A stretch of DNA of 64,000 bases from Paucibacter sp. KBW04 (GTDB lineage Bacteria > Pseudomonadota > Gammaproteobacteria > Burkholderiales > Burkholderiaceae_C), in contig NZ_QAJN01000003.1 of the NCBI RefSeq assembly GCF_003852425.1, positions 1-64,000 on the forward strand, read 5' to 3'. Shown piece after piece: positions 1 to 64,000 of this stretch. The notes beneath the pieces are model-generated. The model was not told the origin of the DNA and did not search any database. It saw only the letters and a program-made list of their open reading frames with translations. The translations under genes and the position numbers were made by a program. How positions within the stretch are numbered: the stretch's first letter is position 1; the number at the start of each line of letters is the position of its first letter.

Positions 1-200
1 AGGGCCCAGCCGGGCAGGCCGGCGTCAGACAAGGCCGAGACCACGGTCCAACTCACCAGCGCCCCCACCATCAAAATCTCGCCATGCGCGAAATTGATCA
101 GGTTGATGATGCCGTACACCATCGTGTACCCCAGCGCCACCAGCGCGTACATGCTGCCGAGCACAAGCCCGTTAATGATTTGCTGGAAAAAGGTTTCCAT
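1..200 (-). CDS. livH: Branched-chain amino acid ABC transporter permease LivH (N-terminal part)
   Basis: The gene runs off the left edge, so only about 66 N-terminal residues are present. They begin METFFQQIINGLVLGSMYAL and continue through a GYTMVYGIINLINFAHGE stretch. That is the signature first membrane segment and following loop of LivH, an inner-membrane permease subunit of the high-affinity leucine/isoleucine/valine importer. The start is well placed: a GGAG Shine-Dalgarno core lies about 7 bases upstream (207-210 on the plus strand reads CTCC). The rest of the liv operon should lie to the left. The paralogous urea permease UrtB is an alternative but fits the N-terminus less well. Confidence 0.9.
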   Translation of the reverse strand, partial: METFFQQIINGLVLGSMYALVALGYTMVYGIINLINFAHGEILMVGALVSWTVVSALSDAGLPGWA

Positions 201-272
201 AAAGCGTCTCCGGTTTGGCTTGGGCCTTGTACTGTTTCTGCACTGCCCTTGCCCGTTCATTGCATGACGAGC

Positions 273-301
273 AAAAAAAAACCCGCCGCAAAGTCGGCGG
301 G
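273..301 (-). terminator. Intrinsic terminator after rarA
   Basis: Inverted arms CCCGCCG (282-288) and CGGCGGG (295-301) are flanked by nine A residues at 273-281. Read on the minus strand this is a 7-bp GC stem followed by a T run. It lies downstream of the minus-strand ftsK-lolA-rarA group and upstream of livH. The stretch 302-451 between it and the rarA stop shows nothing else I can name. Confidence 0.8.
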
Positions 302-451
302 CCTTGGTTGGCCATCTGTTCCTGCAGGCTCGGAACGATTGTAGGAGTGGGCTAGAGCCCGGTTTCGATAGTAAATACCCGTACCGACACCCCGGATAAA
401 CACGGGGGCAAACGCCGCAAATTCATGCCCACCACGGGCACAGTATTCAGG

Positions 452-1837
452 TCAATCGGCGCTGGCTTCGGGTGCCGCGCCGGCCTCTTCATCGAGCCGG
501 CGCAGAAAGGCCAGCTTCTCGCTGATCTTGCCCTCCAAACCCCGCGGCACGGGCTCGTACCAGCGCTGCGACTCCAGGCCGGCGGGCAGATAGGTCTCAC
601 CCGCGGCATAGGCATGCGGCTCGTCATGGGCATAACGGTAGGCATGGCCGTGGCCGAGCTCCTTCATCAAGCTCGTAGGCGCGTTACGCAAATGCACCGG
701 CACCTCGCGCGATTTGTCTTGCTTCACAAAGGCACGCACCTCGTTAAAGGCCTTGTAGCCCGCATTGCTCTTGGCTGCCACGGCCAGGTAGATCACCGCC
801 TGAGCCAGGGCCAGATCGCCTTCGGGCGAGCCCAGGCGCTCAAAGGTGGCCGCCGCATCGTTGGCGATCTGCATGGCGCGAGGGTCGGCCAGGCCTATGT
901 CTTCCCAGGCCATGCGCACGATGCGGCGCGAGAGATAACGCGCATCGGCCCCGCCATCCAACATGCGGCAAAACCAGTAAAGCGCGGCATCCGGATTGGA
1001 GCCTCGCACCGATTTATGCAGGGCCGAGATCTGGTCGTAGAAATTGTCACCGCCCTTGTCGAAGCGGCGGGCATTGAGCGTGAGCGCCTTCTGGATGAAC
1101 TCGCTACTGAGCTTCTGGGTCTTGGCGGCCAGGGCGGCAGAGGCGGCTTGCTCCAGCAGATTGAGCAGGCGGCGGGCATCGCCATCCGCATAACCCACCA
1201 AGGTGTCTATCGCGCCCTCGTCCAACTCCACCGGGAAGAACTCGGTGGCCTGGGCCTTGGCCACCAATTGCCTCAGCTCCTCATCGCTGAGCGACTTGAG
1301 CACATAGACCTGGGCGCGGGACAAAAGCGCCGAGTTGATCTCAAAGGACGGGTTCTCGGTGGTGGCGCCGATGAATGTGAACAGGCCCGATTCAACATGG
1401 GGCAAGAAAGCGTCTTGCTGAGACTTGTTGAAGCGGTGCACCTCATCCACAAACACCACCGTGCGGCGGCCTTGAGCGACCACACTCTGGGCGCGCTCCA
1501 CCGCTTCACGAATGTCCTTCACCCCGCCCAGCACGGCCGAGATGGTGATGAAGTGGGCGTCAAAGGCTTGCGCCATCAGCCGCGCCAAAGTGGTTTTACC
1601 CACGCCCGGCGGGCCCCACAGAATCATGGAGTGCAGGCGACCCGATTCAAAGGCATTGCGCAAAGGCATGCCCGGACCCAGCAGCTGCTGCTGGCCAATG
1701 ACCTCATCCAGCGAGCGGGGCCGCAGCAACTCGGCCAGGGGTTGATTCAGGACAGAAACCTCGGCCGGGCTGGATGCTGGCGCGGGCTGAGTCGGCGCAG
1801 TGAACTCAGGAAAGAGCGAGTCATTCATATCGGACAT
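452..1837 (-). CDS. rarA: Replication-associated recombination protein A (RarA/MgsA AAA+ ATPase)
   Basis: The 461-residue product matches RarA (E. coli 447), a clamp-loader-like AAA+ ATPase that acts at stalled replication forks. An N-terminal tail with FPEF is followed by Walker [10 protein letters not shown] (about 75-83), Walker [11 protein letters not shown], the sensor region [14 protein letters not shown], and the family C-terminal domain with [20 protein letters not shown]. The reading frame stays open upstream into lolA. I chose the ATG at 1837 because the family N-terminus begins there; an ATG at 1846 is possible, and neither has a strong Shine-Dalgarno site. It follows lolA by about 53 bases on the same strand, so co-transcription is likely. 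Confidence 0.93.
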
Positions 1838-1890
1838 GGCAAGCATTGTCGCAGCCGCTTGTCGCAGCTTCTCACCGGCCAGGCACAGGC

Positions 1891-2532
1891 TTACTGCTCG
1901 ATTAGATCGGCACCGGCAGGCAGCACAAAACGAAAACGCTCCGCCGCGATGGGCGTGTTGGCGCTCAGGGCCGTGAAGTCCAGGCGCGAGCGCTGGCCGA
2001 AGCCGTCGACGATTTCCAAGGCGGCCAAAACCTCGCCCTTGAATCCGATCTTGAGGGACTGAAAACCACCGTCCGCCTGCTTGGGCTCGGCCTGCACCCA
2101 ATCCAGGCCGCCTTCCGAGGCCAAGGCTTTGAGTTTGAAGTCGCGTTCTAGATTGCCACCTGCCAGCAAGGCAGCCGGGGTGGCGCCCAGGGCGGCGCTC
2201 ATGCGTCGGGAGCTGGCTTGGTTGAGATCGGGGTCGAAGATCCAGACCTTTTGCCCATCACCCACGATCAGCTGCTCAAACGGCTTGGTGTAGACGAAGC
2301 GGAATTGATTGGGGCGCTGAAACTCGAAGCTGCCCGAGGAGGTCTTCTTGCGCTGACCATCGGGCGAGCTGACCACCTGGCTGAACTGGGCACGGCCGCT
2401 TTTGACCTCGCGCACAAAGTCTTTCAAGGCCGTGACCGCATCGGCCTGAGCCCAGGCGGAAATGCTCAACATGCCGAGCAGCACAGCGGCCTTCTGCGAC
2501 AGCTTGAGGCCGGTCTTCATCATCGTCTTCAT
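1891..2532 (-). CDS. lolA: Outer-membrane lipoprotein carrier protein LolA
   Basis: The 213-residue product has a signal peptide ending near SAWAQA and the LolA fold: LKDFVREVKSGRAQFSQ, then SGSFEFQRPNQFRFVYTKPFEQLIVGDGQ, then an acidic-aromatic VWIFDPDL strand. LolA is the periplasmic chaperone that takes lipoproteins from LolCDE to LolB at the outer membrane. It starts 15 bases after the ftsK stop, and ftsK-lolA-rarA is a common gammaproteobacterial and betaproteobacterial order. Three clustered methionines (2532, 2523, 2520) leave the exact start open by up to four residues. At least two lipoprotein clients lie in this window (BamC and the 81-residue lipoprotein). Confidence 0.93.
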   Translation of the reverse strand: MKTMMKTGLKLSQKAAVLLGMLSISAWAQADAVTALKDFVREVKSGRAQFSQVVSSPDGQRKKTSSGSFEFQRPNQFRFVYTKPFEQLIVGDGQKVWIFDPDLNQASSRRMSAALGATPAALLAGGNLERDFKLKALASEGGLDWVQAEPKQADGGFQSLKIGFKGEVLAALEIVDGFGQRSRLDFTALSANTPIAAERFRFVLPAGADLIEQ

Positions 2533-2547
2533 TGTTCTTGCTTCGCT

Positions 2548-4911
2548 TTACTCGTCCCGCTTGGGCACGATCAGATCACGGTTGCCATTGGTGCCCATGC
2601 TGGACACCAGGCCGGACTTTTCCATCTGCTCCAGCAGACGGGCGGCGCGGTTATAGCCAATGCGCAGATGGCGCTGAACCAAGGAGATAGAGGCTCGCCG
2701 GTGCTGCAGCACGATGGCCACGGCCTGGTCGTACATCGGGTCGGCCTCGCCCTCACCCCCTGCCCCGCCGCCACCGGCCTCACCGCCCTCACCCTCCAGC
2801 ACGCCACCTTCCAGAATGCCTTCGATGTAATTGGGCTCGCCCTGGGTCTTCAGATACTCGACCACGCGGTGCACCTCGTCATCGCTGACGAAGGCGCCGT
2901 GCACACGGATAGGCAGGCCGGTGCCCGAGGGCATATAAAGCATGTCACCCATGCCCAGCAAGGCCTCGGCGCCCATCTGGTCGAGGATGGTGCGGCTGTC
3001 AATCTTGCTGCTGACCTGGAAGGACAGGCGGGTCGGGATATTCGCCTTGATCAGGCCGGTGATCACATCGACCGAGGGGCGCTGGGTGGCCAGGATCAGG
3101 TGGATGCCGGCGGCACGGGCTTTTTGCGCCAGACGGGCGATCAGCTCTTCGATCTTCTTGCCCACCACCATCATCAGGTCGGCCAACTCGTCGATGACGA
3201 CGACGATAAAGGGCAGGCGCTCCAGCGGCTCCGGCATCTCGGGCGTCAGGCTGAAGGGGTTGGGCAGGTGCTCGCCGCGCTCGGTGGCTTCGTCGATCTT
3301 CTTGTTATAGCCAGCCAGATTGCGCACGCCCAGCTTGCTCATCAGCTTGTAGCGGCGCTCCATCTCGCCCACACACCAGTTGAGCGCATTGCTGGCCTGC
3401 TTCATATCGGTGACCACCGGGGCCAACAGATGCGGAATGCCTTCGTAGACACTCATTTCCAGCATCTTGGGGTCGATCAGGATCAGGCGCACGTCGCGCG
3501 CCTCGGCCTTGTAGAGCAGGCTCAGAATCATCGCGTTGATACCGACGGACTTACCCGAGCCTGTCGTACCGGCCACCAGGCAGTGCGGCATCTTGGCCAG
3601 ATCGGCCACCACGGGCAGGCCCACGATGTCCTTGCCCAGGCCCATGGTCAGCTGAGACGAGGCGTCCGCATAAACCTGCGAACCCAAAATCTCCGACAAA
3701 CGAATCGTCTGGCGCCGCGCATTGGGCAGCTCCAGGGCCATGTAGTTTTTGCCGGGGATAGTTTCCACCACGCGGATGGACACGAGACTCAGAGAGCGCG
3801 ACAAGTCCTTGGCCAGGCCGACGATTTGCGAGCCCTTGACGCCGGTGGCCGGCTCGATCTCGTAGCGGGTGATCACCGGGCCCGGCGAGGCCGCCACCAC
3901 CCGCACCTCGACACCAAAGTCGCGCAGCTTCTTTTCGATCATGCGCGAGGTCATTTCCAGCGACTCCGGCGTCACCGACTCCACCCGCTGCGGGGCGGTG
4001 TCCAGCAGATCGACCTGAGGCAGCTTGGTATCGCTAGCATCGACAAAAAGCGTGGTCTGGCGTTCCTTGGCCACACGGGTGGACTTGGGCACTTCCACCA
4101 CCGGCGGCTCGATGACGATGGGCACATGGTGCTCCTCGACCACCTGGCGCTCCACCTCGACCACATACTCACGCTCCTGGGCGGCTTGTTCGCCCACGCG
4201 TTGGTCCTCGGCCTGCTCGCGGCGCTCGGCCTGGCGTTCACGCAGCTGGTCCAGGCGGGTACCCAAGGCCTCCGCGACTCGCAGCCAAGAAAATCTCAGG
4301 GCCAGACCCGAACCCAGCAAAGCCAGGGCGATCCAGACCACGCCCGATCCCGCAAAGCCAAGCGCACGCATACTCCAAGGGCCCAGGGCGTAGCCCAGCA
4401 CGCCACCGGCATGACCGGGCAAATGAGACTCCCAGGAGTACAGCCGGGTCCATTCCAGCGAGCAGCTGGCGCACATCAGTAGCAGCACGCCCAAGGCCCC
4501 CAAGGCCTTGCGGCCAGCTGGCCTAGGATGGGCATCCGGTGCCTCGGCGCGCAAGAGACCAGCTAGGCCGCTGAGCCATTGGCGCAAACCGATCAACACC
4601 AGCCACCAGGCCGAGAAGCCAAAGCCGAAGAGCAGCAGATCGGAGACCCAGGCCCCCACGCCCCCCATGCGATTGCCGTACAGCGCCCGGGTGCCTGAGC
4701 TGGTGAACGCGGCATCGGCCGGATCATGGCTGAGCAAGGCCAGCACCACCATGCACCACAGCAGCCCACCCAGCAGCAACCAGACCGGCGTGCTCAAGGG
4801 GTTGCCGCGCACAGGCACGGGCGCCTTGCCCTTTTTGCCTTGGCGTTTATAGACTTTGTCGTTTGCGCCGGCTTCTTCGCCACGCAGCAGGGAACCCAGG
4901 GGAAAACTCAT
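2548..4911 (-). CDS. ftsK: DNA translocase FtsK
   Basis: This is a 787-residue FtsK of the compact type. Four hydrophobic segments in roughly the first 210 residues are followed by a short charged linker rich in Glu, Arg and Gln (about 215-285), the alpha/beta motor, and a gamma winged-helix domain. Motifs include Walker A GTTGSGKS (about 448-455), Walker [16 protein letters not shown], and the gamma region with [20 protein letters not shown], which reads polar KOPS sites. FtsK pumps chromosome ends through the closing septum and activates XerCD at dif. The frame extends to a GTG at 4950; I chose the first ATG. Neither has a clear ribosome site. It leads an ftsK-lolA-rarA group. Confidence 0.95.
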
Positions 4912-5031
4912 GCTGCCATTGTGGCGCAGGATTTGGCGCTCATTGCGCACGCGTCACCCGAGGGTGTGACCATCTCCAACAAGGCTGCGATGGTCAGCGT
5001 GCGCGCGGGGTCGTTTCAGCGCCAAAGACGC

Positions 5032-5697
5032 TCAATCGGGGAAGCGTTCCTTGATCACCACCGAGCCGTTTTCCAGGGTCTCGATCACGCCCCGCTCCTC
5101 CAGGTCCTTCATCACCCGGCTGACCATTTCGCGCGAGGCGCCGACGACCTTGGCCATGTCCTGACGCGAAACCTTGCCACGGATGATCTTCAGGCCCTTC
5201 TCTTCCTCTGACATATCCAGCAAGGTGCGCGCCACACGGCCATACACATCGAGCAAGGCCAGAGATTCGATCTGGCGGTCGGCATTGCGAAGGCGCGCCA
5301 CCAAGCCACGCAGAATGGCGTAAGACAGGCTAGAGGTCTCGGGCAAGCAGCGCGCAAACTCCAGACGACCCAGCACCAACATATCGGTCTGCACCTCGGC
5401 ACGCACGGTGGCCGAATGCGGCTCATGGTCGATCAAGCTCATTTCGCCCACATAGTCGCCGGGCTGCAACACGGCCAAGATCACCTCGCGTCCACGCGTA
5501 TCCGAGGTTAGGACTCGGGCCCGGCCATTCAGCAAAATGAACAAGGCATTCGACTTGGTGCCCTGCTCCACGATCAATTCACCGCGCTTGAAGCGACGCT
5601 TGACGACATTGTCTGCAATGGACTGCGCCTGATCGGTGGTCAGCAAGGAGAACAGAGGCACTCTGCGGATCAGGTCCAGATTCGACAACATGGCCAT
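5032..5697 (-). CDS. Crp/Fnr-family transcriptional regulator
   Basis: The 221-residue product has an N-terminal cyclic-nucleotide-binding beta-roll (RGELIVEQGTKSNALFILL, then PGDYVGEMSLIDHEPHSATV). A long dimerisation helix follows, then a C-terminal winged helix with a recognition stretch VSRQDMAKVVGASREMVSRV. It lacks the N-terminal cysteine set of FNR, so it is more like Crp. Whether it binds cAMP cannot be read here. The start at 5697 has an AGGAG site 7-8 bases upstream (plus-strand CTCCT near 5705-5709); an in-frame ATG at 5691 is the alternative. It is divergent from trxB across 219 bases, so the two may share regulatory sequence. Confidence 0.9.
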   Translation of the reverse strand: MAMLSNLDLIRRVPLFSLLTTDQAQSIADNVVKRRFKRGELIVEQGTKSNALFILLNGRARVLTSDTRGREVILAVLQPGDYVGEMSLIDHEPHSATVRAEVQTDMLVLGRLEFARCLPETSSLSYAILRGLVARLRNADRQIESLALLDVYGRVARTLLDMSEEEKGLKIIRGKVSRQDMAKVVGASREMVSRVMKDLEERGVIETLENGSVVIKERFPD

Positions 5698-5865
5698 ATA
5701 GGGTCTCCTACGAAGAATGAATTGATATCGGCACGCAAGCGCAACACCTGCAGCGTAGCCAGGGCAAACAACAAGATCCCTACGGTTTTGCCCAGGGTCC
5801 CTAGAATGCACTCAACGATTGTGCCAATACCTTCTGGTGTTCACATCGGGTAGGCACGGGAATAA

Positions 5866-6876
<1,011 letters not shown>

Positions 6877-6922
6877 TCAAGCCCAGGGCGGCCCGAGCCT
6901 GGTGGCCTGTTCAAAATTGAGC

Positions 6923-6928
6923 TATACT
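6923..6928 (+). promoter_or_regulatory. Candidate -10 box of the rpmB-rpmG operon
   Basis: TATACT lies about 180 bases before rpmB, in the only gene-free stretch upstream of the two ribosomal protein genes. No convincing -35 box sits 16-18 bases upstream, so the call rests on the -10 match and position. If correct, the mRNA carries a leader of roughly 175 bases that includes the hairpins at 7038-7071. Confidence 0.4.
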
Positions 6929-7037
6929 CGCAGGCTTGCTTGCTGGATGGATCGCGCCCAATGACTAAAGCCCAGAGCTTTCTTCAAAGGGTTTAGCTTG
7001 CATAAAGCGATCAAAAGGTCGTCTCAATCACTCTTTC

Positions 7038-7071
7038 CAGGGTTCGCCTTGCGCGAAACCCTGTTTCAGGG
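7038..7071 (+). promoter_or_regulatory. Alternative hairpins in the rpmB leader
   Basis: CAGGGTTCGC (7038-7047) can pair with GCGAAACCCTG (7053-7063, one bulged A). The same CCCTG (7059-7063) can instead pair with CAGGG (7067-7071) across a three-base loop. The two stems exclude each other. They lie about 40 bases before the rpmB start, where ribosomal protein autoregulation sites often sit. A role in control is inference. Confidence 0.4.
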
Positions 7072-7109
7072 CGAGGCGGCTGGTCATCAAATCAAACCGG
7101 AGTAGCGTC

Positions 7110-7343
7110 ATGGCACGCGTCTGTCAAGTCACGGGCAAGAAGCCCATGGTGGGAAACAATGTCTCCCACGCCAATAACAAAACGAAGCGTCGCTTCCTGC
7201 CGAATCTGCAGTACCGCCGTTTCTTCTTGGAAACCGAGAACCGTTGGGTTCGTCTGCGTATCAGCAATGCTGCTCTGCGTTTGATCGACAAGGTCGGCAT
7301 CGACCAAGTCGTCGCCGATCTGCGCGCCAAGGGCGAGCTCTGA
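7110..7343 (+). CDS. rpmB: 50S ribosomal protein L28
   Basis: The 77-residue basic protein begins [20 protein letters not shown] after the start Met and contains [15 protein letters not shown], the diagnostic L28 pattern. Length equals the E. coli protein. A CCGGAG ribosome site lies about 6 bases before the ATG. It heads the usual rpmB-rpmG pair and encodes a 23S rRNA-binding protein of the large subunit. Confidence 0.98.
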
Positions 7344-7369
7344 TCATCTAAGACTCAAGGAGCACAATC

Positions 7370-7537
7370 ATGGCCAAAGGCGCACGCGAAAAGATCAAGC
7401 TGGAGTCGACCGCAGGTACGGGTCACTTCTACACCACCGACAAGAACAAGAAGACCACGACCGGCAAGCTCGAATTCATGAAATTCGACCCCAAGGCTCG
7501 TAAGCATGTTCTGTACAAGGAAATCAAGCTGAAGTAA
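7370..7537 (+). CDS. rpmG: 50S ribosomal protein L33
   Basis: This 55-residue protein begins [19 protein letters not shown] and ends [11 protein letters not shown]. It follows rpmB by 26 bases with a good AAGGAG site. It has no cysteine at all, so it is the zinc-independent (C-minus) form of L33 usual in proteobacteria. L33 is a small large-subunit protein near the E-site. Terminator hairpins follow at 7561-7622. Confidence 0.98.
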
Positions 7538-7560
7538 TTCGGCCTGGTATCTCGGTGCTT

Positions 7561-7622
7561 GAGACCTGCTCGCAGGTCTCGCCAAAAAAAAACCCCGCAG
7601 CTCAGGCTGGCGGGGTTTTTTT
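7561..7622. terminator. Terminator region between rpmG and the DUF3016 gene
   Basis: There are two hairpins in tandem. The first is GAGACCTG/CAGGTCTC (7561-7580) with a four-base loop. The second, CCCCGC/GCGGGG, is flanked by A residues on its left and T residues on its right (7584-7622). The second is symmetric and should stop both the rpmBG transcript and the convergent DUF3016 transcript. Confidence 0.85.
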
Positions 7623-7647
7623 ATGGCCGCAAGGCCGACGCTGCGAT

Positions 7648-8145
7648 TTAGGGTTTGGCAGCAGGCTTGATCTCAGCGGCAAACTCTTTGGCGAACCACT
7701 CGTCCAGCATGCGCTTCTCGAAACGCAGGGAGTCATTGCTGTCGTAGCGATTGAAGCGATCCATATACGAGAGATCGCTCAGCTGGGCCTGACCCTTGCG
7801 TAATTCCTTGCCCTGCTCACTCAGCACAAAGCGCAGATCGATGGCCGGGCGCGTCACGGGACGAAGGACGCGGTACATCTCCATGGTCCGACCATGCGGC
7901 TCCAACTCGCCGGCGAGATCCACATCAGTCACTTCGATCAGCAAATCCTTGCCGGGCAGCTGCTGATCACCCAGCTCGCGCAGATGCGCTTGCAGCGCCT
8001 GCAAAACCCGATCCCGGTCCACCACCGAGCGGTTGGCATCGGAAAATTTCTCGGGATTCACGAAGCGCACTTCGACACTGGCCTGGGCTGCAGCAGCACC
8101 CAGCAGCAAAGCCAGGGGTAAAACAGCAAGTCTGATTGCTTTCAT
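7648..8145 (-). CDS. DUF3016 family exported protein
   Basis: The 165-residue product has a clear signal peptide (MKAIRLAVLPLALLLGAAAAQA) followed by VEVRFVNPEKFSDA, the start of the DUF3016 family. The mature part is a mixed alpha/beta domain of about 140 residues with no cysteine and no recognisable catalytic motif. Location is probably periplasmic. The start at 8145 is set by an AAGGAGA site about 6 bases upstream. The function of the family is unknown to me. It stands alone between terminators. Confidence 0.8.
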   Translation of the reverse strand: MKAIRLAVLPLALLLGAAAAQASVEVRFVNPEKFSDANRSVVDRDRVLQALQAHLRELGDQQLPGKDLLIEVTDVDLAGELEPHGRTMEMYRVLRPVTRPAIDLRFVLSEQGKELRKGQAQLSDLSYMDRFNRYDSNDSLRFEKRMLDEWFAKEFAAEIKPAAKP

Positions 8146-8192
8146 CTTGTCTCTCCTTGAGCTAGTCACAGACAAAGTCTAGTCCGTAGACG

Positions 8193-8220
8193 AAAAAAAG
8201 GGCACCTCCTGGGGTGCCCT
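8193..8220 (-). terminator. Intrinsic terminator after the desaturase gene
   Basis: AGGGCACC and GGTGCCCT form an 8-bp stem. On the minus strand it is followed by seven T residues (A run at 8193-8199). It lies between the desaturase stop (8300) and the DUF3016 start. The short palindrome CTTCGC-AAA-GCGAAG at about 8263-8277 lies between the desaturase stop and this terminator and has no T run. Confidence 0.75.
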
Positions 8221-8299
8221 TTCTGTATCGCTTCTGTAATGCTTTGTTGTCTTGGCCTCGCACTTCGCAAAGCGAAGGCAAAGCCGTTCGTTTTCGCCG

Positions 8300-9520
8300 T
8301 TAGACCCGCGCCATGCGCAGGTTCATGGAGAAGGCACGCAGCTCGGCAATGCCACTCTCCTCGGCGCGACGACACCAGGCTTGCAGATCACTCACCAGCT
8401 GCTCGGCCGAGACATTGGTGCGAGTCCAGAGCTGGCGCAATTCCTCGCGCATGGTCAGCAGCTTGTCCAGAGCCGGGCTGGCAGCACGGGCACCAGCAAT
8501 CTGGTCCAGCGCCTCGTCCGGGATGCGATCGGCATCGCGGTGCAGCCAAGCCTTGGCGGCCTTGAACTGCGCCCACTGAGCGCTGTGCTGCTTGCCCTGA
8601 GCCTTGAGCTTGTCCAACTCCTCGCCGCAAGCCGCCTTCAAGCCGCGACCATAGCTGGCCATGACCTCGTAGCGATTCGCGATGATGGCTTCCAGCGTCT
8701 GCTTATCGGCGGGCTTGATATCACCCTGACGCAGCTTGGGCGCCGTCTTGCGGACCTTGGCCCAACCCAGCATCTCGAAGGCACGGATATAGCCCCAGCC
8801 GATATCGAACTCAAAAGGCTTGACCGAGAACTTGGCCGAGGTCGGATAGGTGTGGTGGTTGTTGTGCAGTTCTTCACCACCGATCAAGATGCCCCAGGGC
8901 GAGACATTGGTCGAAGCATCGGGGGCCTCGAAATTACGGTAGCCCCAGAAGTGACCGATGCCGTTGATGACACCTGTTGCCCAGACCGGGATCCAGGCCA
9001 TCTGAATCGCCCAGATGGTGGCGCCGATGGCACCAAACAGCGTCAAATTGATGATCAACATCAGACCCACACCTTGCCAGGAATAGCGGGTGTAGAGATT
9101 GCGTTCGATCCAGTCATTGGGCGTGCCCAGGCCGTACTTGCTGACGGTCTCGGGGTTCTTGGCTTCGGCGCGATAGAGCTCCACACCCGTCAGCAGCAAG
9201 GCCTTGAGGCCACGCGTTTGCGGGCTGTGGGGATCTTCCTCGGTCTCGCACTTGGCGTGATGCTTGCGGTGTACCGCCACAAACTCCTTGGTCACCATGC
9301 CGGTGGTCAGCCACAACCAGAAACGGAAGAAGTGGGCCGGAATGGGGCCCAGGTCCAAGGCTCTGTGAGCTTGCGCACGATGCAAGAAGATGGTCACACC
9401 CAGAATCGTGAAATGCGTCACAACCAAGGTGTAGACAACCATCTGCCAAGCGCTGGCGTCCAGCAGCCCATTGCTGAGCCACTCCACCAGGCCGTCACGT
9501 ATCGTCATCAAGAAGTTCAT
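8300..9520 (-). CDS. Fatty acid (acyl-CoA type) desaturase
   Basis: The 406-residue membrane enzyme carries the three histidine boxes of the di-iron desaturases: HRAQAHRA, HRKHHAKC and, after two further membrane segments, HNNHHTYP. It introduces a cis double bond into acyl chains, probably as a delta-9 enzyme that adjusts membrane fluidity. Beyond the desaturase domain (about residues 1-260) is a charged helical tail of roughly 140 residues, seen in related betaproteobacterial proteins. The start at 9520 begins MNFLMTIRDG; the frame is open further upstream without a better start. A promoter with a palindrome lies at 9638-9654. Confidence 0.92.
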   Translation of the reverse strand: MNFLMTIRDGLVEWLSNGLLDASAWQMVVYTLVVTHFTILGVTIFLHRAQAHRALDLGPIPAHFFRFWLWLTTGMVTKEFVAVHRKHHAKCETEEDPHSPQTRGLKALLLTGVELYRAEAKNPETVSKYGLGTPNDWIERNLYTRYSWQGVGLMLIINLTLFGAIGATIWAIQMAWIPVWATGVINGIGHFWGYRNFEAPDASTNVSPWGILIGGEELHNNHHTYPTSAKFSVKPFEFDIGWGYIRAFEMLGWAKVRKTAPKLRQGDIKPADKQTLEAIIANRYEVMASYGRGLKAACGEELDKLKAQGKQHSAQWAQFKAAKAWLHRDADRIPDEALDQIAGARAASPALDKLLTMREELRQLWTRTNVSAEQLVSDLQAWCRRAEESGIAELRAFSMNLRMARV

Positions 9521-9637
9521 TCGGTCCTTAAACAGTGATCCATAGCGATCCGAGGCCTCAGGCCCGCGGCAATCCCTTGGAAACTTCTCCGCCAAGCATT
9601 GGCCAAAAGCCAACAGATGCGAAAAAGTTCTTGCTTG

Positions 9638-9654
9638 ATTGTAGGTGAGTCACC
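9638..9654 (-). promoter_or_regulatory. Candidate desaturase promoter with an adjoining palindrome
   Basis: On the minus strand TACAAT (plus-strand 9638-9643) is a good -10 box about 118 bases before the start codon. Directly upstream lies the palindrome GGTGA-G-TCACC (9644-9654), and a similar half-site GGGTGA follows at about 9667-9672. The palindrome occupies the -10/-35 spacer, a usual place for a repressor such as those controlling fatty acid desaturation. The regulator is not in the window. Confidence 0.4.
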
Positions 9655-9726
9655 CTAAATCGCCCAGGGTGAAAGCCCCGGGCCCGGCTGAGGGAGATCA
9701 AGAAACGCGCAAGGAAAGCGCAGGAC

Positions 9727-10986
9727 TTAACGCTTTTCCCAGACGGCAGCGAAGAAACCGTCCGTCTGATGCTGATGTGGCCACAGACGCAGATAGCCGT
9801 TCTCCACCAGCTTCTCGGCATGGGCCACATGGGCCTTGCTCAAGACCTCGGCAGCGTCGAGCTTGCTGAACTGCGGGTGCGCGGCTTCGAAGGCCTGGGC
9901 GATCTCTTCGTTCTCGGCATCCAGCAGGCTGCAAGTGGCATAGACCAGACGGCCACCCGGCTTAAGCATGCGCGCTGCGCTGGCCAGGATGGCCGCCTGC
10001 TTGACCTGCAGTTCGGCGATCGCCTGCGGCGTCTGGCGCCATTTCAGATCGGGGTTGCGGCGCAAGGTACCCAGGCCCGAGCAAGGTGCATCGACCAGCA
10101 CGCGGTCGATCTTGCCGGCCAGGCGTTTGATGCGATCGTCCCGCTCATGCGCGATCTGGGTCGGGTAGACATTGGACAGGCCGCTGCGAGCCAGGCGCGG
10201 CTTCAGAGCCGCCAGGCGATGGCCGGACACATCGAAGGCATAGAGGCGGCCGGTATTGCGCATGGACGCACCCAGCGCCAGGGTCTTGCCACCGGCGCCC
10301 GCGCAGAAGTCCACCACCATCTCGCTGCGCTTGGCGTCCAGAATCAGGGCCAGCAGCTGGCTGCCTTCGTCCTGCACCTCGACGCCGCCGCCGGTGAAGA
10401 GCTCCAGCTTGTTCAATGCCGGTTTGCCCGGGATGCGCAGACCCAGGGGCGAAAAAGGCGTGGGCTCGGCCGAGATATTGGCCGCGGCCAGGGCAGCCAG
10501 CGCTTCTTCGCGCTTGTTCTTCAAGGTGTTAACGCGCAGATCCAGCGGTGCGGGCTCGTTCATGCTGGCGGCCAGCAGCCAGAACTGCTCCTCGCCCAGG
10601 CGCTCCAACAGGGGCGCGGCCAGCCAATCCGGCAGGTTGTGGCGCAGCTTGGGCGGCAGGCCGGTTTGATCCAGGGCCTGAACCTGGGCCAACCATTCCT
10701 GTTCGGGCGGCGTTAGAGCGCCACGCAAGAAGGTGTCATTGCCCTGCCAGGCCAAGATGGCCAGGCGGCGTTCGGTCGGGCCGCGGCCCGACTGGGCCAG
10801 ATGTTGCAGCAAGGGCCGGCGCCGCAGGACGGCATAAGTCGTCTCTGCAAGTGCATGCCGTTCACGCTGACCGAGGCCCTTGTGTTGGCGGAAGAAGGCA
10901 GACACCACGCCGTCGGCGGGTGCGTCGAGTTTGAGGACAGCGCGCAAAAGCTCGCAGCTCATTTCAAGAAGGGCATTAGGATGCAT
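9727..10986 (-). CDS. RsmB/NOP-family rRNA cytosine-C5 methyltransferase
   Basis: The 419-residue product has a helical N-terminal region (about 1-150) and a class I SAM methyltransferase domain with VVDFCAGAGGKTLALGA (SAM binding), DAPCSGLGTLRRNPDLKW and VYATCSLLDAENEEIA. The Cys in DAPCSG and the Cys in ATCS are the two catalytic residues of RNA m5C methyltransferases. RsmB methylates C967 of 16S rRNA. The N-terminal region here is not an obvious NusB domain, so the exact target is open and I give no symbol. It is divergent from DUF1653 and near purN. Confidence 0.85.
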   Translation of the reverse strand: MHPNALLEMSCELLRAVLKLDAPADGVVSAFFRQHKGLGQRERHALAETTYAVLRRRPLLQHLAQSGRGPTERRLAILAWQGNDTFLRGALTPPEQEWLAQVQALDQTGLPPKLRHNLPDWLAAPLLERLGEEQFWLLAASMNEPAPLDLRVNTLKNKREEALAALAAANISAEPTPFSPLGLRIPGKPALNKLELFTGGGVEVQDEGSQLLALILDAKRSEMVVDFCAGAGGKTLALGASMRNTGRLYAFDVSGHRLAALKPRLARSGLSNVYPTQIAHERDDRIKRLAGKIDRVLVDAPCSGLGTLRRNPDLKWRQTPQAIAELQVKQAAILASAARMLKPGGRLVYATCSLLDAENEEIAQAFEAAHPQFSKLDAAEVLSKAHVAHAEKLVENGYLRLWPHQHQTDGFFAAVWEKR

Positions 10987-11055
10987 GCCCCGATTATCCC
11001 AGCACCGGCCACCCTGCCCGCATTTGTATGCAGCAAGGTCCGCACAAAAGGCGCC

Positions 11056-11289
11056 ATGAGCGAAGAACTGAGCCCCCTACCCTCTGCACCCACCGGCCGC
11101 TACCGCCACTACAAAGGCGGTGAATACGAGGTGCTGGGCGTCGCCCGCCACAGCGAAACCCTGGAGCCCCTGGTGCTCTACCGGCCGCTCTACAACGCCA
11201 CAGGCCTATGGGTGCGGCCCTACGCCATGTTTTTTGGTGAGTTGGAAGTTGAGGGTCAAATCGTCCAGCGATTCAGCCCCATCACCTAG
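11056..11289 (+). CDS. DUF1653 family protein
   Basis: The 77-residue protein has the DUF1653 core GRYRHYKGGEYEVLGVARHS followed by LVLYRPLY and GLWVRPYAMFFGEVE-like sequence (here FFGELEVEG). It is a small beta-rich cytoplasmic domain of unknown function. The ATG at 11056 gives the family length; the frame is open further upstream into the divergent gene. It ends 7 bases before the stop of the convergent purN. Confidence 0.85.
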   Translation: MSEELSPLPSAPTGRYRHYKGGEYEVLGVARHSETLEPLVLYRPLYNATGLWVRPYAMFFGELEVEGQIVQRFSPIT

Positions 11290-11296
11290 GGCAAGC

Positions 11297-11932
11297 TCAG
11301 CTGAAGGCCTGGCTCTCGCCCGCTGTTTGCCGCACCAAGCCGCCTTCAATGGCGAGCTGACCCTGCACAAACCAACGCACGGCCGCCGGATACATGCGGT
11401 GCTCCAGCTTGAGCACCCGGGCCGACAAAGAGTCCTCATCATCACCCGCCTGCACCGGCGCCACGGCCTGGGCCACGATGGCGCCATGGTCCAACTCGGC
11501 CGTCACGAAATGCACCGTGGCACCGACGAATTTGCAGCCCATCTCCAACGCCCGCGCATGGGTGTGCAGGCCGGTGAAGGACGGCAGCAGCGAGGGGTGG
11601 ATGTTCAGCATGCGATCGGCGTAGTGAGCCGTGAAGCCGGGCGTGAGAATGCGCATAAAGCCGGCCAAGACCAGCAGATCGGGCGCAAAACCATCGATCA
11701 CCCGCTGCAGCTCGGCATCGAATGCTTCGCGGGCCTGAGGGCCGCTGAATGCCTTGTGGTCCACCACCGCCGTCGGGATGCCGTGCGAGGCGGCAAAGGC
11801 CAAGCCAGCCGCGCCCGGGCGGTTGCTGATCACGGCGGCGATGCGCGCGGGCCAGCCCTCGGCCGCGCAGGCGCGCACGATGGCCTCCATATTGGAGCCA
11901 CGGCCGGAAATCAAAATCACAATGCTTTTCAT
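11297..11932 (-). CDS. purN: Phosphoribosylglycinamide formyltransferase PurN
   Basis: This 211-residue enzyme uses 10-formyl-tetrahydrofolate to formylate GAR in step three of purine synthesis. It has the N-terminal phosphate-binding loop ISGRGSNMEAI, the catalytic Asn-His region MLNIHPSLLPSFTGLHTHARAL, and GATVHFVTAELDHGAIVAQ, with the conserved His and Asp. The length matches E. coli PurN (212). It is divergent from trpS. Confidence 0.95.
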   Translation of the reverse strand: MKSIVILISGRGSNMEAIVRACAAEGWPARIAAVISNRPGAAGLAFAASHGIPTAVVDHKAFSGPQAREAFDAELQRVIDGFAPDLLVLAGFMRILTPGFTAHYADRMLNIHPSLLPSFTGLHTHARALEMGCKFVGATVHFVTAELDHGAIVAQAVAPVQAGDDEDSLSARVLKLEHRMYPAAVRWFVQGQLAIEGGLVRQTAGESQAFS

Positions 11933-12017
11933 GGGCCGGGAGTGTAGGCGACTGCAGGCGCATACCTACAATGGCGGGCTGTCCTCGGCCTCGCTCGGCC
12001 ACCCTCGGCCCAATGCC

Positions 12018-13061
12018 ATGAACCCAAATTCCGAACTGATTGCCCCCGACGCTTCGTCCACGCCCCAGCAGACCCGCCAGCGCGTGCTCTCGGGCATGCG
12101 CCCCACCGGTGCCCTGCATCTGGGCCATTACCACGGCGCCCTGAAGAACTGGGTGCGCCTGCAATCCGTTCACGACTGCTTTTTCTTCGTCGCCGACTGG
12201 CATGCCCTGACCACGCATTACCAGGACCGTGGTGAGATTGAGCGCAATGTTTACGATATGGTGATCGACTGGCTGGCCGCTGGCATCGACCCCGAGCAGG
12301 CCACCCTCTTCATCCAAAGCCGCATGCCCGAGCATGCCGAGCTCTTCACCCTCTTGGCCATGAGCACGCCCTCCAGCTGGCTGGAGCGCATCCCCAGCTA
12401 CAAGGATCAGGTGGAAAAAAACCGCGAGCTGGCCACCTACGGCTTCCTCGGCTACCCCCTGCTGCAGGCCGCCGACATCCTGATCTACAAGGCCGCTTTT
12501 GTGCCGGTGGGCGAAGACCAAACCGCCCATGTGGAAGTGACCCGTGAGGTGGCGCGCCGCTTCAACCGCATCTACTCGCCGGATCGCGCCATCCTGCCCG
12601 AACCGCAGGAGCTGCTGACCGAAACCGCCCGCCTGCCCGGGCTCGACGGCCAGAAGATGAGCAAGAGCGCGGGCAACGCCATCGCCATGCGCGACGCCCC
12701 GGCCGTGGTGGAAGAAAAAATCCGCACCATGCCCACCGACCCGCAGCGCGTGCGCCTGGGCGACCCCGGCGAGCCCGCGCGCTGTCCCGTCTGGCCCTTG
12801 CATGAGCTTTACTCCAATGCCGAGACCCAGGCCTGGGCGGCCGAGGGCTGCCGCTCAGCCGGCATCGGCTGCCTGGACTGCAAACAGCCCTTGATTCAAG
12901 CCATACACAAAGAGCAAGAGCCCTGGCGCGAGCGCGCCGAGAGCTATCTGGCCAACCCCAAGCAGGTGCAGTGGATCGTCGAGGTCGGCACCGAGCGCGC
13001 CCGCGCCGTCGCCCGCAAAACCCTGCGCGAGGTGCGCACCGCCATGGGCCTGGCCTACTGA
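12018..13061 (+). CDS. trpS: Tryptophanyl-tRNA synthetase
   Basis: The 347-residue class I synthetase has the HIGH-type motif GALHLGHYHGAL and the KMSKS loop GQKMSKSAGNAI. The tryptophan-pocket region GYPLLQAADILIYKA and the ATP-site GEDQTAHVEVTREVA are also present. It charges tRNA-Trp. The start at 12018 adds a short 20-residue tail before the catalytic domain; the frame is open upstream. A TACAAT -10-like box at 11967-11972 may be its promoter. Its stop overlaps the next ATG (TGATG at 13059-13063), so the three-gene set trpS-DUF-MATE is probably translated in series. Confidence 0.96.
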   Translation: MNPNSELIAPDASSTPQQTRQRVLSGMRPTGALHLGHYHGALKNWVRLQSVHDCFFFVADWHALTTHYQDRGEIERNVYDMVIDWLAAGIDPEQATLFIQSRMPEHAELFTLLAMSTPSSWLERIPSYKDQVEKNRELATYGFLGYPLLQAADILIYKAAFVPVGEDQTAHVEVTREVARRFNRIYSPDRAILPEPQELLTETARLPGLDGQKMSKSAGNAIAMRDAPAVVEEKIRTMPTDPQRVRLGDPGEPARCPVWPLHELYSNAETQAWAAEGCRSAGIGCLDCKQPLIQAIHKEQEPWRERAESYLANPKQVQWIVEVGTERARAVARKTLREVRTAMGLAY

Positions 13062-13555
13062 TGGGTCGGATCACGCTGAACGAAACAAGCATGGCCGGCA
13101 TCCACATCACCGATATCGAATCCGCCATCAACTGGTGGCGCGATCGCCAACCCTCCGCCGACGGCCTGCGCGCCTGCGCCGAGGTGCTGGCCCTGGCCGA
13201 GGTCTACGCCCTGCTGGTCTATTACCGCGAGACGGAATGCGATGAAGACAGCATGCCCGCCGCCGCCCGCGAGGCCTGGCTGCGCTGGTACGAGAGCACG
13301 CCCGACGCCCCCTGCATCGCCATCTGCTCCACCAGCCAGGGCGATGAGTTGTGCAAAGGCTGCGGCCGCACCTTCGATGAGGTGCAGAACTGGCCGGTGA
13401 TGACGCCGGCCGAGAAGCGCGTCACCTGGCGCCGCATCTCCATCGAGGCGACAGCCTGGCGTTTCAATCGCTATGCCGAGCGCGCCCGCGAATTTCATGG
13501 TGTTGACCATCCACAAAACCAGGCGCTGCCCTCTGGCAGCCCAGCCCAGCCTTGA
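13061..13555 (+). CDS. DUF3717-DUF1289 fusion protein
   Basis: The 164-residue product has two recognisable parts. Residues about 11-75 (MAGIHITDIESAINWWRDRQ, then LALAEVYALLVYYRE) match DUF3717, a small Burkholderiales family. Residues about 90-140 (PCIAICSTSQGDELCKGCGRT, then W, TPAEK, W) match DUF1289, which carries a Cys-x3-Cys...Cys-x2-Cys set likely to bind a metal. Neither domain has a known role. The ATG at 13061 overlaps the trpS stop; an in-frame ATG at 13091 starts exactly at the DUF3717 core and is a real alternative. Confidence 0.8.
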   Translation: MGRITLNETSMAGIHITDIESAINWWRDRQPSADGLRACAEVLALAEVYALLVYYRETECDEDSMPAAAREAWLRWYESTPDAPCIAICSTSQGDELCKGCGRTFDEVQNWPVMTPAEKRVTWRRISIEATAWRFNRYAERAREFHGVDHPQNQALPSGSPAQP

Positions 13556-14937
13556 CCAGCCCCGGCCGCCTGGCCAGCCTGCGCCAACTCGCGCCCCTGG
13601 CCTGGCCGGTGTTTGTGGGCCAAGTGGCGGTGCTGGCCAATAGCACGGTGGACACCGTTCTGATGGCGCGTTACTCCGCCAACGATTTGGCCGCCCTGGC
13701 CGTCGGCGTCGCCATCTACATCACCATCTTTCTGGGCCTGATGGGCGTGGTGCTGGCCATCTCCCCCATCGCCGGCCAGCTGTTTGGCGCCAAGAAGCTG
13801 GCCCAAGCGGGTGACGAGCTGCATCAATCGCTGTGGCTCGCACTGGGCCTGTCCCTGCTGGGTTGCCTGGCCCTGCTCTTCCCCGACCCCATGCTCAGCC
13901 TCGCCCGGGTGACGCCCGATGTCGAGGGCAAGGTGCGCGGCTACCTCAGCACCCTGGCACTGGGCCTGCCGCCAGCCCTGCTGTTCACCGCCTACCGAGG
14001 CTTCAACACGGCCGTATCTCGACCCAAGGTGGTGATGGCGATTCAGCTGGCCGGCTTGGCCTTGAAAGTGCCGCTCAGCCTCTTGCTGATTTATGGCTTT
14101 GGCCTCGGCAGCTTGCAAGTACCCGCCCTGGGCGCCGTGGGTTGCGCGGCGGCCACCGCCCTGGTGATGTGGGCCCAGGCCTTGATCGCCTGGCGCCTGG
14201 TGCGGCGCGACCCCTTTTACGCGCCCTTCGGCCTCAACACCGGCGGCTTGCACGCGCCGCGCTGGGCCGCCATCAAGTCCATGCTCAAGCTGGGCGTGCC
14301 CATGGGCGCGGGCATGTTGATCGAGGTGACGGGCTTCACCTTCATGGCCATCTTCATCGCCCGACTGGGTGCCACGGCGGTGGCCGGGCATCAGCTGGCC
14401 ATGAATCTGGTGTCCTTGCTCTTTATGGCGCCCATGGCCTTGGGCAATGCCGCCCAGACCCTGGTGGCGCAGAACGTGGGAGCGCAACGCCTGGCCGACG
14501 CACGCCGCCTGGGCTGGCACAGCCTGGAGATCGCCCTGGCCCTGGCTTTTTGCATGGGCGGCCTGGTGTTCCTGGGGCGTGAACAAATCCTGGGCCTCTA
14601 CACCCAGGACCCAGCCATCATCGCAGCGGCCATGCCCCTGCTGATCTGGCTGTGGTGGTTCCATGTGGGCGATGCGGGTCAGACCGTGGGTGCCTTTGTG
14701 CTGCGCGCCCATCGCATCGCCACCGTGCCCATGCTGGTCTATGCCCTGGCCATCTGGGGTGTGGGCATAGGCGGCGGCTACTGGCTGGCCTTTGGCGAGG
14801 CCGCCTGGATCCCGGCCCGCTTCCACGGCGCACCAGGCTTTTGGTCGGCGGCCACCGTGGGCTTGGCTCTAGCAGCCACCGGCATGGGCGGCTTCCTGGC
14901 CTGGGTGCATGCCAAGGAAGTGCAGACCCGGGCTTGA
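13552..14937 (+). CDS. MATE family multidrug efflux transporter
   Basis: The 461-residue protein has about 12 membrane segments in two homologous halves and begins LRQLAPLAWPVFVGQVAVLANSTVDTVLMARYS, the NorM-type N-terminus. Members export cationic drugs or metabolites in exchange for Na+ or H+. The start codon is TTG at 13552 and overlaps the stop of the preceding gene (TTGA), so translation is probably coupled. No other start gives the full first membrane segment. It ends 6 bases before the stop of the convergent sensor kinase. Confidence 0.92.
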   Translation: MTSPGRLASLRQLAPLAWPVFVGQVAVLANSTVDTVLMARYSANDLAALAVGVAIYITIFLGLMGVVLAISPIAGQLFGAKKLAQAGDELHQSLWLALGLSLLGCLALLFPDPMLSLARVTPDVEGKVRGYLSTLALGLPPALLFTAYRGFNTAVSRPKVVMAIQLAGLALKVPLSLLLIYGFGLGSLQVPALGAVGCAAATALVMWAQALIAWRLVRRDPFYAPFGLNTGGLHAPRWAAIKSMLKLGVPMGAGMLIEVTGFTFMAIFIARLGATAVAGHQLAMNLVSLLFMAPMALGNAAQTLVAQNVGAQRLADARRLGWHSLEIALALAFCMGGLVFLGREQILGLYTQDPAIIAAAMPLLIWLWWFHVGDAGQTVGAFVLRAHRIATVPMLVYALAIWGVGIGGGYWLAFGEAAWIPARFHGAPGFWSAATVGLALAATGMGGFLAWVHAKEVQTRA

Positions 14938-14943
14938 GTGGGG

Positions 14944-16410
14944 TCAGCCGGCCAAGGCGGGCAGGCTCAACACAAACACACTGCCGCCGCCTGGCCGCGA
15001 CTCACAGCGCACCTGGCCGCCGTGGCGCTGAGCGATCTGCTTGACCAAGCTCAGGCCCAGGCCCACGCCACCCGCCTGCTCGGCATGACCGGGCAAGCGA
15101 AAGAAGGCCTCGAAGATGCGCTCGCGCATGGCCTCGGGCACGCCCGGGCCACGGTCCCACACCCGCAGCTCGGCCAGGCCCTCGCGGCGGGTCAAGGTCA
15201 ACAAGACCTCGTTACCGCCGTAGCGCCGCGCGTTCTCCAGCAGATTGCGCAAGGCGCGCCGCAGCAAACGGTCTTCACCACTGACCTTGAGGCTGCTCAG
15301 GCCTTGGGACGGCTCAAAATCGGCCCCCACCCGCGCCGACTCCTCGGCGGCCAGGCCCATCAAGTCGACCGACTCGTTCGCATCTCGAGGCAGGCCAGAA
15401 TCCAAACGGCTGGCCAGCAGCACCTCTTCCACCAAGGCATCCAACTCGCCGATATTGGTATGAATCTCGGTCACCAGCTTGGCGCGCTGCGTGGGGCCCG
15501 CCTCGTCCAGCATGGAGAAAGCCATCTTCAGCCGAGCCAGGGGTGACCTCAATTCATGGCTGGCATTGGCCAGCAACGTTTGCTGGGAGCGCAACAAGGA
15601 TTCCAGCTGAGCAGCGGCTTGATTGAAGCTGCCGGCCAGGGCCGCCACCTCATCATTGCCCTGGTCATCGACCCGGTGGGCCAACTTGCCGGCGCCAAAT
15701 TGCTCCACGCCCTGCTTGAGTTCTTCCAGCCGCCGCGTCAAACGCCGCACCACCGGATAAGCCCCCAAGGCCACGCCCAGGAATAGCAGCACCAAGAGAA
15801 TCGCCAAAGCCTGGCCGTTAGGCTGGGGGCCCAAAAAAGGCAGGCGCCAGAGCGCCTCATCGCGTGGCGGCAACATCATGCCGCGGGCATCAACAAACGG
15901 GCGTCCGCTCATGCGAACTTCGCCAGGATCGTGGGCCTCGCGCCCCGCTCTCCCCTGAGGCAACCCGGCCGGCGGCAGCATGGCCGGAGGAAGCACGGCC
16001 GGTGGCAGCATGGCTGATGGCAAGCGGCGCGGGCGCAGCAGCAAGAGGCTGCGGCCATCGCCCAGCTCCACCGTCTGACTCTGCATGGGCATGTTGTCGT
16101 CGGCCTCGCGGCGCTGGAACAACTCGGTCTCGGCGATGCGCTGCCCCTTGGCATCGATCAAGGCCACCGCCAGACGAAGGCGCTGGCCCCAGTCCAGCAA
16201 GGCCGCGGCCTGCTGCTCGCGCGGCGCGTCGGCGGCAGGCAGTGCCAATTCAATCAGCTCGGCCATGGCGATGGCACGCTCATTGGCCGTCACTTCTACG
16301 CTGCCTCGTTCCTGCTCGATATGGCGTTGAAACAGCCAGGCCGAGCCGAAGGCGAAAGCCAGCAGCAAGACCACCAGGGTCAGATAAATCCGCAGGTACA
16401 GCGACTTCAT
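14944..16410 (-). CDS. Cpx-like sensor histidine kinase
   Basis: The 488-residue inner-membrane kinase has TM1 (about 7-27), a periplasmic region to about 200, TM2 (about 203-219), a HAMP linker, the phospho-acceptor helix NASHELRSPLARLKMAF with His near 285, and the ATPase boxes NLLENARRYG, DRGPGVP and GVGLGLSLVKQIAQRHGG. The periplasmic part contains four near-identical LPPAx repeats (about 130-153). The response regulator stop is at 16420-16422; a TTG at 16419 follows directly, but the ATG at 16410 gives the family-like N-terminus MKSLYLRIYL. Layout and gene order resemble CpxA. Confidence 0.9.
   Translation of the reverse strand: MKSLYLRIYLTLVVLLLAFAFGSAWLFQRHIEQERGSVEVTANERAIAMAELIELALPAADAPREQQAAALLDWGQRLRLAVALIDAKGQRIAETELFQRREADDNMPMQSQTVELGDGRSLLLLRPRRLPSAMLPPAVLPPAMLPPAGLPQGRAGREAHDPGEVRMSGRPFVDARGMMLPPRDEALWRLPFLGPQPNGQALAILLVLLFLGVALGAYPVVRRLTRRLEELKQGVEQFGAGKLAHRVDDQGNDEVAALAGSFNQAAAQLESLLRSQQTLLANASHELRSPLARLKMAFSMLDEAGPTQRAKLVTEIHTNIGELDALVEEVLLASRLDSGLPRDANESVDLMGLAAEESARVGADFEPSQGLSSLKVSGEDRLLRRALRNLLENARRYGGNEVLLTLTRREGLAELRVWDRGPGVPEAMRERIFEAFFRLPGHAEQAGGVGLGLSLVKQIAQRHGGQVRCESRPGGGSVFVLSLPALAG
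15952..16023 (-). repeat. 15-bp tandem repeat coding LPPAx in the kinase sensor domain
   Basis: About four copies of a 15-bp unit encode LPSAM-LPPAV-LPPAM-LPPAG-LPQG. The DNA copies (GGCCGGTGGCAGCAT and variants on the plus strand) are similar enough to allow slippage or recombination. They fall in the periplasmic sensor part of the kinase. Confidence 0.8.
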
Positions 16411-16419
16411 GTCAAACAA

Positions 16420-17133
16420 TCAGACCGCATTCTCTGCATCTTGCTTGCGGGCAAAAACATAACCTGCACCGCGCACGGTCAGCACCCGGCGCGGATTCTT
16501 GGGGTCGTCCTCGATCAAGGCCCGGATGCGGGAGATGTGCACATCGATGGAGCGGTCAAAGGCATCCAGGGGGTGGCCTTTCAATGCATCCATGATCTGG
16601 TCGCGCGACAAGACCCGTCCCGGGCTCTGCGCCAGCACCACCAGCAAGTCAAACTGATGGCTGGTGAAATCGCAAGGCTTGCCGTCCAGGCGAGCCATGC
16701 GTTCGGCCAGATCGATTTCCAGACGACCGAAGCGCAGCACATCCTGGTCAGGCAGCTGCGGCTCGGCGCGACGCAGCAATGCCTTGACGCGGGCCTGCAG
16801 CTCGCGAGGTTCAAAGGGTTTGGCCAGATAGTCGTCCGCCCCCAACTCCAGGCCGAGAATGCGATCCATGGGTTCACCGCGCGCCGACAACATCAGCACC
16901 GGCAGGCGGCGGGTGTGGACATCGCTGCGCAGTTCGCGGCAATAGTCCAGCCCATCGCCGTCACCCAGCATCAGGTCCAGCACCAGCAGGTCAAAGGCAC
17001 CGGAGGCCAGCTGCGAACGTGCCGCCGCCAAGGAACCCGCCACCGACACCTCGAAGCCTGCCGCGCCCAGATAGTCGCTCAGCATGGCGGTCAAACGGGC
17101 GTCATCATCGATCAGCAGCAGTCGAGCGGGCAT
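16420..17133 (-). CDS. OmpR/CpxR-type response regulator
   Basis: The 237-residue product has a receiver domain (acidic pocket IDDDARL, phospho-acceptor Asp53 in LLVLDLMLGD, Lys105 in YLAKPFEP) and a C-terminal winged helix ending SIDVHISRIRALIEDDPKNPRRVLTVRGAGYVF, as in OmpR/PhoB. The ATG at 17133 begins MPARLLLIDDD; the frame stays open for 34 more codons upstream without a better start. It is cotranscribed with the kinase and lies 111 bases after the Spy/CpxP-like gene. It is the likely reader of the GTAAA-N5-GTGAA box at 17903-17917. Confidence 0.93.
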   Translation of the reverse strand: MPARLLLIDDDARLTAMLSDYLGAAGFEVSVAGSLAAARSQLASGAFDLLVLDLMLGDGDGLDYCRELRSDVHTRRLPVLMLSARGEPMDRILGLELGADDYLAKPFEPRELQARVKALLRRAEPQLPDQDVLRFGRLEIDLAERMARLDGKPCDFTSHQFDLLVVLAQSPGRVLSRDQIMDALKGHPLDAFDRSIDVHISRIRALIEDDPKNPRRVLTVRGAGYVFARKQDAENAV

Positions 17134-17244
17134 GGGCGAAATTTCGGTGCAGTGGAGGGAGCGCAGCGCTTTGAGCCGCGCTGACAGAGAAGAAGGCGTG
17201 TGAGGTGTGAGCATAAACGAGCGAGCCTTGTTCAAAGCTGAATC

Positions 17245-17820
17245 TCAATTGCCCGACTTGGGCGACGACATCGGACTCGCAGCACCGGCACCCTCGTGCT
17301 TGTGAGTCGGGCCGCGGTCCATGCCGCGCTCGCCACGGCGCGCCTGCATCTTCTTCATCTTCTCGGCCAGCTTGGCGCGCTGCTCGGGCGTTAGCACCTT
17401 GGCAGCCTCCGTCATCGCCTGCGTCATGCGCTTGCTCATCTGATCGTGCTGGGCCAGCATTTGTTGGCGATGCGCTTCGATGGCGGCCGCATCGATCACC
17501 GCTGCGGTGAACAAGGCCATGCCCTGCTCATGCAGCTTGCGCCCTGCTTCGCGCTGGGCCTTGAGATCGGCGTGGGCGGCCTGCATGATTTGCTTGATCT
17601 GGGCACGCTGGGCCTCGGTGGCGCCGGCCGCCTCCAGCATATGAGGCATATGCCCGCCCTCCATCATCATCATCATGCCGGGGCCACCACGGCCACCGTG
17701 GCCGCCATGCTCGCCCGGGCCAGCCATAGGCCCTTGTGCCATGGCCATCGCAGCACCCAAACTCAGCGTACCCAGCAACAAGGCCTTGCTCAGCAGAGAT
17801 GTAGAAATCAGTTGACGCAT
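17245..17820 (-). CDS. Spy/CpxP-like periplasmic LTxxQ protein
   Basis: The 191-residue product has a signal peptide ending near AMAMAQ, then a Gly/His-rich stretch and a run of five Met with GGHMPHM. An all-helical region follows with the hallmark LTPEQRAKL (LTxxQ motif). Family members (Spy, CpxP) are periplasmic chaperones or inhibitors of the Cpx kinase. The Met/His-rich N-terminus suggests metal binding, which is inference. As first gene of an operon with a regulator and kinase it mirrors cpxP-cpxRA, here on one strand. Confidence 0.82.
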   Translation of the reverse strand: MRQLISTSLLSKALLLGTLSLGAAMAMAQGPMAGPGEHGGHGGRGGPGMMMMMEGGHMPHMLEAAGATEAQRAQIKQIMQAAHADLKAQREAGRKLHEQGMALFTAAVIDAAAIEAHRQQMLAQHDQMSKRMTQAMTEAAKVLTPEQRAKLAEKMKKMQARRGERGMDRGPTHKHEGAGAASPMSSPKSGN

Positions 17821-17902
17821 GCTTGAACTCCAGAATTTATGCTCCTCCCAGAGGAGCTGACTGAAGTCTCACCAGGCCAGGTAAATCACCCATGCCCCGG
17901 CC

Positions 17903-17917
17903 GTAAAGTTAAGTGAA
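17903..17917. promoter_or_regulatory. CpxR-like direct-repeat box upstream of the LTxxQ operon
   Basis: GTAAA-GTTAA-GTGAA differs from the CpxR consensus GTAAA-N5-GTAAA by one base. A further GTAAA lies at 17881-17885. The box is 83-97 bases upstream of the first gene of the operon. On the minus strand GATTTAC at about 17880-17886 could serve as the -10 region, placing the box near -35. Confidence 0.45.
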
Positions 17918-17933
17918 GGCCAAAGGCGAGCAC

Positions 17934-17959
17934 AAAAAAGGGAGCCCACAGGCTCCCTT
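17934..17959 (-). terminator. Intrinsic terminator after ettA
   Basis: GGGAGCC (17940-17946) and GGCTCCC (17951-17957) form the stem. On the minus strand it is followed by six T residues (A run 17934-17939). It ends the ettA transcript 24 bases beyond its stop. Confidence 0.85.
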
Positions 17960-17982
17960 CGTCTTGACGTCTTTGAAGACGA

Positions 17983-19647
17983 TTACTTGATCGGCTTGAA
18001 GCGCATGCGCTTGGGGCGTGCACCTTCTTCACCCAGGCGCTTCTTCTTGTCGGCTTCGTACTCGTGGAAGTTGCCGTCGAAGAAGAACCACTGCGAATTG
18101 CCTTCGCAAGCCAGGATGTGGGTGCAGATGCGGTCCAGGAACCAGCGATCATGGGAGATCACCATGGCCGAGCCGGCGAACTCCAGCAGCGCTTCTTCCA
18201 GCGCGCGCAGGGTTTCGACGTCCAAGTCGTTCGAGGGTTCGTCAAGCATCAGGACGTTGCCGCCCTGAGCCAAGGTCTTGGCCAGATGCAGACGACCGCG
18301 CTCACCACCCGACAAGCTGCCCACCAGCTTTTGCTGGTCATTGCCCTTGAAGTTGAAGCGGCCCAGATAGGCGCGGCTGGGCATCACAAACTTGCCCACC
18401 GTGATGTTGTCAAGGCCGCCGGAGACGTCTTGCCAGACGGTCTTGTCGGCTTCGAGGTTCTCGCGGCTTTGATCCACAAACGCCATCTTGGCGGTCTTGC
18501 CGATCTTGACGGTGCCGCTGTCCGGCTGTTCCACACCTTGCAGCATGCGGAACAGGGTCGACTTACCGGCACCGTTGGGGCCGATGATGCCGACGATGGC
18601 GCCGGCCGGCACCTTGAAGCTGAGGTTGTCGATCAGCACGCGATCGCCAAAGCTCTTGCTGACGTTCTCGAACTCGATCACTTCGTTCCCCAAGCGCTCG
18701 GCCACGGGGATGAAGATTTCGTTCGTCACATTGCGCTGCTGGTACTCAACATCGCTCAGCTCTTCGAAGCGAGCCAGACGCGCCTTGCTCTTGGCTTGAC
18801 GGCCCTTGGCATTGGAGCGCACCCACTTCAGCTCTTCCTTCATGGCCTTGGTGCGAGCGTCTTCGGTCTTTTGCTCCTGTTCCAGGCGGCGTTCCTTCTG
18901 GTCCAGCCAGTCGGTGTAATTGCCCTTCCAGGGAATGCCGTGGCCGCGGTCCAGCTCCAGAATCCACTCGGCCGCGTTGTCCAGGAAGTAGCGATCGTGG
19001 GTGATGGCCACCACGGTGCCAGGGAAGCGCTGCAGGAACTGCTCCAGCCACTCGACCGATTCGGCGTCCAAGTGGTTGGTGGGCTCGTCGAGCAGCAACA
19101 TATCGGGCTTGCTCAGCAGCAGGCGGCACAGGGCCACACGGCGCTTTTCACCGCCGGAGAGCACACCGATGACGGCGTCCCAGGGCGGCAAGTTCAGGGC
19201 GTCGGCCGCCAGTTCCAATTGCAGATCGGTGTTCTCGGAGCCCGCCGCGGCGATGATGGATTCCAGCTCGCCTTGCTCGGCAGCCAGGGCGTCGAAGTCG
19301 GCATCCGGCTCGGCATAGGCCGCGTAGACCTCGTCCAAGCGCTTCTTGGCCGCCAGCACGCCGCCAATGCCCTCTTCCACCGCTTCGCGCACGGTCTGCT
19401 CCGGGTTGAGCTGCGGCTCTTGCGGCAGATAGCCGATCTTGATGCCAGGCATGGCGATGGCTTCGCCTTCGTACTCCTTGTCCACGCCGGCCATGATCTT
19501 CAGCACGGTGGACTTGCCCGAACCGTTGACGCCCAGCACGCCGATCTTGGCGCCCGGGAAGAAGGACAGGGAGATGTCCTTCAGGATGTGGCGTTTGGGA
19601 GGAACCGTCTTGTTCAGACGATTCATGGAATAGACGTATTGCGCCAT
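17983..19647 (-). CDS. ettA: Energy-dependent translational throttle protein EttA (ABC-F)
   Basis: The 554-residue ABC-F ATPase (E. coli 555) begins MAQYVYSMNRLNKTVPPKR, the EttA N-terminus. It carries two ATPase domains (GVNGSGKST / LSGGEKRR and GPNGAGKST / LSGGERGR) joined by the charged P-site tRNA interaction linker with GNYTDWLDQKERRLEQEQK. EttA binds the ribosomal E site and slows entry into elongation when ATP is low. No membrane segments are present. The ATG at 19647 fixes the family start; the frame stays open upstream. Confidence 0.96.
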   Translation of the reverse strand: MAQYVYSMNRLNKTVPPKRHILKDISLSFFPGAKIGVLGVNGSGKSTVLKIMAGVDKEYEGEAIAMPGIKIGYLPQEPQLNPEQTVREAVEEGIGGVLAAKKRLDEVYAAYAEPDADFDALAAEQGELESIIAAAGSENTDLQLELAADALNLPPWDAVIGVLSGGEKRRVALCRLLLSKPDMLLLDEPTNHLDAESVEWLEQFLQRFPGTVVAITHDRYFLDNAAEWILELDRGHGIPWKGNYTDWLDQKERRLEQEQKTEDARTKAMKEELKWVRSNAKGRQAKSKARLARFEELSDVEYQQRNVTNEIFIPVAERLGNEVIEFENVSKSFGDRVLIDNLSFKVPAGAIVGIIGPNGAGKSTLFRMLQGVEQPDSGTVKIGKTAKMAFVDQSRENLEADKTVWQDVSGGLDNITVGKFVMPSRAYLGRFNFKGNDQQKLVGSLSGGERGRLHLAKTLAQGGNVLMLDEPSNDLDVETLRALEEALLEFAGSAMVISHDRWFLDRICTHILACEGNSQWFFFDGNFHEYEADKKKRLGEEGARPKRMRFKPIK

Positions 19648-19951
19648 GAGGATGAGCTTCCTGGAGAAAAGCGTTGGGTTATGCAGGCTGCGAGCGGCTT
19701 CGGTCAAACAACAAGCGAAAGCCATTCGCCGCGCTCGGCGCTGGGCCCCGGATCGAATCGGGCCGGGCGGAACGCGAAGAGCGCTATTGTCGCAGCTTCA
19801 GCGCCCCGCCCTCGCCCTTCTATGGCGGCCGACCCACAAGCGCCCACAAACTACGGGCAATTCAGGCAAACCCTTCCCTTGTTCACAGGTGTTTGACGCC
19901 GTCCCGGCCTCGCACAATTCCTGGCCAAAGAAGCCTGAGGGAACTCAAAGC
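19648..19951. other. Intergenic region between ettA and the PEP-CTERM gene
   Basis: This 304-base gap separates divergent genes. I see no RNA gene or convincing small ORF. TTGACG at 19893-19898 is a fair -35 match for the PEP-CTERM gene, but no good -10 follows at 16-18 bases. GAGG at 19937-19940 is a weak ribosome-site match about 11 bases before the ATG at 19952. Confidence 0.5.
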
Positions 19952-20953
19952 ATGAAGCATCTTTCAAGAACCATTGGATTGTTCGGCCTGGGCCTGCTGA
20001 CGGCCTGCGCAGCCCTGGCGACGGACTACAAAATCACGCGCATTGACCCGAATGGCAGTACGTCAACAAACTTTCTTGACATCAACAATCTTGGCCAAAT
20101 CGTGGGTCAGTCGCTCGTTTCAGAACAAGATGAATACAGAGCCTTCATCTTGCAAAATGGGCAATACAGCTATTTGAACGGCCCCAGCGGAGCATTGGGC
20201 GTTGGAGCCTTCGGCATTAGCGATAACGGTGCCGTCGTAGGCAACTACTACACCAACCGAGACACTTCCAGCGGCAGCAACCTTCTAGGCCCCAGCCATG
20301 GCTTCATCTACGCTGGAGGGGCCTATACCACGATGGCCATTGAGGGGGCTTACAACACTCTATTGGGCGGAATCTCTCCCGACGGTCGCTACGTCTCCGG
20401 AACCTATGACTATGGAGATGCCGACGGTATTCAAGGCTCGCAGGGATTCATCTTTGATCGCCTCACCAACACGCGAACATTCGTGGGTGCCTACCAAGCA
20501 GGTGTGTATTCATCCCTTAGGGGCATCAACAATCTGGGGCAGGTGGCCGGTTGGGACTTGGTCGTCGACGCGGACGCCGGCACCTCCCGCCGCCAAGCCT
20601 TTTTGTACGACATCCACAGCGGCACGAGCACGCCGCTTGTGTTTTCCGGTCTGAGTCAAACCCGCCTGACCGATATCAATGACAACGGCCTCATGCTCGG
20701 CTATGCACGGGGAGCAAGCAGCCCATTGAATCCTTTTGTGGGCAGCCCCGGCAGCTTTCAAGAATTGCTCATTGAGGGTGCGAACATGACTTTCGGCGGC
20801 GGCATCAACAACGCCAATGATGTGGTCGGTTTCTACACCGACGCACTCGGCATCAACCACGGCTTCATCGCTACCACCGTCCCCGAACCCCAGACCTGGG
20901 CGCTGTTTCTGGCCGGGGCTGGCCTGTTGATGCGCCGCCGCCGGGCGCATTGA
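19952..20953 (+). CDS. PEP-CTERM sorting-domain protein with HAF-type repeats
   Basis: The 333-residue exported protein has a signal peptide (MKHLSRTIGLFGLGLLTACA) and about six HAF-type repeats, seen as INNLGQIVG, ISDNGAVVG, ISPDGRYVSG, INNLGQVAG, INDNGLMLG and INNANDVVG, spaced 40-60 residues. It ends with VPEPQTWALFLAGAGLLMRRRR. The tail is a PEP-CTERM signal (PEP motif, membrane helix, Arg cluster), which an exosortase (EpsH type) recognises at the inner membrane. The cargo is likely surface-exposed or part of the extracellular matrix. No exosortase is in the window. Confidence 0.88.
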   Translation: MKHLSRTIGLFGLGLLTACAALATDYKITRIDPNGSTSTNFLDINNLGQIVGQSLVSEQDEYRAFILQNGQYSYLNGPSGALGVGAFGISDNGAVVGNYYTNRDTSSGSNLLGPSHGFIYAGGAYTTMAIEGAYNTLLGGISPDGRYVSGTYDYGDADGIQGSQGFIFDRLTNTRTFVGAYQAGVYSSLRGINNLGQVAGWDLVVDADAGTSRRQAFLYDIHSGTSTPLVFSGLSQTRLTDINDNGLMLGYARGASSPLNPFVGSPGSFQELLIEGANMTFGGGINNANDVVGFYTDALGINHGFIATTVPEPQTWALFLAGAGLLMRRRRAH

Positions 20954-20999
20954 GAGTTTGCTCACGGAGACAGGCCGGGAGGCCGCTCTCTATGACGGC

Positions 21000-21005
21000 T
21001 ATAAT
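21000..21005 (+). promoter_or_regulatory. Candidate -10 box of rhlE
   Basis: A perfect TATAAT lies 47 bases after the PEP-CTERM stop and 143 bases before the rhlE ATG. No good -35 box is visible. Transcription would start at about 21012, just before the terminator hairpin at 21016. Confidence 0.5.
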
Positions 21006-21015
21006 CTGCGGCATT

Positions 21016-21052
21016 GCTGCGACTACCAGTCTTGTCGCGGCTTTATTTTTTT
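21016..21052 (+). terminator. Intrinsic terminator or attenuator in the rhlE leader
   Basis: GCTGCGAC (21016-21023) pairs fully with GTCGCGGC (21034-21041), with one G-U pair and a 10-base loop, and is followed by TTTATTTTTTT (21042-21052). It may end the PEP-CTERM transcript. However, it sits immediately downstream of a TATAAT box, so it may also cut short transcripts that start for rhlE. Confidence 0.75.
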
Positions 21053-21147
21053 GAGCCTCAAGCACGGTTCCTTCGCAGGCCCGAAGACTGGCGCAGCATC
21101 TTTGCCGCGCGGCCTTGCACCCATGAGTCGTGCTCAATAAGCAGTCA

Positions 21148-22656
21148 ATGACATTTGAATCCCTGGGCCTTGCCGCGCCCTTGCTGAAGGCCATCGCCGA
21201 CGCCGGCTATACCACTCCCACCCCCGTTCAAGCGCAAGCCATTCCCGCCGTTCTGAAGGGCGGCGATCTGATGGCGGGTGCCCAGACCGGCACCGGCAAG
21301 ACCGCCGGCTTCACCCTGCCCCTGCTGCACCTGCTGAGTCAGGGCGCGCCCGTCACCAACAAGCGTGGCAAGCCCGCCATCCGTGCCCTGGTGCTGACAC
21401 CTACCCGCGAGCTGGCCGCCCAGGTCGAGGAAAGCGTCAAAACCTATGGTAAATACCTGCCGCTCAAGAGCATGGTCATGTTCGGCGGCGTCGGTATGCA
21501 GCCGCAGATCAACCGCCTGCGCGACGGCGTGGACATCCTGGTGGCCACACCCGGCCGTCTGCTGGACCACGCACAGCAGGGCACGCTGGACCTGAGCCAG
21601 GTGCAGATCCTGGTGCTGGACGAAGCCGACCGCATGCTGGACATGGGCTTTGTGCATGACATCAAGAAGGTGCTGGCCTTGCTGCCCGCCAAGAAGCAGT
21701 CGCTCTTGTTCAGCGCCACTTTCAGCGATGACATCAAGAACTTGGCCGACCGCCTGCTGAACCAGCCCGCCCTGATCGAAGTGGCGCGACGCAACCAGAC
21801 CAATGAGTCGATTGCGCAAAAGGTTCACCCTGTCGGCCGCGACCGCAAGAAGGACCTGCTCTGCCATCTGATCAAAGAAGGCAACTGGCACCAGGTGCTG
21901 GTCTTCACCCGCATGAAGCATGGCGCCAACCGCCTGACCGACTATCTGAATGACCAGGGCATCAGCGCCATGGCCATCCACGGCAACAAGAGCCAAGGTG
22001 CCCGCACCAAGGCCCTGGCCGAGTTCAAGAGCGGCGATCTGCAGGTGCTGGTGGCCACCGATATTGCGGCGCGCGGCATCGACATCGATCAACTGCCCCA
22101 CGTCGTCAACTACGAGTTGCCCAATGTGCCGGAAGACTATGTGCACCGCATCGGCCGTACCGGCCGCGCCGGTGCCCAGGGCGAGGCGGTGTCCCTGGTC
22201 TGCGTGGACGAGAACGGCTTCCTGCGTGAGATCGAGAAGCTGATCAAGCGCGAGATCCCCAAGGAAATCGTGCCCGGCTTCGCACCCTCGCCCGACGAGC
22301 GTGCCGAGCCCATCGTGCTGGGCCGCATGATTTTGAACGGCAATGGCAGCCGCTCCGGCGGCGGCGGTGGCCGTGGCAATTCGCGCGGTGGCGCGGGTGG
22401 CGGCGGTCGCCCGGCCGCGGGCCGTGGCCCAAGCGGCGGCGGCCGACCCGGCCAAGGCGGCGGTGGTGGCGGCGAACAACGCGCGCCCCGACAAGCCGCG
22501 CCGCAAGGCCAGCGCTCGTCCTCCGGTACCGGTGGTGGTGGTAATGGCGGCGGCAATCGCTCCTCCGCCCCTCGCTCCGCAGCCGGCGGTGGCCGCAGCG
22601 GCGGTGGTGGCGGCGGCTTTGGCGGCGGTTCGCGCCTGACCAGCCCCAAGCGCTAA
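21148..22656 (+). CDS. rhlE: DEAD-box RNA helicase RhlE
   Basis: The 502-residue helicase has the Q motif and Walker [11 protein letters not shown], then [17 protein letters not shown], the DEAD box [16 protein letters not shown] (FSATFSD), and in the second domain [14 protein letters not shown] and [10 protein letters not shown]. The C-terminal 120 residues are a Gly/Arg/Ser low-complexity tail of the RGG type that binds RNA. RhlE remodels RNA in ribosome assembly and decay. The ATG at 21148 matches the family (MTFESLGL); a GTG at 21130 is the alternative. Confidence 0.93.
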
Positions 22657-22707
22657 GCCCCGGCCTGCAAGGTCGCACTGCCTTGCAGCGCGGCCTCAAC
22701 AGCCCTC

Positions 22708-22751
22708 AACCCAGCCCTGCGATGTCATCGTGCGGCTGGGTTTTGTTTTTT
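22708..22751 (+). terminator. Intrinsic terminator after rhlE
   Basis: AACCCAGCC (22708-22716) pairs with GGCTGGGTT (22734-22742), followed by a T-rich run to 22751. The loop is 17 bases. Confidence 0.85.
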
Positions 22752-22781
22752 GGCCCAGCTCGGCGTTTTGCCCATGGTGTT

Positions 22782-22787
22782 TAGGAT
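22782..22787 (+). promoter_or_regulatory. TAGGAT -10-like box directly before a start codon
   Basis: TAGGAT ends 6 bases before the ATG at 22794, and no Shine-Dalgarno site lies between. If this is the -10 box, transcription begins at or next to the A of the start codon. No clear -35 box is seen. Confidence 0.4.
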
Positions 22788-22793
22788 GCCCGT

Positions 22794-23495
22794 ATGAACC
22801 AAGCGACCCGATTCTTGCCCTCGATCTGGATTGCCGGAGGCACCGGCCTCATCGGCCACGAGTTGCTGGGCCTGGCACTCGCCGAGCCGCAAACCCGCGC
22901 CGTCCACGCCCTGCTGCGCCGCGCAGCACCCGACCTGCCCCAAGACCCACGGCTGCACTTGCACCAGGTGGATTTCAAAGCCGCGAGCCTGAACGCACAG
23001 CCTGCCTTGCCGTCAGCCGACGCGCTCTTCATCGCGCTGGGCACCACCATTCGCCAAGCCGGATCAAAAGACGCGTTTCGAGCCCTCGATCTGCAAGCCG
23101 TGCTGCATGTCGCTCAAGCTGCCAAGGCTGCGGGCCTGCGGCGCTGCGCCGTCGTCTCGGCCCTGGGCGCCGACCCCGACTCCAAGGTGTTCTACAACCA
23201 GGTCAAGGGTGAGATGGAAGCGGCCCTCAGCAGCCTCGGTTTCGAGCGCCTGCTGATCGCCCGCCCCTCCTTGTTGATCGGGGACAGGCAAGCCCTGGGC
23301 CAGCCCGCCAGGCCCGGCGAGCAATGGGGCGAGCGGCTCAGCCGCCCCTTGCTGCCGCTGATCCCGGCGCGCTGGCGGCCGATTGAAGCCAGGCTGGTGG
23401 CGCGCGCCCTGTGGCGGGGCCTGGCCCAACAAGGGCAAGGCCTCAGCATTTTGGAATCGGATCAACTCCGCCAACTGGGCTCAGCGCCACGATGA
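22794..23495 (+). CDS. NAD(P)-binding Rossmann-fold protein (HTATIP2/YwnB-like)
   Basis: The 233-residue protein has the N-terminal nucleotide motif IWIAGGTGLIGHELL, then FIALGTTIRQAGSKDAFRALD and VVSALGADPDSKVFYNQVKGEME with a Tyr-x3-Lys pair, then RLLIARPSLLIGDR. This matches small atypical short-chain dehydrogenase-like proteins related to HTATIP2. The substrate is unknown. It follows the rhlE terminator, has no ribosome site, and overlaps the DUF4010 gene by ATGA (23492-23495), so the two are coupled. Confidence 0.8.
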   Translation: MNQATRFLPSIWIAGGTGLIGHELLGLALAEPQTRAVHALLRRAAPDLPQDPRLHLHQVDFKAASLNAQPALPSADALFIALGTTIRQAGSKDAFRALDLQAVLHVAQAAKAAGLRRCAVVSALGADPDSKVFYNQVKGEMEAALSSLGFERLLIARPSLLIGDRQALGQPARPGEQWGERLSRPLLPLIPARWRPIEARLVARALWRGLAQQGQGLSILESDQLRQLGSAPR

Positions 23496-24409
23496 GGCAA
23501 AGGTGGCGGACCGCCTTTCTCTCAGGCCTGCGCCGGCCACGCGCCTGGCTGAGCCCGCAAGAGTGGCGCGACGGCCTGCTGCTGGCCGTCCTCGCCCTGA
23601 TCATCCTGCCCCTCAGCCCTGCCGAGCCTCTGCCATGGCTGGCCGGCTTGCGAATCAAGGCCCTCCTCGGCCTGCTGGTCTTGCTGCTGGGCTTGCAGAC
23701 CCTGGGCTATATCGCGCTCAGGCTGCTGGGCGCCCGCACCGGCCTGGCGCTGGCCGGCCTGATGTCGGGCCTGATCTCCAGCACCGCCACCATCGCCAGC
23801 ATGGGCCAGCGCGCGCGGGCCGAGCCCAGCTTGTTCTGGGCCTGCTGCGCGGGCGCGGTCATGTCCACCGCCGCCACCTGGTTGCAAGCCAGCCTCATGC
23901 TGCTGACCCTGGCCCCTCAAGCCGCACGCGCCTTCTTGCCCATCAGCGCGCTGGGCCTGGTGCTGGCGGGCAGCGCGGGCATGGCCTTGGCGGCACGCGC
24001 CAAACGCGCGGGGCCAGCAGCGCAGGCGCCGGCGGCCTCGAGCGAATCGGCCAGACAAGGCCCCTTGCGTTTGAAAGAAGCCGCGCTGATCGCCGTGATG
24101 CTCAGTGCCGTCACCCTCTTGGTCAGCTGGGCGCAGAGCCAGTTTGGCCAGACCGGCCTCTACGCCTCCATCGCTCTGGCCGCCTTGGCGGACGCGCATG
24201 CCCCCGTCGCCTCCCTCGCCGGCTTGTACAGCGAGGGTCAGATCAACACCCACCAGGTGGCGCAAGGCGTGATGCTCGCCATCGCCTGCAACAGCCTGAC
24301 TCGCTGCCTCACCGCCTGGCTGGCCGGGGGCCTGCGCTACGCCCTCATCGTCGCCAGCGTGCTGAGCATTTGTCTGCTGCTCACCAGCCTCTTGCTCTTC
24401 AGCGTCTGA
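23492..24409 (+). CDS. DUF4010 family membrane protein
   Basis: The 305-residue protein has about eight membrane segments. It includes GLMSGLISSTATIASMGQRA, LKEAALIAVMLSAVTLLVSW and GLYASIALAALADAHAPVAS, patterns of the DUF4010 domain. In many proteins this domain follows an MgtC/SapB N-terminal domain; that part is absent here. The function is not known. It overlaps the previous gene by 4 bases and is followed after 15 bases by mnmC. Confidence 0.75.
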   Translation: MRQRWRTAFLSGLRRPRAWLSPQEWRDGLLLAVLALIILPLSPAEPLPWLAGLRIKALLGLLVLLLGLQTLGYIALRLLGARTGLALAGLMSGLISSTATIASMGQRARAEPSLFWACCAGAVMSTAATWLQASLMLLTLAPQAARAFLPISALGLVLAGSAGMALAARAKRAGPAAQAPAASSESARQGPLRLKEAALIAVMLSAVTLLVSWAQSQFGQTGLYASIALAALADAHAPVASLAGLYSEGQINTHQVAQGVMLAIACNSLTRCLTAWLAGGLRYALIVASVLSICLLLTSLLLFSV

Positions 24410-24424
24410 ACCTTTTCTTGCCGG

Positions 24425-26341
24425 ATGAAAACCCAGCCCATTGCCCCCGCTCAGATCGACTTCTCCGACCCCGCCGCCCCGAGTGCCCCGGCCTTCCAAG
24501 ACGTCTATCACAGCCGCGCCGGCGCCCTGGAGCAAGCCCGCCATGTCTTTCTGGGCGGCAATGGCCTGCCCGAGCGCTGGGCGCAAAAGCCCCGCTTCGT
24601 CATCCTGGAGACTGGCTTTGGCCTGGGCAGCAACTTCCTCGCCACCTGGCAGGCCTGGCGGCAGGACACGCAGCGCTGCCAGACCCTGATTTTCATCAGC
24701 ATCGAAAAACACCCGCTGCGCAAAGAGGATCTGGCCCAGGTCCAGCGGCCCGACACGCTGGCGGATCTGGCCCAGCAATTGCACGCGGCCTGGCCACCGC
24801 TCACACCCAATCTGCATCGCCTCGCCTTCGAGGGCGGCCGGGTGCAGCTCTTGCTGGCCTTTGGCGATGTGCATCTGTGGATGCGCGAGCTGGTGGCCGA
24901 GGTCGATGCCTTCTATCTGGACGGCTTCAAGCCCGCCAGCAATGCCGAGATGTGGGACGGCCATGTGCTCAAGGCCCTGGGCCGGCGCGCCGCTGCTGGC
25001 GCCACCGCCGCCAGCTGGAGCGTGGCGCCGCAGCTGCGCGAAGGCCTGATGGCCGCGGGCTTCAGCCAGGAGCGACAGCGCGGCTTTGCCAACAAGGGTG
25101 GCATGTGTGTGGCGCGTTATGAACCGCGCCACCAAGCCCAGAAGCCCGCCGGCCGCGAGGCGCTCGCACCCAAAGCCAAGCACGCCCTGATCCTGGGCGC
25201 CGGCCTGGCCGGTGCCGCCTGCGCCTGGGCCCTGACGGCCCAGGGCATCAAAAGCACTTTGATCGACGCCCGCCCCGGCCCGGCCCAGGCCGCCTCGGGC
25301 AATCCCGGTGGCCTCTACCACGGCACACTCAACCCGGACGACGGCCTGCACGCCCGCTTCAACCGCGCGGCAGCCCTCGCCACCGCCGAGACCTTGCGTA
25401 GCCTGCCCGCCCTGCCCTGGCGGCAACAAGGCTTGCTGCGCCTGGAGCAAGCGCGCGAGCTGGCCCAGATGCAGGCCCTGCTGCAGCGCCAGGGCCTGCC
25501 ACCCGACTATGTGCAGGCCTTGAGCCAAGGCGAGGCTGCCGCCTTGTCCGGCCTGGCATTGCCCGGCCCGGCCTGGTTCTATCCAAGCGGCGGGGCCTTG
25601 CCGCCCCCGGCCTACGCCCAGGCCTTGCTGCAGGCCGCCGGGTCGGCGGTCAGTACGCAATTCAACTGCCGAGTCGCACGCATTGAATCGATAGGGGCTA
25701 ACTGGCGGCTGTGGGACGAGGCCGAGCACCTGATCGCCGAGACCGACTTGCTGGTGCTGGCCGGCGGGCATGAGGGTCAGGTCTTGCTTGCGCAGCTGGA
25801 CTCAGGCCTGGCCGCGCGGCTGTCGGTCATGCGAGGCCAACTCAGCCATCTGAGCCCGGCCGGGCCCCGCCCCAAGCTCCCCGTGGCGGGCCTGGGTTAT
25901 GCCATCGCCGATCGCGAGCAAGGCCTGTGGTGTGGCGCCACCAGCCAGATGGATGACGGCGAGCCCCAGCTGCGCAGCGCCGATCACGAGCGCAATCTGG
26001 CGCAATGGCTGAGCCTCAGTTCACAAGCGGGCACGGCCGCCGAGCTGCTGCCGCAGATCCAGGGCGGTCGCGTCGGCTGGCGCTTGGCCACGCCGGACCG
26101 CCTGCCCTTGGTGGGCGGCCTGCCCCTGCCGGGCTACGCGGGCCGGCAGGACCAGACCCGCTTCATCCCAAGGCGGCCCGGCCTGGCCTTGTGCACAGCC
26201 ATGGGATCGCGTGGCATCGCCTGGGCCGCCCTCTGCGCCCAGGTGCTGGCGGCGCAAGTCAGTGGCGCACCGATTCCGCTGGAAGCCAGCTTGCTGGACG
26301 CCGTCGATCCGGCACGTTTTGTCATGCGGGAACAACGTTAG
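24425..26341 (+). CDS. mnmC: Bifunctional tRNA 5-methylaminomethyl-2-thiouridine biosynthesis protein MnmC
   Basis: The 638-residue fusion has an N-terminal SAM-dependent methyltransferase (about 1-240; ILETGFGLGSNFLATWQAW, then VDAFYLDGFKPASNAEMW) and a C-terminal FAD oxidoreductase (ALILGAGLAGAACAWAL, about 255 onward, to TAMGSRGIAWA near the end). It converts cmnm5s2U to mnm5s2U at the wobble position of certain tRNAs: the FAD part removes the carboxymethyl group and the other part methylates. Both halves look intact. Length is close to E. coli MnmC (668). Confidence 0.94.
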   Translation: MKTQPIAPAQIDFSDPAAPSAPAFQDVYHSRAGALEQARHVFLGGNGLPERWAQKPRFVILETGFGLGSNFLATWQAWRQDTQRCQTLIFISIEKHPLRKEDLAQVQRPDTLADLAQQLHAAWPPLTPNLHRLAFEGGRVQLLLAFGDVHLWMRELVAEVDAFYLDGFKPASNAEMWDGHVLKALGRRAAAGATAASWSVAPQLREGLMAAGFSQERQRGFANKGGMCVARYEPRHQAQKPAGREALAPKAKHALILGAGLAGAACAWALTAQGIKSTLIDARPGPAQAASGNPGGLYHGTLNPDDGLHARFNRAAALATAETLRSLPALPWRQQGLLRLEQARELAQMQALLQRQGLPPDYVQALSQGEAAALSGLALPGPAWFYPSGGALPPPAYAQALLQAAGSAVSTQFNCRVARIESIGANWRLWDEAEHLIAETDLLVLAGGHEGQVLLAQLDSGLAARLSVMRGQLSHLSPAGPRPKLPVAGLGYAIADREQGLWCGATSQMDDGEPQLRSADHERNLAQWLSLSSQAGTAAELLPQIQGGRVGWRLATPDRLPLVGGLPLPGYAGRQDQTRFIPRRPGLALCTAMGSRGIAWAALCAQVLAAQVSGAPIPLEASLLDAVDPARFVMREQR

Positions 26342-26529
26342 TGCTGGATTTCCCCAGGGGTTGAGCGGGGCGCTTGTCCCCTGAATGTGTTGCTTTGTAA
26401 AGGATCAGGGAAACACTGGATGCGGGCTCTTGTGCGAACAGCGGACATTCGTGGCTTCGCCAAGGTTGCCCCTCTACTCCGGGGGTTGACCGCAGGCGAA
26501 TCCACCACCCGCAACCCGGAGATTTTCGA

Positions 26530-28137
26530 ATGACAACACGGTCCATGTCCCGCGATACCTTCCGTCAAGCCAGCCTGGCTTTTGCCATTGCCACCGGCCT
26601 CTCGGCCCTGAGCCTGGGCGCACAAGCCCAGCAGATGCAAGAGCTGAGCCAAGCCCAGCGGGCCAATGCCTTCAGCAAGGCACAGGGCCATATCGAGTCG
26701 CACCAAGGCCGCAGCCTCAGCGATGCCGATCACAGCTTTGAAGCCCGCGACCTGGTCGTGGACGAGGACGGTGCCGAACACGCCCGCTTCGACCGCCGCT
26801 ACAAAGGCCTCAAGGTGCTGGGTGGCGATCTGATCGTGCACTCCGGTCGTCAAGGCGCTTTGCAATCCATCCGCCAAACCCTGGCTCGCCAAATCCAGCT
26901 CGACACCAAGCCCAAGCTGCGCGCCGCCGAAGCCAACCAGATCGCTCTGCAAAGCCATGGTGGTGAGCTGCTCAGCAAGCAGCCCGAGCTGATGGTTTAC
27001 GCCCGCGGCGACCTGCCCGCCCTGGCCTGGGATGTGCGCAGCTTCAGCACCAAGGCCGATGGCACGCCGTCGGAGATGCACGTCATCGTGGACGCGCAAA
27101 ACGGCCGCGTGCTGGAAGCCTGGGACGATGTCCACACCGCGGCCGCCAACGGCACGGGCAAGACGCTGTACAGCGGCAATGTGGTGCTGACCACCAACAC
27201 GGTGACCGGTGGCTACGAGTTGCGCGACCCCAGCCGCGGCAGCACCTACACCATGAGCCTGGCCAACAAGACCAACGGCGGCAGCATCATGAAGGATGCC
27301 GACAACAGCTGGGGCAATAACGCCACCAGCGACGTCGCCTCGGCCGGCGCCGACGCGCAGTTCGGCACCGCCGTGACCTGGGACTACTACAAGAATGTGC
27401 ACGGCCGTAACGGCATCGCCAACGATGGCAAGGGTGCTTACAACCGCGTGCACTACGGCCGTAACTACGCCAATGCCTTCTGGTCGGACAGCTGCTTTTG
27501 CATGACCTATGGCGACGGCAACGGCACATCCTTGCGCCCCCTGGTCTCGCTGGACGTGGCCGGCCACGAAATGACCCATGGCGTCACCAGCCGCACAGCC
27601 AATCTGACCTACTCGGGCGAGTCCGGCGGCCTCAATGAAGCCACCTCGGACATCTTCGGTTCCATGGTCGAGTTCTATGCCGCCAATGCGAATGACGCGG
27701 GCGACTATCTGATCGGCGAGAAGATCATGATTGGCCGCGCCTTTATGCGCAGCATGATGAAACCCAGCGCCGATGGATCCTCGGCCGACTGCTGGTACTC
27801 CGGCGTCGGCAATCTGGACGTGCACTACAGCTCAGGCGTGGCCAACCACCTCTTCTTCATCCTGGCCGAAGGCACGAACAGCCCCCTGGGCAGCAGCCCC
27901 ACCTGCGTGGCCGGCAACACCCGCGTGGCCACCGGCAGTGCCAGCCTGAGCGGCATTGGCCGCACGGCCGCGGCCAAGATCTGGTACCGCGCACTGACCA
28001 CCAAGATGACTTCGGCCACCAACTATGCCGGCGCGCGCGCAGCCACCCTGGCTGCTGCCGCCGAGCTGACCGCCACCCTGGGCACCGACTACTCGGCCCA
28101 GGTGGCAGCCGCCTGGTCGGCGGTCGGAGTGAACTAA
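26530..28137 (+). CDS. Secreted M4 family (thermolysin-like) metalloprotease
   Basis: The 535-residue preproenzyme has a signal peptide ending near LSLGAQAQ, an FTP/PepSY-type propeptide to about residue 205, then the mature enzyme. The zinc motif is HEMTH at 346-350, with the third ligand Glu370 in [10 protein letters not shown] later [15 protein letters not shown] supplies the active-site His of the family. Such enzymes (pseudolysin type) digest extracellular protein. Two Cys-rich spots (DSCFCM; ADCWY) may form disulfides. The 188-base upstream gap has no promoter I can call with confidence; a CCCGGAG site precedes the ATG. Confidence 0.93.
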
Positions 28138-28165
28138 GCCCAGACCTGCTTTTTCCTGCCCAAAC

Positions 28166-28192
28166 ACAAAGGCCCTGCGGGGCCTTTGTTTC
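28166..28192 (+). terminator. Intrinsic terminator after the M4 protease
   Basis: ACAAAGGCC and GGCCTTTGT form a 9-bp stem with a 6-base loop, followed by a short T-rich stretch (28188-28192). Confidence 0.75.
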
Positions 28193-28242
28193 ATTCCAGT
28201 GGGCGCTGCGCGATTCACCAGTGCGATTGCCGCCCACCCAAA

Positions 28243-28270
28243 CTCAACATGCCGGCTGAAACGTCGATGT
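28243..28270 (+). promoter_or_regulatory. Possible sigma-28 (FliA) promoter of the chemoreceptor
   Basis: CTCAAC (28243-28248), about 14 bases, then GTCGATGT (28263-28270) partly fits the flagellar sigma-28 pattern (TCAAG...GCCGATAA). It is about 60 bases before the receptor start. The match is weak; the case rests mainly on what the gene is. Confidence 0.25.
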
Positions 28271-28330
28271 AACTTTCACCCTCCCCGTCGCATTTGTTCT
28301 GCGGCTCGACGTTTTCCGAAAAGAGTTTGC

Positions 28331-29881
28331 ATGTCCGTCCCTCAGTTGTCCGGCCGCTCCATAGGCCGTCGTTTGAATTTCTCCTTCTCCCTGGTTCTCT
28401 TGATTGCCCTGGCCGGTTCGGCCATGGGCTTTTGGTCCTTGCAAAAAGTGGCGGACGAGACCGCCAGCATGTATGGCGAGACCCTGCTCTCCGAGCGCCT
28501 GGCCAGTGACTGGCAGCGCAATATCGTCGGCGGCATCTACCGCTCCACCGCCATCGCGGTCAGCAAGGACAAGGCCCTGGCCGAGTACTTCAGCGCCGCG
28601 GCGGCCGAGTCCACCCGCCAGTCCAGTGAACTGCAAAAGCGTTTGGATGCCTTGCTCAGCTCACCACGCGAGCGGCAGTTGTTCGATCAGCTGAGCCAAG
28701 GTCGCCAAGCCTATTTAGCCGCACGCGACGCCATGACCCAGGCCAAAAAGGCCGACGATGCCCAGCGCGCCGAGGAGATCTTCACGCAGCAATACCTGCC
28801 GGCTGCCGGCCAGTTCCAGGACACCATCAAGCAGATCGTGCAGGAGCAACGCGACGAGTTGGACGCGGCCGCCCAGCGCGTGGCCCAAACCAATAGTCAG
28901 GCCCGCATCGCCCTGCTGGTTTTTGCCGCTTGCGCCTTGGCGCTGGGTGCCTTCTTGGCGCTGCGCCTGACCCGCTCCATCGTGCGGCCACTGAGCCAGG
29001 CGGCCGCCTCGGCCGATGCCATCGCCCACTTCGACCTCAGCCGCCACATCTCGGTCAACTCGGCCGATGAAACCGGCCAGCTGCAGCAGGCACAGAAAAC
29101 CATGCAGGAGGCCTTGATCCGCCTGATCGGCGAGGTGCGCAGCTCCACCGACAGCATCAGCACGGCCAGCGCCGAAATCGCCACCGGCAATCACGACCTC
29201 TCGGCCCGCACCGAGCAAACGGCCTCCAATCTGCAAGAGGCGGCGGCCTCCATGGCCCAGCTGACCGGCACCGTGCGCCAGACCGCCGAATCGGCCGTCA
29301 CCGCCAATCAATTGGCCAGCTCGGCGGCCGAGGTGGCCCGCCGCGGCGGCACGGTGGTGGCCGAGGTGGTCAGCACCATGGAGGACATCAGCGCCAGCTC
29401 ACGCCGCATCACCGACATCATCGGCACCATCGATGGCATCGCCTTCCAGACCAATATCCTGGCCTTGAACGCCGCCGTGGAAGCGGCCCGGGCGGGCGAG
29501 CAAGGGCGCGGCTTCGCGGTGGTGGCTTCCGAGGTGCGCAGCCTGGCTCAACGCTCGGCCGAGGCCGCCAAGGAAATCAAGACCTTGATAGGCGCCAGCG
29601 CCGAACGGGTCGAGTCCGGCACCCAGCTGGTGCAAGACGCCGGCAGCACCATGAGCGATATCGTCGCCAGCGTGCAGCGGGTCTCGGACATCATTGCCGA
29701 AATCAGCGCCGCCTCGCGCGAGCAAAGCGAGGGCATCAACCAGGTCAATAACGCCGTGGGCCAGCTGGATCAGATGACCCAGCAAAACGCCGCCCTGGTG
29801 GAGGAGTCGGCCGCCGCGGCCGAGAGCCTGCGCGATCAGTCGGGCCGTCTGGCCTCGGCCATCGCGGTGTTCAAGCTCTGA
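28331..29881 (+). CDS. Methyl-accepting chemotaxis protein
   Basis: The 516-residue chemoreceptor has TM1 (about 20-40), a four-helix-bundle periplasmic sensor of about 150 residues, TM2 near 195-215, a HAMP region ([19 protein letters not shown]), and the signalling hairpin [33 protein letters not shown]. The hairpin tip is fully conserved for CheA/CheW binding. No C-terminal CheR-binding pentapeptide is seen; it ends IAVFKL. The ligand cannot be predicted. It is a single gene between terminators. The ATG at 28331 matches the family start. Confidence 0.95.
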
Positions 29882-29902
29882 AGCCCTGCGTGCAAGAAAA
29901 GC

Positions 29903-29927
29903 AAAAAGCCCCTCACGGGGCTTTTTT
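29903..29927. terminator. Bidirectional terminator between the chemoreceptor and rpiA
   Basis: AAAAAGCCCC-TCAC-GGGGCTTTTTT is a compact symmetric hairpin with A and T flanks. It serves the convergent chemoreceptor and rpiA genes. Confidence 0.9.
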
Positions 29928-29950
29928 CATGTCTACGGCTTAAACCCGAA

Positions 29951-30613
29951 TCAATCGAACTTGAGGGTCTTGACGCCTTCGGCCGTACCCAGCAAGCAGA
30001 CCGAGGCGCGGTTGCGTGCAAACACACCAACGGTGACCACGCCGGGCCATTGATTCACATCGGCCTCAAACGCTTGCGGATCGGCGATCTGCAGACCGCG
30101 CACGTCCAGGATGTGGCAGCTGTTGTCGGTCACCACACCGGCGCGCAGCGTGGCTTGCGCGCCCAGGGCTTCGAAGCGACGCGCGATCTGGGCGGCGGCC
30201 ATGGGGATGACCTCGACCGGCAGCGGGAACTGGCCCAGCACCTTGACCAGCTTGGACTCGTCGGCGATGCAGACGAACTGCTCGGCCAGATCGGCCACGA
30301 TCTTCTCGCGCGTCAGCGCCGCGCCACCGCCCTTGATCATGTGGCCAGCGTGGTCGATCTCGTCCGCGCCGTCGATGTAAACGCGCAGGGACTTGACCTC
30401 GGCCGCGTCCAGCACCGGAATGCCCAGGCCCTTCATGCGTTCGGTGGAGCGCAGCGAGCTGCTGACGGCGCCGGCGATCTTGAGGCCGCTGGCGGCCAGG
30501 GCGTCGATGAATTTGTCCACCGTCGAGCCGGTGCCCACGCCGACGATGCTGCCGGCTTCAACGTAAGACAGGGCGGCTTGGCCCACCAGGGTTTTGAGTT
30601 CGTCTTGGGTCAT
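29951..30613 (-). CDS. rpiA: Ribose-5-phosphate isomerase A
   Basis: The 220-residue product (E. coli 219) interconverts ribose-5-phosphate and ribulose-5-phosphate in the pentose phosphate pathway. Its motifs are [11 protein letters not shown]-like phosphate binding ([15 protein letters not shown]), the active-site DGADEID, and [15 protein letters not shown] with the catalytic Lys. The ATG at 30613 matches the family; the frame extends 19 codons upstream. Confidence 0.96.
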
Positions 30614-30708
30614 GGCTTGGAGCGCGCACGGCGCTTGAAAGGGAAAGAGGGAAAAGAAATCGCGGGGCAAACCCCACCGTCCCCGCCATTATCCCAAGCC
30701 TTGTCGAA

Positions 30709-32232
30709 TCAAGCCGCGTAGAACTTGCCGTGAAAGCCGTAAGTCACCCAATACGGCAGCCAGACCTTGGCAAGCGGGCCGGCACTGAGGGCTTGCGCAT
30801 CGAAGACGCTGGCAAAGCTGCGTTGGCGCTGGGTGTCGTAGCAGAGCCCCAGCAACCAGCCCTCGCCCTCCTGGCGGCTGCCGGGCTTGGGCACCATCAC
30901 ATGCTCTTCCACCACCACCTGATTGCCAAAGCAGTAACGCTCACGTCGACCGGACTCCAGATCCAGATGCAACAGACCGTTGAAGCCCCAGCGCTCGCCG
31001 GTCTCCAGCGCCAGCGGGTAGTAAACATGGCGGTAGCGCTGGGCCACGACGCGCGGGTCCACCACCGGGAACTCCACCGCCTCGGTGCGGGACTGCAATT
31101 CAACCCGGCCGCTGCTCAGATCAATCTTCATGAAGCGCGGCGTCGAAGTGACGCTCAAGGCCTCATGGCTTGCAGGCCGCTCGCCCCGCATCAGCTGGGC
31201 GAACTCCTGGTTCAGCGAGGGCATGGGGCGAGACTGCACATAGTCCAGATGCAGGGTCTGGCCATCGTCCCAGGCATTGCCGAAGTGAAACAGCATGCAG
31301 GCCGGGATCTCCAGCAGACGGCGTCGGCCGAAGTCCGCCTTGTCGATGAGCAAGACCCGGGTCGATTCCGCCGCCTGCCAACGCAGCGAGCCCGCCATGC
31401 TGGCACCGCCCCGCAAGGCCTCCAGGTCCAGATGCAGGGGGGGCAGCAAAAACACCAGATAGTTTTGCGAGACGGCGAAGTCGTGCACAAAAGCCGTGGG
31501 GCCAGGAGAGGCAAACACCTCGCTGCGCAAGACCTGACCCTGGGCCGAGATCTGGTAGATCGCCATGCGCCCGGCCATGGTGCCGAAGTTCCACACCGTG
31601 CCGTCCGCCTCCACCTTGGGATGGGCCGAGAAAGGCATGCCCGCCAAGCCCGGCGCCCAGGTCTTGACCCCACGGGTGGCCAGGGTCTGCGGGTCCAGCT
31701 CATGGGCGCTGCCGCCTTCCCAGAGGGCGTAGAGCTTGTCCTGCTGCATCAGGACGCTGGTATTCGCCACATTCATGCCGTCCGAACCGCGGGTGGGCAT
31801 GCGGGCCTCGATCGCCGTACCAAAGCCCGGCACCAGAAAGCGGCCGGCCACCGTCTCGGCCTTGAACTTGGCCGTCTGCACAAAGCGGGCTTGGTGGCTG
31901 ACCTTGCCATCGCCAAAGCGCCAGGCCTGCACCAAGCCGTCGCCGTCAAACCAATGCTGATAGCGCTCGCCCGCGCGCCCCATCAGGGAGGGCCCATTCT
32001 TGTAATACACGCCGCGCAGCTGGCTAGGCAGGCGGCCTTCAATGCGCAGATCCTGGGCCGCCAGGTCCTCGCCCTGCAGGCCCAAAAAAGGCGCCAGCTC
32101 GGGCGCACTGCTGAATTGATTGGGCGGCGGGGCGCCGAGGGCCCAGGCTTCTTGCAGGCCGGTGAGGCCCAGCCCAGCGCCGGCCAGACCGCTCAGGCCC
32201 GCCTTGAGGAGTTCACGTCTTTGCATGCGCAT
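30709..32232 (-). CDS. Carotenoid oxygenase (RPE65/CCD family), Tat-exported
   Basis: The 507-residue product begins MRMQRRELLKAGLSGLAGAG, a twin-arginine signal, so a folded enzyme is probably exported to the periplasm. The beta-propeller oxygenase contains GVYYKNGPSL, HWFDGDGLVQAW, and four iron-ligand His candidates in FSAHPK, FVHDFA, MLFHFGNAW and the C-terminal YGFHGKF. Carotenoid cleavage dioxygenases split carotenoids or related polyenes (apocarotenals, stilbenes, lignin fragments). The substrate is open. It lies 15 bases after the DUF2141 gene and should be cotranscribed with it. Confidence 0.9.
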   Translation of the reverse strand: MRMQRRELLKAGLSGLAGAGLGLTGLQEAWALGAPPPNQFSSAPELAPFLGLQGEDLAAQDLRIEGRLPSQLRGVYYKNGPSLMGRAGERYQHWFDGDGLVQAWRFGDGKVSHQARFVQTAKFKAETVAGRFLVPGFGTAIEARMPTRGSDGMNVANTSVLMQQDKLYALWEGGSAHELDPQTLATRGVKTWAPGLAGMPFSAHPKVEADGTVWNFGTMAGRMAIYQISAQGQVLRSEVFASPGPTAFVHDFAVSQNYLVFLLPPLHLDLEALRGGASMAGSLRWQAAESTRVLLIDKADFGRRRLLEIPACMLFHFGNAWDDGQTLHLDYVQSRPMPSLNQEFAQLMRGERPASHEALSVTSTPRFMKIDLSSGRVELQSRTEAVEFPVVDPRVVAQRYRHVYYPLALETGERWGFNGLLHLDLESGRRERYCFGNQVVVEEHVMVPKPGSRQEGEGWLLGLCYDTQRQRSFASVFDAQALSAGPLAKVWLPYWVTYGFHGKFYAA

Positions 32233-32247
32233 GATCTCGCCCCTCGA

Positions 32248-32682
32248 TCAGTTGAGTTGCACGACGATGCGCGTGCCGGGCTTGACCGCGAACTGGGCCT
32301 TGTCAAAAGCCGGCGGCCCAAACATGCCCGCGGCATTGTTGGAGAAGCCGTAGGGCTCGGTCGGCATGCCCATGGCATTCATGTCTAGGCGGCCATTGCC
32401 GTTGACGTCGTGGCTGACGTTGAGGGCCAAATCCCCCTCGGGCAAATCGCGCAGCTGGATCAGAACCTTGCCGTCCTTGCGCTCGACCGCTTGCGCCTTG
32501 AACACCAGCACCGGCTTGCGCAGCCAGTCCTTGGCTTCGGCGAAGACGCTGACCAGAATCTGGCCCTGGTCCTCGCTCACGCCCTGGACCTCCAGCTCCA
32601 TATCGGCGGCACGGGCGCCCTGAGCCTGCATCAGGCCGGCGCTCAGGGCGAGAGCAAAGGGAATGGACGACAGTTTCTTCAT
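32248..32682 (-). CDS. DUF2141 family exported protein
   Basis: The 144-residue product has a signal peptide ending ARAAD and a DUF2141 domain: GQILVSVFAEAKDWL, LPEGDLALNVSHDVNGNGRLD, then MPTEPYGFSNNA and the end TRIVVQLN. The DVNGNGRLD stretch resembles a calcium-binding loop. The domain is a small periplasmic beta-sandwich of unknown role. It is first gene of a two-gene unit with the carotenoid oxygenase. The 161-base upstream gap has no promoter I can call with confidence. Confidence 0.85.
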   Translation of the reverse strand: MKKLSSIPFALALSAGLMQAQGARAADMELEVQGVSEDQGQILVSVFAEAKDWLRKPVLVFKAQAVERKDGKVLIQLRDLPEGDLALNVSHDVNGNGRLDMNAMGMPTEPYGFSNNAAGMFGPPAFDKAQFAVKPGTRIVVQLN

Positions 32683-32843
32683 GGCGGCACCTCGAGGGCT
32701 GGGTTGGCGATGGATGAACTCTAGGGTTCACGCCCCCTGCCCTCTAGCACCATGCGACAAACGCTGCCGCCAAGTCGCCAAGGGTCTGAAACACGGCGCC
32801 AGTGGTGGCGCCGCCCGCGTCGGCGAGTCGGCTCAGCCTGGCT

Positions 32844-33980
32844 TCAAGCCTTTGCGGCGCGGCGCTGCCGCACCGCCGCCGCCAGCTCGCGCAAGAGGGG
32901 TTCGGTATCGGCCCAGCCCAGGCAGGCGTCGGTGATGGAAACGCCGGGCTTCAGATCGGCCTTGGTCTGGCCGGCGGCCAGGTCTTGGCGGCCCGGCTGC
33001 AGATGGGACTCGATCATCACGCCGGTGATGCGGACATCGCCACCGGCAATCTGCGCGCCCACATCGCGGCCCACATCGATCTGGCGCTCGAACTTCTTGC
33101 TGGAGTTGGCGTGCGAGAAGTCCACCATCACCTGCTCACGCAGGCCGGCCGAGCGCATGGCTTGGCAGGCCGCCTCGACCGAAGCGGCGTCGTAATTGGG
33201 CGCTTTGCCGCCGCGCAGAATGATGTGGCAGTCGTCATTGCCGCGGGTCTCAAAAATGGCGGCTGCGCCCATCTTGGTCATGCCCATGAAGGCGTGGCTG
33301 GCAGCGGCGGCCAGCACCGCGTCGCTGGCCACCTTGATGCCGCCATCCGTGCCATTCTTGAAGCCCACCGGGCAGGAAAGCCCCGATGCCAGCTGGCGAT
33401 GGCTTTGACTCTCGGTCGTGCGAGCACCGATGGCGCCCCAGGCGATCAGGTCGGAAATGTATTGAGGCGAGAGCAGGTCCAGGAACTCGGTACCGGCCGG
33501 CAGGCCCAGCGCCGTCACATCCAGCAAGAGCTTGCGCGCCAGGCGCAGGCCTTCGTTCATATGGAAGCTGCCGTCGATGCGGGGGTCGTTGATATAGCCC
33601 TTCCAACCCACCGTGGTGCGGGGCTTCTCGAAGTAGACGCGCATCACCACCAGCAAGTCCTGACGCAGCTCTTCTTCTGCGGCCTTGAGCAGGCGGGCGT
33701 AGTCCATGGCCTGGTCATGGTCGTGGATGGAGCATGGCCCCACCACCACCAGCAAACGGTCATCGCGGCCGTGCAGCACATCGCTGATCTCACGGCGGGC
33801 GCGCTCCACCAACTCCAGCGAGGCGGTCGGCAAGGGCAATTCATCCAGCAAAAGCGCGGGCGAGATCAGGGGGCGCACCGCGCCGATGCGGGTGTCATCG
33901 GTGCGGGTGCCGTCCGCCGTTGCTACGCGGGGCTCGTCGCTTGAGGCCAGGGGGCGATCATTCAAGGCATTCGTCATCAT
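32844..33980 (-). CDS. aroG: 3-deoxy-7-phosphoheptulonate synthase (DAHP synthase, AroG type)
   Basis: This 378-residue class I-alpha DAHP synthase condenses phosphoenolpyruvate and erythrose-4-phosphate, the first step to aromatic amino acids. It shows VVGPCSIHDHDQAMDYA, MRVYFEKPRTTVGWKGYINDP, GARTTESQSHRQLASGLSCPVGFKNGTDG and MVDFSHANSSKK, with the metal and PEP ligands in place. It carries an N-terminal extension of about 25 residues rich in Asp and Thr beyond the E. coli AroG start. Which aromatic amino acid inhibits it cannot be told. The start is the first of two adjacent ATGs (33980, 33977). Confidence 0.95.
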   Translation of the reverse strand: MMTNALNDRPLASSDEPRVATADGTRTDDTRIGAVRPLISPALLLDELPLPTASLELVERARREISDVLHGRDDRLLVVVGPCSIHDHDQAMDYARLLKAAEEELRQDLLVVMRVYFEKPRTTVGWKGYINDPRIDGSFHMNEGLRLARKLLLDVTALGLPAGTEFLDLLSPQYISDLIAWGAIGARTTESQSHRQLASGLSCPVGFKNGTDGGIKVASDAVLAAAASHAFMGMTKMGAAAIFETRGNDDCHIILRGGKAPNYDAASVEAACQAMRSAGLREQVMVDFSHANSSKKFERQIDVGRDVGAQIAGGDVRITGVMIESHLQPGRQDLAAGQTKADLKPGVSITDACLGWADTEPLLRELAAAVRQRRAAKA

Positions 33981-34009
33981 CAGTCTGCTACTCCGTCGAA
34001 CTGCAGGGG

Positions 34010-34015
34010 ATTATC
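34010..34015 (-). promoter_or_regulatory. Candidate -10 box of aroG
   Basis: On the minus strand GATAAT lies about 30 bases before the aroG start codon, within the 94-base gap to the tautomerase gene. The -35 region is poor. Confidence 0.35.
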
Positions 34016-34074
34016 TCTGCCTGCGATCCGCGCGCTCGCACATCGCCTGATTAGCCCGCAAGGCCGCCCCCGCT

Positions 34075-34467
34075 TCAGAGCGAACGCCCCTGGATATAGC
34101 GCCACTCCTGGGTCTGGGCTTGGTAACCCCAGGCATCGCCGCGCAGCTCATGGATCACGATATAGCTGGCCGGCGCCAACTCGCCAAGGATGTGGGAGAG
34201 GCCGGCAAACACCTGCCGGATATAGGCCGCCTTCTCGTCCTTGGTGTTCGTGCCCTCGGTGACCTTGATGTCGAGGAAGAAGCTGGGGGCCGCCAGCACC
34301 TTGCCGCCGATGAACCAGCTTGTGGGCTTCACATAGGCCAAGGCGACGGCCGTCAATTCACGCTTCTTGCCGAGGACCGACACGGTCAGATCGGTGAGCA
34401 ACTGGGCAATGCGGGCAGAGGTGTCGGCGGACTCCGCCGCGGCGACTTTGATGTGGAGGTAAGGCAT
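34075..34467 (-). CDS. Tautomerase superfamily protein (4-oxalocrotonate tautomerase-like)
   Basis: The 130-residue product begins MPYLHIKV, so removal of Met exposes the catalytic N-terminal Pro of the superfamily. The length (two beta-alpha-beta units) and the ending DAWGYQAQTQEWRYIQGRSL fit the longer tautomerase subfamily rather than the 62-residue 4-OT. The substrate is unknown. A Met two codons upstream (34473) would bury the Pro, so the start at 34467 is preferred. It is divergent from a LysR gene across a palindrome, which suggests control by that regulator. Confidence 0.82.
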   Translation of the reverse strand: MPYLHIKVAAAESADTSARIAQLLTDLTVSVLGKKRELTAVALAYVKPTSWFIGGKVLAAPSFFLDIKVTEGTNTKDEKAAYIRQVFAGLSHILGELAPASYIVIHELRGDAWGYQAQTQEWRYIQGRSL

Positions 34468-34580
34468 ATCCATCCTTTGGCATACGGGGGTGTTGAAGCG
34501 CTAAAAAGCCAGGCTGGCTGGCTTGACTCACTGTATTCATTGCCAAAAAAATAGAGAATCCACCAAGGAGTCACAGCAAT

Positions 34581-34597
34581 GTTTCCATTTTGGAAAC
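34581..34597. promoter_or_regulatory. LysR-type operator palindrome
   Basis: GTTTCC-ATTTT-GGAAAC is a perfect 17-base palindrome in the 166-base gap between the divergent tautomerase and LysR genes. It lies 37 bases before the lysR ATG. LysR regulators usually bind such a dyad in the shared intergenic region. Confidence 0.55.
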
Positions 34598-34633
34598 AGC
34601 GCATGGGACTGAACAGTACAAGGGGCAAGCAGG

Positions 34634-35593
34634 ATGGGTCGACTGGAAGACTTGATGTGTTTTGCCCGAGTGGTGGACAGCGGCAGCTTCTCGGCCGCGG
34701 CCCGCAGCTTGGGGCTAGGAAAATCTGCCCTCAGCAAGCAGCTGGGGCGCCTGGAGGCGGAGCTGGGCGTGCAGCTCTTGCACCGCACAACCCGCAGCCT
34801 GAGCCTGAGCCCGGCCGGGCAGCAGGTCTACGCACGCGCACTACGCCTGCTAGAAGACGCGCAGGCCCTGGAGGAAGAAATGGCCGGCCAAGCCAGCGAG
34901 CCGCGAGGGCTTTTGCGCCTGTCCACCTCCAGCGCTTTTGGCAATCTGCAGCTCAGCGCCTTGCTGAGCGAGTTCTGCCAGCGCTACCCGCAGCTGCAGG
35001 TGCAATTACTCCTGAACGACCGTTATGTCGATCTGGCCGAAGAAGGCTTCGATGTGGTGCTGAGACTGACCCAGGAGCCCTCTCCCGGCCTGGTGGCGCG
35101 GCGCTTGGCCCCGCTCCACTACCGGCTTTGCGCCTCGCCCAGCTATCTGGCCCGGCAGGGTCGGCCCGAAAGCGTGGAGGACTTGCTCCAGCATCACTGC
35201 CTGCGCTTTGCCAGCGGCCAAGCCCCGGGGCACTGGCACTTTCGCCATGCCAGCCTGGGTGAGCAAAGCGTGGCGGTGCAAGGCCCGCTCAGCATCAATA
35301 GCAGCGAGGCCCTGCGGGTGGCCGCTCTCAGCGGCATGGGGCTGGCGATTCTGCCCAGCTATGCGATTGGGGAGGATCTGCGCGCCGGCCGCTTGCAGGC
35401 CCTGCTGCCCGAGTGGACGCCGGTGGGCGGCATCGCCGACGCCAACACGCTCTACGCCGTCTACCTACCCAGGCGCCAGCCCAGCCCCAAGCTGCGCGCC
35501 TTGATTGACTTCATGCTGGAGAAATTGGGCGAAGAGCCGCCCTGGGACAGGCCATCACCGGCGCAATGCGACAATTCGCCCCTATGTCTTTGA
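34634..35593 (+). CDS. LysR-family transcriptional regulator
   Basis: The 319-residue regulator has the winged helix [20 protein letters not shown] / [20 protein letters not shown] at residues 1-60 and a substrate-binding domain with [21 protein letters not shown]. It belongs to the LTTR group with the CrgA/DhaT-like effector domain. It is divergent from the tautomerase gene and probably controls it. Its 3' end overlaps the pyrD start by 10 bases in another frame, which ties pyrD expression to it unless an internal promoter exists. Confidence 0.92.
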
Positions 35594-36624
35594 TCCCTTA
35601 CGCCCTCACCCGTCCTTTCCTGTTCGGCCTCGATCCCGAGCAGGCGCACGAACTGACCCTGGCCTCGATTGCCAAGCTGCAGAACACACCAGCGCAATGC
35701 CTGTGGTCCCAGCCCCGCATCCAGGATCCTTTGACCCTGGCCGGCCTGAAGTTCCCCAACCGCATCGGCCTGGCCGCTGGCTTGGACAAGAACGGTCGCT
35801 GCATCGACGGCCTGGGCGCCATGGGTTTTGGCTTTATCGAGGTCGGCACGGTCACGCCCAAGGGCCAGCCGGGCAATGACAAGCCGCGCATCTTCCGCCT
35901 GCCCGAGGCGCAGGCGCTGATCAACCGCCTGGGCTTCAATAACGAAGGCTTAGCCAGCTTTTTGGCCAATGTGCAGCGGGCTCGCTCCTTCCGCGCGGCC
36001 GGTGGCCTGGTGGGTCTGAACATCGGCAAGAACGCGGCCACGCCGATTGAAGACGCGGCCAGCGACTATCTGATCGGCCTGGACGGTGTGTTCCCGCATG
36101 CGGACTACATTACCGTCAACATCTCCAGCCCCAACACCAAGAATCTACGCGCGCTGCAAAGCGATGCGGCCCTGGACGCCTTGCTGGGCGCCCTGCAAGA
36201 GCGCAAGCTCAAGCTGGAAGCGCAGGCCAAACGCCAGGTGCCCATGTTCGTCAAGATCGCCCCCGATCTGGATGAGGAACAGGTCAGCGTTATCGCCCAC
36301 ACCTTGCAAGCCAATGGCATCGACGGCGTGATCGCCACCAACACCACGCTGTCACGTGAAGCCGTCAAAGGTCTGCCCCATGCGCAGGAAACCGGTGGCC
36401 TGTCGGGCAAGCCGGTGTTCGAGGCCAGCAACCAGGTCATCCGCCTCTTGCGCTCGGCCCTGGGGCCCAACTACCCCATCATCGGTGTGGGTGGCGTGAT
36501 GAGCGGCGAGGACGCCCGTGCCAAGCTGCAGGCCGGGGCGGACCTGGTGCAGATTTACACCGGCTTGATCTACAAGGGCCCGGCCTTGGTGCGAGAGTGC
36601 GCAACCGCGATGGCGCGGGTCTGA
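35584..36624 (+). CDS. pyrD: Dihydroorotate dehydrogenase (quinone), class 2
   Basis: The 346-residue flavoenzyme oxidises dihydroorotate to orotate in pyrimidine synthesis, passing electrons to quinone at the inner membrane. The N-terminal helix (about 1-35) is the membrane and quinone-binding part. [20 protein letters not shown] binds [13 protein letters not shown] carries the catalytic Ser, and [31 protein letters not shown] holds the FMN phosphate. Length fits class 2 (E. coli 336). The ATG at 35584 lies inside the end of lysR. Confidence 0.96.
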
Positions 36625-36638
36625 ACGAACGGTTCGCC

Positions 36639-37106
36639 ATGGGCATCGAGATCGAACGCAAATTCCTGGTGCTGGGCGAGGCCTGGAAGGACAGCGGCCC
36701 GGGCGAGTTCATCAGCCAGGGCTATCTGAACCGCGACCCGGCCCGCACGGTGCGGGTGCGCATCAAGGGTGAGTCCGCCTGGCTGACGATCAAGGGCAAG
36801 AACCAAGGCCTGGCCCGGGCCGAGTTTGAGTACGCCCTGCCCCTGGCCGACGCCAAACAGCTGCTAGCCCTGTGTGAAGGCCCGCGGATCGAGAAGATCC
36901 GCCGCGAGGTTCAACACGCCGGCATGAGCTGGGAGGTGGATGAGTTCCTGGGCAATAACGCCGGCTTGGTGGTGGCCGAGATCGAGCTGAACAACGCCGA
37001 GCAAGAGTTTGAGCGCCCGCCCTGGCTGGGCGAGGAGGTCAGCCACGATGCGCGGTACTTCAACTCCCAGCTGGCCAACAATCCCTACACCTGTTGGGGT
37101 GAGTAG
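36639..37106 (+). CDS. CYTH domain triphosphatase (triphosphate tunnel metalloenzyme)
   Basis: The 155-residue protein has the hallmark ExExK at residues 4-8 (EIERKFLV). Tunnel strands follow: RTVRVRIKGESAWLTIKGK, FEYALPLADAKQLL, IEKIRREV, WEVDEF and AEIELNN. Bacterial relatives hydrolyse inorganic tripolyphosphate or nucleoside triphosphates; the natural substrate here is open. It starts 14 bases after pyrD. Confidence 0.88.
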   Translation: MGIEIERKFLVLGEAWKDSGPGEFISQGYLNRDPARTVRVRIKGESAWLTIKGKNQGLARAEFEYALPLADAKQLLALCEGPRIEKIRREVQHAGMSWEVDEFLGNNAGLVVAEIELNNAEQEFERPPWLGEEVSHDARYFNSQLANNPYTCWGE

Positions 37107-37195
37107 GCCGCCCCACACAGCAAGGGCTTTTCCGCACAGGCTTGGCTGACAAGTGCTGTCACAGTGGTCTCATTCAAAACCAAGAGGGTTGAGGA

Positions 37196-39268
37196 ATGAG
37201 GACTGTGCAAAAACGGGTGTTCAAGGCCCAGCGATTGATCGGCCTGCTCGGCCTGGCCTTTTTCAGCCTCGGCGGCGCACCCGCCGGGGCGCAAGGCACA
37301 ACGCCGGCGGCGCCACCGCCTCCCATCGAAGACTTTTTCCGCCTGCCCCAGTTTTTTGGTGGCGTGGTCTCGCCCGATGGCGAATGGCTGGCCGTGGTTG
37401 CCTCGCCCGAAGGCCGACGCACCCAGCTGGTCGTCGTCAATCTGCAGGACCCGAAGAACACCCGCTCCCTGGTCACCATGAGCGATAGCGATATCAACCG
37501 GGTGCAATGGGTCAATAACAAACGCCTGGTGTTCGATGTGGCGCAGTTGCAAGAGGCGACCGACAAGCCGATCGCCCGAGGCCTCTGGGCCGTGGATGTG
37601 GACGGCGGCGACTTCCGTCAACTCATCAACGCAAGTTCCAGCCTCCCCACCACCAATACCGATGGCGTGGCTCGCCTGGCCAATTCGCGCATCAAAGAGC
37701 GCCGGGAAACTCTATTGCCCTGGACCTGGCGTCTGAACAATGTGATCCGAGACGGTAGCGCCGATGTGATCCTGCGGCAGAACCACTACGACGGGACCGG
37801 GGACTTTCGTTCCGCCACCCTGGCTCGCTTCAACACCTACAGCACGAACAAAACTCAGGTGGCGGAGAATGCGCCGGCCTATGTCAGCGATTGGCTGACC
37901 GGCAGCAAGGGCAAGCCGCTGGCTGCCCTCACCCTCGAGCAAGACAAGATCGCCCTCTACCTGGCCAATAAAGAGGGCAATGCCTGGGACTTGTGGCGCC
38001 GCGCGCCCCGCATGGAGGAAGGCATTCCGACCTGGATAGACATCAGCAGCAGCGGAGAGATTTATCTGGTGGGCGCAGGCAAGTCGGCCGGTGTGGGTGA
38101 TGCCCTGTTGCTGCTGGACCCCAAGAAACCCCAGCAAGAACCCCAGGAGCTCTTGCGCATCAAGGACTATGACTTCCGCGGTGAACTGGTGCTGGACGAA
38201 AAGACCGGCCGCCTGCTGGGCGCCCACTTCGAGGCCGAGACTCAGGACAGCGTCTGGATGGAGCCCAGCATGAAGGCCATCCAGACCGAGGTGGACAAGG
38301 CCATGCGCAGCACCGTCAACCAGATTCTGTGCGGGGACGATTGCTTGAATGCCGAACGCTTGGTGGTGAAGTCTCATTCGGACCGCCAACCTCTGGCCTT
38401 CAGCATCTACGACCGAGCGAACAAGACGCTCAAGCCCATCTTGCTTTCCCGGCCCTGGATCAAGCCCAGCGCCATGGCGGCGCGGGAGAGCCTGCGCATC
38501 CCCGCTCGCGACGGCCTGATGCTGCCCACCCTCCTGACTCGCCCCAAGGCCAGCCAGCCCCTGCCCACCGTGGTGCTGGTGCACGGTGGCCCCAATGCGC
38601 GAGGCAATCACTGGGAATGGAGCGACATCCCGCAGTTCCTGGCCTCAAGAGGCTATCTGGTCATCGAGACCGATTTCCGTGGCAGCCGAGGCTATGGCGC
38701 CAAGTTTGAACGTGCGGGCTGGAAGCAATGGGGCACCGGCATGGTCGACGACATCGTGGACGCGACCCGCTGGGCCGTGGCCAAGGGTTATGCCGATGCC
38801 TCGCGAATCTGCATCGCCGGGGCCAGCTATGGCGGCTACGCCAGCATGATGGCCTTGATCCGCTACCCCGAGACCTTCAAGTGCGGCATCAACTGGGTGG
38901 GCGTGTCCGACCTGCAACTCATGTACACCTCGCTCAATAGCGACCAAGGCGCTCTGGGCTTGACCTACGACATGCCCGTCACGGTGGGTGACCCGAAGTC
39001 AGACGCCGAGATGTTCAAACAGAACTCACCCCTGCAGCAGGCCTCGCGCCTGAAACAACCCCTGCTGATGGCCCACGGCGCCATCGACCGCCGCGTGCCC
39101 CTGGAGCATGGCGTCAAGATGCGCGACGCCCTGCAAGCCGCTGGTCACAAGCAGGTGGAATGGGTGCTCTACCCCGAAGAGGGCCATGGCTGGCGTGCGC
39201 TGGAAACGAACAAGGACTTCTGGGGCCGGGTCGAGAGCTTCTTGGGGCGCAATCTGGCGGCGCCCTAA
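37196..39268 (+). CDS. Exported S9 family (prolyl oligopeptidase-type) serine peptidase
   Basis: The 690-residue protein has a signal peptide ending APAGAQ, a beta-propeller region to about 400 and a C-terminal alpha/beta hydrolase. The catalytic triad reads Ser544 (GASYGGYAS), Asp631 (HGAIDRRVPLEHG) and His664 (EEGHGW); the oxyanion stretch is VVLVHGGPNARG. Members are acylaminoacyl- or dipeptidyl-peptidases that trim peptides in the periplasm or outside. A GAGGAATG context gives a close ribosome site. It ends 9 bases before the stop of the convergent beta-lactamase gene. Confidence 0.92.
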   Translation: MRTVQKRVFKAQRLIGLLGLAFFSLGGAPAGAQGTTPAAPPPPIEDFFRLPQFFGGVVSPDGEWLAVVASPEGRRTQLVVVNLQDPKNTRSLVTMSDSDINRVQWVNNKRLVFDVAQLQEATDKPIARGLWAVDVDGGDFRQLINASSSLPTTNTDGVARLANSRIKERRETLLPWTWRLNNVIRDGSADVILRQNHYDGTGDFRSATLARFNTYSTNKTQVAENAPAYVSDWLTGSKGKPLAALTLEQDKIALYLANKEGNAWDLWRRAPRMEEGIPTWIDISSSGEIYLVGAGKSAGVGDALLLLDPKKPQQEPQELLRIKDYDFRGELVLDEKTGRLLGAHFEAETQDSVWMEPSMKAIQTEVDKAMRSTVNQILCGDDCLNAERLVVKSHSDRQPLAFSIYDRANKTLKPILLSRPWIKPSAMAARESLRIPARDGLMLPTLLTRPKASQPLPTVVLVHGGPNARGNHWEWSDIPQFLASRGYLVIETDFRGSRGYGAKFERAGWKQWGTGMVDDIVDATRWAVAKGYADASRICIAGASYGGYASMMALIRYPETFKCGINWVGVSDLQLMYTSLNSDQGALGLTYDMPVTVGDPKSDAEMFKQNSPLQQASRLKQPLLMAHGAIDRRVPLEHGVKMRDALQAAGHKQVEWVLYPEEGHGWRALETNKDFWGRVESFLGRNLAAP

Positions 39269-39277
39269 GTCAAGGCC

Positions 39278-40165
39278 TTAGCCGAGGGCCTTCACCACCA
39301 GCCCCGCCAACTCCGCGTGAATGGCGTTGAGTTCGTCCACGCTTTGTTCCGAGCCCGTCATGAAAACGGCCATCAACAGCGGGGCCTGTTCCGGCTTCCA
39401 AAAGATGGCCACATCGTTGACGGCGCCGTTGGCCCCGCTGCCGGTCTTATCTCCCGCCCGCCAGCCTTCGGGCAAGCCGGCGCGCAGGCGCTGCAATCCG
39501 GTCGTGCTGCCCACCATCCAGCCCAGCAGCAGATGGACGGCCTCCTCGCTCAGGCGATTGCCCAGCAGCAAGGCTTCCATGCTGGCCACAAAGGCAGCCG
39601 GCGTCGTGGTGTCGCGCTCATCACCCACGAGATTGGTGTTCAGCGCCAGCTCGATGCGGTCCGAGCGGGTGTGCTGATCACCTAGTTCGCGCAAAAATCG
39701 CGTCAGGCCCGGCGGGCCGCCCACCAGGGGGAATAGCAGATTGGCGGCCGGGTTGTCGCTGACCGTCACGATGGCCTCGCACAACTCGCCCACGCTCATC
39801 ACACCCCGGCCATTGACCAAGCGCGCCGAGGTGATGGGCGCATGGGCCACGATGTCATTGCTGCCAAAGCGTATCGGCTTGTCCAGGCTCAGCTGGCCCG
39901 CGTCCACCCGGGCCAGCACGGCCGCGGCCAGCAAGAGCTTGAAGCTGGAGCAAAACGCAAAGCGCTGATCGGCATTGAAAGCGATCTGCGCCCGGCTGCC
40001 GCTGTTGAGGGCAAACAAGCCGATGCGCCCACCGCTGCGCTTTTGCAAGGCTTCGATGCGGGCGAGAAGTTCGGGCTCGGCCGCATGCAGCCCTGCCGCC
40101 AGGCCCAGGCCCGTGATCAGCAGGGCTCGGCGTTTGACGTCTGCGCCATTCAAGAGGTCAATCAA
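39278..40165 (-). CDS. Class A beta-lactamase
   Basis: The 295-residue serine beta-lactamase has the active-site CSSFK (Ser73, Lys76 here), the SDN loop [11 protein letters not shown], the omega-loop IELALNT with the Glu/Asn pair, and the KTG box [29 protein letters not shown] signal resembles a twin-arginine leader. The Cys before the active Ser has no partner after KTG, so it is not the disulfide-bridged carbapenemase type. The start is TTG at 40165, overlapping the parC stop as TTGA; no ATG is available in frame. It is the last gene of the topoisomerase IV operon. Confidence 0.88.
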
Positions 40166-42540
40166 GGCGCCAGCACCCGCAAGACCTTTTGGAAGGCTTC
40201 CACGGCCTTGCCCTTGCGAGCGCGCTTGCCGGCATAGCCTGCCAAGCCCACCCCCTTCAGAAGCTCTTCCTTGGGCTTGGCGCCACGGCCCAGGCCCAGG
40301 ACCTGCAAGGCTTGGGCGAAGGCGGCCACGCTCAGCAAGGCATCCTTGGGCTCCAGGTCCATCAGGGTCAGGCCACGGCCGCCCTTGGGCTGGTGCTTGA
40401 GTTCATCCAGGGCATAGGTCAGCAAACGGCCTTGCAAGGACAGGCAGGCCAGTTGCACGCCCAACACCTCGCCCGCGGGCACCAGGGCCGGCGGCAGCAT
40501 TTTTTCATCGCCTTCCAGACTCAGGAAGGTCTTGCCGGCCTTCTGACGGCCGACCAAATCGCCCAGGGCGGCGATCAGGCCAAAGCCGCCCGTGCCGGCC
40601 AGCACCAGGCGCTGGGTGCTGGCGCCGGCGATGTAATGCGCAATCTGCGTGCCCGATTCCAGCTCGATCAAGGTGGTGATGGGCTGGCCATCGCCGCGCC
40701 CGCCCGGCAGCACCGAAACCGGCACCGAGTAGACCCGGCCGTTGCTACCGAACACGATCAGCGGGTCCACGCTGCGGCAGGGGAAGACGCCGTAAAGCTG
40801 ATCGCCCGACTTGAAGGCCAGTGCCGCGGGGTCCACCTCATGGCCCTTGAGCGCACGCACCCAGCCCTTCAAGCTCACCACCACGGTGACGGGCTCATCG
40901 ACGATGCGGACCTCGGCCGTGGCTTTCTTCTCTTCCTGGATCAGGGTGCGGCGCTCGTCGCCAAACTGCTTGGCGTCAGCCTCGATTTCCTTGACCAGGG
41001 TGCGCTTCAAGACACCGGGATTGGCGACGATGTCTTCGAGTTTGCTTTGCTCCTCGCGCAGGGATTTCAGCTCCTGCTCAATCTTGATCGCCTCCAGCCG
41101 CGCCAACTGGCGCAGGCGGATTTCAAGAATGTCCTCGGCCTGTCGGTCGCTCAAGCGGAAGCGTTCGATCAGCGCCGGCTTGGGCTCGTCGGCATTGCGG
41201 ATGATGCGGATGACCTCATCGATGTTCAACAGCACCAGCTGCCGGCCTTCCAGCACATGGATGCGATCCAGCACCTTGCGCAAGCGGTGCTCGGTGCGGC
41301 GCAAGACGGTGGCCTGGCGGAAGCCCAGCCACTCGACCAGCATCTGGCGCAAGCTCTTCTGCGTGGGGCGGCCATCCGCGCCAATCATGGTCAGATTGAT
41401 GGAGGCCGAGGTCTCCAGGCTGGTGTGGGCCAGCAAGACAGCAATCAAGTCTTGTTGGTTCACAGCCCTGCTCTTAGGCTCAAAGACCAGTCGAACCGGG
41501 GCGTCCTTACTGGACTCATCCCGCTGATAGTCGAGTACGGCCGCCACACTGGCTTTCAGCTGCAACTGCTCTTGCGAAAGCGCCTTCTTGCCAGCCTTCA
41601 CCTTCGGGTTAATCAGCTCCTCTACCTCCTCCAACACCTTCTGCGAGCTGGTGCCGTGCGGTAACTCGGTGACAACTAACTGCCATTGCCCACGGGCCAG
41701 GTCTTCAATCTTCCAGCGTGCGCGCAGCTTCATGCTGCCGCGGCCGCTCAGATAGGCTGAGCGGATGTCCTCGGCCGAGCTGATCAGTTGGCCGCCGCCG
41801 GGATAGTCCGGGCCGGGCAAGAGGGTGAAGAGTTCGTCGTCGCTCAGCTTCTCGTTCTTCAGCAAGGCGACGGCCGCGCTGGCGACCTCACGCAGATTGT
41901 GGCTGGGCACCTCGGTGGCCATGCCCACGGCAATGCCGCTGGCACCGTTGAGCAGCACAAAAGGCAGGCGGGCCGGCAATTGCTTGGGTTCCTGGGTGGA
42001 GCCGTCGTAATTGGGGATGAAGTCCACCGTGCCTTCGTCGATCTCGTCCAGCAGCAGGCGCGAGATCGGCGCCAGGCGGGCTTCGGTGTATCGCATGGCC
42101 GCAGCGCCGTCGCCATCGCGGCTGCCGAAATTGCCTTGGCCGTCGATCAGCGGATAGCGCTGCGAGAAGTCCTGGGCCATGCGCACCAGGGCGTCATACA
42201 CCGACTGATCGCCGTGCGGGTGGAAGCGACCCAGCACATCACCCACCACCCGCGCGCCCTTGACCGGCTTGGCGCCCGTCGTGCCGGTGAAGCTCAGGCC
42301 CATGCGCTCCATCGAGTAGAGGATGCGGCGCTGCACCGGCTTTTGCCCGTCGCAAACATCGGGCAGGGCCCGGCCCTTGACCACGCTCAGCGCATACTCG
42401 AGGTAAGCACGCTCGGCGTAATCGCCCAGGGTCAGGGCGTCGCCGGGCTCGTCGAAAGAGATGGGCTTCGCAGCCACAGGTGGAACAGGGGGCTGGGCCG
42501 GCTGATCCGGCAGATCGAAATCGATAGGAGTCTGGTTCAT
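40162..42540 (-). CDS. parC: DNA topoisomerase IV subunit A
   Basis: The 792-residue subunit cuts and rejoins DNA to unlink daughter chromosomes. Seen are [31 protein letters not shown] (read in parts), the fluoroquinolone-determining region [14 protein letters not shown], and the catalytic Tyr in [29 protein letters not shown] and a C-terminal beta-pinwheel of about 290 residues are also present. Positions equivalent to E. coli Ser80 and Glu84 appear as Gln and Asp. The ATG at 42540 overlaps the stop of the transglycosylase gene (ATGA). Confidence 0.96.
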
Positions 42541-43241
42541 GGTTGAGAGGAGTGAATCTTCAGATGCTGGGCCTGGGCGGGCAAACGTTTCTGCAACAAC
42601 GCCCAATACAGCTCCAGCACCAAATGGACATGAGCCTGGGTTTCAAGAATCGGCGGCATGCGCCCGCCGGCACGGCGCACCGCGCCTTCACCGGCATTCC
42701 AGGCGGCCAAGGCCGCATCGATACGGCCAAAGCGTTGCATCAAATCGGCCAGCATGCGCGCGCCGGTCATCACATTGGTGCGCGGGTCCAGCAGGCCTTG
42801 CTCCAGGGTTTGCGAGCCCAGCATTTTTTCGGCATAGCGGCCACCGGCCACCGAGGTGATCTGCATCAGGCCGATGGCGCCACGCGGGGACACCGCGTCA
42901 CGCTTATAGCCCGACTCCACCGCGATGATGGCCTTGAGCAGTTCCATGTCCACACCGTGGACACGCGCGGCCTCGCGCAAAAAAGGCTGCACCGCCTTGA
43001 CCTCGGGGGCAATCTCCAGCCAGGTCAAAAGACCTTGGCTGCCATCGGTCTTACCGGATACGCGGCCCGGCACAGGCGTCTTGCTGTCTTGCTTGCCGGC
43101 CATGACCAGGCTGTACTGGCCCGTCAAAGGCTTGCCTGCCAAATGCGCCACGCCCTGCGCGTCCACATAGCCCCACAGCTCGGCCTGGGCCGAGGCGGCG
43201 GCGCTCAGCGCGGCAACAAAACACAGGGCGCGGGCGATCAC
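42537..43241 (-). CDS. Lytic transglycosylase (SLT domain)
   Basis: The 234-residue exported protein has a signal peptide ending ASAQA and a goose-lysozyme-like SLT domain. The catalytic Glu109 is in [24 protein letters not shown], and [13 protein letters not shown] and [15 protein letters not shown] follow. It cleaves peptidoglycan between MurNAc and GlcNAc in the periplasm. A short N-terminal region ([10 protein letters not shown]) resembles a DUF4124-like strand. Overlaps of 4 bases with genes on both sides place it in the parE-parC operon. Confidence 0.92.
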
Positions 43242-43777
43242 AGCGCTTCCTCACCCAGGGCCACGCGGGCTTGGTACTCGCGGTCCAGCATGGACATGAC
43301 GATCAGGCTGTCATAACCGTCCGCGCCCTCGGCCGTGATGCGCACGCTCTCGCGCAGGCGGCCTTCAACCACAAAGCCTTCGCTCTCGTAGAGCTTGAGC
43401 GCCCGCACATTGAGCGCCTTCACATCCAGCCAAAAGCGGTGGGCGTGCAACTGGGTGAAAGCCATCTTCTTCAGCAAACGCAAGGCCTCGCGGCCCAGGC
43501 CTTTGCCCTGGCCTTGGCGGGCCAGCACGATGCGTTTGAGCTCCACCGAGCCATGCGGATTGCGGCAACCTTGAAAAATTACAAAGCCAGCGCGCTCCAA
43601 TGCAGGCCCGGCCTCGATGATGAAGTGGCGCGAGTCCGGGAAGCGCAAGGCCCCCTCGTGCTGCACCCGCTCCCAGGGCGTGATGAAGGGGCGATTCGCC
43701 CCATCCTGCTCGACCGAGACCACATAGTCCAGGTCGGACAGCATCGTGGGACGCAGATGGATGCGCGGCGGGCTCAT
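43238..43777 (-). CDS. GNAT family N-acetyltransferase
   Basis: The 179-residue protein has the acetyl-CoA loop ARQGQGKGLGREALRLL and the later FWLDVKALNVRALKLYESEGFVVEG, a typical GNAT layout close to RimI/RimJ-like enzymes. The acceptor is unknown. A TTG at 43807 would extend it into the end of parE; I prefer the ATG at 43777, 19 bases after the parE stop. It ends in an ATGA overlap with the transglycosylase gene. Confidence 0.88.
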   Translation of the reverse strand: MSPPRIHLRPTMLSDLDYVVSVEQDGANRPFITPWERVQHEGALRFPDSRHFIIEAGPALERAGFVIFQGCRNPHGSVELKRIVLARQGQGKGLGREALRLLKKMAFTQLHAHRFWLDVKALNVRALKLYESEGFVVEGRLRESVRITAEGADGYDSLIVMSMLDREYQARVALGEEAL

Positions 43778-43796
43778 GGCGGTTACGGCGCGGGCC

Positions 43797-45788
43797 TTAG
43801 ACGTCAACTTCGACGGAATCGCCGTTGATCTCCATCAGCTCGCGCCGGGAGGCGGCCTCGCCCTTGCCCATCAGCTTGTTGATGGCGACCTCGGTCTCGC
43901 CCAGATCCAGGCGGCCGTAAACCACGGGCGAGAGGCGGCGGGTCTCGGGATTGAGCGTGGTGTCCCAGAGCTGGGTGGCACTCATCTCGCCCAGGCCTTT
44001 GAAGCGGCTGATGCTCCATGAGCCTTCGCGGGCGCCTTCCTTGCGCAGCTTGTCCAGGGTCGCCGTCAGCTCGCCCTCGTCCAGGGCATAGATTTTGGCG
44101 GCGGGCTTTTTGCCGCGGGCCGGTGCATCCACCCGGTAGAGCGGCGGGCGCGCCACATAAATATGGCCGGCCTCGACCAGCTTAGGGAAGTGGCGGAAGA
44201 ACAGAGTCAGCAAAAGCACCTGGATGTGAGAGCCGTCCACGTCAGCGTCCGAGAGGATGCATACCTTGCCGTAGCGCAGGCCGGAGAGATCCGGCGAGTC
44301 GTTCTTGCCATGCGGGTCCACGCCCAGGGCGACGGCGATGTCGTGGATCTCGTTATTGGCAAACAGGCGGTCGCGCTCCACCTCCCAGGTGTTGAGCACC
44401 TTGCCGCGCAGGGGCAGGATGGCTTGGGTCTCTTTGTTGCGGCCCATCTTGGCGCTGCCACCGGCCGAGTCGCCCTCGACCAGAAACACCTCGTTGTGCA
44501 AGAGATCGCGGCTTTCGCAATCGGTCAGCTTGCCCGGCAGCACGGCCACGCCCGAACCCTTGCGCTTCTCAACCTTTTGCGAGGCGCGCTGGCGGGTTTG
44601 CGCCTGTTTGATGACCAGCTCGGCCAGCTTTTTGCCATGCTCCACATGCTGGTTCAGCCACAGCTCCAGGCCGGGTTTGACGTAAGTGGACACGAGTCGC
44701 AAAGCGTCACGGCTGTTCAATCGTTCCTTGGTCTGGCCCTGGAACTGCGGGTCCAGCACCTTGGCCGAGAGCACGAAAGAGGCACGTGAGAACACATCGT
44801 CCGGCATCAGCTTCACGCCCTTGGGCAGCAAGCTGTGCATTTCGATAAAGCCCTTGATGGCGCCGAAGAGCCCGTCCTTCAGACCCGACTCATGGGTGCC
44901 GCCGGCCACCGTGGGGATCAGATTGACATAGCTCTCGCGCATGGGCGCGCCTTCTTCGGTGAAGGCCACGCACCAGCCGGCGCCCTCGCCTTCGGCGAAG
45001 TTCTCGGTCTCGGCCTTGCTGGCGTATTGCTCGCCTTCGTAGAGCGGGATCAAGGGCTCGGCGTTCAGGGTTTGCAGCAGATAGTCGCGCAGGCCGCCCT
45101 TGTAGGTCCAGGTCTGCACATCGCCGGTCTTCTCATTCGTCAGCGTGACGATGACGCCTGGCATCAGCACGGCCTTGCTGCGCAGCAGATGCACCAGCTC
45201 GTGCTTGGGCAGCTCGGCGCTTTCAAAATACTTGGCATCGGGCCAGACGCGCACGGTCGTGCCCTGCTTGCGGTCGCCGCGCACCGCGGGGCGGGCCGTC
45301 ACCGGCTCCACCACATCGCCGTTTTCAAACGCCAGCGTGGCCACCTGGCCCTCGCGCCAGACCGTCACCTCCAGGCGCTTGGCCAGGGCATTGGTCACGC
45401 TGACGCCCACGCCGTGCAGGCCGCCGGAGAAGCTGTAAGCCCCGCCCGAGCCTTTGTCGAATTTACCGCCCGCATGCAGGCGGGTGAACACGATCTCCAC
45501 CACCGGCACGCCCTCCTCGGGGTGCAGGCCGAAGGGAATGCCCCGGCCGTCGTCGGCAATGGACACCGAGCCGTCGCTGTGCTGGATCAGATCGATGCGC
45601 TTGCCGAAACCGGCCAAGGCCTCGTCGGCCGCGTTATCGATCACCTCCTGGATCGTGTGCAGGGGGTTGTCCGTGCGGGTGTACATGCCCGGGCGCTGCT
45701 TGACGGGCTCCAAGCCCTTGAGCACGCGGATGGACGCTTCGCCATAGGAAGCGGGGGAGGAATTGGTAGTGCCTTTAGTCGTCGCCAT
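43797..45788 (-). CDS. parE: DNA topoisomerase IV subunit B
   Basis: The 663-residue ATPase subunit has the GHKL motifs EVIDNAADEALAGFG, DDGRGIPFGLHPEEG and GLHGVGVSVTNALA, and the TOPRIM motifs VEGDSAGGSAKMGR and LSDADVDGSHI, ending RRELMEINGDSVEVDV. Together with ParC it forms the A2B2 topoisomerase IV. Strong similarity of the C-terminal half to GyrB exists, but length and the RPGMYTRTDNP motif fit ParE. The ATG at 45788 begins MATTKGTT. It is first gene of the five-gene operon. Confidence 0.96.
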   Translation of the reverse strand: MATTKGTTNSSPASYGEASIRVLKGLEPVKQRPGMYTRTDNPLHTIQEVIDNAADEALAGFGKRIDLIQHSDGSVSIADDGRGIPFGLHPEEGVPVVEIVFTRLHAGGKFDKGSGGAYSFSGGLHGVGVSVTNALAKRLEVTVWREGQVATLAFENGDVVEPVTARPAVRGDRKQGTTVRVWPDAKYFESAELPKHELVHLLRSKAVLMPGVIVTLTNEKTGDVQTWTYKGGLRDYLLQTLNAEPLIPLYEGEQYASKAETENFAEGEGAGWCVAFTEEGAPMRESYVNLIPTVAGGTHESGLKDGLFGAIKGFIEMHSLLPKGVKLMPDDVFSRASFVLSAKVLDPQFQGQTKERLNSRDALRLVSTYVKPGLELWLNQHVEHGKKLAELVIKQAQTRQRASQKVEKRKGSGVAVLPGKLTDCESRDLLHNEVFLVEGDSAGGSAKMGRNKETQAILPLRGKVLNTWEVERDRLFANNEIHDIAVALGVDPHGKNDSPDLSGLRYGKVCILSDADVDGSHIQVLLLTLFFRHFPKLVEAGHIYVARPPLYRVDAPARGKKPAAKIYALDEGELTATLDKLRKEGAREGSWSISRFKGLGEMSATQLWDTTLNPETRRLSPVVYGRLDLGETEVAINKLMGKGEAASRRELMEINGDSVEVDV

Positions 45789-46042
45789 GGCGGCGATTGT
45801 AGGCAGGGGCGCTGGCCGCTCCGGCCAAGCCCAGGTCTGGCCACCCCGCGGGCGCTGTTCGCCCTGCCGCCCAAGCCCATGCGACGGCCGCACAAGCCCC
45901 ATGCTCAGGGGCGATCAGCGGATTCAGGTGCTTCCCTGGGGTGCTTTGCCCTGCGAGCCCAGGGCTAGGATGCCCGGCCCAAGCCTCCCGGCCTAGCCAC
46001 CGGCTCAAGCCGGATAGTCCGCTTTTTTTCCTGGATTCCCCC
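45789..46042. promoter_or_regulatory. Shared upstream region of parE and the first amidohydrolase
   Basis: This 254-base divergent gap holds a TAGGAT -10-like box (45965-45970) inside GGGC-TAGGAT-GCCC, an inverted pair GGCTAGG (45963-45969) / CCTAGCC (45992-45998), and a tight hairpin CCGGC-TCAA-GCCGG (45999-46013) ahead of a T run at 46023-46029. The last two could act in the leader of the amidohydrolase mRNA. No -35 box is clear. Confidence 0.35.
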
Positions 46043-47335
46043 ATGAAAGCTCTGTTTCTCACCGCGCTCACAGCGGCGCTGACCCTGATCAACAGCCCGG
46101 CCCAGGGCGCAAGCAGCCCCGCCTACCAGGCCCTGCCGGCCCAGAATCTGGAGCTGCGCCAGGCCCGCTGGTTTGACGGCCAGGGCTGGCGCCAGGGCAC
46201 GCTGTTTGTGCAGGACGGCGTGTTCAGCGCCCAGCGACCGGCCCGGGTGGACCGGGTGATGCATCTGCAAGGCCGCTTCCTGAGCCCGCCGCTGGCGGAG
46301 GCGCACAACCACAATCTGCAGTTCCTGCGCGGCTTTCAGCAGAACGGGCCGCGCTATCTGCATGAGGGCGTGTTCTACGCGGCCATGCTGGCCGGCGACC
46401 CCGAGGGCGTCGCCCCCTTGCGCGCCCTGGCGGGTCGGCCGGACAGCCCGGATGTTCTCTTTGCCAGTGCCGTCATCACCTCCTCCTACGGCCACCCCAT
46501 AGGCATGGCCCTGGCCGATCAGCCTCCGCCACCGGAGCCGCCTGTGCGCTATGAGGACGTGGCCGACAAATCGGTGCTGGTGGCCGACAGCCCCGAGGAG
46601 GTCGAACGCAAATGGCCGCTGGTGCTGCGCAGCCAGACCGATTGGGTCAAGCTGATACTCAGCTACCACGAGCGGCCGGATCTGATCGCCAACCCCAAGC
46701 TCAAGGGCTATCTGGGCATGCGGGCCGACACCGCCGCCGCCGTCGTGCGCCTGGCCCATGCTTCAGGTCTGCGGGTCAGCGCCCATGTGGACAGCATCGC
46801 CGACTTCGGCGCGGCCCTGCAGGCCGGGGTGGACCAGATCGCCCACCTGCCCGGTTACTATCCCCATCACGGCAATCGCATCGAGGACTATCTGCTCAGC
46901 CCCGAGTTGGCCGCCGAGGCCGCCCGCCGCGGGGTGGAGGTGATCACCACCACGGCCGTCAGCCATCTTTTCCAGCCCAAGCCCGAGTTGCTGGCGCGCA
47001 TCCAAAACGTGCAGAAAATCAATCTGCGCCTGCTGCGCCAGGCGGGGGTCAAGCTGCTGGTGGGCTCGGACCATTTCGCCGCCACCGGCCTGGCCGAGTA
47101 CCGCAATCTGGCCAGCCTGCAGGTTTTTGATGCGGCCGAATTACTCAAGCTGGCAACGGTGGACACGCCGCGCGCCCTCTTCCCCAAGCGCCGCCTGGGC
47201 TGCTTTGAGCCCGGCTGCGAGGCCAGCTTTCTGGTGCTGAAGACCGACCCCTTGCGCGACAAAGAGGCCTTCGGCCAAGTGCAGCTGCGGGTCAAGCAGG
47301 GCCATGTGCTGCAGGCCCTGCCGGCCAAGAACTAG
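46043..47335 (+). CDS. Exported amidohydrolase A (metal site complete)
   Basis: The 430-residue product has a signal peptide ending SPAQGA and an amidohydrolase-superfamily TIM barrel. The metal ligands fit the usual set: His88 and His90 in EAHNHN, His248 in VSAHVDS, His268 in IAHLPGYY and Asp343 in GSDHF. A Lys in DWVKLIL is a candidate carboxylated bridge. The substrate is unknown; imidazolone- or dipeptide-like hydrolases share the fold. It is a paralogue of the gene at 48456 and is separated from it by a deacetylase gene on the other strand. Confidence 0.82.
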   Translation: MKALFLTALTAALTLINSPAQGASSPAYQALPAQNLELRQARWFDGQGWRQGTLFVQDGVFSAQRPARVDRVMHLQGRFLSPPLAEAHNHNLQFLRGFQQNGPRYLHEGVFYAAMLAGDPEGVAPLRALAGRPDSPDVLFASAVITSSYGHPIGMALADQPPPPEPPVRYEDVADKSVLVADSPEEVERKWPLVLRSQTDWVKLILSYHERPDLIANPKLKGYLGMRADTAAAVVRLAHASGLRVSAHVDSIADFGAALQAGVDQIAHLPGYYPHHGNRIEDYLLSPELAAEAARRGVEVITTTAVSHLFQPKPELLARIQNVQKINLRLLRQAGVKLLVGSDHFAATGLAEYRNLASLQVFDAAELLKLATVDTPRALFPKRRLGCFEPGCEASFLVLKTDPLRDKEAFGQVQLRVKQGHVLQALPAKN

Positions 47336-47339
47336 GCGA

Positions 47340-48374
47340 CTAAGCGCCTGACTCAAAGCCCCGCAAAACGGCCAGCACATTGTGGCCAATCGCCTCGGTG
47401 GCATAGCCGCCCTCCTGCAAGAACAGGGTGGGCGCGCCAAAACGCTGGAGGCGCTGGCCCAGCCGGGCGAACTCCGGCCGGTCCAGATGGAAGTGCGAGA
47501 TCGGGTCGCCGCCATAGGTATCCACACCCAGGGAGACGATCAGCAACTCGGGCGCATAGGCTTGCAGACGCGCCAGGGCGGCGTCCAGACGCTCAAACCA
47601 CAGCGCATTGCTGGCGCCCGCTGGCAAGGGGAAATTGGCGTTAAAGCCCAGGCCAGCACCCGCGCCGGTTTCGTCCGCATGGCCGAGGAAGAAGGGGTAC
47701 TCGGTCATCGGGTCGCCGTGGATGCTGGCGAAAAAGACATCGGCACGTTCGTAAAAAATCGCCTGCGTGCCATTGCCGTGGTGGTAGTCCACGTCCAGGA
47801 TGGCGACTTTTTTCAGGCCGCGATCCAGGGCCGCCTGGGCCGCCACCGCGGCGTTGTTGACGAAGCAGTAGCCGCCGAAAAAGTCTGCCCCCGCATGGTG
47901 GCCCGGCGGGCGGCTCAGCACATAGGCGCTGCGCTCCCCGGCCAGGACAAGATCCAGGCCCGTCAAGCTGCATTGCGCACCCCAGTAAGCGGCGGGCCAG
48001 GCGCCGGCCGTCAATGGCGTGCCACTGTCCATGGAAAACAAGCCCATGCGGGCCGCAAAGCTCTGGGGCAAGACGTCGGCGCGCAGGCTGCGCACCGGCC
48101 AAACGGCGGGGAAGGCATCGCCCTCGCCACCCAAGCGCTGCCACTCGCCCCAAGCGCCACTCAAAAAATCCAAATAGGCGGGAGCATGCACGCGGGCCAG
48201 CGCCTGCAAGCCCTGATCCTGGGGGGCCATGATGGGGCCCAGGTCCGAGGCCTGCAGCGTATGCAAAACATAGTCGGCACGGGCCGGGATCTCAAAAGCC
48301 GGCACCAGTCGGCCACGAAAGAACTCATGGCTGGCGGCGTGCTGAACATGCTTGTCGTTGTAGACGGTCTTCAA
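47340..48374 (-). CDS. Histone-deacetylase-family amidohydrolase (acetylpolyamine type)
   Basis: The 344-residue protein begins MKTVYNDKHVQHAASHEFF and shows the zinc-deacetylase motifs VLSRPPGHHAGADFFGGYCF, ILDVDYHHGNGTQAIFY and LIVSLGVDTYGGDP, ending FLQEGGY. The His-His pairs and Asp ligands are all present. Bacterial relatives deacetylate acetylpolyamines or small amides. The start is TTG at 48374 with a GAGGAG site about 11 bases upstream; no ATG fits the family N-terminus. It is convergent with amidohydrolase A (4 bases between stops) and divergent from amidohydrolase B. Confidence 0.88.
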   Translation of the reverse strand: MKTVYNDKHVQHAASHEFFRGRLVPAFEIPARADYVLHTLQASDLGPIMAPQDQGLQALARVHAPAYLDFLSGAWGEWQRLGGEGDAFPAVWPVRSLRADVLPQSFAARMGLFSMDSGTPLTAGAWPAAYWGAQCSLTGLDLVLAGERSAYVLSRPPGHHAGADFFGGYCFVNNAAVAAQAALDRGLKKVAILDVDYHHGNGTQAIFYERADVFFASIHGDPMTEYPFFLGHADETGAGAGLGFNANFPLPAGASNALWFERLDAALARLQAYAPELLIVSLGVDTYGGDPISHFHLDRPEFARLGQRLQRFGAPTLFLQEGGYATEAIGHNVLAVLRGFESGA

Positions 48375-48434
48375 GCCTTGGCTCCTCGCTGTTTTGGGGC
48401 GAGGCCATCTTCGCACGGGGCTGAGGCCAGCAAA

Positions 48435-48453
48435 CCCGGCTAGCATGGCCGGG
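48435..48453 (+). promoter_or_regulatory. Palindrome holding a TAGCAT box just before amidohydrolase B
   Basis: CCCGGC-TAGCATG-GCCGGG is a perfect inverted repeat with 6-base arms. The TAGCAT inside it (48441-48446) ends 9 bases before the ATG at 48456. No Shine-Dalgarno site is present, so a near-leaderless mRNA is possible. Confidence 0.4.
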
Positions 48454-48455
48454 CT

Positions 48456-49757
48456 ATGACAGTTTCCTGCTTCCCCTTCAGTCCCCTCGCTCCCATCACC
48501 CTCAGCCTGAGTTTGCTGCTCGCTGTAGTTCCGGCCGCTGCCAATCCCGAGCCCGAAACGCCCTACTTCAAGGCCAGCCCGGCCCTGAGCATGGAGCTGA
48601 AGAACGCCCAGTGGTTCGACGGCAAGGGCTTTCAACAAGGCACGCTCTACGTCAAGGACGGCCGCTTCACCAAGCAACGCATCAAAAAAGCCCAGCGCCA
48701 GATGGATCTCAAGGGTCAGTTTTTGATCCCGCCCCTGGCCGACGCCCACAACCACAATCTACAGACGCTCTGGGGCTTTGCCCGCTATGCGCCCAGCTAT
48801 CTGCGCGACGGCGTGTTCTACACAGCCCAGCAATGCGGCGAGCCCAAGGCCGTGTCCGAGATGCGGCCCATCGCTGCCCAGGCCGCCTCGCCCGAGGTCC
48901 TGTTCAACAGCGCCTGCATCACTTCCAGCGACGGCCAGCCCCTGGCCCAGCTCATGGGCGAAGACCCCAAGCTGCGCGCTGAGGACTTCATCGACAAGGC
49001 CGTGCTGGTGATGGACTCGCCGCAGGACATTGCCCAGAAGTGGCCATTGATCGCCCCCCGCAAAAGCGACTCCATCAAGCTGATGATCAGCCGCTCAGAA
49101 AGCCCCGAGCTGCGCGCCGACCCCAAGCAGTGGGGCCGCCTGGGGCTCAAGCCCGAGCTGGTTCCCGCCATCGTCAAACGCGCGCACCAGGACGGCTTCA
49201 AGGTCATCGCCCAGGCTGATACCGCGGCCGACTTTGCTCTGGCGGCCCAGAGCGGGGTGGACTGGGTGGCACGCCTGCCGGGCCTGTTCTTCTTCGAGGG
49301 CACGAACGCCGAGCGCTATCGCATCAGCGCCGACGCAGCCTCTGAGGCGGCGAAAAAAAAGGTATCCGTCATCACCGCCATCTCCGGCAGCAAGCTCTTC
49401 CCCATGTCGGCCGAGACGCTCACCGCCGTGCGCCAGTTGCAGGCCGAGAATCTGCGCCGATTGCTGGATGCCAAGGTGCCGCTGCTGCTGGGCTCCGACC
49501 TCTACAACGGCACGGTCTTGAGCGAGCTGCGCAGCCTGGACTCCCTGGGCGTGCTGGAGCGCGCCCAGCTGCTGCGCCTGGCCACCGTGGACACGCCACG
49601 CGCCCTCTTCCCCAAGCGCAAGATCGCTTGCTTTGACGATGGCTGCGAGGCCAGCTTCCTGCTGCTCAAGAGCAATCCCTTGCAAGGCGCCCAAGGCCTG
49701 GAGGCTCTGGAACGCATTCAGCTGCGGGTCAAACAGGGTCGGGTCTTGAGCCAATAG
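48456..49757 (+). CDS. Exported amidohydrolase B (metal site altered)
   Basis: The 433-residue paralogue of the gene at 46043 has a signal peptide ending PAAAN and aligns along its length. The His98-x-His100 pair (DAHNHN), the Lys (SIKLMIS) and Asp348 (GSDLY) are kept. However, the two other metal ligands are replaced: Gln253 in VIAQADTAADF and Arg273 in WVARLPGLFF. Loss of both suggests a non-catalytic protein or a different metal use. The frame is intact with no stop, so it is not an obvious pseudogene. Confidence 0.8.
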   Translation: MTVSCFPFSPLAPITLSLSLLLAVVPAAANPEPETPYFKASPALSMELKNAQWFDGKGFQQGTLYVKDGRFTKQRIKKAQRQMDLKGQFLIPPLADAHNHNLQTLWGFARYAPSYLRDGVFYTAQQCGEPKAVSEMRPIAAQAASPEVLFNSACITSSDGQPLAQLMGEDPKLRAEDFIDKAVLVMDSPQDIAQKWPLIAPRKSDSIKLMISRSESPELRADPKQWGRLGLKPELVPAIVKRAHQDGFKVIAQADTAADFALAAQSGVDWVARLPGLFFFEGTNAERYRISADAASEAAKKKVSVITAISGSKLFPMSAETLTAVRQLQAENLRRLLDAKVPLLLGSDLYNGTVLSELRSLDSLGVLERAQLLRLATVDTPRALFPKRKIACFDDGCEASFLLLKSNPLQGAQGLEALERIQLRVKQGRVLSQ

Positions 49758-49834
49758 AGAAAGCGCCTCGCTCACAAGCCCATGGATTCACCTGCGGGAC
49801 AGCCAGGACTTGCATTTCTGGCTAGAGTCGCGCG

Positions 49835-51082
49835 ATGAGCGCCCCAACCCTCCCCCAAACACCCCCATCTTCGGCCGCCCGGCCGCCACAGCTGTCCATG
49901 TTTCAGGTGCTGCTGTGCGGCGCCATGATCGTGACCCTGTCCATGGGCATACGCCACGGCTTTGGCCTGTGGCTGCAGCCCATCACCATGGAGCGAGGCT
50001 GGACGCGCGAGACCTTTGCCTTCGCTCTGGCGATCCAGAACCTGGCCTGGGGCCTGGCCGGGCCTTTCACCGGCATGTTGGCCGATCGCTTCGGGCCTTT
50101 CCGCGTGCTGATGGTGGGTGGCTTGCTCTACGCCCTGGGCCTGGTCTTGATGGCTTTGTCGACCTCAGGCTTGGCCTTCACCGGCAGCGCAGGCCTGATC
50201 ATAGGCATTGCCCAATCAGGCACGACCTATGCGGTGATCTACGGCGTGATCGGCCGCAATGTGGCGCCCGAAAAGCGCTCCTGGGCCATGGGTGTGGCCG
50301 CAGCGGCGGGCAGCTTCGGGCAGTTCCTGATGGTGCCGGTGGAGAACTGGTTGATCGGCCACACCGGCTGGCAAAACGCGCTCTTCATCCTGGCCTGTGC
50401 CGCCTTGATCATCCTGCCTCTGGCCCTGGGCTTGCGCGAACCCAAGGGCACGCAAACCGCCCATGGCCACAAGCAAAGCATTGCCCAGGCCTTGCGTGAG
50501 GCCTTTGGCTACCGCAGCTTTCAGCTCTTGATGCTGGGCTATTTTGTCTGCGGTTTTCAGGTCGTCTTCATCGGCGTGCACATGCCCAGCTATCTGAAGG
50601 ACCACGGCTTCAGCCCCCAGATCGCCACCTATTCGCTCGCCTTGATCGGGCTATTCAACGTCTTTGGCACTTATGCGGCGGGCTCGCTCGGCCAGCGCTT
50701 CCCGAAACGCTACATCCTCTCGGCCATCTATAGCCTGCGCTCCATCGCCATCGTGATCTTTCTGAGCCTGCCCCTCACGCCGGCCTCCATCTACATCTTC
50801 TCGGCGGTGATGGGGGTGTTGTGGCTGTCCACCGTGCCGCCCACCAATGCGGTGTTGGCGCAGATCTTCGGTGTTCAACACATGTCCATGCTGGGCGGCT
50901 TTGTGTTTCTAAGCCACCAGATCGGCAGCTTTTTGGGCGTCTGGTTGGGCGGCAAGCTCTACGACTTGAGCGGCAGCTATGACGTGGTCTGGTGGTTGGC
51001 GGTTGGCCTGGGCGTGATGGCGGCCTTGGTGAATCTGCCGGTGCGCGAGACGGCCATTCCGCGCGGCGCTGTGCCGGCTTGA
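49835..51082 (+). CDS. MFS transporter
   Basis: The 415-residue protein has 12 membrane segments and begins after a Pro-rich tail at MFQVLLCGAMIVTLSMGIRHGFGLWL. It belongs to the major facilitator superfamily, close to the monocarboxylate/oxalate-formate group (SMGIRHGFGLWLQP; GPFTGMLADRFGPFRVLM between TM2 and TM3). The substrate is unknown. A TAGAGT box at 49823-49828 lies 6 bases before the ATG and no Shine-Dalgarno site is seen. A 40-residue membrane ORF follows after 22 bases. Confidence 0.88.
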   Translation: MSAPTLPQTPPSSAARPPQLSMFQVLLCGAMIVTLSMGIRHGFGLWLQPITMERGWTRETFAFALAIQNLAWGLAGPFTGMLADRFGPFRVLMVGGLLYALGLVLMALSTSGLAFTGSAGLIIGIAQSGTTYAVIYGVIGRNVAPEKRSWAMGVAAAAGSFGQFLMVPVENWLIGHTGWQNALFILACAALIILPLALGLREPKGTQTAHGHKQSIAQALREAFGYRSFQLLMLGYFVCGFQVVFIGVHMPSYLKDHGFSPQIATYSLALIGLFNVFGTYAAGSLGQRFPKRYILSAIYSLRSIAIVIFLSLPLTPASIYIFSAVMGVLWLSTVPPTNAVLAQIFGVQHMSMLGGFVFLSHQIGSFLGVWLGGKLYDLSGSYDVVWWLAVGLGVMAALVNLPVRETAIPRGAVPA

Positions 51083-51104
51083 TGGCGGGCGAAGAAGAGT
51101 TGAG

Positions 51105-51227
51105 ATGAAAATACGCGCTGCACTGTGGCGGCTCCTGCTTCTCGCGGTGTTGGGCCTGGTGTTTCTGGCCTATTTCCAGCCCAGCTTGATGCAGGGCTTG
51201 TCTGATCAAATTTGGGCCTGTTTTTGA
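51105..51227 (+). CDS. Small 40-residue single-pass membrane protein
   Basis: The ORF reads MKIRAALWRLLLLAVLGLVF, then LAYFQPSLMQGLSDQIWACF. It has a basic N-terminus, one membrane helix (about 7-23) and a short outer tail. An AGAAGAG site stands 7-8 bases before the ATG. Its stop overlaps the TTG start of the methyltransferase gene (TTGA at 51224-51227), which argues that it is translated and couples translation of the next gene. I know of no named family. Confidence 0.6.
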   Translation: MKIRAALWRLLLLAVLGLVFLAYFQPSLMQGLSDQIWACF

Positions 51228-51811
51228 ACCCTTTGCTCTGCGCCAATCCTGTTTCCCCCTGGCTGATGCGCTGGTCGCAAGCCTGCCGACCCGGCGCCAC
51301 GGCGCTAGACCTGGCCTGCGGCTCTGGGCGCCATCTGCGCTATCTGGCTCAGCGAGGTATGCAGGTGACTGGCGTGGACCGTGACGAAGCTGCCGTCGCC
51401 CCCTTGCGCGAGCTGGCCGAAATCATCCTCAGCGATATTGAGAACGGCCCCTGGCCCTTGGCCGGGCGGCAATTTGATCTGGTGCTGGTCAGCAACTATC
51501 TGTGGCGGCCCTTGCTGCCGCAGATCGTGGCGGCGGTGGCGCCGGGCGGCTGGCTGATCTACGAAACCTTTGCCCAGGGTCAGCAAAGCATAGGCCGGCC
51601 GGCGCGGGCCGAGTTCTTGCTGCAGCCGGGCGAATTGCTGCAGGCTTGTGAAGGCTTGCGGGTGATCGCCTACGAGGATGGCTTTGAATGCGCACAAACG
51701 AGCAGCACCGAGGCTGCGGGCGTCAACGGCCGCTTTGTGCAGCGCGTTGCCGCTGTGCGCGCCCCAGCTAGCTCAGACGGGGTTTTCCAGCGTTATGCCC
51801 TAGCCGGCTGA
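51224..51811 (+). CDS. Class I SAM-dependent methyltransferase
   Basis: The 195-residue protein has the SAM motif ALDLACGSGRHLRYLAQRG, an acidic VTGVDRDEAAV, FDLVLVSNYLWRPLLPQIVAAVAPGGWLIYETFA, and a C-terminal strand pair. It resembles TehB-like or tellurite-type small methyltransferases; the substrate is unknown. The only fitting start is TTG at 51224, which overlaps the stop of the 40-residue ORF; a TTG at 51212 is a second choice. Confidence 0.82.
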   Translation: MNPLLCANPVSPWLMRWSQACRPGATALDLACGSGRHLRYLAQRGMQVTGVDRDEAAVAPLRELAEIILSDIENGPWPLAGRQFDLVLVSNYLWRPLLPQIVAAVAPGGWLIYETFAQGQQSIGRPARAEFLLQPGELLQACEGLRVIAYEDGFECAQTSSTEAAGVNGRFVQRVAAVRAPASSDGVFQRYALAG

Positions 51812-51824
51812 GAAAGCGCTGTGT

Positions 51825-51842
51825 GGCTGAGTAGAATCAGCC
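51825..51842 (+). promoter_or_regulatory. Candidate dapA promoter within an inverted repeat
   Basis: TAGAAT (51832-51837) is a good -10 box 25 bases before the dapA ATG. It lies inside GGCTGA (51825-51830) / TCAGCC (51837-51842). The -35 region is poor. Confidence 0.4.
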
Positions 51843-51861
51843 GATTACTAGGAATTGCTCA

Positions 51862-52743
51862 ATGAACGGACTTGTTGGCAGCATCGTCGCTCTCGTGACC
51901 CCGATGCTTGAAGATGGCAGCGTTGATTACCCCACCCTGCGCAAGCTGATCGACTGGCATATCGCCGAGGGCACCGATGTCATCGGTGTGGTCGGCACCA
52001 CCGGTGAATCACCCACGGTCAGCATGGAAGAAAACCGCGAGATCATTCGCGCGGCGGTTCTGCATGCCAAGGGCCGTGTGCCCATCATGGCCGGCACCGG
52101 CGCGAACTCGACCGCCGAGGCGATCGAGCTGAGCCGCTACGCCAAGGAAGTCGGCGCGGATTGCACCCTGTCTGTCGTGCCCTACTACAACAAGCCCTCG
52201 CAAGAAGGCATTTACCAGCACTACAAGGCCATCGCCGAGGCGGTAGACATCCCCATGATGCTCTACAACGTGCCCGGCCGCACCGTCGCCGATATGCTGC
52301 CCGAGACCGCCCTGCGCTGCGCCGCCCTGCCCGGCGTGTTCGGCGTCAAGGAAGCCACCGGCAATATCGAGCGCGCGACCTATCTGATCAAGCACGCACC
52401 CCAGCACTTCAAGATCTACTCCGGCGACGACGGCACCGCCATCGCCCTGATGCTCTTGGGCGGCGCAGGCAATGTCAGCGTGACGGCCAATGTGGCTCCG
52501 CGCGCCATGCATGAGCTGTGCAAGGCTGCTTTGGCCGGCAATATCGCTGAGGCCCGCCGCATCCACTTCCAGCTGCTGGGTCTGCACAAGCATCTGTTCT
52601 GCGAACCCAGCCCGGCACCGGCCAAGTGGGCGCTGTCGCGCCTGGGCCGCATCGAGCCCCATCTGCGCCTGCCCATCACCGGTCTGACGCCTGCTGGCCA
52701 GGCCCTGGTCGAGCAAGCCATGAAGGACGCGGGCCTGCTCTAA
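51862..52743 (+). CDS. dapA: 4-hydroxy-tetrahydrodipicolinate synthase
   Basis: This 293-residue TIM-barrel aldolase condenses pyruvate with aspartate semialdehyde in lysine and diaminopimelate synthesis. The Schiff-base Lys163 is in [13 protein letters not shown], Tyr135 in [10 protein letters not shown] and Thr47 in GTTGESPTV. Length equals the E. coli enzyme (292). The dapA-bamC gene pair is the common proteobacterial order. The product feeds peptidoglycan synthesis. Confidence 0.97.
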
Positions 52744-52750
52744 GGCCCCC

Positions 52751-52853
52751 GAGCAGATGGCGAGACCGCATTCGTTTTGTCCGAGCCCGGCATCTGCTCT
52801 AATCGCCCCACTTTGATTGAAGCCGCTCATGCAAGATCACTGAAGATCGCATG
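52751..52853 (+). promoter_or_regulatory. Structured gap between dapA and bamC
   Basis: Two inverted repeats are visible. GAGCAGATG (52751-52759) pairs with CATCTGCTC (52791-52799) over a 31-base loop and has no T run. CATGC-AA-GATC (52828-52838) pairs with GATC-GCATG (52845-52853), a 9-bp stem with a two-base bulge in the bamC leader. TCTAAT (52798-52803) is a possible -10 box for bamC. Confidence 0.35.
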
Positions 52854-52886
52854 CAGCCGCAACCCTGACCTCCGGAGATGTCTAGC

Positions 52887-54113
52887 GTGACTCGTTCCTC
52901 AATTGCTTCTTCCAAGACCCGCCCGGTGTCCTTGGCCTGTCTGATGATGGTGGGCGCGCTGGCAGCCGGTTGCTCCTCGCTGGACAATGTGATCTCCACC
53001 GACAAGGTGGACTACCGCAGCGGCGCCAAGCAGACCACCGGCCTGGACGTGCCGCCCGATCTGACCCAGCTGGCCCGCGACGGCCGCAACCAGGCTCAAG
53101 GCGGCGTGGTCAGCGCAGCCACCTTCCAGCAAAACAATGCGGCCGCCAAGGCCAATGCCCAGGCCAGCGGCGCAGCCCCTGCCAATACCGTGGCCCTGAA
53201 CGCCGCCGGCAATGTGCGCCTGGAGCGCAATGGCAGCGAGCGATTCCTGCGTGTGGACCTGCCGCCCGAGCAGCTGTGGCAGCAAGTGCGTGACTTCTGG
53301 GTCGAGCGCGGCTTCGAGATCGCTAAAGAGCAGGCCGATATCGGCCTGATCGAAACCAATTGGAATGAAAACCGCGCCAAGCTGCCGCAGGACGTGATCC
53401 GCTCCACCATCGGTCGGGTGTTTGACGGCCTCTACTCCAGCGGCGAGCGCGATATGTATCGCACCCGCATCGAGCGCGTGGCCGGCGGCACCGAGATCTA
53501 TATCTCGCACAAGGGTGTGCAAGAGGTCTACACCAGCCAGCAGAAGGACAGCACGGCCTGGCAGCCCCGCGCCAGCGAGCCTCAGCTCGAAGCCGAGATG
53601 CTGTCCCGCCTGATGCTCAAACTGGGCGCCAAGGATGAAGCGGCCAAGGCCGCCCTGGTGGCCGCCAACAATGCGGCTGCCGCCAAGCCGGCCGCTGCCG
53701 CCGCCTCGGGCGCCGTGGCCACCGCTGGTGCCGCCGCCGTGGCCAGCAAGCCGCAAAGCCGCAGCCTGGCCGATGTGCCGGACGAGTTGCAAGTGGCCGA
53801 AGGCTTTGAGCGCGCCTGGCGCCGTGTGGGTCAGTCGCTGGATCGCCATGGCTTCACCGTGGAAGACCGCGACCGCAAAGCCGGCCTGTTCTATCTGCGT
53901 TATGCCGACCCCAACCAGGCCGGCAAGGAAGAGCCCAACTTCTTCCAGAAGCTGTTCAGCAAGGACGAAGGCCCGGCCAAGGTGCGCTACCGGGTGCAGG
54001 TCAAGTCCGAAGGCGAGCGCAGCGTCGTCTCGGTGCTGGACGACAAGGGCCAGAAGCAGACCAATGAGATCGCCAAGCGGATTCTCAATCTGCTGATGGA
54101 CGATCTGCGCTGA
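52887..54113 (+). CDS. bamC: Outer membrane assembly lipoprotein BamC
   Basis: The 408-residue lipoprotein has a lipobox LAAGC, then the unstructured YRSGAKQTTGLDVPPDLTQL stretch that binds BamD, and two helix-grip domains (about 115-260 and 300-408). An Ala-rich linker with repeated AAA/KPAAAAASG joins them. BamC belongs to the BAM complex, which inserts beta-barrel proteins in the outer membrane. I chose GTG at 52887 because the GGAG at 52874-52877 is 9 bases from it but touches the ATG at 52878. Confidence 0.9.
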   Translation: MTRSSIASSKTRPVSLACLMMVGALAAGCSSLDNVISTDKVDYRSGAKQTTGLDVPPDLTQLARDGRNQAQGGVVSAATFQQNNAAAKANAQASGAAPANTVALNAAGNVRLERNGSERFLRVDLPPEQLWQQVRDFWVERGFEIAKEQADIGLIETNWNENRAKLPQDVIRSTIGRVFDGLYSSGERDMYRTRIERVAGGTEIYISHKGVQEVYTSQQKDSTAWQPRASEPQLEAEMLSRLMLKLGAKDEAAKAALVAANNAAAAKPAAAAASGAVATAGAAAVASKPQSRSLADVPDELQVAEGFERAWRRVGQSLDRHGFTVEDRDRKAGLFYLRYADPNQAGKEEPNFFQKLFSKDEGPAKVRYRVQVKSEGERSVVSVLDDKGQKQTNEIAKRILNLLMDDLR

Positions 54114-54138
54114 TTCAAGAGCCCAGCCCAAACAGAAC

Positions 54139-54169
54139 ACGCCACCGCCTCCGGGTCGGTGGCGTTTTT
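54139..54169 (+). terminator. Intrinsic terminator after bamC
   Basis: CGCCACCG (54140-54147) and CGGTGGCG (54157-54164) form the stem, followed by five T residues (54165-54169). Confidence 0.85.
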
Positions 54170-54197
54170 CATTCAAGACAGCAAACGAAAGAGCCCC

Positions 54198-54977
54198 ATG
54201 CGTTTTTGTAGCCTAGGCAGCGGCAGCGGCGGCAATGCCACGCTGATCGAAGCCAGCCAGGGCATCACCAGCACCCAGCTCCTGCTGGACTGCGGCTTCA
54301 GCCTGCGCGAACTCAGCAAACGCCTGCTGCGCGCCGGCAGCTCGCCCGAGCAACTCAGCGCGGTGTTCATCACCCATGAGCATGGCGACCATGTGGGTTG
54401 CGTACTCAATCTATGCCAGCGCTTTCAAGTGCCGCTATGGACCAGCCGTGGCACCTGGAAGGCCATAGGCCATGAGGACTTCGACCCCAAGCTGCTGCAC
54501 CTGGTACGCGACGGCGACTTCATCGACCTGGGCGATATGGCTTTACAGCCCTTTGCCGTGCCTCACGACGCCCGCGAGCCCCTGCACCTGCGCTGCCACG
54601 ACGGTGACCGCCATCTAGGCCTGCTGACCGATCTGGGCTGCGCCACACCGCAGGTCATCGAAGCCTTGCAAGACTGCCATGCCCTGCTGCTGGAATGCAA
54701 TCACGACGAGCAGCTGCTCAGGAACTCCAGCTACCCGGCCAGCCTCAAACGCCGCATCCTGGGCAGCCACGGCCATTTATGCAACGAGCACTCGGCCGAC
54801 TTGCTGCGCCAGTGCCTGCACACCGATTTGGGCGTCGTGGTCGCCGCCCATCTGAGCGAGCGCAATAACCGGCCCGAGCTGGCCGCACAAGCGCTGGCCG
54901 CTGCACTGGATCGCAAGATCGAGGACATTCCGGTCGCCAGCCAGGGCTTGGGCACGGACTGGTTTTCACTGCGCTGA
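54198..54977 (+). CDS. YycJ/WalJ-like metallo-beta-lactamase-fold nuclease
   Basis: The 259-residue protein starts MRFCSLGSGSGGNATLIEA and has the metal motif THEHGDH (His60, His62, Asp64, His65). A later LLLECNHDEQLL and SHGHLCNEHSADLL follow, as in the YycJ/WalJ exonuclease-like group. Relatives are linked to DNA repair as 5'-3' exonucleases. It begins 29 bases after the bamC terminator. The frame is open upstream, but the ATG at 54198 matches the family. Confidence 0.87.
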   Translation: MRFCSLGSGSGGNATLIEASQGITSTQLLLDCGFSLRELSKRLLRAGSSPEQLSAVFITHEHGDHVGCVLNLCQRFQVPLWTSRGTWKAIGHEDFDPKLLHLVRDGDFIDLGDMALQPFAVPHDAREPLHLRCHDGDRHLGLLTDLGCATPQVIEALQDCHALLLECNHDEQLLRNSSYPASLKRRILGSHGHLCNEHSADLLRQCLHTDLGVVVAAHLSERNNRPELAAQALAAALDRKIEDIPVASQGLGTDWFSLR

Positions 54978-55026
54978 GCCGCTTTTGTCACCCGATAAAC
55001 GCAGGCCTTGCAAAAACAGCAGACGT

Positions 55027-55061
55027 AAAAAAACCGCCTGGTTCGCACCGGGCGGTTTTTT
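55027..55061. terminator. Bidirectional terminator
   Basis: AAAAAAACCGCC and GGCGGTTTTTT flank a 12-base loop. It serves the convergent nuclease and small lipoprotein genes. Confidence 0.88.
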
Positions 55062-55082
55062 CAGAGAATCGAAAAGATTCGA

Positions 55083-55328
55083 TTACTTCTTGATGGCGTC
55101 AACAGCCGAAGCAGCTGCATCAGCAGCGGCAGTGCCGACAGCCGAAGCTGCGTCAGCAGCGCCGGTGGCCACTGCGGAAGCGGCAGCCGAAGCAGCCGAG
55201 TCAACAGCGCTGGCGGCAGCCGAAGCGGCTTCAGCGACGGGAGCCACAACAGCGGCTTCTTCCTTCTTGCCGCAAGCGGTCAGGGCAACAGCAGCCAACA
55301 GGGTAGCCAACAGGATCGACTTGTTCAT
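55083..55328 (-). CDS. Small alanine-rich lipoprotein with 11-residue repeats
   Basis: The 81-residue product has a signal peptide and lipobox ending LTAC (Cys19), then GKKEEAAVVAPVAE. About four copies follow of an 11-residue unit: AASAAASAVDS, AASAAASAVAT, GAADAASAVGT and AAADAAASAVD; it ends AIKK. Since it lacks Asp at +2 after Cys (Gly-Lys instead), export to the outer membrane is expected. The mature part should form a long Ala-rich helix, somewhat like Lpp in layout but with 11-residue rather than 7-residue spacing. A GAGGA site precedes the ATG. No named family known to me. Confidence 0.78.
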   Translation of the reverse strand: MNKSILLATLLAAVALTACGKKEEAAVVAPVAEAASAAASAVDSAASAAASAVATGAADAASAVGTAAADAAASAVDAIKK

Positions 55329-55360
55329 ACTTGTCCTCAAAATTCGTTAAACGACGATGC

Positions 55361-55508
55361 AATTACCGGTAATTTTTTGAAGCATCACAACAGTCTCAAA
55401 CCCTCAGAAAAAACTGAATATTTGACTTGCTGCGAACCTCGACGTCTTAAGACGAGGAAACCTCGAGCGCTTCCACCGCCTAGCCTGTAAGTATAACCGG
55501 TACTTTTG
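55361..55508. promoter_or_regulatory. Upstream region of the lipoprotein gene with twin ACCGGTA sites
   Basis: AATTACCGGTAATT (55361-55374) is a perfect palindrome. A related site ATAACCGGTACTTTT lies at 55493-55507, with 13 of 16 bases matching when aligned. CGTCTTAAGACG (55443-55454) is another perfect palindrome between them. On the minus strand TTGAGA followed by AAAATT about 17 bases later could be the promoter, putting the first site close to the start of transcription. Confidence 0.4.
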
Positions 55509-55515
55509 TCCACCC

Positions 55516-56052
55516 TTATAGACCCAATGTCGTGCTGGCAAATGATTCGTAAGACCGTTGCAAGCTTGCATCAGTCTGTTCGCGCAGCGACACAGCGTCG
55601 ATCTGGCTCAAGGACAAAACGCCTCGCCAATGCTGTTTATCCAACAGCCGCAGGCTGAGCGTCGCCTCGCGGCCCTTGGCCCACAGCAAGGCCTCGGGCG
55701 CGCCATGCCCCAGGGGCTGCCAATCCTCGTCAAAAGCCCGCGCCTGCACGCAATGGCCATAGCGAGCGCGCCACTGCACAAAGCGCGGATGGCGGCGACG
55801 CAAATCCTCGAACTGCTGGGCCAGCAAAAGCAGGCGACGGCCGGGTTTGGCCCAGGCCTGTAAAACGGCCAACAGCGCGGGCTCCGACAAAGGCCAGTCA
55901 ACAAAGCTCGCGTCCACCCAGCGCAGGTCTCGGCAGTCCTCAGCCCCGGCCCAGGCCAAGCACTGGGTGAGGGCCGCCGCAAAGGCCTGACGACCCTCAA
56001 ACACCCCCAGATTCAAGGCGGGCTGACATGACTCTTCCGGTGCTTGCGTCAT
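55516..56052 (-). CDS. Conserved-looking hypothetical protein next to the ribosomal oxygenase
   Basis: I do not recognise this 178-residue cytoplasmic protein. It has no signal peptide or membrane segment. It shows alternating helix and strand patterns (RQAFAAALTQCLAWAG; RRLLLLAQQFEDLRRRHPRF) and several Trp and Arg residues (FVQWRARYGH). The fold may be a Rossmann-like or PLD-like half domain. It starts 55 bases after the stop of the RoxA-like gene on the same strand, so it is probably cotranscribed. Confidence 0.7.
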   Translation of the reverse strand: MTQAPEESCQPALNLGVFEGRQAFAAALTQCLAWAGAEDCRDLRWVDASFVDWPLSEPALLAVLQAWAKPGRRLLLLAQQFEDLRRRHPRFVQWRARYGHCVQARAFDEDWQPLGHGAPEALLWAKGREATLSLRLLDKQHWRGVLSLSQIDAVSLREQTDASLQRSYESFASTTLGL

Positions 56053-56107
56053 GGCTTTGCGCTCCCAAAAAACTCGGTCAAAACCTCATTCGGACCGGGC
56101 AGCGGCC

Positions 56108-57223
56108 TTAGTCAGCCACCCGAACCCAACCGTCTTCTGCCCACTGGTCGAGCAACTCACGCGCGCCTTCCGACAACTGCGTCACTTGCTTGGCCGTCAG
56201 TGCTCTTTGGTCGGCAAACTCACGCATCAACTTGGCATCGCGGCCAGCCGCGCGGAAGGACTCGCCGTTGATGAAAATGTGCGCGGGATCGTAGAGCATG
56301 CGGCTGCGCCTATCCAGCACGGCCCCGCAGCCGGCAGGCACCGGCACACCCGCATCGAACCAGACATGAGGCTTGGGCTCGGTCATGGCCTCACCCAGCG
56401 CCCGCTCCAGCGCCAGGGGCTCACGCAGCGCACGCTCGGCGGCATCGCGGGCGAAGTCCAGCAGTTGCTGAGGCATCAGGCCGGGGGTGGTGGTGGCCGG
56501 CTGCTTGGGGTCGGCATACATGCGATTGGCGTAATGCTGGTCTTCGTCGTCCATCAAACGGCTCAGCAAATCCTTGGCCAACTCGGCCCGCCAAGGCGTG
56601 CGGAAGCCCACCGAGCAGGTCATGCATTCGCCAATCGCCACGCCGTCATGCGCCCAACCCGGCGGCAGATACAACATATCGCCCGGCTCCAGCACATATT
56701 CCTGCTCGGGTTCGAAGTTAGCGATGATTTTTAGCGGCACATCGTCGCGCAGCTGGGCATTCTTTTGCTGGCCGATGCGCCAGCGGCGCTGGCCGTGGAC
56801 CTGGATCAGGAACACATCGTAGGAATCGAAATGCGGGCCCACGCCGCCGCCATCGGTAGCGTAGGAAATCATCAAATCATCCAGCCGCGCCTCGGGCACA
56901 AAACGGAACTGGCTCAGCAAGTCGTAAGCGGCGGGCACATGTTGCTCCAGCCCTTGCACCAGCAGCGTCCAGCCAGCCTTGGAGAAAGGCGGCAGTTTGG
57001 CGATGGGGCCTTTGCGCAGGGCCCAGCGGCCATCAAAAGCGCTGACCAGGCGTGACTCCGCATCCTCGCTGGCGGCCAAGGCCGCCAGCTCGCTGCGCGA
57101 GGCAGGTGGGCGAATGCCAGGCAAGGCCTGCCGCACCAGCAAGGGCTTCTTCTGCCAGTGGCGACGCATGAATTGTTCGGGGCTGAGGCCGCCCAGCAGC
57201 GGCAGGGAGTCTTGGATGTTCAT
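56108..57223 (-). CDS. roxA: Ribosomal protein L16 arginine hydroxylase-like (RoxA/YcfD) cupin oxygenase
   Basis: The 371-residue protein has a JmjC-type cupin domain with the iron ligands in GPHFDSYDVFLIQVHGQRRW (His-x-Asp) and GWAHDGVAIG (His). The N-terminal pattern FMRRHWQKKPLLVRQALPG and a C-terminal winged-helix-like region match YcfD/RoxA. That enzyme uses 2-oxoglutarate and O2 to hydroxylate an Arg of ribosomal protein L16. Start choices are 57223 (MNIQDSLPLL) and 57232. It is divergent from the exporter operon. Confidence 0.88.
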   Translation of the reverse strand: MNIQDSLPLLGGLSPEQFMRRHWQKKPLLVRQALPGIRPPASRSELAALAASEDAESRLVSAFDGRWALRKGPIAKLPPFSKAGWTLLVQGLEQHVPAAYDLLSQFRFVPEARLDDLMISYATDGGGVGPHFDSYDVFLIQVHGQRRWRIGQQKNAQLRDDVPLKIIANFEPEQEYVLEPGDMLYLPPGWAHDGVAIGECMTCSVGFRTPWRAELAKDLLSRLMDDEDQHYANRMYADPKQPATTTPGLMPQQLLDFARDAAERALREPLALERALGEAMTEPKPHVWFDAGVPVPAGCGAVLDRRSRMLYDPAHIFINGESFRAAGRDAKLMREFADQRALTAKQVTQLSEGARELLDQWAEDGWVRVAD

Positions 57224-57251
57224 GGCGGGCATTGTCGCCTGCTCCCCTGTT

Positions 57252-57292
57252 TCGAAATTGGGACGAGTTGCGCTCGCGCATCCCAGTTTCGA
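57252..57292. promoter_or_regulatory. Long inverted repeat, candidate enhancer site for the sigma-54 activator
   Basis: TCGAAATTGGGA (57252-57263) and TCCCAGTTTCGA (57281-57292) are inverted 12-base arms with one mismatch and a 17-base spacer. The first arm also contains the palindrome TTTCGAAA (57250-57257). The pair lies about 126-166 bases before the predicted start site of the exporter operon, the usual distance for NtrC-type binding sites. It is also close to the roxA start and could act there. Confidence 0.5.
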
Positions 57293-57390
57293 CATTCCTG
57301 AGCCTTCACTGCGCCAGATCAAGTCCGCGCACTTCGGCCATTCACCCGGGAAATCAAGCATTTGCCTTGTTTCCTCACGCACCTCGACCG

Positions 57391-57407
57391 CTGGCACGAC
57401 TCCTGCA
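57391..57407 (+). promoter_or_regulatory. Sigma-54 (-24/-12) promoter of the exporter operon
   Basis: CTGGCACGACTCCTGCA matches the RpoN consensus YTGGCACG-N4-TTGCW with one mismatch in the -12 part (CTGCA for TTGCA). GG (57393-57394) and GC (57405-57406) have the required 10 bases between them. The predicted start of transcription is near 57418, two to four bases before the ATG at 57421. Confidence 0.7.
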
Positions 57408-57420
57408 AAGCCGTCTTGAT

Positions 57421-58692
57421 ATGGACATTCAACGCGCACTCACACCACTCCAACGCTTGCGCCAAAAAGGCCCTCGCCTGGGCTTGGCCGCCCTCTTGCT
57501 GATCCTGCTCGCGGGCCTGCTCGCCCTGCGCTTGCAAGCCAAGCCCAGCGAGATGAGCGTGAGCCGCCAAGGTGTCGTGCTGGCCTCGGTTGAACGCGGC
57601 CCGCTGCAACTGGATGTGCGCGCCGCCGGCGTGCTGCTGCCCAGCCAGCAGCGCTGGATCGCAGCGCAAAGCGAGGGCCGGGTCGAACGGGTCGAGGTGC
57701 AGGCGGGCAGTTCGGTGCGCAAGGGTCAGGTCTTGCTCACCCTCAGCAATCCTCAGTTGCAGCTACGCCTGCTGGAGCTGCGCGGCCAGCTAGAGCAGGC
57801 CCGAGCCGAGATGAACGCCACCCAGCTCAGCCTGGAAAGCCAGGCACTGAACCAAGGCGCCGCCGTCCAGCGCGCCGAGTTTGCCCTGCGCAGTGCCGAG
57901 CTGCAGTGGGAGGCCGACCAGGAGTTGCGCAAGGACGGCATGGTTTCCAAACTGGCTTTTGAACGCAGCCGCTTCGCGCTGGAGCAAGCCCGCCAGACCT
58001 TGCAGCTAGAGCGTGAGCAACTGAGCCGACACCGCGCCGCCATGCAAGCCCAGTTGGAGGCAAAGCGCGCAGCCTTGAACCGCTGGCAGCAAAGCCTGCA
58101 AAGAGAGCAGGAGTTGATGGAAGCGCTCAACGTCCGGGCGCCAGAGGACGCGGTGGTGCAAGAGCTGAATCTGCAACCCGGGCAAAGCGTGTTGGCCGGC
58201 GCCAATCTGGCCAAGCTGGCGCGAGCCGACGCGCTCTACGCCCAGCTGCAGGTGCAAGAAGCCCAGGCCCGCGATATTGCCCTGGGCCAAAGCGCCCAGC
58301 TCGACCTGCGCAGCGGGGGCAGCGATGGCCAGCTCGGCGGCCAGGTCAGCCGCATCGCCGCCAAGGTGAGCAATGGGGTGGTGTTGGTGGACATCGCGCT
58401 GAGCGGCCCACTGCCGCGCGGCGCCCGCTCCGATCTGGGCGTGGACGGCGTCATCACCCTCAGCCGCCTGGACAACACCTTGCAAATTCAGCGCCCCTTG
58501 TTCAGCCAGGCGCAGAGCCGCGCCAGCCTCTTCCGCCTGGGCGCAGACGGCGTGCTGGAGCGGGTGCCCGTGCAGTTCGGCCCGGCCTCGGTGGGCCGTA
58601 TCGCCCTGCAGTCGGGCCTGAGCCTGGGCGATCAGGTGGTGGTATCCGACACCAGCGCCTGGCGCGAGGCGCAGCGCGTGCGCCTGCGTTGA
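57421..58692 (+). CDS. MacA/HlyD-type periplasmic adaptor (membrane fusion protein)
   Basis: The 423-residue protein has a cytoplasmic N-terminus of about 18 residues, one membrane helix (about 19-38), a split biotinyl-lipoyl domain (GRVERVEVQAGSSVRKGQVLLTL; VLNVRAPEDAVVQELNLQPGQ-like region) around a long coiled-coil hairpin (about 105-230), and a beta-barrel domain. It would link the ABC exporter to an outer-membrane channel. No channel gene is in the window. No Shine-Dalgarno site precedes the ATG, in line with the start site predicted from the sigma-54 promoter. First gene of the operon. Confidence 0.9.
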   Translation: MDIQRALTPLQRLRQKGPRLGLAALLLILLAGLLALRLQAKPSEMSVSRQGVVLASVERGPLQLDVRAAGVLLPSQQRWIAAQSEGRVERVEVQAGSSVRKGQVLLTLSNPQLQLRLLELRGQLEQARAEMNATQLSLESQALNQGAAVQRAEFALRSAELQWEADQELRKDGMVSKLAFERSRFALEQARQTLQLEREQLSRHRAAMQAQLEAKRAALNRWQQSLQREQELMEALNVRAPEDAVVQELNLQPGQSVLAGANLAKLARADALYAQLQVQEAQARDIALGQSAQLDLRSGGSDGQLGGQVSRIAAKVSNGVVLVDIALSGPLPRGARSDLGVDGVITLSRLDNTLQIQRPLFSQAQSRASLFRLGADGVLERVPVQFGPASVGRIALQSGLSLGDQVVVSDTSAWREAQRVRLR

Positions 58693-58765
58693 GGCAGCGG
58701 CCGCCCTGCACTCACTCACTTGACCCACTAACTTTCAACCTATATTGACCACCGAGGAGACGCCC

Positions 58766-59518
58766 ATGACTAGCCAGACCCAGCAGCCCGTCCTGATCCG
58801 CCTGCAAGGCATACAGAAGAGCTTTCTCAGCGATGAGCTGGAGACCCGCGCGCTGGACGACATCCATCTCGTCATCAGACGAGGTGAGTTCCTGGCCGTC
58901 AGCGGCCCCTCGGGCTGCGGCAAATCCAGCCTGCTGGCCATACTGGGCCTGCTGGACAGGCCCAGCGCCGGCCGCTATGAGCTGGACGGGCAAAGCGTCG
59001 AAAGCTTGGACAAGCGCGCCTGCGCCCTGCTGCGCAATCAAAGCATCGGCTTTGTGTTCCAGGCCTTCAATCTGATCGCCGAGTTGACGGTGGAGGAAAA
59101 CGTCGCCCTGCCGCTGAGCTATCGCAAGGATCTCAGCCGCGCCCAGCGCCGCAGCCGCGTGGCCGAGGTACTGGCCCAGGTCGACATGAGCCACCGCGCC
59201 CGCCACTACCCCAACCAGCTCTCCGGCGGCCAACAGCAAAGAGTCGCCATTGCCCGCGCCCTGGTGGGCCGGCCCAGCCTGATCCTGGCCGATGAGCCCA
59301 CCGGCAATCTGGACTCTCGCAATGCCGAGCTTGTGATGCAGCTGCTGAAAGAGGTGCACGCCGGCGGCGCCACGCTTTGCATGGTCACCCATGAGCCGCG
59401 CTTTGCCGCCATGGCCCAGCGCACGATCAGCCTCTACGACGGCCATATCGTGGCCGACCTGCCCAATGTGGCCAGCCCCGCGCCGCACTTGAGCAGCCAA
59501 GCGGCCGAGGTGCTGTGA
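58766..59518 (+). CDS. ABC transporter ATPase (MacB/LolD type)
   Basis: The 250-residue ATPase has Walker [12 protein letters not shown], the Q-loop [22 protein letters not shown], signature [15 protein letters not shown], Walker [14 protein letters not shown] and the H-loop VTHEPRF. The [10 protein letters not shown] and TGNLD features are those of the MacB/LolD/FtsE group that serves FtsX-like permeases. A GAGGAG site lies 6 bases before the ATG at 58766. Its stop overlaps the permease start (TGATG). Confidence 0.93.
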
Positions 59519-61977
59519 TGCGCGACGACCTGAACCACGCCCTGCGCGCCCTGCTGCGCGCCCCGGGCTTCAGCTTGCTGAGTCTCTTGAGCCTGATCTG
59601 CGGCCTGGGCTTTGCCATTTACAGCGCCGCCATCTATTTCAGCTTTGTGGACGGCCACATCCCCTTCCCCGAGCCCGGCCGCCTGCGTGCGGTGGAGGCC
59701 ACCCGCCAGGCCGATCGCACCCAGGCCAATAGCGTGCATTACCTGGACTACCTGGCGTACGCCAGCCAAACCCGGGGCCGCAGCTGGGAGGACATGCAAG
59801 CCTTGCGCACCGCTACCGTCACCTTGGGGCACAGCCGCAGCTACCCCAGCACCTTCAAGGCGGCCTATGTACCCGCCGCGCTCTGGCCTTGGCTGGGCGA
59901 GGCCGCCCGACCCGAGCTCGGCCGCTTGCTGCAAGCCAGTGACGAGCAGGCCGGTGCAGCGCCCGTGGTGGTGATAGGCGCCGAGGTCTGGCGCAATTTT
60001 TTGGCGGCTGACCCCAAGGTGATCGGCAGCCACCTCAAGATCAACGGGGTGGACACCGAGATCGTCGGCGTGCTGCCCGCGCAGCTGCGCTTCCCCATGG
60101 TTCAGCAGGTCTGGCTGCCTTTCCGCCCGCCCAGCGGTCCGCTCAGCCGCGGCAAGGGCCAAAGCATGGGCACACCCCAGCATGTGATGGTGCTGGGCCG
60201 CCTCAAAGCCGGCGCCTCGGCCGCCCAGGCCCAGGCCGAGCTGGATCAGGTCGCCGCCCAGCTGGCACAAAGCTTTCCGGCCAATAACAAGGACGTGGGC
60301 GCCATCGCCCTGCCCTATGCGGCCTGGGGCATGCCCGATCTGGAACTGATCTACCTGGGTCTGGCCGCCGCGGCGGCCCTGCTGCTGGCCCTGGTTGGCA
60401 TCAACACCAGCAATCTGCTGCTGGCACGCGCCAACGAGCGCCGTCAGGAACTGGCCTTGCGTGCCGCCCTCGGTGCCCCGCGATCCCGGTTGATCTGGCG
60501 CCTGCTGCTGGAGGCCTTGCTGCTGTGCGGCGCTGCGGGCTTGGTCGGCCTCTTCTTCAGTGCCTGGGCGCTGGAGGCCACGCAGCAGGCCGTGCTCAGC
60601 ACCGCCGACGGCCGCCTGCCCTTCTGGATACAGATCCACCTCAGCCCGGCCGCCGTGGTCTGCGGCCTGGGCCTGAGTGTGGCCATCGCCTTGCTGACCG
60701 CCGGCCTGCCCGCCTGGCGCGCTTCCGCCGTGGACGTGGCCTCGGTCTTGCGCGATGGTCGCGGTGGCAACAGCCGCCAGGCCGGCCGCCTCAGCCGCGC
60801 CTTGGTGGTCTTGCAAATCGCCTTGTCCAGCCTGCTCCTGCTGCTCTCGGGCATGCAAACCGTCGAGGTGGAGCGGCGCCTGAACGCCGGCACCGGAGCG
60901 CGCAGCCATGCGGTGATGACGGCGCAGCTGCAACCGCGCCTGGCCGTTTATCAGGGGCCCGAGGCCGAGCCGGCCTTGGCTCAGCTCTGGGCGCGCTTGG
61001 AGACCGCCCTGCAAGAGCAGGTGGATGGCAGCACGGGCGTCGCCCTGTCCACCAGCCTGCCCGGTGGCGGCATGCGCTCCAGCGAGGAGGTCTTGGCCGA
61101 GGGCATGCAGATCAGCGATGAGCGCTACCCCAGCGCCGGTGACTACAGCGTCAACAGCGGCTATTTCAAGGCCCTGGAAGTCCCCCTGCTGGCCGGGCGC
61201 GAATTCAGCAGCAGCGATAGAGCCGAGGGGCTCAAGGTGGCCGTGGTCAACGCCAATTTCGCGGCCCAGTTCTGGCCCGGCCAAAGCCTGCATGCGGTGC
61301 TGGGCAAACGCTTCAAAGTCGACCCCAAGAACCCCAAAAGCGACTGGGTCACCGTGGTGGGTGTCTGCGCCCATCTGATCCAGGGTATTGCAGGGGACGC
61401 CGGCCGGCGGGCCGCCAACTTCTATCGCCCGCTGAGCCAAGCACCCTCGCCGGACATCAATATCGGCCTGGTGGGCCTGAACGACACAGCGGCCAGCCGC
61501 GAGCTCTTGGCCCGTGCCGTGGCCAAGGCCGACCCCGCCCTGGCGCTGGAGCGGGTCTATAGCGCGGAGGAGCGCCAACGCATCGCCTACGGCGGCGAGG
61601 AGGTGATGTCGGCGCTGTGCCTGATTCTGGGCATGATGACCATGAGCTTGGCCGTCAGCGGCATCTACGGCGTCACCAGCCGAGCCGTGCAGCTGCGCGG
61701 CCAGGAAATCGCCGTGCGCCGCGCGGTCGGCGCGACCGACGCTCAGATGATGCGTCTGCTGATGGCCCAGGCCCTGCGCCTGCTGCTCATCGCCCTGCCC
61801 CTGGGTCTGCTGGCCGGTGCCTTGATCCTGCGCCAGGACGCGGCCTCCGCAGCCCTGCTGGCCGCGGGCCTGAGCTTGGTCGCCCTGGTGATCAGCAGTC
61901 TGGTCTTGGTCTCCACCTGGCTGCCCGCCCGCCAAGCCCTGCGCCAGCTGCCCAGCGCGGCTCTCAACAGTGTTTGA
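59518..61977 (+). CDS. MacB/FtsX-type ABC permease with two periplasmic core domains
   Basis: The 819-residue permease has eight predicted membrane segments in two FtsX-like blocks. TM1 is near residue 20, three segments lie near 280-400, one near 430 and three at the C-terminus. MacB_PCD periplasmic domains lie between them (about 45-270 and 455-680). The second block ends with VQLRGQEIAVRRAVGATDAQ, typical of the family. It is one long chain rather than two 400-residue subunits, as in YbbP-like or duplicated permeases. Such transporters transmit ATP energy to periplasmic partners (mechanotransmission) and export peptides, lipids or toxins. The start is ATG at 59518; a GTG one codon upstream is possible. 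Confidence 0.88.
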   Translation: MRDDLNHALRALLRAPGFSLLSLLSLICGLGFAIYSAAIYFSFVDGHIPFPEPGRLRAVEATRQADRTQANSVHYLDYLAYASQTRGRSWEDMQALRTATVTLGHSRSYPSTFKAAYVPAALWPWLGEAARPELGRLLQASDEQAGAAPVVVIGAEVWRNFLAADPKVIGSHLKINGVDTEIVGVLPAQLRFPMVQQVWLPFRPPSGPLSRGKGQSMGTPQHVMVLGRLKAGASAAQAQAELDQVAAQLAQSFPANNKDVGAIALPYAAWGMPDLELIYLGLAAAAALLLALVGINTSNLLLARANERRQELALRAALGAPRSRLIWRLLLEALLLCGAAGLVGLFFSAWALEATQQAVLSTADGRLPFWIQIHLSPAAVVCGLGLSVAIALLTAGLPAWRASAVDVASVLRDGRGGNSRQAGRLSRALVVLQIALSSLLLLLSGMQTVEVERRLNAGTGARSHAVMTAQLQPRLAVYQGPEAEPALAQLWARLETALQEQVDGSTGVALSTSLPGGGMRSSEEVLAEGMQISDERYPSAGDYSVNSGYFKALEVPLLAGREFSSSDRAEGLKVAVVNANFAAQFWPGQSLHAVLGKRFKVDPKNPKSDWVTVVGVCAHLIQGIAGDAGRRAANFYRPLSQAPSPDINIGLVGLNDTAASRELLARAVAKADPALALERVYSAEERQRIAYGGEEVMSALCLILGMMTMSLAVSGIYGVTSRAVQLRGQEIAVRRAVGATDAQMMRLLMAQALRLLLIALPLGLLAGALILRQDAASAALLAAGLSLVALVISSLVLVSTWLPARQALRQLPSAALNSV

Positions 61978-62001
61978 GGCGGGGCTCCCCAGCAGCGGTC
62001 T

Positions 62002-62030
62002 GGCCGGGCGAGAATGGCCCGGCCATTTTT
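62002..62030 (+). terminator. Terminator-like hairpin between permease and regulator genes
   Basis: GGCCGGGC (62002-62009) and GCCCGGCC (62017-62024) form a perfect 8-bp stem with a 7-base loop, followed by ATTTTT (62025-62030). It lies in the 63-base gap inside the operon. Partial termination here would make less regulator than transporter. Confidence 0.65.
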
Positions 62031-62040
62031 CCTCGACCCA

Positions 62041-63450
62041 ATGACTCGAAATCCCAGCAGCATGGAAGCCCAGGCCAGCAAGCCGGAAAGCGCGCCCGTC
62101 CTGGTCGCCGACGACGATGCCGCCGTGCGTGCGGCCCTGCGTCTGTTTCTCAAAAGCGAGGGCTTGAGCAGCGTGCTGGTGGCCTCGCCACAAGAAGCCC
62201 TTGTTGAGCTGGGGCGCGGCGAGGTCGGTCTCTTGCTGGCCGACCTCAACTACGCCCGCGACACCACCTCGGGGGAAGAGGGCCTGGGCTTGATCCGCGC
62301 GGCGCGTGCTCAAGCCCCCCTGCTGCCCATCGTCGCGATGACGGCCTGGGGCAGCATCCCGCTGGCGGTGCAAGCCCTGCAGCTGGGGGCCAATGATTTC
62401 ATCGAGAAGCCCTGGGACAACGCGCGCCTGGCCGCCGTGCTGCGCAATCAGCTGAGCTTGCACAGCAGCCGTCAGCAAGCCCAGCGCCTGGCGGCCGAGA
62501 ACGCCTTGCTGCAGGCCGACAGCGCCGATAAACCCTGGTTGGGTCAGTCCCCGGCCTTGCTAAGCCTGATGCAAAAAGTGGCCGCGCTGGCACCAACCGA
62601 GGTCAACCTCTTGATCACCGGCGAGAACGGCAGCGGCAAAAGCCAGCTGGCCCAGGCCATCCACCGCCAAAGCAAACGCGCCGCCGGCCCCTTCATCAGC
62701 CTGAATATGGGCGCCATCCCGGAGACGCTGTTCGAGAGCGAGATGTTCGGCCACGAGCGCGGCGCCTTCACCGACGCGCGCCAGACCCGGCTGGGGCGCT
62801 TCGAGTTGGCCGATGGGGGGACTTTGTTCTTGGACGAGGTGGGCAATATCCCGCTGGCCCAGCAGGCCAAGCTCTTGCGGGTGCTGGAGAGCGGGGCTTT
62901 CGAGCGCCTGGGCTCGGCCACGCCGCGCCAGGCCCAGGTCCGCCTCATCGCCGCCACCAATGCCGACCTGGATCAGCTGGTGAGCCAGGGCCTGTTCCGC
63001 CGCGACCTGCTCTACCGGCTCAATAGCGTGCAGCTGCATCTGCCGCCCCTGCGCGAGCGCGGCGCCGACATCTTGCTGCTGGCCCAGCACTTTCTGGCCG
63101 CGCATGCCCGGCGCTATCAAAAGCCCTTGCGCACCCTGTCCGAATCCGCTCAGCAGCTCTTGCTGAGCCACGCTTGGCCCGGCAATGTGCGTGAGTTGAG
63201 CCACTGCATGGAAAGAGCCAGTCTGTTGAGCCAGGGCGACCGCATCGAGGCCAGCGATTTGGGCCTGCAAGCCCAAGCCAAGCCGCCGGCCCAGGAGCCG
63301 GAACTGGAACAGCTGACCCTGGACGAGGCCGAGAAGCTGCTGATCCGCAAGGCCTTGCAGCGCAGCGAGGGCAATGCCTTGCTGGCGGCCCAAACCCTGG
63401 GCCTGAGCCGCTCGGCCTTTTACCGTCGCCTGGAAAAGCACCAGCTGTGA
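62041..63450 (+). CDS. NtrC-family sigma-54-dependent response regulator
   Basis: The 469-residue product has a receiver domain (VADDDAAVR; phospho-acceptor Asp68 in LLLADLNYARDTTSGEEG), a central AAA+ domain with Walker A GENGSGKS (194-201), the sigma-54 contact loop GAFTDA (241-246, where most members have GAFTGA), Walker B GGTLFLDEVGNI, and the Arg-finger region. A Fis-type helix-turn-helix ends the protein (GNALLAAQTLGLSRSAFYRRLEKHQL, read in two parts). It should activate RpoN promoters when phosphorylated by the kinase encoded next. The ATG at 62041 fits; the frame is open upstream. Confidence 0.93.
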   Translation: MTRNPSSMEAQASKPESAPVLVADDDAAVRAALRLFLKSEGLSSVLVASPQEALVELGRGEVGLLLADLNYARDTTSGEEGLGLIRAARAQAPLLPIVAMTAWGSIPLAVQALQLGANDFIEKPWDNARLAAVLRNQLSLHSSRQQAQRLAAENALLQADSADKPWLGQSPALLSLMQKVAALAPTEVNLLITGENGSGKSQLAQAIHRQSKRAAGPFISLNMGAIPETLFESEMFGHERGAFTDARQTRLGRFELADGGTLFLDEVGNIPLAQQAKLLRVLESGAFERLGSATPRQAQVRLIAATNADLDQLVSQGLFRRDLLYRLNSVQLHLPPLRERGADILLLAQHFLAAHARRYQKPLRTLSESAQQLLLSHAWPGNVRELSHCMERASLLSQGDRIEASDLGLQAQAKPPAQEPELEQLTLDEAEKLLIRKALQRSEGNALLAAQTLGLSRSAFYRRLEKHQL

Positions 63451-64000
63451 AAGCGATTCGCCAAGGCAGGCAGGGCTTCGCCCAAAAGCAGTTTCTTTGG
63501 GCTTTGGCGGGCGGCGCCCCGGCCTTGGCCATCGCCGCTTATTTGCTCAGTCAGCAAGCCTGGTCCATCTACCCCAAGATTCTGTTGCTGAGCCTGGCCG
63601 CAGCCGCCTGGCTGGGCGCGGCCTGGCGCTTGCGTCAGCGGGCGGAGTTTCAGCGCCTGCTGCTGGGCAATGTGATCGAAGGCGTGATCGCCGGTGAGTA
63701 CCAGCAACGCCTACGCCGCGCCGGCCCCGAGGACTTGTTGGGCGAGCAAATCAATCGCTTGGTCGACAGCCTGTACCAGCAGCGCCAGCAGGCGATGGCT
63801 GCGCTGAGCCTGGCCGAGAACGTCGTGCAGCAGCTGGATGTGGCGGTGTTTGCTTTTGACGAACAAGATTGCCTGCAACTGGCCAACCCCAGCGCCCTAC
63901 GCCTGCTGCAATGCATTGCCTCACAAGCCCTGGGCCGGGAGGCCAGAAGCCTGGGCCTGGCGGCACTTTTGCAGGCGGACACCGAGCAGCTCTGCGAGCA
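63447..64000 (+). CDS. Sensor histidine kinase, N-terminal part
   Basis: The gene begins with GTG at 63447, overlapping the regulator stop (GTGA), and runs off the right edge after about 184 residues. Two membrane segments (about 17-35 and 44-62) are joined by a very short loop. A HAMP-less coiled stretch (LRQRAEFQRLLLGNVIEGVIAG) and a PAS-like part (VVQQLDVAVFAFDEQDCLQLANPSALRLLQ) follow. The lack of a periplasmic domain suggests sensing within the membrane or cytoplasm. The catalytic domains would lie beyond the window; the kinase call rests on the PAS pattern and on position after the response regulator. Confidence 0.75.
   Translation, partial: MKAIRQGRQGFAQKQFLWALAGGAPALAIAAYLLSQQAWSIYPKILLLSLAAAAWLGAAWRLRQRAEFQRLLLGNVIEGVIAGEYQQRLRRAGPEDLLGEQINRLVDSLYQQRQQAMAALSLAENVVQQLDVAVFAFDEQDCLQLANPSALRLLQCIASQALGREARSLGLAALLQADTEQLCE

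Follow-up and report, generated by a model that had tools for sequence, protein, structure and literature searches.

A five-gene operon at the end of the window

The window, i.e., the whole 64 kb stretch of DNA analyzed here, closes with five genes on the + strand, in the order adaptor, ATPase, duplicated permease, NtrC-type regulator and kinase. The first encodes a periplasmic adaptor of the HlyD/RND_mfp type (57421-58692, 423 aa), the second an ABC ATPase of the MacB/LolD/FtsE type (58766-59518, 250 aa), and the third an ADOP-like permease of the duplicated MacB/FtsX type (59518-61977, 819 aa), whose model has eight long helices and two periplasmic domains. The response regulator gene (62041-63450, alternative start ATG at 62014) encodes a receiver, an AAA+ domain (Sigma54_activat) with a GAFTDA loop and a Fis-type HTH, i.e., a protein of the NtrC family. 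The last gene encodes a sensor histidine kinase with a two-helix membrane hairpin, a PAS-like domain, HisKA and HATPase. It is interrupted at the window end (63447-64000, first 184 of 466 aa), and the contig gives it in full, up to position 64847. A sigma54-type -24/-12 promoter, TGGCACGACTCCTGCA (TGGCACG-N4-CTGCA, 57392-57407, + strand), lies before the adaptor gene. This site and the gene calls bear out the succession of promoter, adaptor, ATPase, permease, NtrC-type regulator and kinase that an earlier note on this DNA had proposed. The note had also described same-strand genes with overlaps. All five are indeed on one strand, but only two of the four junctions are overlaps (1 nt between ATPase and permease, 4 nt between regulator and kinase), while 73 and 63 nt separate the genes at the other two.

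The operon is flanked by a RoxA-type gene and a 172-aa gene without assignment, and by further ORFs that, going by their sequences, we take to be dUTPase-like and CoaBC-like. None of the five genes of the operon encodes an outer-membrane channel.

Relatives of the operon across genomes

This set of five genes, in unchanged order, was found in 13 close orthologous loci, which with the window make up the 14 loci of the window clade, in 12 gammaproteobacterial loci and on three plasmids. The exporter with a predicted RpoN promoter and its own kinase, earlier regarded as an unusual arrangement, is not a one-off: it belongs to a family found in several phyla. In a wide scan, 64 of 79 kinase loci had a transporter-type gene on the same strand within 9 kb. 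Among the 15 without one nearby, 10 have less than 3 kb of upstream sequence, and five have ample upstream sequence and no transporter gene near. Before counting, we left out L099-L104 (same genomes as window-clade loci), L191, L209, L211 and L213 (near copies), L170 (no upstream sequence), and L133 and others without a recognised adaptor gene in front. For some overextended ORFs we chose the start codon manually. All 14 adaptors of the window clade share the N-terminus MD[ILV]xR.

The transporter was labelled MacB-type in the earlier note, which is loose: the ATPase is separate, the permease is duplicated, and its best full-length family match is ADOP (TIGR03434, residues 2-816), with 499.5 bits, below the cut-off of 622.3. 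For the permease, the NCBIfam MacB model is far under its cut-off (60.8 of 966 bits). The best fold match of the permease by Foldseek is YbbAP of E. coli, in a list that also includes BceAB and BceAB-S. Two other identities were considered and rejected. The NCBIfam models for darobactin-type export, DarC and DarD, stayed under their cut-offs (61.5 of 450 and 243.3 of 375 bits), and the PADLOC matches of the regulator, permease and ATPase were only to defence-system models sharing their domains.

The full 466-aa sequence of the kinase agrees with the earlier suggestion that it has no periplasmic domain. The model has helices at residues 11-35 and 41-82, joined by a link of about 5 residues, and the hydropathy profile has 8 residues between two membrane peaks. 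By hydropathy, 11 of the 14 window-clade kinases also showed a third or a fourth segment, and two overextended ORFs had gaps of 59 and 64. The alignment and the model, together with hydropathy, are the basis for the short loop. The suggestion that the signal lies in the membrane (a lipid or an antimicrobial peptide) is supported by none of our results.

A sigma54-type promoter and palindromic sites

TGGCACGACTCCTGCA is the sole strict -24/-12 match in the 64 kb window. Shuffled windows gave a mean of 0.08 strict matches, and since one or more occurred in 8 of 100 shuffles, the site alone is only suggestive. The whole genome, which has an rpoN gene, has 12 strict matches, against one for the reversed control; two of the 12 precede pilin-like and aldehyde-dehydrogenase-like genes. 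The GG-N10-GC core is kept in orthologues. A sigma54-like site lies upstream in all 14 window-clade loci, compared with 7 of 1092 other windows. At a score of at least 13 within 150 bp upstream, it was found in 9/13 loci of Gammaproteobacteria and 3/6 of Enterobacterales, versus 14/3062 other windows of the same loci. This cut-off was chosen after a first look at the data, with control windows treated identically, and L147 and L161, whose sites fall just within an overextended ORF, were counted as misses. A chance match is thus unlikely given the genomic counts and the conservation, the shuffle test alone being insufficient. The sigma54 control and autoregulation proposed earlier, which the lack of the motif before orthologous operons would have contradicted, are in this way supported at the sequence level.

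The predicted +1 (near 57418) is 3 nt upstream of the adaptor ATG. In 11 of the 14 window-clade loci the site is 26-29 nt before the ATG, and the predicted mRNA start 0-3 nt before it. The operon mRNA may hence be leaderless and begin at the start codon; if mapped, a leaderless start behind a sigma54-type promoter would be a further unusual feature.

A palindrome, TCCCA-N4-TGGGA, lies upstream of 23 of the 33 proteobacterial operons (9/14 in the window clade, 10/13 in Gammaproteobacteria and 4/6 in Enterobacterales, with at most one mismatch within 300 bp), versus 4/1483 other windows and a mean of 0.36 in all for shuffles. It was discovered in the very regions where it was later counted; control windows were treated identically. 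The window's own copies are degenerate and fail even a two-mismatch test, as do those of L059. Candidate enhancer site 1, TCCCAATTTCGAAA (57250-57263, - strand), has one exact half and more than two mismatches over both halves, which makes it weak by itself. Candidate site 2, TCCCAGTTTCGACA (57281-57294, + strand), is degenerate as well and lies 31 bp from site 1; the spacing is 23 or 32-33 bp in 10 of the 13 relatives with two sites. We infer that the regulator binds these sites of its own operon. No third match to a pattern built from the two sites occurs genome-wide at up to one mismatch, and this regulon search says little because the reversed control gave 4.

Outside the main groups, 18 further loci were considered. 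Four have no upstream sequence, and of the other 14 (13 of them in other phyla, one in Lysobacteraceae) only 3 have the palindrome at up to one mismatch; one of these, L106, is without a sigma54-like site. L106, L108, L112 and L172 were excluded from the totals because they had been chosen for already showing sites, and 3/14 is the fair figure. Searches of open-licence PMC articles brought up no report of a sigma54 or enhancer site, either for operons of this type or for VfmH.

Comparison with known systems

The nearest studied relative of the operon is Vfm, a quorum-sensing system of the plant-rotting bacteria Dickeya (VfmG permease, VfmH regulator, VfmI kinase). Both have adjacent genes for an ATPase, a permease, a GAFTDA regulator and a hairpin kinase, with the same permease-regulator-kinase order, and in the regulator tree the window's clade groups with Vfm-like regulators on one side of a fork. 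VfmI is described as having two membrane helices with a very short loop (PMC9306890). In the Vfm-like regulator of L207, GAFTDA is at 231 and the arginines are at 195, 279 and 344, the positions printed for VfmH; the three arginines reported for c-di-GMP binding in VfmH are Gln, Arg and Ala in the window's regulator. Unlike Vfm, the window's operon starts with an adaptor gene, whereas none was recognised in the Vfm-like loci L207-L209, and it has beside it no signal-synthesis (adenylation protein, ACP synthase), PPTase or AraC-type genes. In Vfm-like loci, the palindrome and a sigma54-like site precede the vfmE-like gene; before the transporter genes themselves, L207 and L208 have no sigma54-like site.

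Other systems share fewer traits. The Bce regulator of Bacillota is OmpR-type; the window has an NtrC-type one, together with a separate adaptor and a duplicated permease with two periplasmic domains. BceAB-BceRS resembles the operon in its hairpin kinase without sensor domain (PMC9306890) and in grouping transporter and two-component genes. MacA-MacB-TolC resembles it in the adaptor and the MacB-type permease halves, and differs in that the window's ATPase is not fused to the permease and the permease is duplicated. Unlike in the ADOP family, an ATPase gene adjoins the permease, which scores under the family cut-off. Finally, the same genome carries a paralogous operon (L072, contig C1, 340-349 kb) with adaptor, ATPase, permeases, NtrC-type regulator and kinase behind a strict sigma54 match. 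This paralogous type, from which L073 and L096 (2/27) were left out, differs in its GAFTGA-like loop, its two permease genes and a -12 element that is mostly TTGC.

A proposed transporter-coupled two-component module

The best explanation of these observations is an autoregulated, transporter-coupled two-component module, to which we give a probability of about 0.6. It is best read as Vfm-related, without signal-synthesis genes beside it. The receptor would be the permease, with its two periplasmic domains; the state of the transporter would switch the kinase, which would phosphorylate the regulator. From palindromic enhancer sites some 60-140 bp upstream, the regulator would drive sigma54-RNA polymerase at the -24/-12 site before the adaptor gene, so that more substrate would lead to more pump, sensor and regulator. 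The case is comparative: gene order, the conserved sigma54-like site, the palindromes in relatives, the class of the regulator and the lack of a periplasmic sensor domain.

Where the signal is sensed is the first point on which another reading must be weighed. The kinase might sense by itself, through its PAS-like domain or the membrane hairpin, with the transporter as mere output and sigma54 autoregulation unchanged. In its favour, the kinase model has cytoplasmic PAS-like strands (residues 133-219), Foldseek retrieves LOV/PAS kinases and WalK, and the five loci noted above lack a nearby transporter despite ample upstream sequence. We nevertheless find this reading rather unlikely, given the association at 64 of 79 loci and the report (PMC9306890) that in Dickeya the type of signal is reflected in variation of the permease VfmG and not of the kinase VfmI. 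That source already proposes VfmG as a co-sensor, with Bce as a model. We infer likewise that the permease is the real receptor of the window's system.

The second point is the loop of the regulator. The earlier note held that the regulator is of the class that a sigma54 promoter requires. Its domains are those of this class; its loop is GAFTDA instead of the exact GAFTGA of sigma54 activators. The Asp marks a group to which these regulators belong, with counts of 14/14 and 77/79 against 0/26 for the paralogous type. GAFTDA regulators might act through other factors, the -24/-12 site being driven by another activator: in PMC10714721, VfmH pull-downs yielded CRP and not sigma54, and the authors left open whether GAFTDA still binds sigma54. 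Yet PMC4641369 lists GAFTDA as a natural variant expected to keep activity, in DVU2106 of Desulfovibrio, with target operons. Moreover, palindrome and sigma54-like site co-occur upstream of operons encoding a GAFTDA regulator, whereas the paralogous GAFTGA/GAYTGA type has sigma54-like sites (20/25) but the palindrome in only 3/25. We therefore consider a sigma54-independent regulator improbable, and GAFTDA probably works with sigma54. In D. dadantii, RpoN with HrpS drives hrpL according to PMC11960120, and therefore sigma54 works there. In the window clade, 13/14 loci pair GAFTDA with a CTGC-type -12 element, but we claim no co-variation, because this clade is a single lineage and the wider set is mixed.

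Least probable is a silent -24/-12 match, with the operon transcribed from another promoter: the 3-nt predicted leader is too short to hold a ribosome site, so that transcription might start further upstream, and shuffles occasionally produce a strict match, but the site is kept throughout the clade, mostly at a similar distance from the ATG, and strict matches are 12-fold more numerous in the genome than in the control.

Several observations count against the transporter-coupled module: the degenerate enhancer copies of the window, the VfmH pull-downs without sigma54 (PMC10714721), the PAS-like domain as a possible sensor, the L207 and L208 transporter genes without a sigma54-like site, the palindrome in only 3/14 further loci, and the five kinase loci without a transporter.

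The GAFTDA group as a possible wider lineage

These results place the Vfm receptor module, known from Dickeya, within a wider family of transporter-associated two-component systems, whose environmental hosts may serve to ask whether an ABC permease is the receptor in Gram-negative bacteria. They also provide a DNA-level prediction on a question raised in print, namely whether a GAFTDA regulator such as VfmH uses sigma54. More tentatively, and at somewhat less than even odds, the GAFTDA group could be a distinct and old lineage of sigma54 activators dedicated to transporter-coupled sensing, with a single shared DNA code. Vfm would be a branch that gained a signal-making cluster, VfmH acting through sigma54 at vfmE, and the window's operon a branch without it, its mRNA starting at the start codon. 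The shared code would consist of TCCCA-N4-TGGGA, often twice, together with -24/-12, as seen in Proteobacteria and in the two Verrucomicrobiota loci that were looked at.

Organization and distribution of the operon

The 5.6-Mb genome of Paucibacter sp. KBW04 carries in the window, whose positions are counted from the start of contig C22 (NZ_QAJN01000003.1), a + strand series of genes encoding an adaptor, an ABC ATPase, an 819-aa duplicated permease, an NtrC-type regulator, and a kinase. The kinase reading frame is interrupted by the window end, and its remainder was taken from C22; the protein is 90% identical to the kinase of genome G303. The divergent neighbor is a RoxA-like gene (domains JmjC_2 and ROXA winged helix). 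On the - strand, an 85-aa small lipoprotein-like ORF (55083-55340) is very rich in Ala, with Ser, Val, and Asp.

Kinases closely related to the window's (E <1e-100) were found in 10 of the 18 genomes of the genus, the window's own included, and in 7 of the 299 sampled from the family; at a cut-off of 1e-40, 2 of 300 genomes sampled from the order had one. Pooling these searches gave 14 loci (the window's and 13 orthologs, hereafter the window clade). The five-gene order is conserved in all 13 other loci, the RoxA-like gene is present at 11/14, and a 172-aa gene without Pfam match follows the kinase at 9/14. In one of them (L004, 10860-11378), this gene begins 12 nt past the kinase stop, shows 78-86% identity with that of 8 other loci, and is presumably, judged by eye, of FKBP/SlyD type.

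A scan of the species-genome collection gave, as the best 80 loci among the matches listed, representatives of Gammaproteobacteria, Acidobacteriota, Gemmatimonadota, and Verrucomicrobiota, among others. The identical order with a single long permease occurs in 12 gammaproteobacterial loci among the matches listed, as well as on plasmids from Rahnella, Xenorhabdus, and Pseudoalteromonas. Loci of other phyla often have more genes or another order. The kinase was identified in 79 of the best 80 loci. A gene of transporter type lies on its strand, no more than 9 kb away, in 64 of these 79 (all three kinds in 26). For 10 of the 15 others, less than 3 kb of sequence is available upstream; in the remaining five (L105, L107, L127, L162, and L164), the upstream sequence is ample and no such gene lies that close on the same strand.

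A predicted sigma54-type promoter precedes the operon

The predicted -24/-12 site TGGCACGACTCCTGCA (57392-57407, + strand) is the sole match to the strict pattern in the 64-kb window. Shuffled windows had on average 0.08 matches, with at least one in 8 of 100 shuffles. Genome-wide, the pattern has 12 matches and its reverse 1, and one rpoN gene was recovered. Of the 11 other matches, one precedes a paralogous operon, two lie before genes that we take, from their sequence, to be pilin-like (leader of 62 nt) and aldehyde-dehydrogenase-like (69 nt), and some of the remainder sit within open frames. The paralogous operon (L072, G000:C1:340385-349216) encodes an adaptor, an ATPase, permeases, a GAFTGA NtrC-type regulator, and a kinase.

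One scoring table, with a threshold of 13, was applied to the 150 bp preceding the first gene. Sites reached this score in 14/14 loci of the window clade, 9/13 of Gammaproteobacteria, and 3/6 of Enterobacterales (our label for genomes grouped with a Xenorhabdus genome), and in 14 of 3062 control windows taken elsewhere in these loci (7/1092, 4/1521, and 3/449). For loci of the paralogous type, which come from the same family, the figures are 20/25 and, in controls, 17/966, with windows of 300 bp. Hence, the sigma54 operon proposed in the earlier note is real beyond chance, the strict pattern being in excess genome-wide and a sigma54-like site being kept in 14/14 loci; that the operon would be autoregulated through sigma54 is well supported by comparison.

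Transcription is expected to start 12 nt past the C of the -12 element. By this rule, predicted leaders measure 0-3 nt in 11/14 loci of the window clade; the three others have 26, 26, and 68 nt. In the window (57392-57423) and in L060-L069, the mRNA is thus predicted to be leaderless. The adaptor start codon appears well placed, because 5 of the 11 short-leader loci have an in-frame stop codon two or three triplets before the ATG and the N-terminus MD[ILV]xR is conserved in 14/14. In the paralogous type, the predicted start falls 0-2 nt from the start codon in 8/25 loci.

Regulator and candidate enhancer sites

The AAA+ loop of the regulator reads GAFTDA in 14/14 loci of the window clade. Asp occupies its fifth position in 77 of the 79 regulators of the wider set (the exceptions are one GSFTGA and one unread) and in 0/26 of the paralogous type. 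These counts include near copies, and loci were selected by kinase rather than by this motif. Extracts of PMC4641369 list GAFTDA as a natural variant in Desulfovibrio. In a tree of 121 regulators, made by a quick method and with long outgroup branches, the window clade joins 23 GAFTDA regulators of Proteobacteria, among them those of the Vfm-like loci L207 and L208, with an SH-aLRT support of 92, below the tool's mark of 95. This group stands apart from the paralogous type, and the regulators of L132 and L146 fall outside it.

Upstream sequences contain a palindrome, TCCCA-N4-TGGGA, frequently in two copies, which is a candidate enhancer site. Allowing one mismatch within 300 bp upstream, it occurs in 9/14 loci of the window clade, 10/13 of Gammaproteobacteria, and 4/6 of Enterobacterales (23/33 in total), as compared with 4/1483 other windows, a shuffle expectation of 0.36, and 3/25 loci of the paralogous type (22/25 lack it). 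With up to two mismatches, site centers lie mostly 60-127 bp from the -24 element (142-173 bp in four loci, with one stray match at 13.5 bp), and spacing is 23 or 32-33 bp in 10 of the 13 two-site loci. The window has two degenerate candidates 31 bp apart, each with one exact half, at 57250-57263 (around 137 bp from -24) and 57281-57294 (around 106 bp); neither they nor L059 match at two mismatches. In an additional set of 14 loci, of which 13 belong to other phyla and one to Lysobacteraceae, the palindrome occurs with at most one mismatch in three (L106, L108, and L112). The Verrucomicrobiota loci L108 (4750-4892 and 9831-9975) and L112 (5980-6117 and 10240-10383) each carry two units in which a palindrome accompanies a sigma54-like site; the predicted leader is 3-6 nt for three of these units, and the fourth has no recognized gene.

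Structure models and probable transporter-coupled sensing

Modeling of the kinase (mean pLDDT 78) gives helices at 11-35 and 41-82, followed by a PAS-like domain and the catalytic core; LOV/PAS kinases and WalK are among its matches to solved structures. For the permease (mean pLDDT 85), the model shows two periplasmic domains and eight long helices, with YbbAP and MacB as best matches and LolCDE and BceAB lower in the list. In Bce systems, according to extracts of PMC7038271, the kinase is driven by transporter activity. For the Vfm quorum-sensing system of Dickeya, PMC9306890 proposes the permease VfmG as co-sensor, since it varies with signal type and the kinase VfmI lacks a ligand domain; Bce serves there as the model. 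These analogies and the models support, without proving, that the permease acts as receptor, and transporter-coupled sensing by the window's operon is likely by homology.

Link with Vfm systems

On Rahnella plasmids, the kinase matches belong to a cluster that also contains MATE, AraC, PPTase, and ACP-synthase genes. In loci L207-L209, the genes run hypothetical, MATE, hydrolase, AraC, ATPase, permease, regulator, kinase, PPTase, DUF2807. The regulator of L207 shows GAFTDA at 231 and arginines at 195, 279, and 344, as numbered in VfmH. From gene order and residue numbers, we take L207-L209 to be Vfm clusters or close relatives of these. Beside the window's operon, no genes for making a signal were seen, so a Vfm-like signaling role cannot be claimed for it.

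An AraC-type neighbor was recognized in five loci (L190, L205, and L207-L209, the last two being near copies). All five have a sigma54-like site before this gene (scores 14.3-19.3) and a palindrome 60 to 123 bp upstream of that site, which in L208 and L209 is the sole one scoring at least 13 in 12 kb and in L207 one of two. Hence, we predict that VfmH uses sigma54. In extracts of PMC10714721, transcription of vfmE requires VfmH, sigma54 was not recovered in a VfmH pull-down, and the consequence of the G-to-D change is stated as unknown. RpoN is functional in D. dadantii, as stated in extracts of PMC11960120. L190 (5574-5866) and L205 (2636-2929), which are Vfm-like clusters from Rahnella and a relative, have divergent sigma54-like sites on both strands, flanking shared palindromes between the AraC-type and adaptor genes.
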